Positions 1 to 64,000 of a stretch of 64,000 bases of DNA are shown here, piece by piece. Within the stretch, counting starts at the first letter, position 1; each line of letters starts with the position of its first letter. Source of the DNA: Rhizodiscina lignyota (taxonomy: Eukaryota; Ascomycota; Dothideomycetes; Aulographales; Rhizodiscinaceae); NCBI GenBank assembly GCA_010015805.1, contig ML978126.1:868001-932000 (forward strand), given 5' to 3'. Both the position numbers and the translations under genes were made by a program. The notes under the pieces are model-generated. The model saw only the letters and a list, made by a program, of their open reading frames with translations. It was not told the DNA's origin and searched no databases.

Positions 1-2028
1 AAGAGATGGATCCGTGACGTGGACGTATCCATTGGATATACGCTGTAGACTCTGGAAGACGTTGAGCAACTCTGGTCGAGCACACTTCTTGTAGTAAATT
101 CTGATGAGCGACTTCTCCAGATCGCCTCTGGTATTCGAAAGAAGGTGCTTCAGCTTGTCGACCGCCATTGTGCGTTCTCCATCCTTCAACTCTTCCACAG
201 CCGCGATTCGCTCTTCCAGCTTGCTTTGGTCCAGTAACGGCCGCCCAACCCACTTTCTCAGTAGTCGCTGTCCGAATTTGGTCTTTGTCCGATCCATAGT
301 CCAGAACAAGCTGCCCTTGGTTCTATGATCAGTCTGGTTTTGGTAAATCTCCAAACTCGTAAGCGTATTGCCGTTGAGCAGCATATGCGACCGAGCACTG
401 AACGGCTGGAAATTCTTCGTAAGGTCGAAGACATGCTCAAGACCATATTCTCTCATGTGTTCAATCATGGACGAGAGACAAATTGTGACGTGCCCAGACA
501 ACTTGTGTACTTTGTCCAAAATGTGAGCTTTTTGTTGCCCATTTTCTTCAAAATTGGTTATCTTCATCTTGTCGGCGTAGAATTTCGAGACGTTGCTGTA
601 TGATTCAGCAGCTATCGTTTTCGATTTTGCTATCCGCTCGACACGAGCCTGGTCACCAAAGACGTTGGATTTGCTGCCCGAAAGATGCTTGATGAGCTTC
701 TCAGTTGTCTTGGAGAGCTCGCCGACAATGAGAAACTCAGCAGGAGCAATGTGCAGAAGCCTAGTCTCGATATCAGACCTCATGAAACCATCTTCAAAGT
801 CGTCGTAGATGATATCTCCGGTTGCGGGCTGAACGGCAACAATGCCCACATGAACTTTCTCATCCGAACCGTATCCAAAGTTCGCATTCGATTCAGTGAG
901 ACAGAGCATGAAGCCTGTTGCAGGTGCAGCGTTCGCATTGCTGTCCCCTTGGAGGCCTTCCACATCATCAATGTAGGTTGCCTTGGTGTACACATTTGTA
1001 AGCTTCCTCACGAATGGGGCATTCCTATTATCCCCAACAGCCTTGAGTGCTGCAGTCTCCAACTGTCTCACTACACCAACTTTATGTCCAGCCTGTACCA
1101 GCCTCTTGACGTGCACATGTAGGCGATGCACTGGAATGCTGGCAGAAGCAAATCGATTCAGATGTGCTTCGGAAGGATGTTCATCGAATCGCATCTTGCC
1201 AGGTATACAGACAATACCCAACTCTTTTGCAGCAACCCTGGCATCTTCTCCAAAGAACTTGAATTTGTATCCAACCTCTACCACGAGTAATTTGTCCATG
1301 TGTGCAGTCTTTAGGTCAATCACCTGCTTCACCATGGGTGTGAGCTTGCTGGTCTTCGGCGCCTTCTTTCTGCCATTCTGTTTTGGTTGAGACTCTTTAT
1401 CTTCCTCAGCCACTTCGTCGCCTGCATCGTCTGTCTCCGAGTCGACGAGGGGGTCTCGTCGTTTCAATTCGGCAATACTGTCGGGACGACCGAGTTTCTT
1501 CACAAATTTCTCGTGTAGGCGTTGCTTCGCTTGTCTGGTTGCATCATCGTCTGGCTCTTGAGGTGTGACGTCTTCGGACACCGGCGAGCTAGAGAAGAGA
1601 TATTTTGATGTCCTCTCTGACGCCTTGACGTATGCTCCAGCTGACCCAGACTCTGTTCGTACAGGCTTTGCAGATGTAGTAAGATTTGGAGAATGCTGGG
1701 GTTGTTGTTTGGGCGGTCCGTCGTCGCATAGTCCATCCGATGTACCCTTTGCCTTCTTTCCACTCGGTTCTAAATTCTCCACATCACTACCATCATCGTC
1801 AAGAACTCTTTTGATGCCCCTTGAAGGCTTCCTCCTCGACTGTGCTGTATTCTGATTTGGCCTCTCGTATAGTGTGTCGTCATCGTCGCCATCTACCGCG
1901 CCATTCGCTTGACTTGCAGAGGTAAGGGACGTTGGCTTGGGAGCTGCAGCAGGTTTTGGGGTGAAGAAGCTAGAAATCGAGGATTGCTTCTTGCTCTGAG
2001 ACGACGGAGTCTGTGATAGAGGTGCCAT
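1..2028 (-). CDS. MSH3: DNA mismatch repair protein MSH3 (5' part; runs off the left edge)
   Basis: MSH3 pairs with MSH2 to form MutS-beta, which recognises insertion/deletion loops in nuclear DNA. The minus-strand frame is open without a stop for 676 codons from ATG 2028 to the window edge, so only the N-terminal ~60% of a ~1,100-residue protein is here. Seen: a perfect PCNA-binding PIP box, QSSISSFF, at residues 15-22; an acidic, lysine-rich linker; the MutS mismatch-binding domain, including [14 protein letters not shown], the MSH3-type version rather than the MSH6 Phe-X-Glu; then the connector and the start of the lever domain. The ATPase domain lies beyond the edge. No intron is needed in the visible part. 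MSH6 is less likely because of the mismatch-binding motif. Confidence 0.94.
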
Positions 2029-2370
2029 TGGGTCTATATTCAAGGTGGCTGAGAAGTTGGATTTGAGTTGAGAGAAGGGGAGCTCGAGATCGCCGCGTCC
2101 CAAACGGCCGTCCCGACGCGGTCGCGTGAACACGTGACAGACCTAAATTAGCCATTCCAAAAGTCAAGGCGAAAAAAGTTTGAGATGAGGCAAGATGTGG
2201 ATGTTGCATGATATTTATTCTCATCAAAGATGTTAGGGTATAGTAGGTAGTATATATACAAAAATCGTCACTTTCTAAGCCGGTCTGGTATCATATCCTT
2301 AACCTAGCAGATTTCCAACCGAACCTTTCTCGATCAAATGGTATCGTACTGAAGGAAAATTGTTTTTGGA
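2029..2370. promoter_or_regulatory. Upstream region of MSH3
   Basis: This 342-base gap holds the MSH3 promoter and the 3' flank of the next minus-strand gene. About 90-110 bases upstream of the MSH3 start lie two ACGCG cores in opposite orientation (2116-2120 and complement of 2123-2127), followed by CACGTG at 2131-2136. ACGCG is the core of the MBF cell-cycle box that drives many repair and replication genes in yeasts; function here is inferred only. Confidence 0.35.
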
Positions 2371-3859
2371 TCAAGCTCTTGGTGATCCGTTGGAAGAGCC
2401 ACTTGTGTCTAGCGCGCTTGTTATGAAATCAAAGCTGTCTTTGCTCTGACTCTCCGTTGGCGCCCGACCCAGATCTGAGTCTGTTCCCACATGTTGTTCC
2501 ATGCTGCCGATCTTCTTGTTGCGCTCCATGTTTTGCTTCGCCTCCTTCTCCGCGCTGCTTCTCAAGCTCGCGAAGTTGCCCAGGCGCTTAATCTTCAATC
2601 CAAACCTACCCACTCCACTTGCACTCATGCTCTGCTTCCGTCTTGCTCTACCACGATCGTCCAGCGTTTCGCCATCGTCGAGTAGACGTCCAGAAAGACT
2701 CATCCTCGGCTCACGGTTTGCTGTCCGGTCGGTCGGGGAGGCCTCGATATCTTCAAAGTGCTCGTCATCGTCATCGCGAATTCCAGCCTTCTCATTCGGG
2801 ATCATATTTAGATTGTTGGATTGCATCGCGTGCATGTCTCCGTCGAGTTTCAGGGCGCCAAGCCGTTGTAGCACGGCTTTGAAATCGTCCAGCATAATGT
2901 TATCGGTGAGACACTTAAACACCAACGCAAGCTTCCAGTAAGGGTTTATTCTATAGATTCAGTTAGCCATGTCTTTCGTCTGCAGCATTTCATCTAGGCA
3001 GCATGTGACTTACCCATCCGTCAGACTTAATCCGGGAATGACACTTGCCATAATATCCATGACGGTGAAAGAAATAGCGAGACAGATGGCAGCGAGAAGG
3101 ATCCCAAATCGAGGCGACTTCTTTACCAGCCTGAAGACGTTCAAGGAGTAACACTTTCTTATAACGTGGAAGAACGTCATACAGCTGAAAACCCACCATG
3201 GGTCTCGCATCAACGGTTCGTAGGGGCGAACTTTCTCATAAAGTTTGCTGATGTTGTTGAAGTATCTGAAATTGTTGAAGATTTCGAATATCAGAACCGG
3301 TATGGTCATCGCCAGAGTTGTAAGGTATATTCTCCTAACCCAGATACACACCAAGGGAGGAAATGATCCTTGGCCAGGTTTGTAGAATGGTCGAATCTTA
3401 AGCCAGGCGACTATGTTGTGGGTAAAGTAGGAGCAGTAAAGGAGAGTGGCCGTGGAAGAGAGGTACCAGCCATAGCCTTTGAAGCCCATGAAGCAGAATG
3501 TACCATGGGACATGGCCAGCAGTAACTGTTGAAACGCTCCGGTCAGCGCGACTGTCGCCTGTGCACAGCGAGCGATCCCAGGACAGGAACCAACTCCCTC
3601 ATTAACATACCTCAAGTAGAATGAGCTTATGTAAAAGAACGCCTCTTCGCATATTCGCGATTGTGATGACGCTCATAATGAGCAACGCTCCAAACATGCA
3701 ACCCTCGCCCCATCCTTCCACGATGAAGCCTTCGGTATTCGTATTGCGCCAGTCGCCAAAGTTGGGCGACGAATTCGACGTAGGATCGTGAGAAGCATCG
3801 CCATTTTGGCGTCGAAATATTGATCGAACAGGGTTGGTATGCAGGTCGATGGGCGCCAT
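2371..3859 (-). CDS. Fungal multi-pass integral membrane protein, uncharacterised
   Basis: I reconstruct three exons, 3859-3611, 3558-3014 and 2950-2371, with GT-AG introns of 52 and 63 nt; frames join exactly to give 457 aa. The N-terminal ~60 residues are soluble. About seven hydrophobic segments follow: one near residues 55-75, the rest through exon 2, which also carries charged loops such as RPFYKPGQGSF. The C-terminal ~150 residues are hydrophilic, with Ser/Arg-rich patches and an acidic stretch, probably a cytoplasmic regulatory tail. I recognise the general type as a fungus-wide uncharacterised membrane family but cannot name a function or substrate. The ATG at 3859 is chosen because the frame and first splice fit and no better upstream start is seen. 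Confidence 0.75.
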
Positions 3860-5639
3860 TGCTAGAACAGCGGCTCGTGCGCTTTGCTGTAGTCGTGGAG
3901 GTAGCGCAGCATTGGCGAAGTGATACAGAACCGAAAGAAGAAACTCGTAAAGCGCAAAATCTGACGTTGATGATTTTGACGACGAAATCGGCCAAAGTCG
4001 GTCTATAAATTCGGGACCTGGTGGAGGAGGCTAGAGATCATGTCACGAGCGGTTCGGCTTGCCTTCTCCGTGCGTGGCCATGCTAGATGGGCCCACACGC
4101 GAAGTCGAGAACGTTGAAAAGATGCAGGAGAGAGTCAGTGGACGGCAATGGAAAGTCGAAAGAGAAGAGAAACTGAAGAAGAGAGAAGCAAGAGGAAATG
4201 CGCTGACGCAGGAGGAAAACCCCAACATCAAAGCCTTGCAAGTCCAAGCCGCCAGGGCTTCCTCCGCATTTGCCATTTGCTCACTTCCTCGCTGGCACAC
4301 AATCGACGAGCCGTACCACCGTAAGAAGTTTGCCTTGTGCGGCTGATTCTTGCCCTCCAGGGCCTCCACCGACACCCTGTCTACTCCGGCTTTGCTGGGC
4401 TGGTTAAGCTGCAGGAAGGTCGCATTCGCCAGAGCCAGCATGCAGCGGCTCCAGCTTTCACCCATGAGCCCCTTGGCGGAGGTGGCCCAACGAACGATGG
4501 ACACAGGACACCGTCGGTTCTGACTCGAGCGCGCGCGACTCGAGTGCGGAGTTGGGGAATGTTGGATCGACATCCTTGCACAAATGACGTGCGGCCTTGA
4601 GCGACGCCCTGCATAAGATCGGTGAAGAGCAAGGGTGAGGCGGGCGAAAGGTGAACGTTTTGTGGCTGATATCACGTGTCGGATCATCGGTGAGCCCGCC
4701 AGAGCAGAAAAGCTCTGGTCGATCGCCTCGGAGCAGATTAGTGTCCATCTTAAACGGAGTGTAGTGCTTACAGGAACGGCACAATTTACATAACCGCAAC
4801 CTTGATTCCTGTAAAGTCCACAAATACCTCTTCCGGGGAATTTGCGAACTCCGATGAAATGGAAGCACGTGAGTGGCAATTGCAGCAAGAATTCCGTTTC
4901 GTGCAACATGCCGTAGATTCGAAATACAAACTGGAGTGCATTGTGAAGCATTATTGAGGTAGAAAATGGACTTCAGACGTCTAAAGGGCTTGTTTGACCG
5001 GGATGTCCAGCTCAGGCAGAGCTGGAGACTAGCCATGGGAGTGTTTCGGATACATGAAGGCGAGTCTGCACTACAACTGAAAGCTCCTTCTTCAGCGCAA
5101 ATCGTGCCCAGCTCCTGTTTTCAGCAGCAGAAATTAATATCGTGCCAGACCGCTACTTTATTGGTGTCGTAATGCGGATTTTCTCTTGACATATCTTCAT
5201 CACATAATTTCATTAAGTCGGAGGAAACTTTTCTTCCCCTTAATCCGTAGTGTACGTGCGCATTGATTAGGGCAGAAGCCACCTCAGAGTTGTCCTTAAC
5301 ATTGAAATGGCATTCACTGGTGGCAGTGATGTGTATTCGTTCTACGCAATCTTGACGCTACAATTGACGCTCCGTTTCCAGTGGACCGATATGCCTCTAC
5401 AGAACACCATTGAACAGGCTGGCCATCAAAACATTTGAACCCCTGTTTCGGCTTCTCGCACTGACAAGGCTGCCTTTTCATAAAGTCAATGAAGCATCTT
5501 CTAACGATATCTTAGGGCATAAGGGATGTTCTCCACTATTCATCGTTAGCCTGAGAGATGTCGACACCATAATGACCGCGAAAGGCATTTTTATAAGGCC
5601 TTCGATACTCGACATAGGCGTTGGTACCGTAAAACACTG
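3860..5639. other. Gene-free stretch
   Basis: About 1.8 kb with no gene I can support. It contains the promoter of the membrane-protein gene and, at its far end, the 3' flank of the next gene. A 302-codon minus-strand open frame (4043-4951) has no recognisable domain and a composition typical of chance frames. No repeats, tRNA or transposon ends were noticed. Confidence 0.5.
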
Positions 5640-6317
5640 TCACGGTTCGGAAGTTCTCTGCTGAAGCGGATGACACTCGTGAGTCCATTCCGTCTTCCAC
5701 GGCCAGGACCAAGTGTTACTTAGCCGGCCGTAACCCCAGTTCTCAACGAGGCCAAAGGGTATGAGAATACCCTGCATGTGATGTGGTGATCTTATTTGGT
5801 GAATGTGGAAAGTGACAAGAGTCACTCCACTGGGCTTTCTCACCACAAATTCGAACGTTCCGGAAAAATGCTCATCGTATGTAATGCCACTCTGTAAGGT
5901 TAGGATCTCGGCAATGAAGAACCCGAGAGCTTTAAGAGCTATTGCGTATACGTCTCCCTGATGGGTTGGCCAAGAGCGAGGGAGTCTGAAGACCTCGTTC
6001 GTAATGAACCAATTGCACTCAGATCAACGTTGGTCGGATCGAACGCATATGTGACCTCTGGCGGAACCTCGGTCATCGAGTCCGCGCCTTCAATAAGAGA
6101 GTAGAAGGCAGCCACGTTGCCACCCTGCGGTTCAAGCGCAAGGGCGCGAGCAGCAAAGCAAAAGACAGTTTCTGTCATCTGTGAGAGGACGTAGTATTCA
6201 GTCCACTCTCCCGCAAGGCTCTCAGTGTACAGAAATTTCGAGGTTCTCTCTTTCTGCGCAATAGCCTCCCTCCGAGAAGGTGAAGAGCTTCATGACGGCC
6301 CACATGAACCTTGGGGG
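5640..6317 (-). CDS. Orphan multi-exon gene, last three exons; 5' end unresolved
   Basis: Three exons fit well: 6317-6231, 6178-5952 and 5889-5640, separated by 52- and 62-nt GT-AG introns with good pyrimidine tracts or a CTAAC branch point. They encode the C-terminal 187 residues, with motifs such as FMWAVMKLFTFSEGGY, FEFVVRKPSGVTLVTFHIHQ and ENWGYGRLSNTWSWPW. Another coding-like exon in a different frame appears upstream at about 6430-6560, so the gene probably starts near 6600-6720, but I could not fix its first exons. No known domain is recognised. The aromatic- and histidine-rich C-terminus looks like a soluble fold. An unrelated 181-codon open frame crosses the same stretch and is rejected. 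Confidence 0.5.
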
Positions 6318-6720
6318 CTAAGACAAGACCAAAAAAGTAGAGCAGAAAAGCGGACACACTAGATTTTAGAGGATATGAGATCGAAAGGCCTTGATCCTGC
6401 TCCAGAAAAGGCAAAACCTGAACATGGCCTGACAACAGAATGGCTGCTGGACAAGAGAGCGGTCTGCAGAGCCTGACAAATGGGAAGCGTGCGATTCCAC
6501 AGATGGGTAGATAGACGGTCCAGAATATGCACAAGGTATGAATACTCAACACAGGCTGGCTATCAGATACACCAGGTTGTCGACAGCGCAGAACTGACGG
6601 AGAGGACGTGGAACCTCGAGGAGCTTTTAAGCGAGGACGGGAGATCGTAAAAGGGAGAAAATTAACCAGAATCGGTACATGTGGATCGACAAAATCTATA
6701 AACAGCATTAGCGGTCTCAC

Positions 6721-7134
6721 AACGAGTTTCTAGGAGTCCTTTTGGGCCAAAAGATGGCGTTGAGCGTGGATGGAAGGTCAAATGGAGGGGCATAGACTTT
6801 GCGATGGCATAAGGTGTGGTCGGGCAGAGCCCACGAAGCTGGGGCCTTACCCACCTAGGTTTAGGTACAATTCACCCGTAGCCTCCGTGTCCCCTGGGGG
6901 CGTTTTACTGCTTCAGATTTTAATATAGATATCAGTATCAATAGGTTTTGGTTTGGGTGCTATATAACATCAATGCATACTCAATGTCAGACTAGCAGGT
7001 GGATATTTGCTCGCTGTCAATTCAGTTACATTCGAAACCTCGTCGTCTGGTCGCTGTCTATTGATCTCGTTAAGCCTCTAAATTCCCTAGTCTATCAGCG
7101 CTCATGAATATTTACAGTACAGTACAGTTACATC
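6721..7134. other. Intergenic region
   Basis: About 0.4 kb between the orphan gene and the stop of the CSC1-like gene. It holds the likely promoter of the orphan gene. A short AGT/ACAGT-type simple repeat lies near 7112-7128. Nothing else was noticed. Confidence 0.4.
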
Positions 7135-10100
7135 CTATCGTAATCGTCCATCAAGTACACCGTCAGCCTCTAAGCCAGGCCTTATTGCCTCGTCTAACGT
7201 CGCGAACGTACTCACACTCGCCCTTCCTTCGGCGCCCCTTTCTCCGTGCCCTCTACTGCTACCAAGGCCTCCAGCACCTTCACCCCTCTCAAGTGCAGGT
7301 GTATCCGCGTCTTCGGCTCTCCCGAACACCTCCCCATCGCCACCAAACTCGTCTCTAAATTCCGATTTCCCTTTCCACCTCTCGAAGTCCATATCCGACT
7401 CACTAACGGTCTCAACTTCCATGCCTGGCACCAGCGCTGCTGTACTACCACTCTCACTCGCCGAACCGTCGCCGCCACCAGGTACTGCGAGCCGTCCATC
7501 CTGTTTCAATGGCGACATGTATATTGCACTTTCTGAATACGCAAGAACCGGCCTCGACGCAGCAAAATCAATGTCGTCAATTTCTTCATTCCCCTCGGTG
7601 ACCGATCCTTTCCGTTTTTGTGTCGTTGTTGACATACTGAGAACCTCGGCCAATAAGTGTTGACTCTTTGCGTGGACCATCGGAGTGATGAGCTCCTTGT
7701 ACAGCGCTGGATGGCCGAATTTGACGGCCAGCCGGCTTGACGTCTTTTCTCCGCTCGGAGTGCCTGGTGACAGTTCCAGATCCGATTCTGAAGCCAAACC
7801 CCGGGTAGCCATTCCGTCTGTTCCTGTGAGGGCCGGATTTGGGGAAATGTAGCCCATTTTGCTGTCGAAGTACTTTATCAAGTACCACTTGAAACCGGCC
7901 AACAGAAAAGGCAGTGGGATCATCGCGTAGAGCATTCCCCCATTGTGCACTGCGTTCTGAGAGCCCACGCCCTGCGCGCCCACCACTAATGCGATAACAG
8001 CATTTGACAGTAGGATAGCAAAGAGGAGGCGGTTCACAAGCATGCGCCAGAATGCTCCACCGGACTCGGTCTTCGTAAAGCATATGTATTGGAGCATATA
8101 CGTCTTGAACCAGACTTCGACGCCAAGGTAGAAGGCGGTGATTGGCAAAATGATTGGTTGAAGCGTAGCAAAACAAAGTCCGACTGTAGCAGCGAAGAGA
8201 AAGTTGTTGTAGTAGTCAGCGTACTCGAACTTCTGTGGGGCGGTTAATTCGATCAACTCTCGTGGTGTCGGATGCATGTAGCGTTTCTTAAAGGTGTTCA
8301 ACACCAATGGCCACAGCTGGCTGAGATCCGTCGCCGCAGAGAGGTTATGTTGCATCTGCCAAGTGAGCCAGTAGGTGGAAACGTTGCACAAGCCTATCAT
8401 GAGTTGAGTGAACGGGTGTCCTTCCTTGAGTGCGTCCCAGACACCCTTGTCCTTCGATCCTATAACTGCCGCAGCATAGCGCCATGCAGAGGCAAATATG
8501 GAGAAGATGACAAGATTATTGAACACGAAGAAGGCGTAAAGGCGGCTCGTCAAATGGCGTTCTCTACTGGTACGAGAAGCGTCTCCAGAATGAGTAAGCA
8601 GGCGGCGGAAGATAGCCGGCAAGGCGATGTAAAAGAGCGTTTGCACGGCAGGGGCAATAATACCCTGAGCGATACCCCAGCCAGTCGGGTGAGCTTCAAG
8701 GTTCTTCTGGAATGACGACCAGACAAGTCCGAGATGGGAGAAGTCGGAGAGAAAGACTGAAGTCAAGATGTTGGGTATCACGAAGACGGCCGTGAGCAAA
8801 GACATCCAGAGGCTGTCCCAGAACAAGCGATTGCGTCGAGTTGCGCGAGTCATCGGGAGGTTCTGCCAGAGTATATCGTGTGGCTTCGGCGCGAGGGCGA
8901 TAGAGACACCTTGTCGAGCCTTTTTGCTGCTGGACTTTTCGTTTACATAGGCCACAGCATGAGCTGTCTCGATAGAGTGAAACGATGCAAAGCCATACGA
9001 TTCAGGATCTCGCTTGTCGATTGATTCGCGTGCGTCGTAAATTTGAGCTTTCAATTCGCGAATACGGTGCGTGAGATAGTCGATAGCGTCGACTTTTCCA
9101 TTTGCATCTGTCTGGACGTCCTTGTCTTTCTTTGAAGGTTTACACAGTGGCCGCTTCTCAGGAAGATGGTTTGGATCTGCCAGATATTTTGCAAGATATT
9201 TTTCGAGCTTTCGGACAGCTTCGTCATGTTCCTCGATGAGTTCTGGAAGACCCCAACGCCTGACGTTGCGGCCAATTGCTGTACGGGGCAGCTGATCTGT
9301 CGCGTCGCTTGCTGACACGATTTCTGCAATCCCAGTGTCGGTTTGCGCACCAGCGGGAATGTGTCTAAGCTGCTAATAATTAGTTGCAAGCCTCGCCAGG
9401 CCTCCCCTCTTACATGAGCACGTACCAGCAGAGTCCTTGAATGCAAACTGGACGTGTAATCCCAGCTCCTGAAGTACGCCTGCCTCAGACGGAGAACAGC
9501 TCGGTAATTCCACCAAATGAAGAAGCAGATGACCGCCTCAAAGACATATGCGCAAGCTACAAACGCCCAAAACTTCTCGCCGAATATGTATTGCGGTGTA
9601 AGCTTCAACAGGGTGGCGATGTTGCTGTACTGTTTGTAGACTTGGTGGCCTCCAACCAGATTAATGGGAATGATGACCGCACAGCCAAAGATTGTAACAA
9701 CAATGAAGATGTTCCGAATCATTCGAAGGAAACGGAGGAACACCACGGCATCCAGGCCGATCTTATCGACAAGTTCAGGCTCTTTTACTGTTATGGCTCT
9801 GATCCAACCAAGTGGCTGCCTCTCCAGTCGCTGAGGTGCATGTTTTTCATCGGCAGATTTCGCTCGAGGGGCATAGATATGACCGAATCGAGGACGGAGG
9901 AAGCAGAAGACCACAAATAGACCTGCTGACACGGCAAAGGACCAGATGAGGGCGGCGTAGATCGAGTTTGCTTGGACCTAAGAATTGTCAGAAAGTCTGA
10001 GATTGGGAATTGCTCTGCACTCCGTAGCATTCCCGAGGGTGACAAAATAATTGAATCACATGAAACTTGAATGAGTGCAGCAGTGTTCAACGTTGGCAAG

Positions 10101-10373
10101 AGCATCTCTGAGTTATTGATGATCTACGCCTTGGAATGGTATTGAACAACCAATGCGTGACTTTAACACTCATGCTCTATATTAATTGAAGAGCATAAAC
10201 TTCAAACAAGCTCGGCGTGTTGCAACTGTGTATTGGAGGATATGGCTCAACCATTCTGTCACCCTCAAGGGCATCATGGTACGTACCTGCGTATTGAAGG
10301 GGTCCGCTATCAGATTAAGGAATTCGTCGGTACTTGAACTCCCGCCGCTCTGACGGGGATAAAGAAATGACAT
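7135..10373 (-). CDS. CSC1: Calcium-permeable stress-gated cation channel, CSC1/OSCA/TMEM63 family
   Basis: Members of this family (RSN1_7TM/DUF221; yeast Csc1, Phm7, Rsn1) are dimeric, osmotically or mechanically gated cation channels of the plasma membrane or ER. Exons: 10373-10287, 9977-9426 and about 9369-7135 (two adjacent AGs make the last acceptor 9372 or 9369); protein about 957 aa. After a 29-residue N-terminus come TM0 and the LRPRFGHIYAPR motif, two further helices in exon 2, then the long cytosolic RRM-like loop, and from ~residue 400 the channel core with FWDSLWMSLLTAVFVIPNIL, the FYIALPAIFRRLLTHSGDAS segment and LQPIILPITAFYLGVEVWFK. A ~200-residue Ser/Glu/Gly-rich tail follows. 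The 309-nt first intron is the longest in the window. Confidence 0.94.
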
Positions 10374-10995
10374 GTCGAAAAGGGGCTACCGCTACTCGTT
10401 GAACGAGCGATGCGGAGCACGAATGGAACAAAGGTGTATGACAGAAGAAGATGGAAAAGAAGATGGAAGAACAGACACGAGCATTGAGCGGCTTATCTTG
10501 CTATGACGGGAGGGAACGCCAGCTTAACATCTGCAGCATGATGTACAATTGTGGGTACAGCGACTTTGGTGCGTACCTGCAGATCGACGCGATAAAACAC
10601 GCCCCACGCGTGCTCGGCGCGCCATCCCTGTCGCCGTTGGGGCGCCGAAATAGAATCTTCCCTGACTCCCGTCAACGCCCGTAATCCCCCTTTTACCGTC
10701 GAGGTGGAATGGGTCTGGATGGGGCGATTCAGAACGCGATAGGAAAATTATAACTCGGTGCATGGAGACATCAACCTTTGTTTCGCTCGACTGGGCCTCC
10801 CTCCGGAGTTTCAGTTGAGGACGATAAGTCGCACGTGCCACAATACCTCTAGATTTTGCTGTCACAAGCCATCTGAGCCGACTCCAGGTATATATAATTG
10901 AACCACAGTTCAACAACGTGGGAGGCCTTCGTCGATATACTCTGCTTTAACTACGATTTGACGCTCCAGAAGTTAAGAATGCCTACAAGATACAA
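10374..10995. promoter_or_regulatory. Upstream region of the CSC1-like gene
   Basis: This 622-base gap carries the CSC1-like promoter and the 3' flank of the RidA-amine oxidase gene. A TATA-like run (gtatatataatt) lies at about 10888-10899 but is 500 bases from the start, so it may not be used. No gene or repeat was seen. Confidence 0.35.
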
Positions 10996-13022
10996 TCACA
11001 GTTTACTGCCGCTCGCCAAGGCCTTGATAACCTCACTTGCAGCTCTCTGTCCCGAAGTGACAGCACCTTCTAAATAACCCTTCCACTCGTACGCAAGTTC
11101 GCCTCCTCCAAAATGCAGGTCTCCAAAAGGCTCCCTGAGCGCCGAGCCGTACTGGTTGAGCAACCCAGGCCCCATCGCCGAAGTTGGTGCCCCGCCGATG
11201 AAGTCCTCTTTCGTCCACTCCACGCAATTGACCTCTAGTACGTCTCTTGCCTTGGAGGCCAGCTGAGGTCCAACAAGAGTTGCAAGATGCTCAATAATCG
11301 CTTCCTCGCGAGCAAGCTCACTCAACGCATGCCATTCCGAGGCGCGACGACCGGCGATGAAAAGCGCCAGGCTGTACTGCCTCGTCGCCTCGTCGCTGGT
11401 TTCCCAGCTAAAGCAGATGGGTCCGAGCATCGAGGTGAATTTCCCGACTAGACCAGCGTGCCTCCACCATGGAGATGCGTAAGTGAGAACCATTTTTGCA
11501 TATATACCAGGCTTCGTGCGCGAGACAAGTGCTTTCTTTGCGCGAGGAAGGGGCGGAGAGAAGCGAATGTTGGCGTAAGTATTCGTAGGGATCGCGAGTA
11601 CTACCTTTTTCGCAATGAAAGTTTGTCCCGTTACGGTGGTGACGGTGGATTTTTGTCCGTATTGTGTGATGGATCCAACAGGACTATGGATGATGACACT
11701 CCCTGGTTCCATCGCAGCAGCAAGCGCAACAGCAATCGACGATGTTCCTGGAATAAAAATTTCATCAGAATACTGACACGAGGGAAGCAGTCACTCCCGC
11801 AGTACTCACCTTTCTTGAGCTTTAACGACTGGGCGCCATACTCTCCCTCCGTGACACAGCTAACCCAGCCACCACAGGACTTGATGTAGTCAAAGAAATA
11901 GTGGGCGCCGGTTTCATGTGGCTCTCGTCCGACGATTGCAGAAGTCAAGTGGCTGCACTGTGCTCGAATAGCAGCGTCGTCATATAGGCCCTTCTCTATC
12001 ATCCAATCCGCCACAGACACATCCTCATTCTGTGGGAAATCGTCCCACTTGCGGATATCGCGCTGCTCAGCGGCTTCTGCGATCGTTGCGTAGAGCTGTT
12101 GCACTTTTGCGGCCACGTCATCCGCTGAGGCCTGAATGGTCGTTAGCTGTGGAACGCTTCATTTTCCTATGGCAGCGGAAAAGTTGATGGTTACCTGGTC
12201 CTGGTGGCTGTCTGAACTCCTGACGGCCTGGCCATCAATGCATTGAAAGACCTCATCGCCGTCAGTATATTGCTCTGCAGTCTCCAAACCGAATTTCTCT
12301 GTCAGGGCATAGACGGCTGGCTGTGTCCATTTGTTTATCCACGTCGCTCCCATGTCTATAACTCCTGGCCCACTCTTTAGAGGTTGTGACCGACTTCGCC
12401 CGCCAATTCGATGCCTGGCTTCCAGTAGGACAGTTTTGATCCCTGCTTGCTGCAGTTCATAAGCTGCTGCGAGACCTGAGAAACCCCCACCAACCACAAT
12501 TGCATCCACTTCGACGGATGGGACAGGGCGAGCCACTGCTGAAGCACCTCCTGGCGGAAGATGCCCGTCTGCTTCTGTCCACGGCCTGGAAAGCCCACCA
12601 ACACTGGCTACAGCTTCAACCTCAATCTTGGCTGCTGGAAACGCTAGTTTGGCAACGGGAATGAGCGTAGTCAGAGGTCTATATGTGACACCATACTCCT
12701 CGGTGAGAAGTGCAATGACAGGTTTGACCAGATCTGCACCCGCGTCCAAGGTCCAGTCAACAGCATAGAAGCGAAGCTGTACGATATCACGTGGAGATGT
12801 ACCTGCAGCGCGAAGGACATCGACCACGTTTGCAATTGCTTGCTTCACCTGCCCGCCAAAGGTGTCGGGGAAGCTGCCGTCTTTGAATTGACCAAGTTGA
12901 CCTGATGTGAGGACTAAACGACCAGCACCGTTTATCGATACACCGTGGGAGTACCATCCTGGATCTGAAATTGATGTGCCATTGACGAACGAGGTATATG
13001 GATGGACGTCTCGAGGTGCCAT
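10996..13022 (-). CDS. RidA-flavin amine oxidase fusion protein
   Basis: Exons 13022-12195, 12131-11810 and 11747-10996 (introns 63 and 62 nt) give 633 aa. Residues ~1-143 are a RidA/YjgF/UK114 domain: VLTSGQLGQF, AIANVVDVLRAAG, then YRPLTTLIPV and IEVEAVA, which keep the Arg (R115) that binds substrate carboxylate in RidA enzymes. Residues ~172-633 are a monoamine-oxidase-type domain: the Rossmann motif VVGGGFSGLAAAYEL, LLEARHRIGGRS, DMGATWIN, the flavin lysine in GIYAKMVLTYASPWWR, and C-terminal WKGYLEGA. The Cys that binds FAD covalently in animal MAO is absent (GGAPTSAM), so FAD is probably non-covalent. RidA hydrolyses imines or enamines, the products of amine oxidation, so the fusion is chemically coherent. 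It is transcribed divergently from the adjacent regulator. Confidence 0.94.
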
Positions 13023-13447
13023 GACTAGAAATGTCTAAGTCTGGTTTGGGATGATGAAGATGGGAGAAGTAGTAGAGTTAGGACTCTCGCCCTCGTTCGA
13101 AGTGGAGAATCTATTATAGTTACAGCACTTCATTGTTTCTCGTCACGGATTCTACAAGTTTACGATCGGTGAAGACGTTCTCCGAGACGGAGAGACAGAA
13201 GGCTGCTCCAATTGATCTCGTACCCCTGCATAATCTAAGTGCAGCAGGGCGCGGCAATTGCCCTTATCTTGCCGCCAGATCTAGCCGCGCATGGCATCCT
13301 TTCTCCTCTTCTCTACGGAGGCGTACGGATTACCCCAGTCTGTGCTCGTGACATTTCTACTCCGCATCACATCTTCGCCTGGAGCGGGCGTTGTGGGGAT
13401 GCAACACTTCTCGCCTTACATTATTTGATGCCATCAGACGTGGGAAC
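13023..13447. promoter_or_regulatory. Divergent promoter between the RidA-amine oxidase and the Zn2Cys6 regulator
   Basis: This 425-base region must contain both promoters. Seen: a perfect inverted repeat at 13179-13193, TCTCCG-AGA-CGGAGA, i.e. a CCG-N3-CGG pair of the kind bound by dimeric Zn2Cys6 proteins; and TTATCT at 13264-13269, which is AGATAA (HGATAA, a GATA-factor site) on the other strand. Self- and target-regulation by the neighbouring regulator is an inference. Confidence 0.5.
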
Positions 13448-15183
13448 ATGGCTAATGCAGCTCCTTTGGATCTGATGCTGGCGAACCGGTTTCCAAGACG
13501 ACACTCCCAGCTCGCGTACGATCTTGTCGATGGCCATGAGGAGTCACATCAGGGTCGACATCGCAGTTCTCGCGCCCTGCGACCCAATTACCCACGTGTA
13601 AGAACAGGATGTCTAACCTGCCGCATTCGCAAGAAGAAGTGCGACGAGATCAAGCCGCGGTGTGCAGGTTGTCGCCGGAACCAAGTTTACTGCGAATGGC
13701 CGTGTGCTACGAACGTCAAGCCCTCGAAAATGGATTCCCAAGAGTATCTCCCTGACTCTGAGGACCTGCATCTTCGATCTTCTTCACCAGTAATTTCACA
13801 CACCGCCGGAGTGACAGGATTGAGAATTTCTTGGGATTTACCACTACGTGAAGATCTGCCCCCGCTCTGCAAAGGCGAAGTAGGAAATTTCTGGTCTCTG
13901 TTCAACCCACGTGTTGGGACCTGGACTGGCTCAGACCGACCCTGCTCGCTGACACCAGCATCTCTTCTGCTATTCAGCCACTACCTGAGCGAGACTGGGG
14001 TCTTACTGGCTATGGTACCATTTCACAAAAATCCCTTTATTACGCACATTGTCCCAATGGCCTGCACGGACGACTTGTTAATGCACAGCGTGCTGGCATT
14101 AAGTGGAGCACACCTAGCGTTCAAACAAGATCTGGATGCGTCCATTCAGAGTGCTACTTTGCGCCACTATTCAGAAGTCATTCGGGGTCTGCGAACTGAG
14201 GTTGGCAGTCTTCACATGAAAGATGCTCGAGGCACTCTAAGACTGCTGCTCATTTCCATCATGGTGTGCCACTACGAGGTCAATGTTCTGATTCGACATC
14301 TTCAATGCTCAAGCTAATCAGCGCACAGGTCCTATCAGGAGACATGACTGGAACTACCTTTAAACACTTGCGTGCAAGCCGGGAACTTATTCTTCAGCTC
14401 CTTTCGCAGCCTGATGGACTTACGGCCGGCTTTCTCGCATTTGAAACTGATGCACTTGGTCTCTGCCTCGAGCTTTATGCTTACATAGTGATTATGAACT
14501 CACTCTCACCCTACGGCAGTGTGGCCACTCGGACCATGCCGTATGATACATTCGTCCTGTCGCTGGGGACGTTAAGCTCATATTCGACCTTTGGCACGAT
14601 GTTTGGTGGAATACACGGGCTCTTTGAGCTTATTCCACAAGTTGCGTTGTTAGCCTCTCAGAGGCTGGTGGAAGAAGAATCAGGAATGACCAAGCCAGAT
14701 CCAGAGACGGTTGCAATGCATGATTCTCTCGAAGCTCGTATTCGAAATTGGGATCTCTCCCCAGATCCATCAGAGGATACTACGGAGTGGGAAGAGCGAA
14801 GCACTGCGGGCGAAGTGCTCCGACATGCGTTATACATCTATCTCTCTACTGCGCTAGCCGGATCACTCATATCCGACCCTGATATCTTATCGTTCATCCA
14901 ATTCCATATCGATGCTATCCTCAACATGGCCGGTTCTCTGGCAGAGTCTCATTACGCATGTACCCTCATGTGGCCACTACTAATCGCTGGCTCATGCATG
15001 GTCAGAGAATCACAGCGTACTGAGCTTGTCACGAGGCTTCGGGCATCTAGATATCGCATGAAGCATGTGTTTTCGGCTTGCGACCTTCTGCAGAAGCTAT
15101 GGGAAAGCCATGATCCGCAAGCGTATGGGCCCTATGGACTCTACATGATGGAGAGACATGACTATTGCATACCAATTATCTAG
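13448..15183 (+). CDS. Zn2Cys6 transcription factor with fungal-specific regulatory domain
   Basis: Exons 13448-14278 and 14329-15183 (50-nt intron, branch GCTAATC, acceptor CACAG) give 561 aa. The DNA-binding cluster is near residues 55-85: CLTCRIRKKKCDEIKPRC then AGCRRNQVYC, spacing C-x2-C-x6-C-x6-C-x2-C-x6-C. The rest is the helical Fungal_trans_2-type domain, with LSGAHLAFKQD before the intron and TTFKHLRASRELI after it. It is nuclear and probably the pathway regulator of the cluster, since it lies between the two amine oxidase genes. Its stop is 58 bases from the stop of the second amine oxidase, so these two genes converge tail to tail. The ATG at 13448 is the first in the frame; an upstream exon cannot be excluded. 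Confidence 0.93.
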
Positions 15184-15241
15184 CAAGAAACCTATTTGTC
15201 TGGACAAAGACTTGGTTGAACTTAGATACACGCAGTTCCTG

Positions 15242-16726
15242 TCAAAGCCTATTCTTTCTCAGGGTCCGAATAACCTCTTGCGCTCCCCTCACTCCAGACC
15301 GAACGGCGCCTTCCATATAACCTTTCCATACCAGCGCAGTCTCGGTCCCCACGAAATGCAGCTTCTCAAAAGGCTCACGAATTACTTTGCCCGCATCGCT
15401 AGTCAACAAGCCTGGCATCATAACCGGCGACGGAGCGCCGAGCGCCCATGGATCCTTGGCCCACTCCTTTTCGATGATATTAATTGGGGCTGGAACCTCT
15501 ACGCCCTTCTCTCTTGCAGTTCTTCCGAAAACAGCATCGAATTGCTCTTCCACCTGTCTTCGGCGCTCAGCGGCAGACCATTTCGACCACTCTCTTCCAC
15601 TGTCGCCAACAATGAAGCAAGTGATGCTATACTGCTTATCAGCCTCGACGCAAGTGTCCCTCGTAAAGGATATCGGTCCCTTCGCGGACGTCATGAGCCC
15701 GCTCAGTCCGGCTTCACGCCACCAAGGCACCCCGAAAACGAAGATTGTCTTCGCGTAGTAGCCCAGCGCTGTATTCTCTGCAAGCGCCTGCTTGGCTACC
15801 GGCAGTGGCGGCTCAAAGATTACGGAAGGCAAATTGGACGTTGGAATAGAAAGAATGACTCTCTGTGCATGAAAGACCGGTCCAGAACCTTCCGTCTCGA
15901 CCTTACAGCCCTGGGATGCTTCTTGCGAAACCCGGGAGACGGCTGTTGAGAGTCGAAGGGAGCCATGGGGTAGCAGAGCTGCCAGCCGCACTGAGAATTG
16001 CTGGTTACCTGCTCACGTCATTAAGCAGGGTCTCGGGGTAAATAGACGAATAGGATGTGAGAAGCTCCTACCTTGGCGATTTCTTAAATATTGACCACCA
16101 TGCTTCAGATCTGACGACATGTTCTCCAGTCCTGTCCCACTTTGGATGTAATTCAACATGAACAAGACACTGACTTCATCCGCCTCGACTCCAAGGAGTG
16201 CAGCACTCAACGAACTCGCTGCTTGCGCCGCAACATCACCTCCGGCGTCCGCGGCGAACTTGCTGAAAGTGACCGAGTCTAACGACGCAGCGTTTGGACT
16301 CAAGTGTGGCTTTTCCAGGTGTCCTTCAGCGACTCGGTGATTTATACAATCAAAGAGGGCTCCCAATGCCTCCAAATCTTCTGGTGTCGATGGTTCTCGA
16401 GAACCATAAGGGTGTGTCACGACCTCTCCGCCCGGTCCCTGTGACAGGCTGAGACCTGAAGCTCTTTGCTTGACTAGATCGAACCCGAATTCGCGAGCTA
16501 ACTTGTACATCTCGCTTTGGTTGCTGTCGTTGATCCAGGCGGCACCCACATCGACTTTTCCGCCTCTGCCGGATGAGTCGAGGCTCAAGGTCTTGCCGCC
16601 AACTCTGTCTCTTGCTTCAAGTACGAGAACAGATAACCCTGCTCGATAGATGTCGACAGCTGCGCGTAGACCAGAGAGTCCGGCGCCGACGACGATAACA
16701 TCAACTGATGCGGAATTTGTCGCCAT
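15242..16726 (-). CDS. Flavin-containing amine oxidase (MAO-N-like)
   Basis: Exons 16726-16072 and 16008-15242 (63-nt intron) give 473 aa, close to fungal MAO-N (~495). It should oxidise a primary amine with O2 to an imine plus H2O2. Seen: VIVVGAGLSGLRAAVDI (residues ~10-26), LEARDRVGGKT, DVGAAWIND, the flavin lysine in GYYAKTIFVF-GVPWWR, and C-terminal FVGTETALVWKGYMEGAVRS. As in MAO-N there is no FAD-linking Cys (LGAPSPVMMPG). The final residues RKNRL are not a strong peroxisomal PTS1. It is clearly a paralogue of the amine oxidase half of the fusion (shared PWWR, GPI-F, SEW/REW blocks) but diverged. It shares a divergent promoter with the permease. Confidence 0.94.
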
Positions 16727-17609
16727 TGTGGTTTGTTAAACAACGATGGCTACTACCAAGGAGAATCAGGCCATCCGTAAACTTCAACCGCTACTGAGAA
16801 CCTCCGTCAAAGGCGCCATATATCTTGAATGGTCCATCCGCCATCAGTTCAAGGTCGAGCAAAGGCAACCGCGGTCGTGCTGCAATCGATTTTGGGTTTT
16901 GATCCGAGTTCAGACTTCAGCCCCACAGCGAGGTGGGTCTGGGCGGAATTTATCTAACCGCGCCAAGCATCTGAAATCTAACCGCGCTGTGCATTAGCGC
17001 CCGCCACAAAGTCTGGGGCCCCGCGCTCCTTCACAAAACTCTGCACGGTTGCACAGACAACAGTGTTACGCCCGAAGTGTTCTTGCCTCCTCGATCGCTA
17101 GTTTTGTGAGGCACAGTATCTTGACCATGCTGTTTATCTACCCGCTCGATGCGTTAGTCCTAGGGCGAAGCGCTTCAGTCGGCATGAGGCCTTCGATGTG
17201 CCCTGATATGCGTAATAGCATGCGGGCCGGTAGAGTTTGGCTTCTGTTCTTCAATTTAATTCGATGTTTCATGCTCAGACTTGAGTCCAGATGTTAGGAA
17301 ATCTACTTCGGAATTGTAGCTCATGTGATTTTCCTTTATCTCATCCATTGCCCAAATTTATGACACTGCATCCTTTGCTCCGATGTAGGTTTTGGATTTG
17401 ACGATCCACGATGAACTTGCCGCGGCCAGCCAGGTCACCACCTTCTCTTCTCGCGGCTCCAAACCCCCTAAGAACTCTTCTAATCGGCTAATATGAAGCC
17501 TTAACCCCCCCTCGACTCGATTATTGATTAGCTGCTCTTCCACCTGCCAGTGCTTTATTGTCTCTTCTTCTCCTTGTGCAATTTCACATTTCACAAATAA
17601 CAAGAAGCA
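16727..17609. promoter_or_regulatory. Divergent promoter between amine oxidase 2 and the permease
   Basis: An 883-base intergenic region serving both genes. Three AGATAA motifs on the minus strand (TTATCT at 16950-16955, 17134-17139 and 17336-17341) match the HGATAA consensus of the nitrogen regulator AreA/NIT2. A 12-base direct repeat, ATCTAACCGCGC, occurs at 16952-16963 and 16976-16987; its first copy overlaps a GATA motif. No gene is seen inside. Confidence 0.5.
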
Positions 17610-19492
17610 ATGTTCCCCGTTCAAACGAATACCTCCGGTTCTGGGAGTAGGTTACGGATTTTCTTATCCTCCACGCAATCATTTCAACTGAAACCTGAAC
17701 CGTCAGACTTTCCCGAGAAAGCAGAGATCCCCTCACCAGTAACCCGGAGCATCGAAGAGGATAACAATGTTGAGCTCGGACTAGAAATTCCTGCAAATGG
17801 CCAAGGACAAATGAAGAAAGATCTGGGGGCTCTGACGCTTCTAGCCATTTGCTTCAACATCTGCAACAGTTGGCCGGGCCTCGCCGGCAGCGTTCAAATC
17901 GCTCTACTCCAAGGTGGTCCAGCAACACTTCTCTACGGCATGATCATCAGTGCCAGTCTTTACATCTCTATCGCTTTGACTATGGCGGAGCTCGCGAGTG
18001 TGTACCCGACTGCTGGAGGTCAATATCACTTCGTATCCATCCTTACGCCGAAATCTCTGAATCGTGGTTTATCCTACATCTGCGGTCTACTCACAAATTT
18101 TTCCTGGATTGCCATCGGAGCCTCCGTCCTGATGATCCCAAGCATGCAAATCACTGCTCTCGTGTCTCTTTACCGCCCGACATATGTCGTTAAGGCTTGG
18201 CACGAATTCTTAATCTACGAAGGATTTGGCCTCGTGATTCTCTTGTATAACCTTTTCGCAGTGAAGAAGCTCCCAAGAACTCACGACGTTGGATGTAAGT
18301 CATCTCTTCTCATACGACTCGCAAAAGATGGGACAGCGTACTAACAACTTGTGAATTCGACTTCAGTCGTATTGACCCTCACGCTGTTTGTCGCTACAAC
18401 CCTGACATTTGTCATTCGCTCCTCTCCCAAGGCAAACAACGACTTCGTTTGGGCGACCTTCACAAACTTCACCGGCTGGCCAGACGGTGTCTGCTTCCTC
18501 ACATCTCTTCTAACTACTTGCTTTATCTTCGCCGGCTTGGATGCATCGTTGCACATGGCGGAAGAAGCCCCGAATCCACGAGTGTCGGTTCCAAGAGCCA
18601 GTGTCACCGCGATTGGAATTGGTTTTGTAACAGCCTTTGCATATGGCATTGTACTGCTGTATAGCATCCCAGATTTCGAGTCGATTGTTGCGATCGAAGG
18701 GTGAGTCTCACCGTGTGTCGCGACGTTCCATGGACTAGCTGATCGGATCCCTTAGCTATTTGCCCCTCGAAATATCCCGCCAGGGAATGCGCTCCGACCT
18801 TGCAGCTGCTATCACCCAGGCGGCTGGTGTCGTCATGACATTCTTTGTGATGAACGCAGTGCTTGAGACTGCCTCTCGGATCACCTGGGCGCTAGCTCGC
18901 GACAATGCATTGATATTCCCCGGCACATTCAGCAGTATTCATAGCACTCTGGGCGTTCCTATTTGGTCGATAATACTAGACTGGGCAATCCTGTCTCTGC
19001 TGGGATTAGTCTTTCTTGCATCGACAACAGGTGAGTTGGCAAAACTGCCAAAGATGCACCGAAGCTTTCTGACTTCCACTGACAACTTGTTAAAATAGCG
19101 TTCAATGCTCTTCTCGGATCTTGCGTGGTGTTGCAGCAGCTCTCATTCCTTATGCCCACAGTTCTCCTCATGTACCAGAGAAGATCGGAAGTCTTCTTAC
19201 CACGGAACAGGGCTTTCCGTCTACCCAATTGGTTTGGATGGATTGTCAATGCTTGGGTCGTCGTTATGTCCGCGCTTCTTGTCATTTTCTTCTTGCTGCC
19301 GCCTTTTCTGCCCGTCACTGGGAGTAACATGAGTCGGTATCCCTCCTACAGCTTGAGGTGGACTTTCAACTGACAGAAGAGACAGATTACAACGTCGTCA
19401 TCTTGGGAATCGCTGCCATTCTGGGGATTGTGAACTGGTTCGCCCACGCTAAGAACCACTATCAAGGTCCGAGAATATTCTACCACGACTGA
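17610..19492 (+). CDS. APC-superfamily amino acid/GABA/choline-type permease
   Basis: Five exons, 17610-18294, 18367-18700, 18756-19030, 19099-19323 and 19377-19492, with introns of 53-72 nt; all phases join to give 544 aa. It is a plasma-membrane proton symporter of the fungal amino acid/choline/GABA permease family. Seen: a hydrophilic ~75-residue N-terminus, then NICNSWPGLAGSVQIALLQG (helix 1), SLYISIALTMAELASVYPTA-GGQYHFV (helix 2 and the conserved GGQYHW-like motif), SRITWALARDNALIF in the middle, and ~12 helices overall. The tail PRIFYHD is short. The donor of intron 4 is GTAACA at 19324; an alternative donor 13 bases downstream breaks the frame. Its place beside the amine oxidases suggests it imports their amine substrate or a nitrogenous precursor. 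Confidence 0.94.
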
Positions 19493-19682
19493 CGATAGTG
19501 CTCTTTGCACAAGTTGAGCCTCATCTGTAATGAGTGGGCTTATATTAATGGGTGCTAGTATGGAAGCCGGTAAGACTCGAGGCCCATGAACCAATTGTGT
19601 GAGCTGGATCAGTTGCAGGTCAAATATGATCAATATCAGAGCAAAATGTTCGTCAGAGCGTTGTCCTTCTCTTTCGCAATCT

Positions 19683-22600
19683 TTATGTCCGCTCCTCCAC
19701 GCGATCTCTAGCCATGCGCACGTCCTCTTTCGATATCGTGTCCGGCGCACTACGGAATAGTGCGCGACGTATGATGTCAGTAAAGTCTAGACCGAGATTA
19801 ATATCAGGACGAGAATGTCTCCTTTCTCTATGCATTCTATACGAACATACCTTTGTTCCTAGCATGACCAGCAAAGCCGCGCTCAACCTTACCAAGCTTC
19901 TGGGAAAAATCTATTTGACGAAGTTCTTCCCACATAATTTCATCAAGTTCTTGACCACACCTAAAAAGTCCTAGCTGTGAGTTGCACCACAGGTCCGGAA
20001 GAATGGATGACACCTCAGACCACCATTCGTCCCAAAACTCGTCCAGTGTGCCATCGAAAGCGCTGCGGCGCTGAGAGTATGCCATCATTATGAGCTGAAG
20101 TTGCTCAAGGTAATAACGATCTTCTTCTTGAATCTCAGCAACTTCTCCTTCCGTCGGACAAAGCAGAATTCCACGTTGGTCATTGAGGTCGCAACATGAA
20201 TGTTTCATGCCTAAACGCTCAAACATTTCAATGCGGCAAGCTTCTTCAAAAAAGACTTCCATCTCCGGGCCGTCATACCCACACTGTTTGCACCAACGAG
20301 TGAGGATTGCTCTTCTAAAGCTCCATCCTACTAGAAAATACCCAGGATCTGTACTTTTCAGGACCTTGTGAATTGGAAGACACCCGCTCGAGGAGCAAAA
20401 ACAGCTGCACCCATCACGTTGAAGTTTTCCGGTGGCTGAAGCAGCAGTGGCCAATGTAGCACCATAATATTCTTCTTCCTTGTTCCACATAGATGCCCAC
20501 GCTTTTCCCATGTAGAATAGAGCTGATGGAGCATAAGGCCTCGGAAAGGAGGCGGATGCGCCAATTTGCACAAGGCAAGATATTAAACGCCAGTCCCCAA
20601 ACTGCACGGATCCCAATAGAGAACATTCGCGAAGCAGCACCGTGCGGCCATCCGGTAACGGTATATCCACAGCTGACGGGGAGAACCCAACGCTCGAAAG
20701 TGCCCGCGCCATCGCCACAGAGTCTTTAGCAAGATGAAAGACCGTAGCTTGGGGCCCAGGGAAGAGGGCAGGAGGTACAGGAATACTTCTGTCCATCAGA
20801 GCCTCGTATACTGGGAGAGCCCAGATGTCGAGAATTGGCTCAGTATGGAGCCCTAAATTATCTTGATCTGCTTGCGTGAGGTTGTCTGCAGCCAGGTCCC
20901 GAAGTCGATGCCGCCGATTAGCAATAGCTGCTGCGAAGCAAGATGCGAATTGGTCTCCTATACTGTCGAAAAAGCTTGGATGAAAGCGAGAGAACATCGC
21001 GCAATCATGTTCAAGGAGAATCGTGAAAGAGTCTATATCTCTAGTTGTGTGGGCAAGACTGAGAGCAGAAAAGCCATTCGCGCCTGCTTCAATAAGAAGT
21101 TTCGTGCCTTCTGGCCAACCGAGCGCACAACACAGAGGAGTCGAGAAGCTATGAGCTAGTTCTGTTTGACCGGCATCCCAACCTTCGGAGAGCAGTCTCT
21201 TTACGTCGGACTTCGAGTTCCGGACGCACGCATTCTGAAGATAGCTCAGATTCCAACCTGAATGTGTCAGAAACGTTCGTCATGCTACATAACACAACTT
21301 ACATTCAAGAATCTCGAGAAAGGACCTTAACATTGAGCAATGATGCCCGACTCGGTCTAAATGGGTATCTCTAGATACTTCCATAACTATGCATTCGTTT
21401 TCGATTAGAGCTGACTCTATCCAGTGAGCATTACTCGGGTCGACCACCAAAGTCATACGACGGTAGTAAATCGCAAAATCAAGGGCTGTCCCGGGCCATC
21501 CAAATATAAACGGGGTGACAGCGTTCATGTCGACACCAGCATGGAGAAGCAATTTCACTGTATGCTGAAAACTACTGAGCATATCGGCGTTAGTATCAGC
21601 CTTACAAAACCAAGCGACTTTTACGAGTTCCTATGTCCAATTAGAGGGGGGCTTTTTGGCAAAATCAGTCACAATTCAACCACTCACATGAAGCAGAGTG
21701 CTTCCATTTTCATCTTTGCCTGTAGCGGATGCCATCCCTGTTTCAAAACATCTCACGAGGTCTTGAGCTAGATTGTTGAAGCGTTGCTTAAGCTCTCGTT
21801 TCTTTTCACTAGATGGTTCAATGAAGAATGGTTTATAAAATTCCCGGAAAATGGCAAATGCTGGTGAAGTTTCTCTGGAGACTGTGGCATAGTAGTTTAT
21901 TGGTCGTGCTAAGGAGAAGCCTCCTGCGCCAGAAGTGGCACCAAATGTCATTTCTAGCGTGCGGGAGAGGATTGGCAACAGGCACAGACGGATCCCATAT
22001 TCCCATGTGTGCATTGATGCTGTGCGGAATGGACAAGATGTATCGTGTTTCCATTTCCGAATAGTGGAGGACCAAAATGGCCATTTTGCCCAGTATTTTG
22101 ATTGCGTATGAGGAATACAGTTGCAAAATCGACTCCGTAATCCTAATTTTCGTCGGCCGGAGTTGGGGCTTGCTTCTGCGCACTGCTCCCATTGCTCTGC
22201 AAGGTAAGAGGGCTTTGAAAGCAGATGTAATCTTAGTCTTACGATCTCAGCTTGCATATCGGACGCAGCAAGAAGAAGCGCCGAATTACCCTGCTCCGAC
22301 AGCGTTGCTACGTTGTCAATCTTGGTAGCTATCGAAGATTGACCGGCTTCGAAAGTGGCGATCGAACTTCGCTCAAACTTCTGAAGGCTATCCACAAGCT
22401 TGATGTTTCCGTCTGTGATATGATCGTGGAGCTGATTAACTTCTTGCTTAGTGTCTGCGATCAGGGAATGGGTTCCGTCGAGCTTTGTCTCCAGCCGTGC
22501 ACTGTGCTGTTGAACACGGTCGTTGAATCCATCCCTCGTTGATGTGATTTCTGCCGTTATCCTAGTTAAGCCGGCTTCGGTCGAATTGCCAACGGATGAT

Positions 22601-23085
22601 ACGGCATGTTCAATGGATTGATGCCCAGCGGTTGTATTGGCGCCAACCATGTCCAGAGTTGTATTGGTGCAAGAGGTGAGCAGGATGTGGGTGGTGGTTT
22701 TGGTTTCGTGGATTCGCTCAAACAGACGGGATATTTCCTCCTCCTTCTTGACACTGATGACCTCCCGCCATCGCTTGCGCAGAAATGCATCGTTCGACTG
22801 AGTCTGTAAAGGCTCTAGTATAGACTTCAGCTCATCTAATAAATCTTTCATCTTGTTGCACTGTGCCTGCAAATCAGGAACATTGGAACCAGAGCCGGCG
22901 GGAATCCCAGCAATCTCAGTTTCGAGTCTTGCGAAAAGCCGCGAGGCATCTTCCAGATCAGCGACAGCAGCTTCGACTCTCTGTGGTGCGCGTTTGAGTT
23001 TAGAGAGATATTTTACAGCCTTGCAACAGCTGGCGAAGAGGTCCTGAGCTGCGGCGACACCTCCGAGAACCTCGAGACCAGACAT
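19683..23085 (-). CDS. Helo-like N-terminal domain protein with ankyrin-like repeats
   Basis: Four exons, 23085-21688, 21630-21303, 21257-19851 and 19786-19683, with introns of 57, 45 and 64 nt and consistent phases, give 1,078 aa. Residues ~1-300 resemble the fungal Helo-like N domain of STAND/NLR-type proteins: LEVLGGVAAAQDLFASCCKA, then a long coiled-coil-rich region. From ~residue 455 degenerate ankyrin units follow (NGSTLLHELV, VKLLLHAGVDMNAVTP, LCCALGWPEGTKLLIEAG, SLAHTTRDIDSFTILLEH). The remaining ~400 residues are Cys/Trp-rich and acidic without a known domain. There is no NACHT or NB-ARC P-loop between the two parts, so this is an NLR-like architecture without the NTPase. A role in heterokaryon incompatibility or immune-like signalling is only suggested by the domain family. 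Confidence 0.85.
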
Positions 23086-23336
23086 CGTGAAGTGAGAGTA
23101 ACAAGACTGCAGAGAGATATTATTCGGCTCAGTCTAGAGAGTATTGATTGATCACATAAGGAAGATGAAAGAGAAGGAAGAGAGATCTGAAGCATTACCT
23201 TTCAGAGAGAAGGCTGTGTCGCAATTCAGCCTTGCGGCTCTGCCGGGCTGCACATCGCTACGTTGAGACTGTTAATTGGGTGGCCCCTGCAAGTTGCAGT
23301 AGCGCACGCGATACATAAGGACGATACTTTCAGCCC

Positions 23337-24373
23337 TCATGGAACCAGGACAGCAAACTCCAGCATGCCAAAATCCGGTCCCATGACCACACACGACTTG
23401 GGCGCATCAATGCTTTCCCACGTCCTCCAGTTTGCCTCGACCGGAAGATCCATGCCTAACTCCTCGCTAGCCTGCTTCCATAGCCTTTTGATACTTTCGG
23501 CACTGTGCTTAACGGGGTTTTTGCCGGTATACTTGCCTGATGTGTATTTCTTAAAGTCTTCAATACCCTCTGCGACGTTACTTCCTACTAGATTTCCAGC
23601 TATCATGGCGCCAGAACTCTTTCTAGCATACTTGAGGAGCCTCTTGCAAGCCAATACGCCCCTTTCCCACTCGAACTGGTGAATGATAGCGCCGCAGAAG
23701 ACTACGTCAACGTTGCCATCGAACATCCTGGCAGCCTCACTGTCCTCGGAAAAGTCAAGAATGTCACCGTGACAAAATGTTGCGCTGAATCGATCCCGAT
23801 CGCGGAACAGTTCGTAGCCCAGATCCCAGAATGGCAGGAGGTCGGTTCCGTTCAAGGTAGAGCTCGGAATTCCTGCAAAGTGCAGCGCTCGAACATCGTA
23901 TGCGATATAAGCCCCGACATCCAGGAATGTTGCATCGGGCGTTTCTTTGAGATAACGATTTCCTTCCAGCGGAAGTGCCTTGTGATGAAGGGGACAATAA
24001 ATGCAAATACTCCGGTGCATGGATAAGCTCTGATATCCCAGAGCTTGTTCCGCTGAGAATGACTCGTTGGTCTAAAGATGTTTGGTGGAGCATCTATCCA
24101 CTTACGATCTCAACAATATGCTGTCCAAGTTGGTCCGGTGGGATTCCGCTGTAGGTCTCGAAAAAGTCACGTATCTATCGAGACTGTAAGCAGAGTATTC
24201 AAAGTTTACGACATTGGACATTCCGCCGAGAGCATTAGACTTGCCTCTGGAGTTATCACCTCCTCTACGCCTTCATCTTTCGTAAAGTAAGGTAGGTCTC
24301 GAGATTTAAGCTTCGTGTAGCCGGGGTCTAACTCTCCCGTGTCTATCTCTTCAATGTTCTTGAAACCAGACAT
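23337..24373 (-). pseudogene. SAM-dependent methyltransferase gene with a frameshift
   Basis: Exons 24373-24245, 24174-24106 and 24052-23337 encode a secondary-metabolism-type methyltransferase: VEEVITPE, then IRDFFETYSGIPPDQL, then RNKLWDIRAYPCTGVFAF, then FLDVGAYIAYD, GYELFRDRDRFSA and VDVVFCGAIIHQFEWE. The reading frame changes once inside exon 3: VPFITRHFRWKEIV is in one frame and LKETPDATFLDVG in another, so a single base is missing or extra near 23950-23957. No intron explains it. The SAM-binding motif I also looks altered (FLDVGAYIAYD where relatives have a Gly-rich FLDxGC-x-G-x-D). Intron 1 uses a GC donor (AG|GCAAGT). Either this is a young pseudogene or there is one sequencing error. 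Family assignment is firm; activity is doubtful. Confidence 0.75.
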
Positions 24374-24981
24374 AATTAATTAGGAGATGCCACATTCAAG
24401 TCAGTAACAATTGGGAATTTGGGAGCGTAGTGTCCCGCCAAGATAGAGAGCTTCTTGCTTCATATATCAAAGGCTGTCGAGCTGTAGTTTACGGATTTAT
24501 TAGAAGTCGGTGATCCGGAGTCATTGACTCCACACAGCTATTTACCTCATCTAGCTAGCCTAAAGCATTCATTCTAGGACTGAACGGCGTGATCACGATT
24601 GGTTAGCTCGTTCGTTAGGAGCACAGCTGTAATGGCCGTGGTCCCTCGGGCTGATATGCTGGCTCGGAAGAACAAGTATGACAGAAGCTGGAGGCCGGAG
24701 TGGAAAAAGGGGTGCAGTGCATTTCCTGGGATTTGCTGGCATCCTCTACTAATAATTCCCTTCTAATTGATATAGTATTAACAGACGTATCACAAATGAT
24801 TTTGGTGAAGTAAATGTATCACTATTTTGACATGTGAATGATGGTTGTTAAGGGAGGGTTATCAGGAGATGGGCGGTGACGTCGGCGCTAGAAATTTACT
24901 CCCAACATTTCGCGCAGCTCCATAAACGACACGTCGACCTCGACAATCGCGCCTTCTTTTGAGTGTGGAACAACTCGAAAG
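24374..24981. other. Divergent intergenic region
   Basis: About 0.6 kb between the methyltransferase start and the dolichol kinase start, so it holds both promoters. The sequence is moderately AT-rich. No gene, repeat or clear regulatory palindrome was noticed. Confidence 0.4.
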
Positions 24982-27900
24982 ATGTCCAAACGTGAGATCT
25001 TGCAATTTATACCTTTTCAGTCACCATGACGCGCTCTCTACCATGATATTACGTTTCCACAGGCAGCATGTCCTCTAGCACCAATCTCGACGTGCCTCCC
25101 GCTCCGCAACAGCTCGAAGAAAGCATCGTCCAAGATGAAGAGGATGAGAGCGGCCCGAACGCAGATGCTTTACGGCTGCTCTCACGGTCACCGCATCCTT
25201 ACGCCTTTCATCGCTCTAGTAGCGCAGAGTTTGATGCATCCGCAGCACCAGATCGCAATAACTCCCCGTCACAAACCGATTCGACTTCCGAAGCTCGACT
25301 TGCCCCGAAAGACTACCATAATAGCTATCTGAAACCCTCACTAAGTCGAGTTCGAACCAATGGAAGCTCTGCGACCCTCAAAACTCCCAGTGAAAGCGGC
25401 ACCGAGGCCGACGACGAAAGCTACGGTTATGGCTTCGTGCGCGCCCTTCCAGCGCCTCCACTGCGTCCGAACAAAGGCCTTCGCCGCTCTGTGGATCATA
25501 GTAGCTTTGATGGGGCGCGTAGGAGTAGCGAAGACATAAGAGCAGAAGCTAGTCCGTGGCTCACACCATCACAATTGCTGGACGAGGATGAGAGAGCGCG
25601 GCATGGCAGCGACTACTTCACAAGTTCAAGGGGTGTCAGGAAGAGAGGAACGGCTAAACCAAGGAAAGGCGCGGATACCACTAGTGCGGAAGAAGAAGCG
25701 AGAGTTGCAAGGGAGAGGATACGCAAGAAGAAGAGAGCAGAGCTCATACGGCGGTCAGTGGAGATGATGCTGCTGGGGATCATTGGTTCTGCGGTGATGG
25801 GACAACCAACTGTGAAGCCAGCAGTTATATTATGGCAACGAGGTACGCACATCCAGCACATGTTCTCATGGTCCTTTTTCTGAATGCCCATGCCTCAGAA
25901 CTCGCAAGTGGAACGGTGGTCTTGTGGGTACTGTTCGCTCTTTACCCTATTCGACTGCTCTGGTACAACTATCGAAGGGCCCATGGCAAAACAAAAAGCA
26001 TCTTCTCGTCAATACGAATACCGGTTGCTTTCGATCCCGCGCCCCTCTTCTATCCAACAACAATACCGGTGCTGGTGGCTGCGTCACTCATACCCTCTTC
26101 GACTAAATATCTCTTGCCAAATATTGTTCTGTCGCTGGCTGCACTTCCTCTGCAAGTTATACCTCTTGCATACGTCTCTGGCATCCGGAATATGTCCCAT
26201 TGGTTCATCAGTCTCGTGCCACTCATGATTTCTCAGAACACCGCAATTCCATCAAAATTAGCGGCGACAATGCCTTACAATCTCAAGGCTTCTCCTGATG
26301 ACTCTGTTTCTCCAGAAATCATCGCCTCTCTCTACGCTCTTCATCATGCGCTTCTTGGCCCCTTACAGTTCGTCACGAGTACGAGTTTGCTGCCATCGGA
26401 ATTGCACCTTCTATCAATTGCTCTCATAAACTTGTTGCTATTCTCCAAATCACCACAGGCGCTTATCCTTGATATACTACTGTGGTTTGGAGGAGTCACA
26501 CTTTTCGTCACATGTGGACATGTGATCAGATGGGGTATCGCACTGGCCCGAATTCCTAAGTGGAGGCTGAGACGAGCTGGAAGGATTGTTGGGATGGGAT
26601 CCTCTTTCATTTCAGCTTTGAATGATGCACTCATCGCCAAAAACAAGCATCTTAAAGATCACAGAGATTCCTACCATTCATCAGACACAGAACCCGAGGA
26701 CGATGTTGCACAACCAAGGAATGGCCTCTCCAAGCTTGACGCACTCAAGGCAGAGCTCTTGAGCGCACTGAAAACTAATCTCCTCTCAGGAGAAGAAGAA
26801 GGGGAGGTGAAATCAGCTGTTGAATCTTCAGGAATTGGAACAACGACTCTTGATCCGACTGCGGCGGCAAGCCTGAGAAAGCGGAGGAATACCCTCCCAA
26901 TCCTCAGTAGACAGAATTCGAAGGAAGAACCTCCGAGTAGGTCTAATCAAGTCCGCCGAAGGCGCAAGCGCTCGTCAATTGTGGAATATTTCCTCTCACT
27001 CACCCCAGAACAAGCTGCAGTTCGAAAGTGGTATTACGCTGGATACGTCTATGCGATGATCCTAGCGATTATTCTGGGACCGATTCGCTCTTTGGTTGCA
27101 TCCTATGCGCTCAACGGCTACGAACCTTTTGGATGGGCCATTAGCTACCTCTTCGGCAACGTACCCGCTCTTCGGTTTGCAACTGTGCAGCATGACCTTG
27201 AATCTTGGATACCACTGCCGCCACTGGGAGATGCATCTTCATCTACTCACATTCCGTTTCCGCGTGGAATTGTCGATATGCTGCTCACCAATCTTGGGCT
27301 CTCTCCGGGACCGGCGACAACCCGCTTGCTCCTTACCCTTTACTGTGGACTTGTCATGTCCGTTGGCATCATCACCGTTCTGCTTCTTTCGCCTTTTATA
27401 GAAGTAGACACAAGGCGCAAGGTCTTCCATTTCACTATGGTGGCTCTCTTGCTGCCGGCCATCGCGGTCGACCCTTGCTTCATTTCTCTTGCACTTGCCC
27501 TCGTCCTGGCCATCTTTCTCCTACTGGAGTTGCTCCGTGCAAGCCAACTTCCTCCGTTGAGCAAACCAATTGCGATCTTTTTAGCGCCATACGTCGATGG
27601 TCGCGATCTCAGAGGCCCAGTGGTCGTATCTCACATTTTTCTCCTTATCGGCTGTGCGATACCCCTATGGCTGTCTATGGCTGGCGTCGAACGAGCGCCT
27701 ACGAGTGACGAGGATGCGTGGAAGGGCTGGAGTACGCAAGAGCGAAACCTCAGCATGCTCTCTGGCGTCATTTGTGTCGGCCTCGGCGATGCTTTCGCAA
27801 GTCTCGTTGGTCGACGCTTCGGTCGGCACAAGTGGCCATGGGCAGGTGGCAAGAGTTTAGAAGGCAGCGCGGCCTTCGCTACCGCCGTCGTCGGTGGGCT

Positions 27901-28102
27901 TATCATCGGCAAAGGGCTGCTTAACCTGGTTCTGGAAGGCCGGTTGATCGTGAACGATGCCGGTGGAGCTGTTTTCACTATCACGAAAGCGGCAATTGCA
28001 GGCTCTGGCGCGAGCCTGATGGAGGCGGTCTTGACAGGTGGTAATGATAATGTGATTGTGCCGGTGGTACTGTGGTTGCTTGTCAGGGCTGTTGGGCTGT
28101 GA
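24982..28102 (+). CDS. SEC59: Dolichol kinase (Sec59-like)
   Basis: Sec59 phosphorylates dolichol with CTP in the ER membrane, feeding N-glycosylation, O-mannosylation and GPI synthesis. Main exons are 25063-25842 and 25899-28102 (56-nt intron). The C-terminal third carries the family signature: RRKVFHFTMVALLLPAIAV, then GLGDAFASLVGRRFGRHKWP and GKSLEGS, the CTP-binding motif. At ~997 aa it is twice the size of yeast Sec59 (519 aa): ~250 N-terminal residues are disordered and Ser/Arg/Glu-rich, and another disordered insert of ~120 residues splits the helices. ATG 25068 works alone (992 aa). However, a 10-base exon at 24982-24991 (Met-Ser-Lys plus one base) with donor GTGAGA and acceptor CCACAG at 25062 joins in frame, so the true start may be 24982. 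Confidence 0.92.
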
Positions 28103-28269
28103 TTTGATTGTTTTCGTTCTGCATAGCGCGGCGTCGGGCATAGAGGAGGGAATACAAGACGCCGGTCACGCTTCTCAATTTTGGTTCTCCACTTTGAGGT
28201 ACAGGCTCTGGATGAGCTTTCCGTCACAGTCATAGACCTAGCTAATCGCCAATGGCAAGGATGTCTTTC

Positions 28270-29691
28270 ACACCTAAATGTGTAACAGTGATTTGCCATT
28301 TCAGCCTATCACAAATCCACTTGCCCGTGTTTCATCAAACCTGTGTAGTCAACGAGCTAGACGGTCAGCAAGATACGGCAGTTATTCCCCCATCGACGGA
28401 GCCCTCCGAAGCATCTTTCGGGCGTCGGACGAGCCGGAAAGCGCACGCCGGAAACATCTGTCCTGTGAGGAGTGGGTAGCAGCAAAGGAGAAGTCATGCG
28501 AGCTGTTGTATAGGATTGATCTGTGCCAGTATGAACCCAATAAGAACGAGACCGACCTTGGGGACATTCTTGAGAGCCTTGGTAGGGCGTTAATAAAGAG
28601 AAGCGCTCATCCGAGGGAGTTGGATATGATGTACTGGCCTTGAATATTGCGTTTGATCATCCGGTCCGCATGCTCTTGTTAGAGGATGCAAAGCCGTTTC
28701 ATATCTATGGCATTGGCAAATTGCTCCCGCCTGGTGAGAAACCTGAGCTTCCGATAATTAAGGCATATTGTTGGCAGTCGGGCTTGTTGGACATTGAGGC
28801 AAATGAAATATTATTATTGGGCTGATTGCATTGCCCAAGCGTACATAATCCAGTCCAATGAAATATGCACCGAAGACGAATTCCAGCCCCTGCAAGGTAT
28901 ATAGCAAGTCGAAATGTACAGACACTACCACTAGAAATTTCAATATACTTTCTCTTACAGAACAAGTTCGACATTTTGCCGATAACAAAATGAGTGATTG
29001 CGCTACTTTGGGCACAACCAAATCCCTAAGGCCAGTCGTTGAAGAGACGGAGAGCCTGCCACCGTCGTTATTCCTGAAGGCTAGGATCCACGACTGGCTC
29101 CAAAACATCGAGTCAGATCTAGATGAGCATGGTTGGCCCATTGGAATTGTTGAACAAAAAGAGCAAGGCAGTTCCGCAAGCCAGGACGGAATGGCGGCAG
29201 AGCGAGTTGACATGACCGATGCGCTTCTCCGGTTGCAAGAATATCATTTGACTGACGATCGAAAGAAAACAGAGTGGGCTGCGTCAGGGGCAGGTCCTGA
29301 CGCGCTAAAGGCAAGTTCTCACACTAGAGCCTGGAGATTTTATAATCAGGCTCGATGCAACAGAATCCGCTCTGATATGAAGGTATAGATTTCAACTGAA
29401 GAATTCGGAAAGAGGTTGCTTACCAAGCTTGCTAGAGACATCCTAGCAGGCGACTTGGATGCTTTGGGTGTCAATGAACGGATGATTTATATAAATAGCC
29501 AACTAAATCTGGATGTTAAGATAGAGATGCCGGGTGGTGTTGCCGATCACCACGAGATAGATTCCGTCTCTGTTCCCACTCAGCCTCGGAATAGGACCTC
29601 ATTGCAGAAACCAACATCGAAGATAGTGAAAGAAGTAAAAAGAAAAGGGAAACAGCTCATAAACAGCATTGGTGAGCAAATCGGTCTCTGA
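28270..29691 (+). pseudogene. Decayed host gene of unrecognised family
   Basis: Coding-like sequence runs through three frames. EEWVAAKEKSCELLYRIDLC-QYEP and DLGDILESLGRALIKR (to ~28600) continue in another frame as GYDVLALNIAFDHPVRMLLL, YGIGKLLPPGEKPELPIIKA and YCWQSGLLDIEANE (to ~28800), then back as MKYYYWADCIAQAYIIQSNE up to a good 64-nt intron (28897-28960). Exon 2 begins EQVRHFADNKMSDCATL and holds LPPSLFLKARIHDWLQNIE. An in-frame TAG at 29386-29388 interrupts it, after which ISTEEFGKRLLTKLARDILA continues in the same frame to a stop at 29689-29691. Two frameshifts plus one nonsense codon point to a pseudogene. I do not recognise the family. A 45-nt in-frame intron (29384-29428) could remove the TAG but looks weak. 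Confidence 0.65.
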
Positions 29692-30044
29692 CAATCTGTT
29701 CCGCGTAACCTATGGATGGTTCGTTCATCCTGTTCGTTACGACATCCTCAAACGGGCGGACTGCTTTCATCTGGCAAGTTCGGAAATGAACTGAACAGCC
29801 CGTCTTCCCTGGTAGCGACGGAAGACCGGGAGGACTGACTTGCGTTGTATATAGAAGAGAGAAAGAGAGGTGAAGTCGCGATGAAAACCTCTGTTTAGCC
29901 CCATTGGGTTGGTCTGTGCGGGAGCTGCATAGCTCGGAATTAGGTCTTGCTAGTCGCATGACAAGCTCCTTCCACATTCTCAATTGACAGTCTGACGACG
30001 GCCGCTGCCTCTCCTTCTTTCCCTCGTTGCTGTGCTGCCATTCG
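29692..30044. other. Intergenic region before the aminopeptidase gene
   Basis: A 353-base gap holding the aminopeptidase promoter and 5' leader. Nothing distinctive was seen. Confidence 0.4.
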
Positions 30045-33000
30045 ATGCCTTGTCTACAGGCTCGTTTTCCTTCCTTGCTCAGTGGCAGCCTCACACGATC
30101 AATCACTGTTCCGCGGACCTCTCACTTTTCAAACCGTCAACTTCTGACCTCTACGAGCTTTTCGAGGCTTTCCAAGCGTAGTTGCGGCATCTCCACAACT
30201 TCTGGTCTTCGACTATACAGCTCTCTGACCCTCTATCAAAGTCAGAAACGTTCTGGGGACGTCGTCAACCGTCACGCGAATCGCTCGAATTCTTGTCAAT
30301 ACAAACGGACAGGCGTTAGATATTGCTCTCATCGGCGCAATATGTGTAGATACAATGCAGAGGTTGAGGCCACGTCAATAGACGTGGCGAAGGGTAGAGA
30401 AGTGCTGCCCAAGAACGTGAAGCCTCTTCACTATCATCTCACTCTCGAGCCCAACTTCGAAACCTTCGAATATGAGGGTAAAGTAACGATAGAGTAAGAT
30501 CCTACATGCATGCTCTGCATTGCAGATGTACTACAACAGTGTACAGTTGAGTTGCTGATATTGGTTAGCCTGGACGTCGTCGAAGACACCACCTCGATAT
30601 CTCTCAATACCATCGATCTCAAAATCCACTCCACCACAATCTCCTCTGGCTCGAAAGTCATCACATCGTCGCCCGAATTGACCCACAATGAAGATAAGCA
30701 AACGACCACGGTTTTCTTCAAGGACACTCTGCCGGCTGGAAGCAAGGCAACTGTCACACAGAAGTTCACCGGGATACTGAACGAAAACATGGCGGGATTC
30801 TACAGGTCCTCGTTCAAGGATAAGAATGGAAAGACTGGATACATGGCAACAACTCAGATGGAGCCTACAGATGCAAGGCGAGCATTTCCATGCTTCGATG
30901 AGCCCGCATTGAAGGCGAAATTCACTATTACACTGATAGCAGACAAGCATCTGACTTGTCTAAGCAACATGGATGTCGCATCAGAGAAAGAGGTGGATTC
31001 GGCCATGAGCAGCGGCAAGAAGAAGGCTGTTACTTTCAATGAGACACCGCTCATGTCAACATATCTCTTGGCTTTTATTGTCGGCGAACTCAACTATATC
31101 GAGACAAAAGCGTTTCGCGTGCCAATTCGTGTGTATGCACCGCCCGCCAGCGACATCGAGCATGGCCGGTTCTCCTTGGACCTTGCAGCACGGACGCTTG
31201 ATTTCTACGAGAAGAAGTTTGCAAGCGACTTTCCCCTACCGAAAATGGACATGGTGGCCATTCCCGACTTTAGCGCTGGAGCTATGGAGAACTGGGGTCT
31301 GGTTACGTATCGTGTCGTTGACCTACTATTTGACCAGCAGAAGAGTGGTGCTTCGACAAAGCAGCGTGTCGCGGAAGTTGTACAGCACGAACTTGCCCAT
31401 CAATGGTTCGGCAATCTGGTCACTATGGATTTCTGGGACGGTCTGTGGCTGAATGAAGGCTTTGCAACGTGGATGTCTTGGTACTCCTGCAATGAGTTCT
31501 ATCCTGAATGGAAGGTCTGGGAAGGCTATGTCACAGACAACTTGCAAAGTGCTTTAAGTTTGGATTCTCTGAGAAGCAGTCATCCAATCGAAGTACCCGT
31601 CAAGCGCGCCGACGAGATCAACCAAATATTTGATGCCATCTCCTATTCCAAGGGATCATGTGTACTGCGCATGATCTCAAAATATCTTGGCGAAGAGACA
31701 TTCATGGAGGGTATCCGACGATATCTCAAGAAGCACGCGTATGGCAACACCCAAACAGGTGACCTCTGGGCTGCTCTGAGCGACGCTAGCGGCAAAAATG
31801 TTGACAAAGTCATGGACATCTGGACGAAGAACGTCGGCTTCCCAGTTGTGACTGTCACCGAAGACGACAAGGCTGGCTCGATCCACGTCAAGCAAAATCG
31901 CTTCTTGCGAACAGCGGATGTCAAGCCCGAAGAAGACAAAGTGCTGTATCCTGTGTTCCTTGGCTTGAGGACGAAGGATGGCGTTGCCGAAGAATTGACG
32001 TTGAACGACCGCGAAAGCAGTTACAAGGTTAAAGACCTCGACTTCTTCAAGCTGAATGCAGACCATTCTGGTATCTATCGCACATCATACAGCCCTCGTC
32101 GCTTGCAGAAGCTCGGCGAAGCAGCCAAGCAGGGCCTTCTAAGTGTCGAAGATCGCGCAGGAATGATAGCAGATGCCGGTACACTCGCAGCTGCTGGCTA
32201 TCAGAAAACTTCTGGCATTCTCTCACTACTTCAGGGTTTCAATACCGAATCCGAATACGTTGTGTGGGATGAAATGTTGACCAGAATCGCGGCGCTTAAG
32301 GCTGCGTGGATTTTCGAGGACCAGAAGGTCAAAGACGCGGTCAAGAAGTACCAACTCGAGCTCGTCGGCCAGAAGTCACATCAGCTTGGATGGGAGTTCA
32401 AAGAATCGGACGGCCATATTGAGCAACAGTTTAAGAGCTTGCTGTTCGGTAACGCGGGTCTAGCGGGCGACGAGACGATTGTCAAGGCCGCGTCCGACAT
32501 GTTCGCCAAGTTCAAGAACGGTGATAAGAGCGCAATTCATCCGAATATTCGAGGAAGTGTATATGCCATCGTGTTAACAAATGGTGGCGAGGAAGAGGTC
32601 AGTCCGATCGACCAGAAAATGGCCTGTGATATCAGTCCCTGCATGCTAACGCGAATCAGTACAATACTATTCTGAATGAGTACCGCTCGGCTTCAACCTC
32701 TGATGAGCGCAACACTGCCCTCCGATCCCTTGGCCGTGCGCGCGCTCCCGAGCTCATCAAGCGCACACTATCCCTCCCGCTCTCCCAAGAGGTCAAAGGG
32801 CAGGATATCTACCTTCCACTCGGTGGCCTCCGCACCCATCCCGGTGGCATTACTGGACTTTGGGACTGGCTGACGGAGAATTGGGCCTCGCTGGAGAAGA
32901 AACTGCCACCTGGTCTGACTATGTTGGGTACCGTGGTTAGTCTTTGCACAAGCAGCTTTACGCAAGAAAAGCAAGCAGAGATGGTGAAGACTTTCTTTGA

Positions 33001-33139
33001 GAAAGAGGTTAAAAGTACGAAAGGTTTCGATCAGTCTTTGGCGCAGAGCCAAGATGCGATCAAAGCCAAGTCGCAGTGGGTAGGACGCGATAGGGAGGAC
33101 GTAGAGAGCTGGTTGAAGGAGAAGGGGTACCTGAACTGA
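30045..33139 (+). CDS. APE2: M1 family zinc aminopeptidase (Ape2/Aap1, puromycin-sensitive type)
   Basis: This enzyme trims N-terminal residues from peptides. Exons 30045-30493, 30569-32597 and 32660-33139 (introns 75 and 62 nt) give 985 aa. Seen: the exopeptidase motif GAMENWG (~residue 388), the zinc motif HELAHQWFGNL (~423) with the third ligand in WLNEGFATW 19 residues later, and a C-terminal ERAP1-like helical domain ending VESWLKEKGYLN. The first ~99 residues are rich in Ser, Arg and Leu and nearly free of acidic residues, like a mitochondrial presequence. A second ATG at 30342 (Met-Cys-Arg-Tyr-Asn) would give an 886-aa cytosolic form of normal family length, so two forms are possible. 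Which start dominates cannot be read from sequence. Confidence 0.95.
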
Positions 33140-34170
33140 TTCGAATTTCGATCGGGTAAGCTGAAGCCATACTCCATAGAGACGTATACACTGTAAAGTA
33201 TAGACGCAGCATAAGTCAGATAGAAAACATGACTTCACAACAATTGTATAATGCTTTGACTACACCTTCAATCAGTCATGGGCTACGCTTGGCTCCTCGG
33301 CTCCTTGACCTTAAAGGATATACCGCAACAGACGCTTGCATTGGAACCTTCATTAAAGACCTATCGCCGTCTCCCATTCTTTTTCCCATTCTGGTTAATG
33401 AAACTCGGCCTGTCAACAGTGCGAAGCACATCTCGTGCCCAAAATGCAGTTCGAGCGATGCTGACAAACAACAAAAACGGTCAGATTAGGAAGCCATAGG
33501 TGGCCGACCATCTCAACGCCCGCCGACTTCATTCCGTTTCCGTTTCCGTCGTACGCCAATAATGCACGCCAAACTGGATGACAAACGCTGTGTTCACTTA
33601 ATTTAAATAATATCATGGTCGGTGTGTCGGGAAGAACGGTAGAATATCGCTTAAGTGCCCTTTTGCGGATGGGGTTTGCGGCTATTGGAGTCTTCACATA
33701 ATCGTCTAGGACGCCGGTCGATTAACTAGCAGCAGACTATGGAGTGCGTACAAACTGGTCTCTCGCCAGCAAAGGGAGGTCCAGCAGATCGGCCAATTAA
33801 GGGGCTCAAGATCACCCACGGCTTGGTGGCACTAACCCAGACCTTGGTTGGCTCGTTCGTTCATGAGGAACTGACCCTTTCGTGGCGTAGTCACTACCGA
33901 ATGGAATGCCTGTCATCGTTGATCTGTTGTCAATGTAAGTGACGACTATGAACCGCAAGAAATGAGCCAAGGCAAATTCAGGGACTACGATTCCTATTCG
34001 ATTTCTCAGCTCGGCCTTCGCAAGTATATGTCAGGGTTGGAACGCCATTGGAAATTGTTAATCACTTCGATTCGCACAAATAAATAGCGATTAAGTCAAG
34101 TATATTAAGTTTTGAGCAGCGAGCACCTCTCAGCCTTACACTTACATTCACAGCCGTCTCGTAATCATTA
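33140..34170. other. Intergenic region
   Basis: About 1 kb without a gene I can support. Several sub-100-codon frames lack domains and fungal coding character. It includes the promoter of the secreted metallo-beta-lactamase-fold gene, with AT-rich leader sequence near 34080-34110. Confidence 0.4.
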
Positions 34171-35235
34171 ATGATGAAGTCTTCACAGTCTCTTCTACTC
34201 TTCATCTTTTCCTTATTCTTCGGTACAGTGTGGAGTGTATGCTCTCACGAAGAAGAAGTCACCGAGAAATTTGACACTCTACCAGCAGCTGTCAACGCCC
34301 CGACTATCCCCCCTGAAGGCTATCTTGTGGAGGATTTTGGATCAGGCACTTATATTGTCACAGAAGGGAGTTATCAAGCGCTGTTCCTCGTCTCCACCGA
34401 AGGTGTCATTCTGATTGACGCTCCACCAACTATCGGTCATAAGATTGGTTATGCCATTGGCAACATAACGGACAAGCCGATCACCCATGTGATATACAGC
34501 CACTCGCACTCCGATCACATCGGATCCGCCTCGCTCTTCACCGGCGGCAATCGTCATGGACCGAAAGTCGAGATCATTGCGCACGAAGATACCGCGCTCA
34601 ATATCAATCAAGCACCTGACCCACAACGACCTCTCCCAACCAAAACCTTCAAGCAATATGAGATTATTCACATCGGCAACCAGACGCTTGAACTCTCATA
34701 CAAGGGCGAGAACCACGTTCGCGGCAACATCTTCATCTACATTCAAGCACCGAAAGTCCTCATGCTGGTGGACGTCATATTCCCTGGCTGGGCCCCGTTC
34801 TCAGGGCTGGCAGAGTCAACCAACATCCCCGGCTGGATCCAAGCGCACGATCAGGTGCTGAGCTACGACTTTGATCATTACGTCGGCGGACATCTTGGCC
34901 GCAGCGGGACTCGTGAAGACGTGCTCAGACAGCAAGAGTATGTCCGCGACCTATTCAACACCTGCAACGCCACAATCGCTTTGACAGGCACGGACAACCC
35001 CTTAATTGGAGCGGGACTTGTGCTGGGTACCGTATCGAAGAATAACCCTGGCAATTCTTGGGCTCAGTTTAAGGTTTACCTGGACGTCGCAGCGGAGTAT
35101 TGTGCCAACAAGACCAACGAGAAGTGGGACAGCATATTGGGCGGCACGGACGTCTTTGGCTTTGAGAATGCAATGGCAATGCTTGAGCATCTCAGACTCG
35201 ACTATAATATATTGGGACCATTTGGGACATCTTGA
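34171..35235 (+). CDS. Secreted metallo-beta-lactamase-fold hydrolase
   Basis: Single exon, 354 aa. Residues 2-23 form a clear signal peptide (LLLFIFSLFFGTVWS). The metal-binding motif HSHSDH starts at residue 111; further candidate ligands are His in GENHVRGN, Asp in MLVDVIFPG and His in YVGGHLGRSG, so a dinuclear zinc site looks complete. Five or more Asn-X-Ser/Thr sites (NIT, NQT, NAT, NKT) and late cysteines fit an extracellular or vacuolar glycoprotein. The substrate is unknown: the MBL fold covers lactonases, thioesterases, beta-lactamases and others. The gene stands alone, so context gives no pathway. The ATG pair at 34171/34174 gives the same protein within one residue. Confidence 0.9.
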   Translation: MMKSSQSLLLFIFSLFFGTVWSVCSHEEEVTEKFDTLPAAVNAPTIPPEGYLVEDFGSGTYIVTEGSYQALFLVSTEGVILIDAPPTIGHKIGYAIGNITDKPITHVIYSHSHSDHIGSASLFTGGNRHGPKVEIIAHEDTALNINQAPDPQRPLPTKTFKQYEIIHIGNQTLELSYKGENHVRGNIFIYIQAPKVLMLVDVIFPGWAPFSGLAESTNIPGWIQAHDQVLSYDFDHYVGGHLGRSGTREDVLRQQEYVRDLFNTCNATIALTGTDNPLIGAGLVLGTVSKNNPGNSWAQFKVYLDVAAEYCANKTNEKWDSILGGTDVFGFENAMAMLEHLRLDYNILGPFGTS

Positions 35236-35836
35236 GTGGGCTGCGTGTCGAGCATGAATGGGAGTTGGGAGACTGGAGCGTTGACCCAGAGTGGAGATCG
35301 CTAGTGTGGGCGGCTGGTTTAACATTCGAAAGCTTGTAAATTTGTCAGCAGGTATTCACCTGAAGTCAAAGTAGCATCCACTTAATTTAAAACATAATGA
35401 TCAGAGTTATTGAGGCCCTATGTGAGAAGGCTCTAGCCATGCTCTGTGAGTGAGTCTCCAGCTTCTCTGAGAACGGTGTAATTGATACCAAGCTGAGATC
35501 TGATGCTTTCACGGATGCTGGTCATCGAAGCGTTGCAAGCCTTGGTGAGAATGATGTAGTCAATTTCGATGTCTTTCAAAACAGTGGGAAGGTACGTACA
35601 AGCGCATACCCACTTAAGGCACCATTTATAGCTGCGTGCTAAGGTGGTAAACAACCTGGTCCAACCTTGATGAATTTTGAATGAGGGTATGAAAACAGTG
35701 TTGCTCTTCAGCCCTGTCGAGAGCATGGGTGAAAGTATAGCTCAGTACGCTTAAGTCTGAATTTGTGGAGATCGTATCACTTTAATGAGCATGATCTGCT
35801 AAATCGAAGAGACAATGTGATGTCAGGTTCAAAGAT
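35236..35836. other. Convergent intergenic region
   Basis: About 0.6 kb between the 3' ends of the MBL-fold gene (+) and RCY1 (-). A 97-codon minus-strand frame at 35433-35726 has no recognisable domain or splice partner and is not called. Confidence 0.4.
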
Positions 35837-38800
35837 CTACATCACAATGCAGCCCAGGCCAAACATTGCTCTTTCCACAGCAGTTCTGACTTCAAACCAA
35901 TCCGCCCGTCTCTCCGCAAACTCTAGCACCTCTTCTGCTCTGAAAATGCCATAGTATTTGTCCTGATCTGCGATAATCGAAGCCAACTCTTTAGGATAAT
36001 GCTTTGCATCTATCAGATAAATCTGCGCCAGTTCCCGAAGTGCGGCGAAATACGGGGTCAACGCTTTGTTCTTGAGGGTGACGATGTAGGAGTAGTAGTG
36101 GGTCGTGTCACTGACAGAAGCATATTAGCATTGCAGAGGCCAGAATGAAGCCGGAATGTGGGCCGAGTAGAAAGCAACGTACCTAATGAGCTTAATAGAT
36201 CCATCAACACTGACCCTCTGCCGCTTCAGATGCTTACACAGCGCCTGAAACAACCGAACACCGACCTCCTGGTTGAACACTTCGAGCATATTCTTATCCG
36301 TACTGCCGACAAGCATACTCGTATGGCTGCTCACGATATCTACGACTTTCTTCGCGGTCTCTGTCGGCCCCATGTCAAAGTCAACGGCACCCCCCTGTTT
36401 CCCATTCGCCGTAGGCGCTGCACCAGGATTAAATGTTGCTGCACCTGGAGGTTGGGTGGTTGCGCAGATAAACTCGACTTCGTCGATCAGAACGTCAATG
36501 CCCTTGTTTAGGCCAGCAGCAACACGCTCGTCCAGCATCTGCTCGAAGCGCTTCTTCTCGTTAACCGCCGGGCTGAGAAAGTCATCTCGATCAACCAGCT
36601 TCGCAGCTGCGAGTTCTTGGAGGAAGAAGACGTCAATCATTTGCTGAATCAGATCGCCAACGTTCACCAGTTCGAGGAACGTCACAAGCGGCTCCACTCC
36701 TTTACCGCCCTGGTCACGGCTGTGCTCTGCGACAGTCCGAGGATCGTAATCGGAGAGATGATTGACAGCCTTGTCGAAACCAGTCTTGATATGTCGCGTG
36801 CCGAGTATCTGTAGCAGCGCTACGAAAATAGCTTCGCACTGTTCACGTGCCTCCTCTCCCGATTGACCGCCCATCTTGACGAGCAGAGCTGCGCGTTCGA
36901 GCGAGGATTTAGCAGCGTGAGTTAGATTGAGCGCGATTTCGATGCTGAAGAGACCTGCTAAACCTGCAAGGCGGGTCGACATGATTGCTGCCTTTGCCGC
37001 AAGCTCATTCGTCGGCGCTTCAGATCCTGGCTTTGGCGATATGCGGCCCGCACCAGGAACCGGGGTCGATGATCTTGATGGAGGCTCGAGTGTATCGCTG
37101 TTTGAAATTGCGGTCGTAGGTGTGATCACGCTTGAATGGGTCTTGCTGGTGGCGAATGAAAAGGGCGATGATATGGGAATAGTAGGCAGCACATTGACGG
37201 GCATCATGACGACTTTCTTAAAACTGCTGAGGAAATCATTCTTCACGGCTTGCCGGTTGACATTGGACATGTAGAAGGACTCGTTGCTCGCCTCTTCGTC
37301 TTTCAGCCGCTTCTCCCATGCGTCAACTTCGGCATTGCTCTTGCTCTTAAAGAAGTCAATTTCCTCGTTCAGATACAGATCGGCGTGCGGCTCGAAGCAA
37401 CGCGTTACCACTTGCTTGACCTGCTCGGGGAAATCTGGCTTTGAAGCTTTCGCCGGTTGTAAGCTGTTTGCAAACTGCAGGCCCTGCTCCAACAGGCTAG
37501 CAACAGCTTTGAGATATGATTCAATGTTCTTGCCGTGTGCTTCGTCGAGTACAGTGGTAATGTATTCGGAGATAATATCTTCACCAACACGCTCAACGAA
37601 CGGGAGGAGCACGTCCACTGTTGGCGGGAAAACTCGGTCGATAACTGCGGCTTGCTCGTTCAATGACATCGACAGACTGCGGAAGAACTCATATGATGGA
37701 CCAGGTGAGATACCTCCTATCGGAGCATCTCGTATGCAGTCCAGTGGATTACCAAGTCTGTCTTTGTGCACCATCAGAGTGTGGTTCTGAATGTAGATAT
37801 CGATCCCACCAGCACCCCCGTTGAGCGTGACAAGCACATGTGCATATCTCCGCATCCGGCCATCGTAGTCTTGCGCTTCATACCCCTGCTCGAATTCCCT
37901 GAGAACCGCGTTCTCAAAAATGCTAGTCATGGACTCCAGACGCTCTTCTCTCGTATACCACCCATCTGCATAGTCGCTCTTTGCAAATATTTCCAGCTGT
38001 GCCAGCATTTGCGCCTGCTGCTCTGGATCTCTGTATGTTTGAAATAACACAGGATCCGTGTGGCTTGTCGACCTCGCCATATCAAAGTAGAAAGGCGCAA
38101 GCGCTCCGTAAACCTTCCCATACTCTTGTCTCGCAGCGCCACGCAGCGACCTGACCTTCGACAGAACCTTCAATGCCACCATGGGATCCCGATACGCAGG
38201 TTGTGGTGCACTCGGCGTCCCATTTGTGCCCATCGTAATGTTCTCGAATCCACTGCTTAGACTCTCCTTCCTCGCTCGTGCAAGCTTAACCTGCCTCTCC
38301 TTCTCAACGCTCGCCCTCTGCCGTTCTCTCTCCTCCTCAAAGCCCGCATCAAAAAGTGTCGTAATCCCACCTCCTCTTCCAGACACACCGCTCGCACTAC
38401 TGAGACTCGCAACCACACTGCCATTGGCAGCAGCAGCAGCAGCAGCAGGCGGTCCTGGTCCTCTCCCCATGCGTCTCATCATCTCCTCAGCCCGCTTCCT
38501 CGCCTCCGCCTCATCCCACACCCCCATACTCTGCAGCCTCTTCACCCACCGACTGTCATCGTACACCATCTCGCGCATACGCTTGCTCGTGCACGCGAAC
38601 CGCATCAGCTCCTGCATGGGCAAGTAGTCCAGCACCAGCTCGATGAGCTCGGCGGGTAGCACGGGCTTGCCATTTGCAGCAACAGAGGGCGTTATGATCT
38701 GTGTGGCTTTGAGGGACGCGAGGACGGCGGAATGGCGAGGGTTTGCGGCGACGCTTTGCGGTCTGCTGGCAGATCGTGAGGAGGAATTGGGGGTGCTGGA

Positions 38801-38983
38801 TCGGGGACCGCCGGGGCCTACAGAGGCCCGTTTGAAATTTGACATGTTGAGGGAAGCAAGGGAGTAATTGTTCAGGGTGCTAGATGCATTCTTTGTGGGT
38901 TGGTGAGCCGCACCCGCGGCGATTAATTCGAGAGGCGAGAGGATTGGGCGACGTGGATGTGAAGAAACGCGAAGTGGATGCAT
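35837..38983 (-). CDS. RCY1: Recyclin-1, F-box and Sec10-like endocytic recycling protein
   Basis: Rcy1 acts in recycling from endosomes to the cell surface and recruits SCF through Skp1. Exons 38983-36183 and 36110-35837 (72-nt intron, phase 2) give 1,024 aa. The F-box is at residues ~107-150 (LPAELIELVLDYLPMQELMR). The rest is the exocyst Sec10-like helical region, and exon 2 encodes the conserved end FRAEEVLEFAERRADWFEV to GLGCIVM. Start choice: ATG 38983 gives a basic N-terminus, but the internal ATG 38845 (Met-Ser-Asn-Phe-Lys) resembles relatives and would give 978 aa. A seven-Ala run encoded by GCA/GCT-type repeats (complement of about 38425-38450) and a central Ser/Thr/Pro-rich insert are species-variable. 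The short second exon is easily missed. Confidence 0.94.
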
Positions 38984-39340
38984 GTGGGTCCGCCACGGCG
39001 GGTCTGGGGTAAGGGCTTACTCTATGCTCTGATGCGAGATGATGTTTGTTTGTAAACAAATGTTTTTGAACATGAATTTTTATTTCTCAAGCGTGAAAAG
39101 GGTTTCTAGAATCACTGTCACACTGGATTTATTTGGGTTACGAATTCACGTTCAGCTACTTCATCAAACTTCACGCGGATAGTACGAAGACCACGTTCAT
39201 ATATGCAGCGCTTCGTATTACTCATCGCTAGGATATTTACGGATTATATATTCAGATCAGTCGTCAGGATATGAAGCAAATGGAGCTGCAACGTCCATTG
39301 GTCTCATGGTACCACTTCCACACACTCTCTATATTGTTTC
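38984..39340. promoter_or_regulatory. Upstream region of RCY1
   Basis: A 357-base gap holding the RCY1 promoter and the 3' flank of the CFEM gene. It is AT-rich at 39040-39100. No other feature was seen. Confidence 0.35.
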
Positions 39341-39994
39341 CTACAGCATCGCCAACACTCCCACCATAGCAGCACCCAAGCCCACACCAATGGTAGCCGC
39401 CGCACCAGTAGATTGCGACGCTGCGCTCGCTGAAGTCGAGGATTCGCTGCTCGATGCTGATGCCGCGCTTGCACTTGTACTAGCAGAACTCGAGCTTGAG
39501 CCGGTCGTGGAAGAGTGAGTCGCGCTCGAAGAGCCACTCTTCGAGGTTCCTGTGCTGCTTGCACTAGACGTGCAAGATGCACTTGTAGGGAGGTTGACTT
39601 TGAAGGGCTTGCAGATGTTGTCGGCGAACTGGATCGTTTCTGCGCGCACAACCGTTAGTGACTGGAAACGGTCTGTGAAGATTGCAAGGGAAGCACGCAC
39701 TGTCTATATCAGCCTGCTGACACGTCTTGGAGACACAGCAGGCCAGGCCAGAGATGAGGGTAGAGTTGTGGCAGATGCAGCTTGCGTCGATACTGCCGCA
39801 GCCAGATTGAGCGATGCTGTTACCCACGCATGCTTTCTGGTGTTGGGTTAGTTAATTCACTCTTCTGGACCAGGTCCTTTACAAAATTTCATGCGAGAAG
39901 TACATACTGAACAGTCAGGCAAGCTCGATGTGTCGACTTGAGCCAGCGCAACTGCGACAAAGCTCGCCACCGCGGTCAAGAGATAGAATCGCAT
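39341..39994 (-). CDS. CFEM-domain GPI-anchored cell-surface protein
   Basis: Exons 39994-39908, 39836-39701 and 39639-39341 (introns 71 and 61 nt) give 173 aa. Residues 1-19 are a signal peptide (FYLLTAVASFVAVALA). The CFEM domain (~25-95) shows the cysteine pattern LPDC, KACVGNS, SGCGSIDASCICHNS, ACCVSKTC and NICKPF, including the Asp before the fourth cysteine that binds haem iron in Candida CFEM proteins. One extra cysteine makes a CC pair. A ~60-residue Ser/Thr/Ala-rich stalk follows, then a small-residue site and a hydrophobic tail (IGVGLGAAMVGVLAML) typical of GPI addition. Such proteins serve in haem/iron uptake, cell-wall integrity or host interaction; which applies is unknown. Confidence 0.92.
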
Positions 39995-41262
39995 GGTGTC
40001 GATCCGCGGTTGTAATTTAGTTGAGGAGTTTGGCAAGCAGTGGCTGTTACAACCGGTTCACGATGAGAGAGGAAGAGGAGCCCAATTGAGGTTGAATGAG
40101 AGTGAGGAAAGGAAAGAGAAGGTGCAGAGCATCGCGGAATGCTTCAGATAGATGGTTGTGCCTGCTTCAATACCTTCCTTTAGTACCGCGGAGTGGTGCA
40201 GGGCCAATGGGAGGTCTAGATGCAAAAAGCGGGGCCTCGCAGCCGCCCACTTTTAGCGCCGATTCGGACCAGACGACTCGTGGACTGTTCCTGAGCAATG
40301 CCAGTGGTGCAAAGAGATTGGGAAGTGCTATGAGGCTCAAACGAGTGCTATGAGGCTCAAGCGATTGTCATTGCACAGACAAGTCGAACAGGACATGCGG
40401 AATTGCCGAATCCATTTTCAACTTCCTTAGGCTTCATGGGACTTTTGGCCCCCAATTCCATGCTTCATTACTCGTCCTGCCTCCCAGCCTTGTCCCGTCC
40501 GTTCGGGAGCAAATCATACATTGTGGACGAGTTCGGGGTGCATGTTGGAGCAATAACTACGGAGTATAGATCTCGTATTCTGCATTCGAGTGGCACTCTG
40601 GTTGGTCTTCTACGACGACACAAGGCTGAAGTTCGGTAGGGTTACCTAAAGCAGATTAAGTGAATTCCATTTATTCCTCGAGTCACCGGGCAGTTAGCTA
40701 ATGACCAATATAGAACGCTTACGTGGACGTAGTAGCGATGACTGTTCTAAGATGTCGTCTGGTGTCGGGTGGGTAGTAGATTTCCAGGAAACTTCTTCTA
40801 GAGCCTCATTCTATATTCCCGAAGCTAACAATCAGCCATAAAAGCTACTTCTATACCTGCGGCTAAATCGCACGAATTAGGGAATGTGTGGACGGTGTGC
40901 ATTATTAGTGATGCACCAGGGAAAACCCGGCGCCAATGAGAGATCTACAATCCTCAGCCCGACGACCCCATGCGAGTTGCGGACAGCGCGGAGCAGTATT
41001 GCATTTCTAGCTTTCCTTCCTTCATGCTAGGGCAAATCCCGTATCGTTAACATTTGATACGGTGCAACCAAAAGCCGCCGCCTTTTCCGTCATTTTCATG
41101 GCGTAAAGCGATTGGTTTTGCGCAAGGCTGGATCCTTCCAACCTGTGCAATGTATTTGAATCACAGCGACCCAAGTCTGCCCATGTTACGACTCTCCCAC
41201 ATTGGATTCAGTTCTTTATACATGAAATCACTCTTGCGATATTGAAAGACGATTCTTTCCTG
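39995..41262. other. Divergent intergenic region with a short tandem duplication
   Basis: About 1.3 kb between the divergent CFEM and DUF3176 genes. Apart from a 20-base tandem duplication at 40324-40363, nothing coding or repetitive was recognised. Confidence 0.4.
40324..40363 (+). repeat. 20-base tandem duplication
   Basis: Two adjacent copies of AGTGCTATGAGGCTCAA(A/G)CG, 40324-40343 and 40344-40363, differing at one base. It is probably a replication-slippage product; no function is implied. Confidence 0.9.
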
Positions 41263-43523
41263 ATGGAGCGAGAAAGAAACCTAATGGGTCGCTATGGGCG
41301 GCTTGATAGTTCGGACGCCCAAGAAGCTGCAACTCAAGCCTCAAACGAGAGCTACACTCACATACGTGATGCTCCCCTTACTCCAGCCCAGGACGACGAA
41401 GGAGTATCGGACGGTCCAAGACCAACAGATCAGAGCCATCAGCTTGCTCCCGAAGAGTCTTTACTCGGTTCCCGCACCAGCCTCGAGATGCAAAAACAAG
41501 ACGAAAAGAATTCGACCTTTCCACCAGATCCGATTCCAAGCATATTCAGTTGGCATGGCTGGCTGCTTGAATGCGGTAGCCTTTTTATCGCCTTCGCATC
41601 TCTTGCCGGACTCAGCGGCCTTCTTGCCTATTATGATGAGAAGGTCGAACCGAAATTCTCTTTGGATGTCACTCTCAACACACTGGTTTCTATCGTGTCA
41701 ACCGTTTTTGCCTTTAGTCTAGAGGCCCCAGTAGCGACGATGCTCGGCCAGATGGCCTGGACCTTGTTGAAGCGGAGGACACGTTCACTAGAAGAGGTCT
41801 GCGTTTATGATGATGCGAGTCGGGGCCCCACTGGCAGTATTAGGCTGCTAATTCGAACCAAATTCTTGTGAGTAATATGTTTCCATTCACTCAGCACTAC
41901 AGCACCAGTCACTCTGCGTATTTCGAAGAAGACAGCTGATTCTCTTAAAGGCATGTCTCCGCGATCGGTGCCGTCGTCACTTTACTGACATTGTTCCTTG
42001 ACCCATTCTTCCAACAAACACTGAAATATGACTACCGGCCAATCATTGACGATAGTATGCACAGCGAAGCGCTTGCAGCATATCAGTATAACGGAAGTGC
42101 CAATTCAGATCTGTGGAATATGATATCGCCAGATTCGGGATGTAAGCAATTCATCTTGAGAAATAATGATATATATGTACTTACTCATGCTGCAGTTGGT
42201 GCTATCCCATATAATCTAAGAGCAGCCATCTATGATGGCCTGACGTCCTCCAACCAGCTGTCGCTTCCTTATCCATACTCCAATTGTCCCACAGGCAACT
42301 GCACATGGGATCCATTTGGGACTCTTGCGGTGAATGTGAATTGCTCGAATATCACGTCAAGCGTCAAAATCGATTGCTCCAATGAAAATACAGCGAATCA
42401 AGCTTGCACTTTCAAAGGCAACGACGACTATCTTATGGCCACGATGCTCAATGGCTCAACACCTACAACATGGATGGTGCTGGGCTCGGCAATGTGCGTG
42501 CAAGGAAACATGAACGCACTCTGTGGAACTGCCAGTGCGCCCTTGGGCATGGTACATTGGGTAAGAGTGACTGGAGTCTCTGGAGATATATTGGGCGACT
42601 CGCTCCAACCGAACACAGGCTTCGAAGCATCTCGATGTCTATTTTACACCGCGGTCAATGAAATCCAGCCCGTGGTCCAGAACGGCACATATTCCGAGCA
42701 ATTTATTCAAGAATACCACTTGGCGGAGAACTCAAGCCTCAGTTACTTCAACAACGACGATAAATTTTCGAACTCGAGCGACATCCCAAAAGGATACAAC
42801 AAGCCGCTTTACCATGTCCACAATCCTTACGACACAAGTGATATCATTTTTAAACCACCTTTCGCAGGAGGGTCTCCGAACCTTCACGACAACTTCTCGA
42901 TCGATGGGACCGCATTCTGGGACCTGGTCAGTCCTTTCGACGGAAGGGAAGGACTGAGTATGATTGGGGGAACTCTCAACACTGATCTACCCGACCCGAA
43001 TGACCTTTTCCGATCCTCCGGCGCAAGTATTACTCTTATGCTCTGGGAGAGTCCTGATATAACCGTTACCATGAAAAACGTCGCTCACTATATGACGAAT
43101 GCGCTGCGAAACAACGACACTCTGCTTTTGCAAAACGAATCGCACAATTCGACAATTCTCGCACCAGACCAGGTCGTCAGCGGTCGCGTTAATACAATGG
43201 CACCATTTGTCGTCGTTCGCTGGGCCTGGCTTACTCTTCCGCTAGTCTCACTATTACTTGCTGGCGTCTTCATTGCCTCCGGCATCCTGATGACATACCG
43301 AAGCAGAGTCGGTCTGTGGAAGTCGAACCCGCTGACCCTCTTTTTCCAAGCTCGGCCAAAGCCGACGGAGGATTCTGAGAGTCTTCTTGGTACACGAACG
43401 TTTGGTTCCGCAGATGCTATGGAAGACGAAGCCCACCAGTATGAAGCTCGGGTTTTGCCGGGTGACGGTCTAGGCATTCAAATATGGCGAAGAGAGGCGG
43501 CTACATCTTCTCAGGCAACGTGA
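41263..43523 (+). CDS. DUF3176-family membrane protein
   Basis: Exons 41263-41867 and 41951-43523 (83-nt intron, phase 2) give 725 aa. Layout: ~85 disordered N-terminal residues; the DUF3176 core with helices around GWLLECGSLFIAFASLAGLS and LNTLVSIVSTVFAFSLEAPV, the family signature; a third helix spanning the splice (VSAIGAVVTLLTLFLDPFFQ); a ~390-residue extracellular or luminal domain with many Asn-X-Ser/Thr sites and paired cysteines (NCPTGNCTWDPF); a last helix (WLTLPLVSLLLAGVFIASGI); and a cytosolic tail. This is a large Pezizomycotina family without known function. ATG 41263 is the first in the frame. Confidence 0.88.
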
Positions 43524-43985
43524 TAATAGTCGGCGCGTAGAAGGCCATATGGTCGGGAAATTCTTCCTCGTGCTCCTTGCTCTCGTTTGGCAGCTGGGCT
43601 GCGTTGCTTCTAATCATGATGGATCTGATTGCGGCTTCTCCATTTTCAATTCATACTGAGGGCGCTTATGGCGCAGGCCGAGACTGAGCAAACATTTCGG
43701 CGTCAGAACGTAACAACAGGAAGGCGACACGGTGCAAAGAGCCCGAAAATTCTGAGCTGCGAACTCGGGGAGTGGCCCCCGTTCGATGTCGAAGGCAAAG
43801 AGATAGCAGCGTACGACTTCACGAAAACGCTGCTCCTATAACCTGGGTCGAATGTTTGCACAAACTGAGCATAATTTATCCTCTTTTGGCGGCTTCCCGT
43901 CACACTGTGAAACGTCTATCAAACTTGCTAGAGCAGTATTGAAATCCTATCAAACCACCACTCAGCCTCTCAGTCTCCGGAGATA
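43524..43985. other. Intergenic region left of the inverted-repeat element
   Basis: A 462-base stretch after the DUF3176 stop. Small open frames only; nothing recognisable. Confidence 0.4.
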
Positions 43986-44455
43986 CAGGCGGAGTCGAGT
44001 ACGGAGTCCTCCCCCTTTCGCGAGATACGACCTTTAGAATACGCTCGGGCCCTATTTTACAGCTAATTAGCTAGTAGTACTCGGACCTTCGCTATTTACC
44101 TTATTATAAAAGATTTAAACCTTACTACTACTAAATATTCTAAATATTTTGAACTTAGTATTAAGGTTTTAGAACTTTATGTACTTATTTTCTACTATAC
44201 TACTATTAATACGTTATATAATATTTTAAACTATAGTTAGTTGCTTTAAAAATACGTAGATTTTTAAAGATTTTTAGATTCTTCAGCCTTCTATAGCCGT
44301 ACATAGATTAATATCGTAAGTTATTCAATAATTAGCTAACTAAACCGATAGCGTTACATACTAACCTTAGAAATTAATACGCGGCGTAAATTTGACCCAG
44401 AACGCGGAGACCTGGTCAAGCGAAATAGGGAGGACTCCGTACTCGACTCCGCCTG
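43986..44455. mobile_element. TA-flanked inverted-repeat element (MITE-like, probably RIP-degraded)
   Basis: A 470-base element. The left end (43986-44013) and the reverse complement of the right end (44428-44455) share a perfect 28-base terminal inverted repeat starting CAGGCGGAGTCGAGTACGGA; partial similarity runs ~10 bases further. Both ends abut TA (43984-43985 and 44456-44457), as expected for the TA target duplication of Tc1/mariner/pogo transposons. The interior, about 44045-44390, is extremely AT-rich with many TpA steps and no open frame, unlike its GC-balanced ends. That fits a non-autonomous copy or a shrunken element mutated by repeat-induced point mutation. The superfamily is inferred only from the TA flanks and repeat structure. 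Confidence 0.8.
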
Positions 44456-44816
44456 TAGCTCACCCAACCTGAATATAGGCGGAAAGTACCGTTTCTGACC
44501 TTGAAATGGCAAACCAATAAAATCAATGTGTGTCACCACAGGCACTGCACTCAGAATTCGCAGACGGCGGAATCGTCGCATATTTAGTTTCGCTTCAGCC
44601 TCACAGTTGATCTTTGGTGCGGCCGGGCCGTGGCTAGGGCGCCGCTTTTCAATTGGAATACATGTAGTGTCAGCCCGAGCAGCTGATATAACCACCTCAT
44701 CATACATGTAGTCGAGGATGCGACAAGATATCGTTCCGCACTGGTTACTACGTAGCTGTCAGCTCATATCTGACCACAGTGGGCGAATACCTGCTAAGAC
44801 ATTTCTACCAGGCGTC
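44456..44816. other. Intergenic region right of the inverted-repeat element
   Basis: A 361-base stretch with no supported gene. It probably includes 3' sequence of the minus-strand ubiquitin-like-domain gene. Confidence 0.35.
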
Positions 44817-45810
44817 TTACCATGTGACATCTTCATCGAGCGCACCCCGAGCGAGATTCCCACAGCCTGGGCAGGGGTTTTCGAAGCCGAAGGAGCGTTT
44901 GAATACCATACTCATTGCCACTCTCTGCCCTGGGAAGAAGCTAGTCTCCCAGTCATCGGAGAGATCGATGTCCCTTCTGGTACCCATGTCTTGAATAACA
45001 AAGTCGCCTCGTTCGATCATTTCAGCGCCGACACCGGTAGACTTAAAGTTGACTTTCAAGACCGCTGTTAGAGCCTCGGCAGACCTGACAAATTCGAGAT
45101 GGAAGGGACTGTGCCTCCCAAGCGCATCGATCATATACACCGGCTCCTGGTTGCCTCCAACTTGGCGCGGTATAGAGCGGATATACTGTTGAATGTCGTA
45201 TATGGCACTGAATACCTGTAGATTTAGACTAATGATCTTACCGCTAGCCTCGAGCAAGCGTCTCCCTTGATCAATATTCTCTGACAACTTGCTCAGGCAA
45301 TCGTTCGAGAATTGAACGATGAGCCCGGCAAGGGTCTTCTGCTGTTGATTCCGCCTTTTCTCGCGAATGGTCGCCGCATTTATCTGGACTGCAGACAGCA
45401 GAAACTCGATCGAGCTTATGTGTCCCTGGATTTGAGCCCTGAAGCTCTCCAAGTCCTCCTTTTTGCATGTCACCCATTTTATTTTCGCCCAGCTATCCTT
45501 TATCCTGGATCCCGAACCGCCCTTCCTCAGACGCGGCTGGTATTTCTGTATGGTTCTCCAGAAGTCGTCAATCGTTCTTTGACACTGCGCAGCAGCTTGT
45601 TGTAGTGCTAGTAATTCCGCATGTTGCGATTCTTCGAGTTCGAGTCGCTGAACGCGGAGCAGTGCGTCCTGCAGAGTCTCGAGTTGGTTGAGAAGGCTGC
45701 GGAAGACTGCTCCGGAATTTGAGGATTCTCGGAGGGCGTCGACAAACTGTTTTAACTAGGTCAATCGCGGCGATGAAATCGCCGACAGAGAAGCCAAAGC
45801 CAACGGACAT
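44817..45810 (-). pseudogene. Ubiquitin-like-domain (ULD-type) fungal protein with a frameshift near its start
   Basis: From ATG 45810 the frame gives MSVGFGFSVGDFIAAIDLVK, a start typical of this fungal family. It then loses frame; the downstream frame (VDALRESSNSGAVFRSLLNQ to the stop at 44817) is open for ~310 codons. Removing one T of a TTT run (AAA at 45744-45746 on the plus strand) restores the expected Lys-Thr-Val-Val-Asp-Ala-Leu, so one base appears inserted. The C-terminal half holds the ubiquitin-like domain: EPVYMIDALGRHSPFHLEFV, ERGDFVIQDMGTRRDIDLSD and FFPGQRVAMSMVFKR, then PCPGCG, the start of a zinc-ribbon seen in relatives. The protein ends soon after, perhaps truncated. A homopolymer sequencing error is as likely as true decay. 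Function unknown. Confidence 0.75.
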
Positions 45811-46463
45811 CGCGTCAACTACTCGCCACCATAAGGACGGATACAAAGGAATTTGTGCTCAAGTAGGAGAGAATTAGAAATGCGCGAGGCTGAGATTCCC
45901 CTCGTTGTTGGCGACGCTGCACCTGCATGGGTGAAATGACGAATGGGGACTTCGATTCAAGCACCTGCAGAAGAACAGAGCAACATGCGCAGAAGACAAT
46001 CTCTGGAAGACAAACTTATGAAACTACTCAAACCAAACAACAGGGCATCACTTCTGACTATGAGAATATCAACAACACTTGGAATAACGCTGGATAGACT
46101 TTCGATACTTGAAATATCGGCTCCGTATATACAATCGGATGTACTCTAGCTTTTTACGATTGGACCTACACTTGTGACGTGCACCGTGAAAGGATAGGTA
46201 GGAACTGACAATTTGAAGCTGTGGCATGTGGTCGTCAACCTTCTGTTGGAATATCATGGTCTCGTCTCAAACAAGCGACGACGAATCTGATCTTTTCAAG
46301 CGAGGGTGCGGGTCGAGACTCTCCGCCAATCACGTGTGTGGTGTGAGATGGAGGTCAAGGTCCGAGGGCTTTAAACATATTTTTCATCGAAAGCTTCAGG
46401 AGTCAATTACTACAGACTTTCCAAGTATCAACTTTCAATTGACTCTCCGAATTCAAATCCACC
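45811..46463. other. Divergent intergenic region
   Basis: About 0.65 kb between the minus-strand ULD gene and the plus-strand CMD-like gene. No coding or repeat signal was recognised. Confidence 0.4.
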
Positions 46464-46907
46464 ATGCCAGACGACAAGAACAACCGCAAGCTCGACTCCG
46501 CCAGCAAGGCGATGTTTGAGGAGGGCATCAAGGCCCGCCGCGAGGTCCTCGGCGATGCTCACGTCGACCGCTCGCTCCGCAATGCCACCGAATTCAGTCT
46601 GCCGATTCAACAGCTCGCCACCGAAGTAGGCTGGGGAGTCATCTGGACGCGTCCTGGGATTTCTCGCAAGACTCGATCGTACATGAACATTGGAATGCTG
46701 TGTGCGCTGGGGAAGAGTCACGAGCTGGGCGTGCACGTGAGAGGTGCAGTTCGGAACGGACTCACTGAGGAGGAGATCCAGGAGGCGCTGCTGCATGCGA
46801 CTGTCTATTCGGGCTTTCCGGCCGGCTTGGAAGCGTTTAGGGTTGCAGGGCAGGTGTTGGAGGAGATGAAGAAGAGTGGTGAGCTGCGGCCCAAGGCAAA
46901 GCTGTGA
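46464..46907 (+). CDS. Carboxymuconolactone decarboxylase (CMD)-like protein
   Basis: Single exon, 147 aa, the normal length of gamma-carboxymuconolactone decarboxylases of the beta-ketoadipate (protocatechuate) pathway. Seen: the substrate-binding region EVGWGVIWTRPGISRKTRSY, the helix MLCALGKSHELGVHVRGAVR with the conserved His, and EEIQEALLHATVYSGFPAGL. There is no CxxC peroxidase motif, so an AhpD-type thiol peroxidase is unlikely. No other protocatechuate-pathway gene lies nearby, so the true substrate could differ. The ATG context (CACCATGCC) is good. Confidence 0.9.
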   Translation: MPDDKNNRKLDSASKAMFEEGIKARREVLGDAHVDRSLRNATEFSLPIQQLATEVGWGVIWTRPGISRKTRSYMNIGMLCALGKSHELGVHVRGAVRNGLTEEEIQEALLHATVYSGFPAGLEAFRVAGQVLEEMKKSGELRPKAKL

Positions 46908-49900
46908 GGGATATCCGCAAATGGTGGGGGTTCGAGGGATTGGGGACTCAGATCGAGATAGTGGGAGTCATTTTCATGGAGATTACAAAGAAGGGTGCCA
47001 AATGAACAACCACGCCGGTGGTGAATCAATGACAATTGCTATCTTTGCGGCATTTTGTCGGCATTCAGCTTTCCATCTCTTCTTGCTCCGGGGACATACG
47101 ATAGAGATCTGTGCAAGGATCGCTGCTGCAAGCAACCAACGCCACAACGCAATGACCACGATTCCTGACCGGCCTTCCCAATTGATTCATGATTGTTCTG
47201 ACTTGATTAATCTACGTAATTCACCACTTTTTACACCCATTCCCCAACGCAAACGAGCGCTCCCCCAACAGGCAGATGAGAGAAGATAGAGGCGCCTCCC
47301 TTGGCTGTCTGCAGTGCTGCACCGCCTCGCGCCTTATTTCCACAGCTCGAGCACAAATGGTGCTGCCTCAGGAATGCGCCTATCAGGCAAAGGAGACCGT
47401 GAGTCACATCGAAAGTGACTTGGGCATCTCTGTTCGAGGCCTTTGGGCACTCAACTCCACTTCCGTCCGGTCAGCAGTTGTATTTCGAATTGTCCACCGA
47501 GGACCCTGTATCTGTTGTTGCTTCGTAAGTCATTACGTGGAGTGCACGCCAGGGTCTTTCAGCTGGTGAACTGTCGCTCGACATGGGCGCTTAGAGCCTC
47601 ATTCCTCGGCTTCGGACATCTCACCCAGGCAGCACGAGCAGAGAAGCAAAACGGAGAGATTTCGAACTTCACCGCACCTCTCAGAGTGCGCGACTGCGGG
47701 ATTAAAGTAAGGGTGGGTTACGACCGAGAGCGGCCGCCAGCCCGCTCGTGATTTTTAGAGGTGAGGCGGTGCACTGCTCGACGCAGCCTCATATTTCGAT
47801 AGTGTGAAACGGAACACCTTCCAATTCGACCTGCCACAACAGTACAACCACGATCCCCCAGCACTCCTCAAAGGGCTGCAGACGGCCAGGAACGCGGTCA
47901 TAACGTCCCTGTCACGCTGTAATTCCGGCAGAAAGCAATCGTGCTTGCTAGAATGGTACCTGGGCTTGTGCAAGGCAGAGCTGCCACTAATGCAGGACAG
48001 GTTAGACGAGGCTGTGCGTTTTCAGCTTCCACCACCAATCAGCGAAAATTCCACCACATTTCCTATCGTGAATGGCTTGGTCAAATCGGTGTGGTACTAT
48101 GTCCTGCAGCAGTGGCTGTGACGTCTTTGCTCCCTGTGCGGCCGTTTCAAAGCCAGCAGCCGGCGCGGACGCTTCTGCGTTAGGGCGTCTTTGATACGTC
48201 CAAATCTGACGCCACATCTCATCCAGTTGCCTTGCCAGCAATTTTCCCTCATCGCAAATGCTGAGCATGCCAACGCGCTAATAGTTACGGCCTTTTGGCT
48301 TGCGGCGCATGCTGGAGATTGTCTATCCATCCCGAGTCCCCCGGTGAGCTTGATGGGCGAGACCGAGGACCGAAAGGTCAGGGTTTGGGGGCCTCTTTTT
48401 GGACCTTTTTGTCGTGTGTGTCATAAGTCCAAGGCAGCGAGGCGCTGCAATTGGTTTCTTAAAGGCGTTGCCTGATTGTCCCCTGCTCGCCCTCTCTCCG
48501 CCCTAGTCTGTCATGAGGCCGCTCAGGATTCAAATAGTATTGTACTTCGCCTGCTTTGTGCCTTCTTCAATCAACAGACCAAGCCTTCGAACAGTCTTAA
48601 AAGCCTCGCAAGCCACTTTGCACTACCTGACTCCTTTTATTCCTACATCTGAGACACAAGACCAAGCAGACATCAATCCAAACAATGTCGGTTACGAAAT
48701 CAAACTCCTTCTTCACGATTGTGTTGAACGACACGAAGCCAAACAACTTCAACGACGAACGGAAAGCGGCCACACTGATATACATCAAAGGAACGCGGCC
48801 AGCACCAATGAAAGGGGGGCCATCAAAAGCAGGAGTTGACGATGATGATGATGACCAGAAGACCGGAGGAAATTAGATGAAGAGAAAATGTTCGTCGTCG
48901 AGATGATGAGCGTTGGAGAATGGTGTTGATGGTTACCTCATAGGGCAATGACTCGCTCGCAGCTCGGAGATCCCAGCAGCGACATTCATTCCGAGTCACC
49001 AAAAAAATATCCCGGACACCAAACGACGAGACGACCAAAAATTCAACGACCAAAAAAATTCGATTCTTTTCGTTGACGATGCTGCCACTCTGACAGAACG
49101 CAGAGTGGCTCATCGCCGACTCCAGCAACACATTTTGGATAGACGGCATCCTGTCACCGGTCAACCGCACTGTCTCTGCCTCAAGGCAGCAAGCGCACGG
49201 CCTTGCTTTCCCTACAACATTGCATAGCGAGGCGTTCACGGTCTGCACTTCTCTCATCCAGTGGCAGGCAGGCCTTGCATCGCTTCTCATGTTTGGGATG
49301 TACGGAGTACTTGGGTCATCATAGAGTAGAAGGATTGGGTTGTCTTTCGCCCCGGCTCGTCTCGCGGCGCAGCGACGGTTATGGCATTGGGTACTGCTGG
49401 CGTTGGTGGAGCATTGGACTTTGATTGCATGATTGAAGGAGGAACGAAGACTGTACGATCAGATTGTCAGACATAGAACAAGGGCAGAATGATATGATTA
49501 TGAGAGATGAAGAAGACGACAAGGAGGAGAAGTCAACGTTCCAAGATTGAAACTCGGGTTTTAGGTAGAAATGCATTGGGATAGGAGGTAGGATTCGCAT
49601 CCAATGAAAACGGCTGAATGCCAGCGCACTCCTCTCCACAAAAATGACTCGCACGTGGACATTTTAGGTCTCCTTAGTCCCCATCTCGCGCCTCCGCGCC
49701 GTCTCACTCACCTACCTCTTCCCTCGTCCGAAGCCGTCGACACAATTTTCACGATCCCCACATGCCTCCATCAATCCTTTCTCTTGCACGTGTAGCGATC
49801 GCCGACCCCTTCGATGCTAATGTGGCCTTTGCGGCCCGCAACCGCTCGATGACTTGCGCCCAGGGCTCCGCTCCCAGGACACCCGCAGGCTATTACGAAA

Positions 49901-50317
49901 TGAATTGCCGGATGGAGCATCGCGCTCCTACATCGCAACGAATCTTGCACCTAAGCTGTCCAGGACGCTGTCAGTGTTGGCAGGAGGGGAATGTTTCATG
50001 TCATCTCGCGTGTAACTGCGTCAGTGAGGTGGAAATTCCAAGCAATGGCGCGAGGCGAGCTGGTCACGTTGGAGTAGTGGCTCCTGGCGATTGAAGCCCG
50101 CGGAGTTGAAGACGTGATACAAGTACCTGGGTAGGCGATCGTCGTGTTCAGCTTTCGTTTTTCTTGTATATGCGAGTCTCGCGTCATTCCTAGAGTAATT
50201 GTCGTTGTTCTGCGCTCCCTTTGTTCTCGTATACTCAACCTCCTTCTCATCTCACTATCAACCTTCAAGACGGATCAGACACCTTTATTACCAAAGCACG
50301 GGAGGACATCAGGCACT
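46908..50317. other. Gene-free stretch of 3.4 kb
   Basis: The longest gap in the window. Many open frames of 60-155 codons exist on both strands, but none has a domain, a signal peptide with a sensible mature part, or a splice partner. A (GAT)n run lies at 48841-48853. No tRNA, transposon end or satellite repeat was recognised. It is not AT-rich, so it does not look RIP-mutated. Confidence 0.5.
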
Positions 50318-50877
50318 ATGGGAAGCGGAGGTGACAGCGCCGTCACCCACACTGGTCGTGGAGGTGCTGGTAAGCAATTGACTCTAGTTGGCATTCCATC
50401 TGACCATGATTGTCTTTGTTGCGCTTCCACGAACCTCCCCAGACCATCGAAATTTGGGACGGCGCAAATCACATTTGCGCTAATCGCTGTCCTAAGACTT
50501 TCCATAAATTTACGCGCTTCGAAATTGACGATTGTCTCATAGGAAACATAAAACCCAAGTCTCCCTCGATCAAGCCCATCGACCTCTCCACTCCCACCCT
50601 CAAGCAATCAACCTACACAACGGGCCGTGGTGGAACTGGCAACATGGCGCGTAACGACCCGGATCATCCAGAGATTGCCCGCGCGGCGCAAGACGTCGAG
50701 GCACCTCGTGCGACAGGAAAGACTAGCACCGAAGCCAACTTCCATGTTGGCAGAGGCGGCGCGGCGAATGTGGTGAGGAGCAGTGAGGACAGCGGCGCGA
50801 CCCAGAGGAGTGGAAGCAAGGAGAGGGCAGCACATCTGGTGGATAAAGGGAAGGAGATGCTTGGTCTGAAGAAATAG
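50318..50877 (+). CDS. DUF3602 small protein (TGRGGxGN repeats)
   Basis: Exons 50318-50369 and 50543-50877 with a 173-nt intron (GTAAGC to CTCATAG, phase 1) give 128 aa. The defining GRGG motifs occur three times: HTGRGGAGN (formed across the splice), YTTGRGGTGN and FHVGRGGAANV. The C-terminus has a Lys-rich helix (LVDKGKEMLGLKK). The family is confined to fungi, predicted disordered, and reported among stress-induced and spore-associated transcripts; no biochemical role is known. The splice is supported because it completes the first motif exactly. Confidence 0.83.
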
Positions 50878-51817
50878 AGGTCGTCTACCTCCGCGCAGAA
50901 CAGAATGTCTCGATTAAGCTTGGAGTCGGAGTTTGGACACGGGCAGATGGGAGTGCCAAACGTTTCGGCCCTGAGCATTTCGGTTCTCGTCACTGTTTTT
51001 GGTGACAAAAGCAGCTCCCCTGTCGTCGCCCTTAAGCTGGACGATTTTTCCGTCTCGTTTCTGTTTTGGAATCGGTAATAGCAACGAATTTGACACTTGA
51101 ATCTATCGAAAGCTCGGCAATTCCGATGATCCCAAAATACATCTGTCAAAGCTCATCGGACAATTTCAGCAGCGGGGAGTGCGGTGCTGCGTACCCTGCA
51201 TTTGTTCAATGCTTGACTCGCTCCCACGCAAGACGTCACTTCAAACAGAGTGCTGAGAGGCTTGCCAAATGCATGTCATCCATTATCATGAAACTCCAGC
51301 CGAAACTACACGCTTGAATCAGTTTTGAATCGATAGTGGCACCGCCCCAGCCACATTCTCTCATCTCCACTTTCTGCTCCAGCCCCGTGCTCGCGCCCAT
51401 GCACGTCAGCTGCGCTGCCAGAAAACTTGCGCGCAAGTCCATGGAACCTGCTCAGCCTCGTCTGCAATTTGAACCACCCACCCTCTTGATCTTGCGGACG
51501 CTCCCGAGGTCTCGGCCGCAGTTGCACTCCTGGCAAGTTCAAAAGCTTCCTTCCGTCTCTTCTTTCCTGCTGTGCCTCTTCTCTTGTCCTCAGGCTTCAA
51601 CTCTCTTCCGTTTTCGAGTGGCCAAGCACCCCACAGTTTTTGGATCTGCTCTTCCTGCAGACCCTTCCCCTCCGCCTAGCTCCAAAGATCGTCAGGTCCC
51701 GTTTCGTCCACTCACCTTTGCTGCTCGCGGCGCACGACAGAAGGATCTATCCTCTCCCGCAGCGGACAAACAATCCCAGGAACCTATTTTTAAGACGTCA
51801 AGCAAACATCGCACAAC
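50878..51817. other. Intergenic region
   Basis: About 0.9 kb between the DUF3602 and Arg/Ser-rich genes, probably promoter and leader of the latter; pyrimidine-rich around 51540-51620. A 248-codon frame starting at 51336 overlaps the next gene in another frame and is not called. Confidence 0.4.
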
Positions 51818-52345
51818 ATGTGCCTCTTCAGCGTCCGTCGCGAGGAAGACTACGAACCGGTGCGCATTCGCGAGCGCCGTACACACGTTGTCCACCGAGA
51901 CCGCGCTCCTTCAATCAGAGCGTCGCGCGTCTCAGTCCAATCGACACACAGGGAGAGGGACTCCGCATACAGAGTCCCTGCACCAACCGCTCTCGCTATT
52001 CCAGCTCCGCAGCCAGTCCCAGTCTTCATCAAGCCCCCGACTCCTCCACCAGCTGCCCAAGCGACAGAAGCGCACTACGTGACAGTCTCTCCACGGAGCA
52101 GCTCCGAGGATAGCTACTACAGGAGAGAAGTGAGAGTCGAGAGGGACTATAGCCCTGCGAGGAGCCATCACAGCCATAGGAGTCGGAGCAGAGATAATCG
52201 TGGCAAAGATGATCGGTACGAGTATCAATATGTAGATGCGCCGCCCAGAAGTAGGAGCAGGCACCGCAGCAGGAGCCGATACGAGGATGATTATGACATT
52301 GAGTATACGAGGACGAGGGAGAGGGATAGGAGATATTATGATTGA
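51818..52345 (+). CDS. Small Arg/Ser/Tyr-rich fungal protein
   Basis: Single exon, 175 aa. It opens MCLFSVRREEDYEPVRIRE, a start I recall from a conserved fungal family. A Pro-rich middle (PAPQPVPVFIKPPTPPP) and an RS-like tail (HHSHRSRSRDNRGKDDRYEY, SRSRHRSRSRYEDDYD) follow. The whole protein looks disordered and basic. RS repeats suggest RNA- or splicing-related condensates, but no RNA-binding domain is present, so function is unknown. The ATG follows ACAAC, and no splice is needed. Confidence 0.68.
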   Translation: MCLFSVRREEDYEPVRIRERRTHVVHRDRAPSIRASRVSVQSTHRERDSAYRVPAPTALAIPAPQPVPVFIKPPTPPPAAQATEAHYVTVSPRSSSEDSYYRREVRVERDYSPARSHHSHRSRSRDNRGKDDRYEYQYVDAPPRSRSRHRSRSRYEDDYDIEYTRTRERDRRYYD

Positions 52346-52867
52346 GTGGCTTGTCTTTCGACAAGGCTGAGAAGAGTTCGATTCTCATATTCGGAGGAAC
52401 ATTCATGAAATCTTTGTGTATGCTTCCGGATATGGATGGCTACTTATGACATGATTTACGACATGCTTTTCACGGATATAGGCGAGGTAATGATTTATTT
52501 TGGCTTCACGATGAGAAGTTGGTATTATTCTCGCGCTCATAGATACGTTTGGGAATAGTATTGCAAAACTTTATGCAATTACACAGATTCCACGTTCCGA
52601 GCTCTGCACCTTGAGCAAATAAAAATATAGTTTTGCTTGGCTGCCTCAGGCATTAAGTGAATTGTTGTCAGTATACGTCACACATCGTGATGATGCGCAC
52701 GAGACATTTTCACGCGCAAACATGAAAATCACATTCCAACCACCAACAACGAAAAGCTTCAGCATGCGACCAACCACCTGCACACATCACAAATAACCTC
52801 CAATCCCGTCGTCTCTTCCGGCTCGCGTGTTCCGATCCGCTCGCGGGATCGAGAATGGGCTGAGACC
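52346..52867. other. Intergenic region
   Basis: A 522-base gap holding the promoter of the inositol phosphatase gene; AT-rich at 52480-52680. No gene seen. Confidence 0.35.
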
Positions 52868-55800
52868 ATGTCCATCCGCCTCTTAATCCGCGACTGGCCC
52901 AGTCGCTCGATCGCGCTCGCGACCTCCTCGCACGCCCTCATATTCCGCAGCAGCGGTTCGACCACTGCAGAACCTGCAGCGCATAACTTCAATGCCTCGT
53001 CGACCTCTCTGCCCGGCAACGGCCCCTCCGCGTACAAGATCGCCGTCGAGTTCGCACCTCTCGACAAGGTGGAACTGGAGGATTACCGAAGCTTAAGCAG
53101 TCTGAGCGTATATGGGACACTTGGGCTGATCACTCTTCAAGGAGAAGTGTTTCTATGCGTCGTAAGTGCGGCGGCTAAGACTGCGGCGGTGAGGCCTGGA
53201 GAGACAGTGCAGAGGATAATTGCTGTCGAGTTCCACTGTCTAAGTAGCTCGAACTATGATCACATTCTTAACGATGAGATAAATCCATATCCTACAGATA
53301 CGCTTGGAGACGATGGTTTCGAGTACGGGTCGGGCCAGGGCAAGAATCAGGGCGTGGTGGAACATCCTGCGATGGCGCTGAAGAAGCTGTTGAGCAGCGG
53401 GACGTTCTATTACAGCGCGGACTTTGATCTCACGAAGAGAATACAAGACCGAATGGCAGATGAGCATACGATTGCACTAGACAGTCTGGAGGGAGGCTTC
53501 CTATGGAACTCGTACATGATCCAGCCTCTCGTGGACTTTCGCTCGCGGCTGTCACAGCGAGAAAAAAGTGCACTGGACGCTTCGAAAATCCTCACATCTG
53601 CGATCAGAGGCTTTGCCTACACCATCAATATACCTGCCTCGTCTTCGCCTGCGCGGACTACCACTACTGGCCTTGCTTCGGCACTTACTCTTATCTCCCG
53701 CCTGTCGTGCAGAAGAGCTGGTACAAGGTTCAATAGCCGTGGTATTGACGACGACGGCAATGTCGCCAATTTCGTAGAGACGGAAACGATCTTCTGGTCT
53801 CCTTCCGGCATATGCTTCTCGTATGTTCAAGTACGCGGCAGCGTGCCAATCTTTTGGGAACAAGCAACTGGCTTGCTGCCAGGACAGCAGAAAATCACAG
53901 TCACACGCAGTGCGGAGGCGACGCAGCCGGCATTCGACAAGCACTTTGAAGGGCTGGAAGTCAGCTACGGGGCAGTTCACGTTGTCAATCTCCTTAGCCA
54001 CGAGAAGCCGGGAGAAATAGACCTTGCGGAGCGATACCACTATCACATCAGGCACAGCGTACTCAACAGGCCCGAACGAGATGAGAAAGGCGACGTGGTT
54101 GAAACTAGGCACCAGATGCTCATGGAGACTGAATACGATTTCCATGCCGAAACGAAAGGACCAACTGGATACGAGGCGGCAAATGGCATCAGACGCTATA
54201 TTCAGGATTCGGCGGATGGCTTTGCATATTTCCTATGTGAGGACGTAGAGGATCATCCCAGCTCCGGAGACAAGAAAGGTACCTATCTGATTAGAAGGCC
54301 CGTCCCAATTCTGCATCAGGAAGGTGTTTTCCGCACAAACTGTCTTGATTGCCTCGACCGCACCAATCTTGTCCAAACTATCGTTAGTCAGATGGCACTT
54401 GAGGAATTCCTCGGCCATCGCTCGGAACGTGGATCTCCAGATTTCTGGATGCGGCACTCAAGTCTATGGGCGGACAATGGCGATACTCTGAGCAAGATCT
54501 ATGCAGGCACCGGCGCTCTGAAGAGCTCTTTTACGAGAAGTGGGAAGATGAGTCTTGCGGGTGCTCTTGCAGACGTGAGGAAGAGCGCTACAAGGGCTTA
54601 CATTAACAATTTTGCGGATAAAGGGAGACAGAATACCATCGATATGCTTCTTGTGGGTGTTTTACTCAAAGCGAAGTGTGATAGAAATCTAACACAAACA
54701 GGGGAGATTAATCGAACAAAAACCGGTCCACCTTTTCGATCCAATCAATGACTACGTTCAGATGGAGCTCAACCGCCGAGCTGGAGAGTACTCATCCACA
54801 TCCAACATCAACATCCTAGTTGCTACATTCAACCTTAATGGCAAAGCCGAAGGGTTGTCAGCAGATCTTTCTCCTTGGTTATGTCCGAAGCTTCCATCTT
54901 TGGCTCAAAAGACACCGGAAATTGTTGCCGTTGGGTTCCAGGAGATCGTTGAACTCAGTCCACAGCAGATCATGTCCACTGACCCAGCACCGCGACAAGC
55001 GTGGGAGCATGCAGTGGTGCAGACGCTGAACGAAAATGCGAAGCAAATGGGTGAAGAGGAGTATGTTCTGTTGAGAGGAGGCCAGCTCGTAGGCGCAAGC
55101 TTGAGCGTCTTTGTGAAGGCTGGTGCTCTCCCCGGCATTAAGAACGTGGAAGGAGCTGTCAAGAAAACGGGCTTGTCGGGAATGGCAGGTAATAAGGGAG
55201 CGGTAGCCATTCGTATGGAATACCGAAATACTTCGATTTGCCTGGTTACAGCGCATTTGGCTGCCGGATTCGCGAACTACGAGGAACGGAACCGAGATTA
55301 TAAGACCATTAGCCACGGTCTACGGTTCCAAAGAAACAGATCTATTGAGGACCACGACACCGTGATCTGGCTCGGGGACTTCAATTACCGGATCGGCCTC
55401 AGCGATGATAAGGTGCGTCGGCTGATTGAGGTTGGTGATCTCGAGACGCTGTACAAAAATGACCAGCTCAACTTGCAAATGGTCTACGGTCTGACGTTTC
55501 CGTACTACTCGGAGGCCCGAATCACTTTCGACCCAACTTACAAGTACGACCTTGGAACAGACAATTACGACTCGAGCGACAAGCAACGCATTCCAGCATG
55601 GTGTGATCGCGTGCTGAGAAAGGGCGATAATCTGCGGCAGATTGCTTATGATGCTGCGCCATTGAAGTTTTCTGATCATAGACCTGTGTTTGCATCGTTT
55701 GAATGCACAATTAGCATCATAGACGAGAAGAGGAGAGAGAAGATGAATGCAGAAATTTACAAGATGAGGAAAGCGAGCCTTGGCGCTAGGAGCCGGATTG

Positions 55801-56894
55801 GTTCTTTGGTGTCTGATGGATTAGAAGATGAGGATGAGGATGAGGAAGAACTCCTTGGCTACGATCCCATCGAACCCGGCCTCCCACCCGCAAGCTCTGA
55901 TAAAAGAAAGTGGTGGCTGGATAATGGATATCCGGCAAGGTCAACGGTGGTGCCTCCGAAGAACGGTATGGCGCCGAATCCGCATCGTCCTGCTAACCCT
56001 TTCACGCCCAGCTCAGAACCAGACTGGGTGCACGTTGAGCGAGATCTTGGTGCTCCACGGCTACCACCTCGGACAAACACAAGCAGCAGCGTTTCATCAA
56101 CTGCGCCGTCTTCAAACGGCACGGTCGGACCACCTCGACAAATAGCAAGACGGAGGGTGCCTCCGCCTATGGACCCTTCAAAATCATTCACTCCTCCGCC
56201 GGACATTGGAAGACGTCCAATGTCGCAAATTGACAGCATTTCAGACGTGAGGCGATCTCAGCTCGACCGTTCAGACTCACGCGCATCGGTCCAATCCTTA
56301 CCACTACGCCCATCTCTCCCGCCCAAACCATCCACAAACAACGGTATAGTCCCACCTCCCACACCAGGCCGCAAGCCTTCTCAGAAAGGAGCACCTGCAA
56401 TCCCAAGGAAACCCCCCATGCTCAGCGCCCAAAGCACCGGCAACGCATCGCTCTTCTCACCAGCCGATGACGAAAGGAGATTGTCGTACGTTACTGCTGC
56501 AGAGAGTCTAACCCCGAGCATCTCGCGAGAATCTCGCCCAGATTCCCCGGCACAAACACCACAGCCTCCGCCGCCGAGACGAGGCGGAACGCCTCTCGCG
56601 GCTACAACGACGGCTTCTCCGCCGGGACCGCATAAGTTGCAGAAGACGCAAACTGCGTCGACGTTGTCGTCGGCTTCGACGGCTACGTTGGCGCCGGGTC
56701 CGGCACCGGGGAAGCTGAGGAAGACGCCGAGTCCGTCGAGACAAGGAAGGGGGAACGAGGCGGGTGTCATTCCGGCACTGCCCCCGAGGAGGGGAACGGG
56801 AGGTCCTGGAGCTGTGGGCAATGTGATGGATTTGGATGATGAAGGGGATAGAGAAGGGCTGAGGGATTGGGAGGTGCTACGGCCGGGACAGTGA
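52868..56894 (+). CDS. Synaptojanin-like polyphosphoinositide phosphatase (INP51/52/53 type)
   Basis: It dephosphorylates PI(4,5)P2 and other phosphoinositides at endocytic sites. Exons 52868-54652 and 54702-56894 (49-nt intron, donor GTGGGT, phase 0) give 1,325 aa. Residues ~1-600 are the Sac1 domain with intact catalytic CX5R motif in FRTNCLDCLDRTN (Cys ~492), so the Sac half should be active, unlike Inp51. From ~640 comes the 5-phosphatase domain: ILVATFNLNG, GFQEIVELSP, WLGDFNYRIG (~820), IPAWCDRVL and SDHRPVFASF, all catalytic. The last ~370 residues are Pro-rich (PPTPGRKPSQKG, TPQPPPPRRGGTP), likely SH3 ligands. The splice joins NTIDMLL to GRLIEQKPVHLFDPINDYV, matching the family. Confidence 0.96.
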
Positions 56895-57511
56895 GCTGGA
56901 ACTGGGCTTTGTATGTTAGCGAAATGAAAGGCTTGGTTTGATTGGAAGACTTCATCACGTTGCTCCTAGAGCTGTCAGTGATACCCTGGTGTCGAAAACA
57001 TGATCTCGTCAGAACTCACGGCCTACGATTCGCATATATCCCATGCAGGTGGAGAGATTTTGTGTCGGAAATTTGAATAATCTTTTCCCGGGCTGACTTG
57101 CCAAAGGTTTCATCATCATGGTGTTTAGTTGCTGATCAACAGCGCCCAAGACTAATGAACAGTAGCAATAGAGCGCAATGAAGCACAATCACTTGCAGAG
57201 ATTTTCAGAGCAAAAAGGGGTTCGCCCTGCACATGCTACTAACACAGGCCCATGGAACCGTGGAAGTTTGTTTGTTGATCTCGGGAAAATACTGCATCTT
57301 CTACGTTTTATGTTGTGAGCATCCGCACCGCAGCGGTACATGTTACAGAAATTCAAGCACAAAGGGGGTCCTCGAGAACTCGAAATTTGAACTGGATACA
57401 GTTTTGACAGTACAGAAATCTCTTCAGACGGATATATTGTCACACTGTGCCTCCTAGTCACTCCGAAGACCCATGGGTGCAGCCTGTCACTCAATGTTGT
57501 TCTAATTAGCA
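56895..57511. other. Convergent intergenic region
   Basis: About 0.6 kb between two 3' ends. No gene, repeat or RNA gene recognised. Confidence 0.4.
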
Positions 57512-58792
57512 TTACCATGAAGATATCAGTTCGTTACTAGGCTCGCTCTTCTCATCCACCACCTTTCTCGCACCCTCCGCCCCGACGACTGGTAATCTCT
57601 TCACTCCCTTGTCGCTAAAGCTTTTCGGAACTGCTTTCGGATCCAACAGGCCCACCTGGACGAGCACGCTCGCCTGGTCCCAGTAGATGTGCTCGTGATA
57701 CAGCTTGCCGCCTCTGATGCAGACTACACTCACGAGCGCAACCTCCACTGATTTGCCTGTCGGAGGAATATCAGGCAGCATCCACGGCACTTCTTGCGTG
57801 TGGTCGAAGGAGAATAGCATCTCGTCAACGACACGATCCGTGCCGATTGTACGTGAGAGCAGACGCACATTGGTAGATGGCGGGTTGTTGGGGATAAAGA
57901 ATTCGTCGTAGAAGCGGTGCAAGTCGTCTTGTCCGATGCCGCCGGTCATCGTCGGGACGTGGTTGACGTACGGTCGCTCGATCATCGTGGCCATCGTCAT
58001 GTCCGCGTCTTTCGCCTTGAACTCAACTGCATGACGTCAATATAAAGTCTTAACGGAGCAAGTGGCGCTCCAATGCGGTTGCATACGCTCGAGGTGATTC
58101 TCCCACACCTTCTCTAGCTCCACTTCCACCTGGAAGCCCTTCCTCACGGCCGCTAAACTCCTGGTCCACGCTAATCGTTCCGCGACTTTGTCGTACTCTT
58201 CAAGGTCGTGCTCCGCAAAGCCCGGCTCCACCTCTAGATACGTGTAGCTCGGATAAGAAAGGGTCGTTAACAACCCTCCCGTTCCTTTGCCGGGGCTCAC
58301 TTTCTTCGTGACCGTCCGCCGCTTTCCCTGGATCCCCAGCATCTCCTTGTTGCGGGTCACACCGACCTCGTCGCCTGCCAGGTGCACAACGACGTGCATG
58401 TGCACTGGAAATGGCCGATGGGGGTCCGTGACCGCGGAGGGATAGTAGGCCACCAGCGCGCAGATCCTTGGCATATTGTGCCGAAACGTCTCCATGCAAA
58501 CGGTCGCAGCATCTCCAAAGGCGACGATGGCAAAGTGCTCTCCCAAACTCATGTTCTTGTCCAAGCTCTTCAGCGTACTGACGTACTGCTGGCCCCCTTG
58601 GCCGTAAGGGAGAAAGGTCACGACGAAGCCTTCTTCGCGCCAGTGCCGGAGCGTGACCTGGTCGAACTCCTCTTCCGTGTCGACTTCGGCGGTGATGTAG
58701 ACGTGACATGTCTTCGGGTCGTTGAACTTTGAAAGGAAGCCTCCTGTGCCGGCGGGTATGTTGAGCGGGACCTTGACCTCGACGGTTGCCAT
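57512..58792 (-). CDS. Dienelactone-hydrolase-like / SnoaL-like fusion protein
   Basis: Exons 58792-58087 and 58026-57512, with a 60-nt intron (donor GTATGC), give 406 aa. Residues ~1-235 resemble the dienelactone hydrolase alpha/beta fold (LRHWREEGFVVTFLPYGQGG, ALVAYYPSAV, HMHVVVHLAGDEVG). The usual nucleophile elbow Gly-X-Cys-X-Gly is replaced by AFGDAA, so hydrolysis by the normal mechanism is doubtful. Residues ~240-406 are a SnoaL-like/NTF2-like domain beginning FKAKDADMTMATMIERPYVN and HVPTMTGGIGQDDLHRFYDE, a typical ester- or cyclase-type pocket. An upstream in-frame ATG at 58819 adds nine residues, but 58792 has the better context (CACAATGG). Several fungi carry this two-domain arrangement; its substrate is unknown to me. 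Confidence 0.87.
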
Positions 58793-59579
58793 TGTGCCCG
58801 CTGTTCGTTTCTTGCGCATATGAAATCGGGAACTCAGGCAGGAGCTTAGGATATTGAATGGAGTGCAGGCATTCCACTCACAAGGTCACTGCGCAACTCG
58901 CAAACCTGCCGGGCTAAGAGAACCGATTGTCGGCATCCCACGTCATTGCGAACGAGGGGCAGGGATAGCTGATAAGATCGCGGGGAACCCTCTGGGTCCG
59001 CGTGGCCACTAAGGCGACCGTGCTATGGGTACGTGGCCACCTGGAGATGGGCACGTTAGCACCTGTGCACCAGGGTGGGGGTATCCGGCCTATTCTCGGC
59101 GAGATCGAGCTGTCAAACGAGTGGCAGTCTTGATTGGAAAGGCACGCTCCCACGCCTTTGGCCCTCACTCGAACTCTATTCTGACTTCATGTCTTTGGAT
59201 CCTCCGTTTGCGACCTGGCATCAATGCAAACAACAGCCAGTCCTCTTAATCTAAGTTTTGCGGCCTCGTTGTACATCCCTTAGCGTTCTATGATAACTTT
59301 TTTTGAGGCACGCGACCTGTTTCCTATTTCATCTGCTGAGGCGTTCGCGATAATCCCGGTTCATGGGATTATTTCCATCTTCGTCAGTCATGAATGTGGA
59401 CGATTACTTCGTCATTCTTATGATTTAGTGAAATAAGTGCACATTTGGCATTTGAATGCGTGACTCCGGATTTCTTGCATGTTCACCATCTCATGCTTTT
59501 CAGAAATGAAACCAGGTGCTTGGTATCTTGATAAATTAACTATGTACGCGAACTTCTAAAATCGTCGCCAAGAAAATCG
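58793..59579. other. Intergenic region
   Basis: About 0.8 kb: promoter of the DLH-like gene and 3' flank of the phosphate transporter gene. No supported feature. Confidence 0.4.
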
Positions 59580-61658
59580 TCATTTACGCTTAAACAATCC
59601 TCTGAACTTTCCTCTTATTGATATCACCTGTCCCTCCCGCTGTGCAGTCGTGCGACCCTCAGCAAGCTCCTCCAGTCCCTTGCTCGGGATCTCATAGCCC
59701 TTTCCAGTCCTCGCGTTCTGGACGTCTGGTATCCACGCCCACGAGAAGATGCTTCCAAAGGCCATGATCGCAGCGAAGATGATCAGGATGTATCCAAGGC
59801 CATTTGAATTCGGATCGGAGATCTTCCTCCCGTTTATGGAGATTGCAGGGAGAATGGCTTGGACGATGATGGAACCCAGTTTTCCGGAGGCAGCTGAGAT
59901 ACCGTGACAAGTACAGCGATAACGTGTTGGGAAAATCTCTGCAGGAAGGATGAAAGTGAGCGAGTTTGGGCCTGCAATTGGATCATTAGCGCTCGCGGAC
60001 AGCAGCGGAATGAGGAAAATACTAACCGAGATTGAAGAAGAATTGGCACAGAGCGTACAAAAAGATGGTGAGGATAAAGGTCGACTTCTGGAACGTGCCG
60101 AGGAAGCTGCCTCCGGTAGCCGCGAGGATGATGGCCATGATGATGAACGACCAAGAGAGGCCTTTCTTGCGAGGGAAATAGTTGATGACCTTGATCAGGA
60201 TCATGCTACCAAGAACAGAGCCAATGGATACTGTGATCAGTTGGTGCACAGCGTTGTCGTGCAGAACGTCGTAAATTGTGGCATTCGGCTTCGATGCATC
60301 AGCTTGCCACGCCAGAATGGTAGAGTTGTTGTGTGTCGTGATCGGCTTTGATTGCCAGAGCTTGGCAAGAGTGCGAGGGTTGTTGATTCCGAGTCTAGCA
60401 AGCCGTTAGTAGGTGCAGAGGATGACGAGGACGGTTACTGACCCATAAAAAGCAAAGTCCAATAGAAACCATGTTATGGAAGTCCCAGCTAGATACCTCC
60501 AGTTGCCCTCAACCAGAAAGTATTGCCTCAGATCCTTTACGGAGAAAGGCACTGGGAGCGCCTCGTCCGGGGGATCCTCAATTGCGCTAGTGGCGTCGCT
60601 GCCAGGTATTGAGAAACCATCCACTTCCTCCATCTCATCACCCTCGCCGAGTTCAATATCGCTGACGAGGCCGTAGTGTCCACGCGTCTCCTCCAAGGCA
60701 CGTTTACTCTCGTTAGCCACATCCAGTGTGAAGCGTCCACTCTCGGGAATAGTCAAGCGGAAGAGGATTGCCACCAAAGCCGGAATGGCTCCGACACCAG
60801 CAACCCAGCGCCACGCGCTATCAATGGTTCGTCTTGTTAGCTCATCGTCGTTTGCAGTGTCGAAATGGGTGGAGTGCCTGAAGCCTTCAAGCACACCAAA
60901 GCCGACGAGCGTAGCCACAAGTTGCCCAAGACTCTGCATAATGAACACGCTCGCAAGCATCCTGGCTCTACATCCCACAGCAGCCCACTCTGATGTAATA
61001 ATGGCTGATAGAGGGTATTCCGCTCCGATACCTTTTGTATACGTTAGATGAGTTGCAGAATTCGTCGTAACTAGAGAATAACTCACCTAATCCCATGAAA
61101 AACCGCCATGGAAGAAGCCAGCCAAGGATTGACATACTCCTATTAGCACCCTCAGAGCTCTGCGCCACGCCAATGGTACTGAAGATGACGATGATCAGCT
61201 CGAGACCATAGAGTCGCCGGCGTCCAAATCGATCCGCGAGGAAGCCGAATAGAATCTGTCCCACAAAGGAGCCAAGGAGGGTGACGACATTGATCCAGGT
61301 CTCATGGCCGATACTCGTGTCGTCTCTCCAATATACGAAGCTCAAGGCCGGTAAAATCTGGTTTGTGGCGAAGAGATTGTAACTGTCTGTGAAGAAGCCG
61401 CTGGATTTCGGGTTAGGGAGGCCTACTCAACTCTTCCAGGGGGAGAACTTGCCTCGCAGCGACAGCCCATACCGTCCAGTCGAAACCATATCGATCTATG
61501 TCATTGATGATCTGAGTTCGCCTTTGCGATCGTTTCTGCGAAATACTGTCAGCTTACGCTCGCCACTTTTGGCGATGCGGCATTACCTGTAGATGCCTGG
61601 CCGCATGTAGCGGATTGTGCTGCCAAAGCGCCGTCTGCTGCCCGTCGGGGGGCGCCAT
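59580..61658 (-). CDS. Major facilitator inorganic phosphate:H+ symporter-like transporter (PHO84 family)
   Basis: Six exons, 61658-61587, 61535-61453, 61400-61087, 61031-60443, 60394-60027 and 59971-59580, introns 48-55 nt, give 605 aa. Seen: [20 protein letters not shown] (helix 1), the MFS signature [36 protein letters not shown] (helix 4, diagnostic for the phosphate:H+ symporter family), [14 protein letters not shown], an acidic central loop, and [20 protein letters not shown] in the second half. About 12 helices; the tail is basic. Intron 2 has a GC donor (AG|GCAAGT at 61452) with branch CTAAC; the frame requires it. A CACGTG at 61985 lies ~330 bases upstream, matching the Pho4/NUC-1 core. 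A broader organophosphate specificity is possible. Confidence 0.93.
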
Positions 61659-62534
61659 TGCGAAAAGGCAACTTCAGCTCAGTTAAGATGTGCTGATGAT
61701 TGCGTATAGTTCGGACTCATCAGCAGATGCAGTCCTTAAAATCATTTTGAGCCACAAGGCTGCCGCGGCAATATAGAGCACGAGGTTTGAAGGACGCCCA
61801 GAAGCCACACCACCTCACCCAGGCCAGCAGCTCAAGTATCGCCAGACCCTGACGCCCTGTCGGTGGGATCTGGTTACACAGCCTGGCCCGTGCGGACGCC
61901 AATACGACTCAGTTACCCAATTTCTCAAACTCGACGTCGTGAGGCAGACAACGGCGCTCGCCTACGGGAGGAGCATTATCAAGACACGTGCGACAATGGT
62001 TGCGAGGCTGGACGTGTTGATCATTTCAATTTATAAAGCGTTGCCCTGAGGAGCTTGACCGAGGAGGCGAAGCAAGCCAAGACGAGAGATGGACGTTGTG
62101 ACTTGGAACGCCAAACGCGTGGGGCCACAGGGCGAAGTAGGTAGCGAGGACGGGTCCCACCAATGTTTTGCCTGTCGCCGGCGCCCACCCGACCCGCCAG
62201 TCGGCGCAGCCAGCAAGCGCGTGCATGAGGCTTTACCTCCGCCAGCGGCTACAAGCATTCGCCCGGCAGATGTGCCCCTTGACTAACTCGTCGTTCTGTG
62301 GGCACACGTACGGCCACATGCGCGCAGCCTCTGGCCTTGGGGATTTCGTAAAACCAGCTCATCAGAGCTTCCTGTTGCCATCTTCTACCAACATCTCCAG
62401 CCTCTCTCCCCCAAGCGTGGGCGTGGCCCTTTGCGGCACACTTGAATGCGCCCACACAACCCCGCATCGGCACCAACATCGACAATTTCGTTTTTGCCCA
62501 ACGCTCGGCCCTTCCGGGGCCAGAGCACTGCTAA
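61659..62534. promoter_or_regulatory. Divergent promoter of the phosphate transporter and the 62535 gene
   Basis: An 876-base region with both promoters. CACGTG lies at 61985-61990 and GC-rich sequence at 62100-62230. No gene is supported inside; open frames of up to ~75 codons on both strands near 62030-62290 look like chance. Confidence 0.4.
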
Positions 62535-64000
62535 ATGTCCTTTGGCGTTGGATATGGCGACGTCGTGACTGCGTTTCGACAGGGCAAGCAGGTGTGGGAC
62601 AGCTTCTACGACGACTTTGAAAATGCGCCAAAGCAGGTTCGCGAGCTGTTGGAGATTGCGACTTCGGTGCGCGAGTCTGTCGTCTCGTGGGCAGAGTTGG
62701 TGAAGGGCTGGGGTCAAGAGCTGCCGGGACTGGAGTCGATCAAGAAAAAGCTGGATGAGGCAGACGATTTTGTGAAGAAGTACAGCGAACTTGTCCCGGA
62801 GCAGCCGGGCATCTTCTCCATAGATGCGAAGCACCGCGCAAAGCGCTTCTTCAAGACGTGGAGACATGCATTCGATGAAAGAGCGCGGCATATCAAGGAA
62901 GGCCTGCAGTTGCAGTTGCAGATGCTTCACGATAAGGTCTTTCTCATCGCATTGTATGTGTGCGAGCCACGGCAGATAAGACGTTTACTTACATTCCACC
63001 CAGCCAAAATGCCCAAAATCGAGTTCCCGGTAGCACCTATGGCTACCCGAGCCGTGATGATGTTCTGAATGACGCGTCACTGCTTCTCCAGAGAGCACGT
63101 GAAGAGCGTAAGAGAATCGAATTTCAGGCAAACCGCTTACGGATCGAGCCAAACCACACGCACAGCGACAACCTGATCCTCCAAGCGGAAGAGATTCTTC
63201 GAGGCCGACTCAGACTTCCGCAAATCGAGGATTCCCGGCCGTTGCCGATTGACCAAGGTGGTCCAGGCCTTCTACCGGCCAACTTTCTTCAAGGAATCGT
63301 CCTCAATCACGACAACACTCTCCATGCACCGCTTCGAAGAGGAACGGTGGAGCCCCAGGTATGGACGATGCCTTCGAGTCCTATCGAGTCACCGTCCGCT
63401 CACCCGTCGGTTCAACCGTCTGCTCAGCCTTCGGCTTTGCCTTCGCCATACATACCGGCAAGTGAAGTATCGACTCCGGTGACAAGAACACCCAGCATCG
63501 CATCGACTATGCGGACGACGACGACAATGACTCCCAGCACCATGGTCACAACGCCACTACCACCAGCGCCAAGCATCAAAGCACAAGACTCGGATGCTAT
63601 TCCTCCGTGGCTTGGCGAACCATCACTACCTACCCATCGCGCAACATTTGCCCCTAAAGATTCAAGCAAGCGTTTCAAGCTGGACACCTACCGCTTCATA
63701 GCAATCCCAAACTCGTCGCGGGGTCGATATCTGGAATGGAGGGGAGAAAACCCTGCTCATGCTCTACGACACGTTATTCCGACGCACACCCACGATACAT
63801 TCCCATACACGAAACATAGCACCTTCAAAGAACCGCGGCGTGTGACCTTCGGGTCGCCGCATATGTGCACTGTGACTGACAACGGCAAACGCATTATGCA
63901 CAAGAAGTATGATGTAGAATACCGTTTTACGCAGGACGAGTTCCTTAAAGTGTTCCAGAGCGATGTCCGGGATAAGGACTTGATTGGAACGTTTGAGGCG
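62535..64000 (+). CDS. Uncharacterised fungal protein, 3' end beyond the window
   Basis: Exons 62535-62953 and 63004 to the right edge (50-nt intron, phase 2); 471 complete codons are visible. The N-terminus MSFGVGYGDVVTAFRQGKQV opens an ~140-residue helical region resembling those in fungal NLR-like and ULD-type proteins (compare the start of the 44817-45810 gene). Exon 2 encodes a charged helix (REERKRIEFQANRLRIE), a long Pro/Ser/Thr linker (SPSAHPSVQPSAQPSALPS), then a more ordered segment (FKLDTYRFIAIPNSSRGRYL, KKYDVEYRFTQDEFLKVFQS) still open at the edge. I cannot name a function. The single splice is supported because both flanking frames are long and open. Confidence 0.72.

What the first reader, a model, noticed from the sequence alone, without database searches (positions are those of the whole stretch)
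10996..13022. RidA domain fused to a flavin amine oxidase
One spliced frame joins a complete RidA/YjgF domain (residues ~1-143, substrate-binding Arg kept in YRPLTTL) to a complete MAO-type oxidase (~172-633). Amine oxidases release imines; RidA speeds hydrolysis of imines and enamines. A fused scrubber would pass the reactive product directly to hydrolysis. The join lies inside one 828-nt exon, so mis-splicing of neighbours cannot create it. I do not know of a described fungal enzyme with this architecture.
Basis: partly seen in the sequence, partly recalled or inferred. Interest (0 to 1): 0.82.

Follow-up and report, generated by a model that had tools for sequence, protein, structure and literature searches.

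The report
Amine oxidase with altered Rid domain
A fungal enzyme that looks like an amine oxidase carries, in the same protein chain, a Rid-type domain whose usual key arginine is replaced by threonine, so it is a real fusion but probably not a ready-made imine scrubber.

Summary
The fusion is real. On the minus strand, one 828-nt exon encodes a Rid (YjgF/UK114) domain and the start of a flavin amine oxidase; with two more exons it gives 633 aa. No methionine lies between residues 1 and 224, so the oxidase's FAD-binding start cannot be translated alone from this exon. A second fusion, 36% identical in the oxidase half, lies on another contig, which argues strongly against an assembly or gene-model error.

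The arginine in YRPLTTL is not the RidA arginine: E. coli Arg105 aligns with Thr118 in two alignments, and the second fusion also has Thr. Published work treats this arginine as the determinant of imine hydrolysis. Another locus of the genome keeps the RidA motif PARS.

Best reading: a flavin amine oxidase with a non-canonical, Arg-less Rid domain, acting as an assembly or regulatory module or, untested, as a hydrolase for carboxylate-free imines. From recall, an Exophiala fumonisin-degrading amine oxidase has this architecture, so I file it as a new member of a known kind. It offers a test of what Arg-less Rid proteins do.

The parts
10996..13022 (-). Rid-amine oxidase fusion gene, 3 exons (inferred), 633 aa
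   Evidence: ORFs, splice model, Pfam on exon 1 and the exon-3 ORF
12195..13022 (-). exon 1 (828 nt): Rid domain, linker and start of the oxidase in one frame
   Evidence: no Met between residues 1 and 224
12594..13022 (-). Rid domain, residues 1-143
   Evidence: Pfam PF01042 at 22-140; AlphaFold2 model matching Rid structures by Foldseek
12669..12671 (-). codon of Thr118, at the position of Arg105 of E. coli RidA
   Evidence: phmmer alignment to 1qu9, MAFFT
12510..12593 (-). linker, residues 144-171; low confidence in the model; much shorter in the C7 fusion
12132..12194 (-). intron 1 (63 nt, GTAACC...CTAAC...CAG), inferred
11810..12131 (-). exon 2, oxidase
11748..11809 (-). intron 2 (62 nt, GTGAGT...CAG), inferred; phase 1, as in the models of the C7, C10 and neighbouring oxidase genes
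10996..11747 (-). exon 3, C-terminal half of the oxidase with Lys468 and the GGGELAYEWKGYLEGA stretch
   Evidence: Pfam Amino_oxidase E 1.3e-36 on the ORF; alignments
13448..15183 (+). divergent Zn2Cys6 transcription factor gene (start at the first ATG, introns not resolved), possible regulator
   Evidence: Pfam Zn_clus and Fungal_trans_2
15242..16726 (-). second flavin amine oxidase, without a Rid domain (473 aa, one inferred intron)
   Evidence: Pfam, splice model
17604..18344 (+). ORF with the N-terminal part of an amino acid permease
   Evidence: Pfam AA_permease_2 E 6e-13

Best explanation
It is a genuine single-chain flavin amine oxidase (MAO type) with an N-terminal Rid-fold domain. The oxidase half oxidises an unidentified amine to an imine with FAD and oxygen (inferred from family). 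The Rid half has lost the arginine that defines imine-hydrolysing Rid proteins. Most likely it works as a Rid-type trimer-forming or ligand-sensing module that assembles or regulates the oxidase. It may still touch the carboxylate-free imine product, but not by the textbook RidA chemistry. The fusion, the fold and the residue change are shown by sequence and model. The oligomer, substrate and role are inferred.
For: One ORF carries both domains with no internal Met before 224. There is a second fusion on C7. The Rid model (mean pLDDT 74.7, blocks of 83-95 over residues 31-90) matches Rid structures, best 5v4f E 4.7e-10, and E. coli YjgF 1qu9 at E 2.0e-8. Arg105 is Thr in both fusions, while a separate locus of the same genome keeps PARS. 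The oxidase aligns over 165-629 with solved amine oxidases, best 8p84 E 1.9e-56, and keeps the FAD-binding ends and the lysine before PWW. Rid proteins are typically trimers (PMC4433059, passage).
Against: No RNA, protein or assay data. The trimer was not modelled. 46 of the 50 Foldseek rows listed have rmsd of 8.1-11.9 A, so part of the model is placed differently from most Rid structures. Tyr24 and Glu134, matching Tyr17 and Glu120 of the RidA pocket, are kept, which hints at a ligand pocket and not a pure scaffold, although in Salmonella RidA their replacement by alanine had little effect (PMC4433059). Outside this genome nothing here ties this Rid type to amine oxidases: 0 of 164 plasmid records with a match cover 80% of exon 1, and 0 of 80 bacterial relatives of the Rid domain have an oxidase of this type in the fetched flanks.
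Confidence: 0.5

Rival explanations
1. The Rid domain is an active hydrolase for carboxylate-free imines released by the fused oxidase. The RidA arginine binds the carboxylate of amino-acid imines, so a Rid tuned to amine-derived imines could do without it.
For: The arginine contacts the substrate carboxylate (PMC4433059 passages; acetate bound by Tyr21, Arg107 and Glu122 in PMC7311433). Tyr24 and Glu134 are kept. Thr at this position is shared by two diverged fusions. Rid genes cluster with FAD amine oxidases in bacteria (PMC4433059).
Against: No Arg-less Rid protein has shown imine hydrolase activity in the passages read; Salmonella Rid7 lowered semicarbazone formation by <3%, although only amino-acid imines were tested there. 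The bacterial clustering concerns RidA and sometimes Rid3, which keep the arginine. 0 of 80 bacterial relatives had such an oxidase nearby.
Confidence: 0.3
2. Canonical fused RidA scrubber with the substrate arginine kept.
For: Rid fold and two of three pocket residues kept.
Against: Arg105 aligns with Thr118. R115 is in an insertion and is Leu in the second fusion.
Confidence: 0.07
3. Two neighbouring genes wrongly joined by the gene model.
For: The splice model has no RNA evidence and alternatives exist (one search lists many open combinations).
Against: Both domains lie in one uninterrupted ORF, with no Met between 1 and 224. A second diverged fusion exists in the genome.
Confidence: 0.03

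Closest known systems
Exophiala spinifera aminopolyol (fumonisin aminopentol) amine oxidase, APAO (architecture recalled from patents; not seen in any call)
   Same: From recall: a fungal flavin amine oxidase of about 600 aa with an extra N-terminal segment of the YjgF/YER057c type; the 613-aa C7 fusion resembles this layout. PMC9415688 says only that E. spinifera has an FAD amine oxidase similar to AnFAO (passage).
   Different: Sequence not compared. The window protein has a longer linker, and its oxidase half is only 36% identical to the C7 one. Its substrate is unknown.
Aspergillus niger fumonisin amine oxidase AnFAO (PMC9415688, passages read)
   Same: Fungal FAD monoamine oxidase type; its imine is described as hydrolysing spontaneously to a ketone.
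   Different: The words Rid, YjgF and domain do not occur in that paper's main text. Sequence not compared here.
RidA (E. coli YjgF and TdcF; PDB 1qu9, 2uyj)
   Same: Fold, and the residues matching Tyr17 and Glu120.
   Different: Arg105 replaced by Thr118. Fused to an oxidase.
Arg-less Rid proteins of bacteria with P-x-[QSCW]-T-L (80 loci kept of 148 relatives)
   Same: Residue at this position: Q 63, S 6, C 5, W 5, gap 1, Arg 0 of 80. 30-42% identity in the best segment.
   Different: No such oxidase fused or nearby by tblastn. One of the two search patterns was TLIPV[PA][KA]LA, so the set is biased.
Bacterial monoamine oxidase 8p84 and cyclohexylamine oxidase 4i58
   Same: Oxidase half homologous over its length.
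   Different: Chains of 474 and 471 residues that match only the oxidase half.

Membership tests
Rid superfamily (PF01042, YjgF/YER057c/UK114) | profile match above the curated cut-off | tested here: met
   57.2 bits against 27.3
Rid superfamily (PF01042, YjgF/YER057c/UK114) | Rid fold | tested here: met
   AlphaFold2 model on a 42-row alignment; the 50 Foldseek rows listed have probability 1.00, with E. coli YjgF at E 2.0e-8; but 46 of 50 have rmsd above 8 A
RidA/Rid1-3 imine deaminases | arginine equivalent to RidA Arg105 | tested here: not met
   Thr118; criterion from PMC4433059 and PMC5619798 passages. About 10% of RidA proteins have Ser there
RidA/Rid1-3 imine deaminases | residues equivalent to Glu120 and Tyr17 | tested here: met
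   Glu134 and Tyr24 (E134 invariant in the 42 rows)
RidA/Rid1-3 imine deaminases | homotrimer with active sites between subunits | not testable with these tools
   single-chain prediction only
Flavin monoamine oxidase family (PF01593) | match along the whole profile | tested here: met
   exon 1 matches profile 1-80 and the exon-3 ORF profile 190-443; the spliced protein aligns over 165-629 with 8p84. The spliced protein itself was not run against Pfam
Flavin monoamine oxidase family (PF01593) | GxGxxG FAD-binding motif and conserved lysine before PWW (roles recalled) | tested here: met
   VVGGGFSGL at 176-184; Lys468 aligned with 8p84 and 4i58
Covalent-FAD MAO-A/B type | cysteine that carries FAD (recalled) | tested here: inconclusive
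   Ala570 at the column where 8p84 and the C7 fusion have Cys; not aligned residue by residue with MAO-B

The most novel reading that the evidence does not exclude
The Arg-less Rid domain is a tethered hydrolase for carboxylate-free imines: loss of the carboxylate-binding arginine is the adaptation to the amine-oxidase product. That would give a function to Arg-less Rid proteins, whose role the reviewed paper calls unknown.
Probability: 0.28. Interest if true: 0.7.

Novelty: new member of a known kind. Interest (0 to 1): 0.42.

Why it matters
PMC4433059 calls the role of the Rid subfamilies without the arginine unknown (passages). A natural covalent link between such a domain and a flavin amine oxidase, seen twice in one genome, names a partner enzyme and makes the question testable with two or three purified constructs. 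If the domain hydrolyses simple imines, the arginine rule for Rid activity would apply only to amino-acid imines. If not, it is likely an assembly or sensor module, and annotations of such proteins as 'imine deaminase' or 'endoribonuclease' would mislead.

Tried and rejected
Canonical RidA chemistry: rejected on the Thr118 alignment. Gene-model artefact: rejected.

Bacterial fusions. A genome-contig scan with the two exon-1 proteins gave 43 pattern matches and 0 relatives. The same alignment in viral contigs gave 66 pattern matches and 0 relatives. The patterns were narrow, so these say little. tblastn on plasmids found 164 records with a match and 0 with 80% coverage; 40 of the 164 were listed. 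The S. meliloti hit that seemed to reach into the oxidase (query 24-209) is a Rid ORF ending at L049:4333, so the extension is spurious. The second genome-contig scan, with three Rid sequences, gave 148 relatives among 414 pattern matches, of which 80 were kept. None of the 80 has a fused or nearby oxidase by tblastn at 1e-3; flanks were at most 2.5 kb and some shorter. Ten neighbouring ORFs chosen from 8 of those loci showed no amine oxidase in Pfam at 1e-5; 9 of 10 matched something else and 1 nothing.

Origin of the two fusions. In a six-sequence tree, with only four of this genome's oxidase genes in it, the window oxidase branches outside C7, C10 and the neighbouring oxidase (97.7/97). So the two fused oxidases are not sisters to the exclusion of unfused ones. 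The Rid tree does not group the two Rid domains, and supports near them are weak (47.6/49 to 79.7/86). Ancestral fusion with losses, or two fusions, cannot be told apart.

Third-position GC of Rid, linker and oxidase (0.441, 0.429, 0.552) was not informative. NCBIfam: the 25 rows shown of 86 for exon 1 are all below their cut-offs. PHROGs gave none at 0.001.

Literature: ten searches. No title or abstract start listed, and no passage opened (nine papers), describes a Rid-amine oxidase fusion. Four listings were cut (15 of 60; 10 of 20,302; 10 of 21; 10 of 18,805). Patents and most subscription journals are not in that library. Other fungal genomes could not be searched with the collections used.

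Full report
Observation. The window lies in a 33.4-Mb genome held as 29 contigs (G000:C6:868001-932000); that it is fungal is inferred from the introns and the fungal transcription-factor domains next door. On the minus strand the ORF 12159-13034 runs 291 codons and contains, in one frame, a Rid domain (PF01042, residues 22-140, E 2.1e-15) and the FAD-binding start of an amine oxidase (PF01593 from residue 181, E 1.9e-21). Adding exons 12131-11810 and 11747-10996 gives 633 aa. The introns are 63 and 62 nt; intron 1 carries a CTAAC branch-like site and intron 2 begins GTGAGT. Other splice combinations also stay open, so the intron borders are inferred, but the junction of interest is inside exon 1. 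The Met codons are at 1, 224 and later, so the FAD motif at residues 176-184 cannot be started separately from within this exon.

The same architecture occurs a second time in the genome. Contig C7 has a 291-codon ORF that holds both domains. Its spliced 613-aa protein matches PF01042 at 28-134 (E 1.5e-17) and PF01593 over profile 1-443 (E 1.9e-53). One search lists 14 exon matches to PF01042, which I group into 10 places; two of the 10 coincide with PF01593 matches. Both lists are lower bounds by the tool's own statement. The oxidase halves of the two fusions are 36.0% identical.

The arginine. In the phmmer alignment with E. coli YjgF (1qu9), PARS of RidA aligns with PLTT of the window: Arg105 falls on Thr118, and the Arg of YRPLTTL sits in a one-residue insertion. 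A separate 48-sequence MAFFT alignment puts Thr118 in the same column. There the C7 fusion reads LPATTLIP, the standalone C5 protein KPPSTLIG and a C10 protein YPVSTLIG; a C17 locus of the same genome reads PARSCVAV. In 80 bacterial relatives fetched the position is Q 63, S 6, C 5, W 5, gap 1, and Arg 0. That set was partly selected by the next residues (TLIPV), so the count shows a type, not a frequency. Tyr24 and Glu134, equivalent to Tyr17 and Glu120, are kept (residue numbers counted by me from that alignment).

What the literature says (passages only). PMC4433059: Rid1-3 but not Rid4-7 have the arginine; changing it to alanine almost abolished activity; changing the tyrosine and glutamate had little effect; RidA and sometimes Rid3 genes cluster with FAD amine oxidase genes in bacteria; Salmonella RidA, Rid2 and Rid7 lowered semicarbazone formation by 93%, 46% and <3%; about 10% of RidA proteins have Ser at the arginine position; the Rid4-7 function is called unknown. 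PMC5619798: six Rid1-3 proteins with the arginine were active, and the arginine was taken as the determinant. PMC7311433: acetate, likely mimicking the carboxylate, is bound by Tyr21, Arg107 and Glu122. None of the passages that I read tests an imine without a carboxylate. PMC9415688: the imine made by the fungal amine oxidase AnFAO is described as hydrolysing spontaneously, which weakens the need for a scrubber.

Fold. An AlphaFold2 model of residues 1-172, on an alignment of the window with 41 of the 80 bacterial loci, has mean pLDDT 74.7 (five models 67.0-74.7), with blocks of 83-95 over residues 31-90 and 84-94 over 101-140. Residues 144-151 and 153-172 (linker) are below 50. Foldseek in the PDB puts 5v4f (Yersinia Rid protein) first at E 4.7e-10, and lists 1qu9 (E. 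coli YjgF) at E 2.0e-8 and the deaminase AmnE (6izh) at E 3.2e-8. In 46 of the 50 rows listed the rmsd is 8.1-11.9 A; the exceptions are 5v4f (2.4), 2uyj_C (1.7), 5hp7 (2.9) and 2b33_A (3.4). So one segment of the model is probably misplaced or differently packed, while the fold class is clear (my reading). The VIA-align check was not available.

Oxidase half. It aligns from 165 to 629 with a bacterial monoamine oxidase (8p84, E 1.9e-56), and with cyclohexylamine oxidase and MAO-B at weaker E-values. The GGGFSGL motif, Lys468 and the C-terminal GGGELAYEWKGYLEGA stretch align with the solved enzymes. It looks competent, but the substrate cannot be named.

Surroundings. A Zn2Cys6 regulator (13448-15183, +), a second flavin amine oxidase without a Rid domain (15242-16726, -; 473 aa) and an amino acid permease (17604-, +) follow, and an RSN1/PHM7-type channel gene lies on the other side. 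This may be a small amine or amino-acid utilisation cluster (inference). The neighbouring oxidase is 45.1% identical to the C7 fusion's oxidase and 35.2% to the window's. An intron of phase 1 at a similar place occurs in my models of all four genes; those models were chosen by me among open alternatives.

Mechanism. Shown: one chain, Rid fold, altered pocket residue, intact oxidase motifs. Inferred: the oxidase forms an imine and H2O2; the Rid part trimerises as Rid proteins do; the Rid pocket binds a ligand. I weigh an assembly or sensing role (0.5) above a non-canonical imine hydrolase (0.3) and well above canonical RidA chemistry (0.07). The strongest argument for the hydrolase reading is chemical: the missing arginine holds a carboxylate that an amine-derived imine lacks. 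The strongest arguments against are that the passages read report no active Arg-less Rid protein, and that bacterial relatives do not sit beside such oxidases (0 of 80).

Known or new. I recall, from patents and not from any call, that the fumonisin-degrading amine oxidase of Exophiala spinifera has an N-terminal YjgF-type extension. The held library gave papers on that enzyme's chemistry; the passages opened say nothing of its architecture. Ten searches listed no paper on the fusion. I therefore call it a new member of a known kind; if the recall is wrong, 'new variant' would be the better label. The point worth passing on is the missing arginine.

Noticed in passing
window 15242-16726 (-): A second flavin amine oxidase, unfused, 2.2 kb from the fusion gene and closer in sequence to the C7 fusion's oxidase (45.1%) than to the window fusion's (35.2%).
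   Followed up: partly
window 13448-15183 (+) and 17604- (+): Zn2Cys6 regulator between the two oxidase genes and an amino acid permease beyond; possibly a small amine-utilisation cluster.
   Followed up: partly
L017:689-2681 (-), contig C7: Second Rid-oxidase fusion of 613 aa with a much shorter linker, four inferred exons and PATT at the arginine position.
   Followed up: yes
L006/L008 (contig C17): A separate locus of the same genome keeps the canonical RidA motif PARS, so the cell need not rely on the fusion for canonical RidA activity.
   Followed up: partly
L049:3911-4333: S. meliloti pSymB Rid ORF; tblastn seemed to extend it into the oxidase half, but the frame ends at the Rid domain.
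   Followed up: yes
window 7138-9372 (-): RSN1_7TM/PHM7_cyt calcium-dependent channel-type gene downstream of the fusion gene.
   Followed up: no
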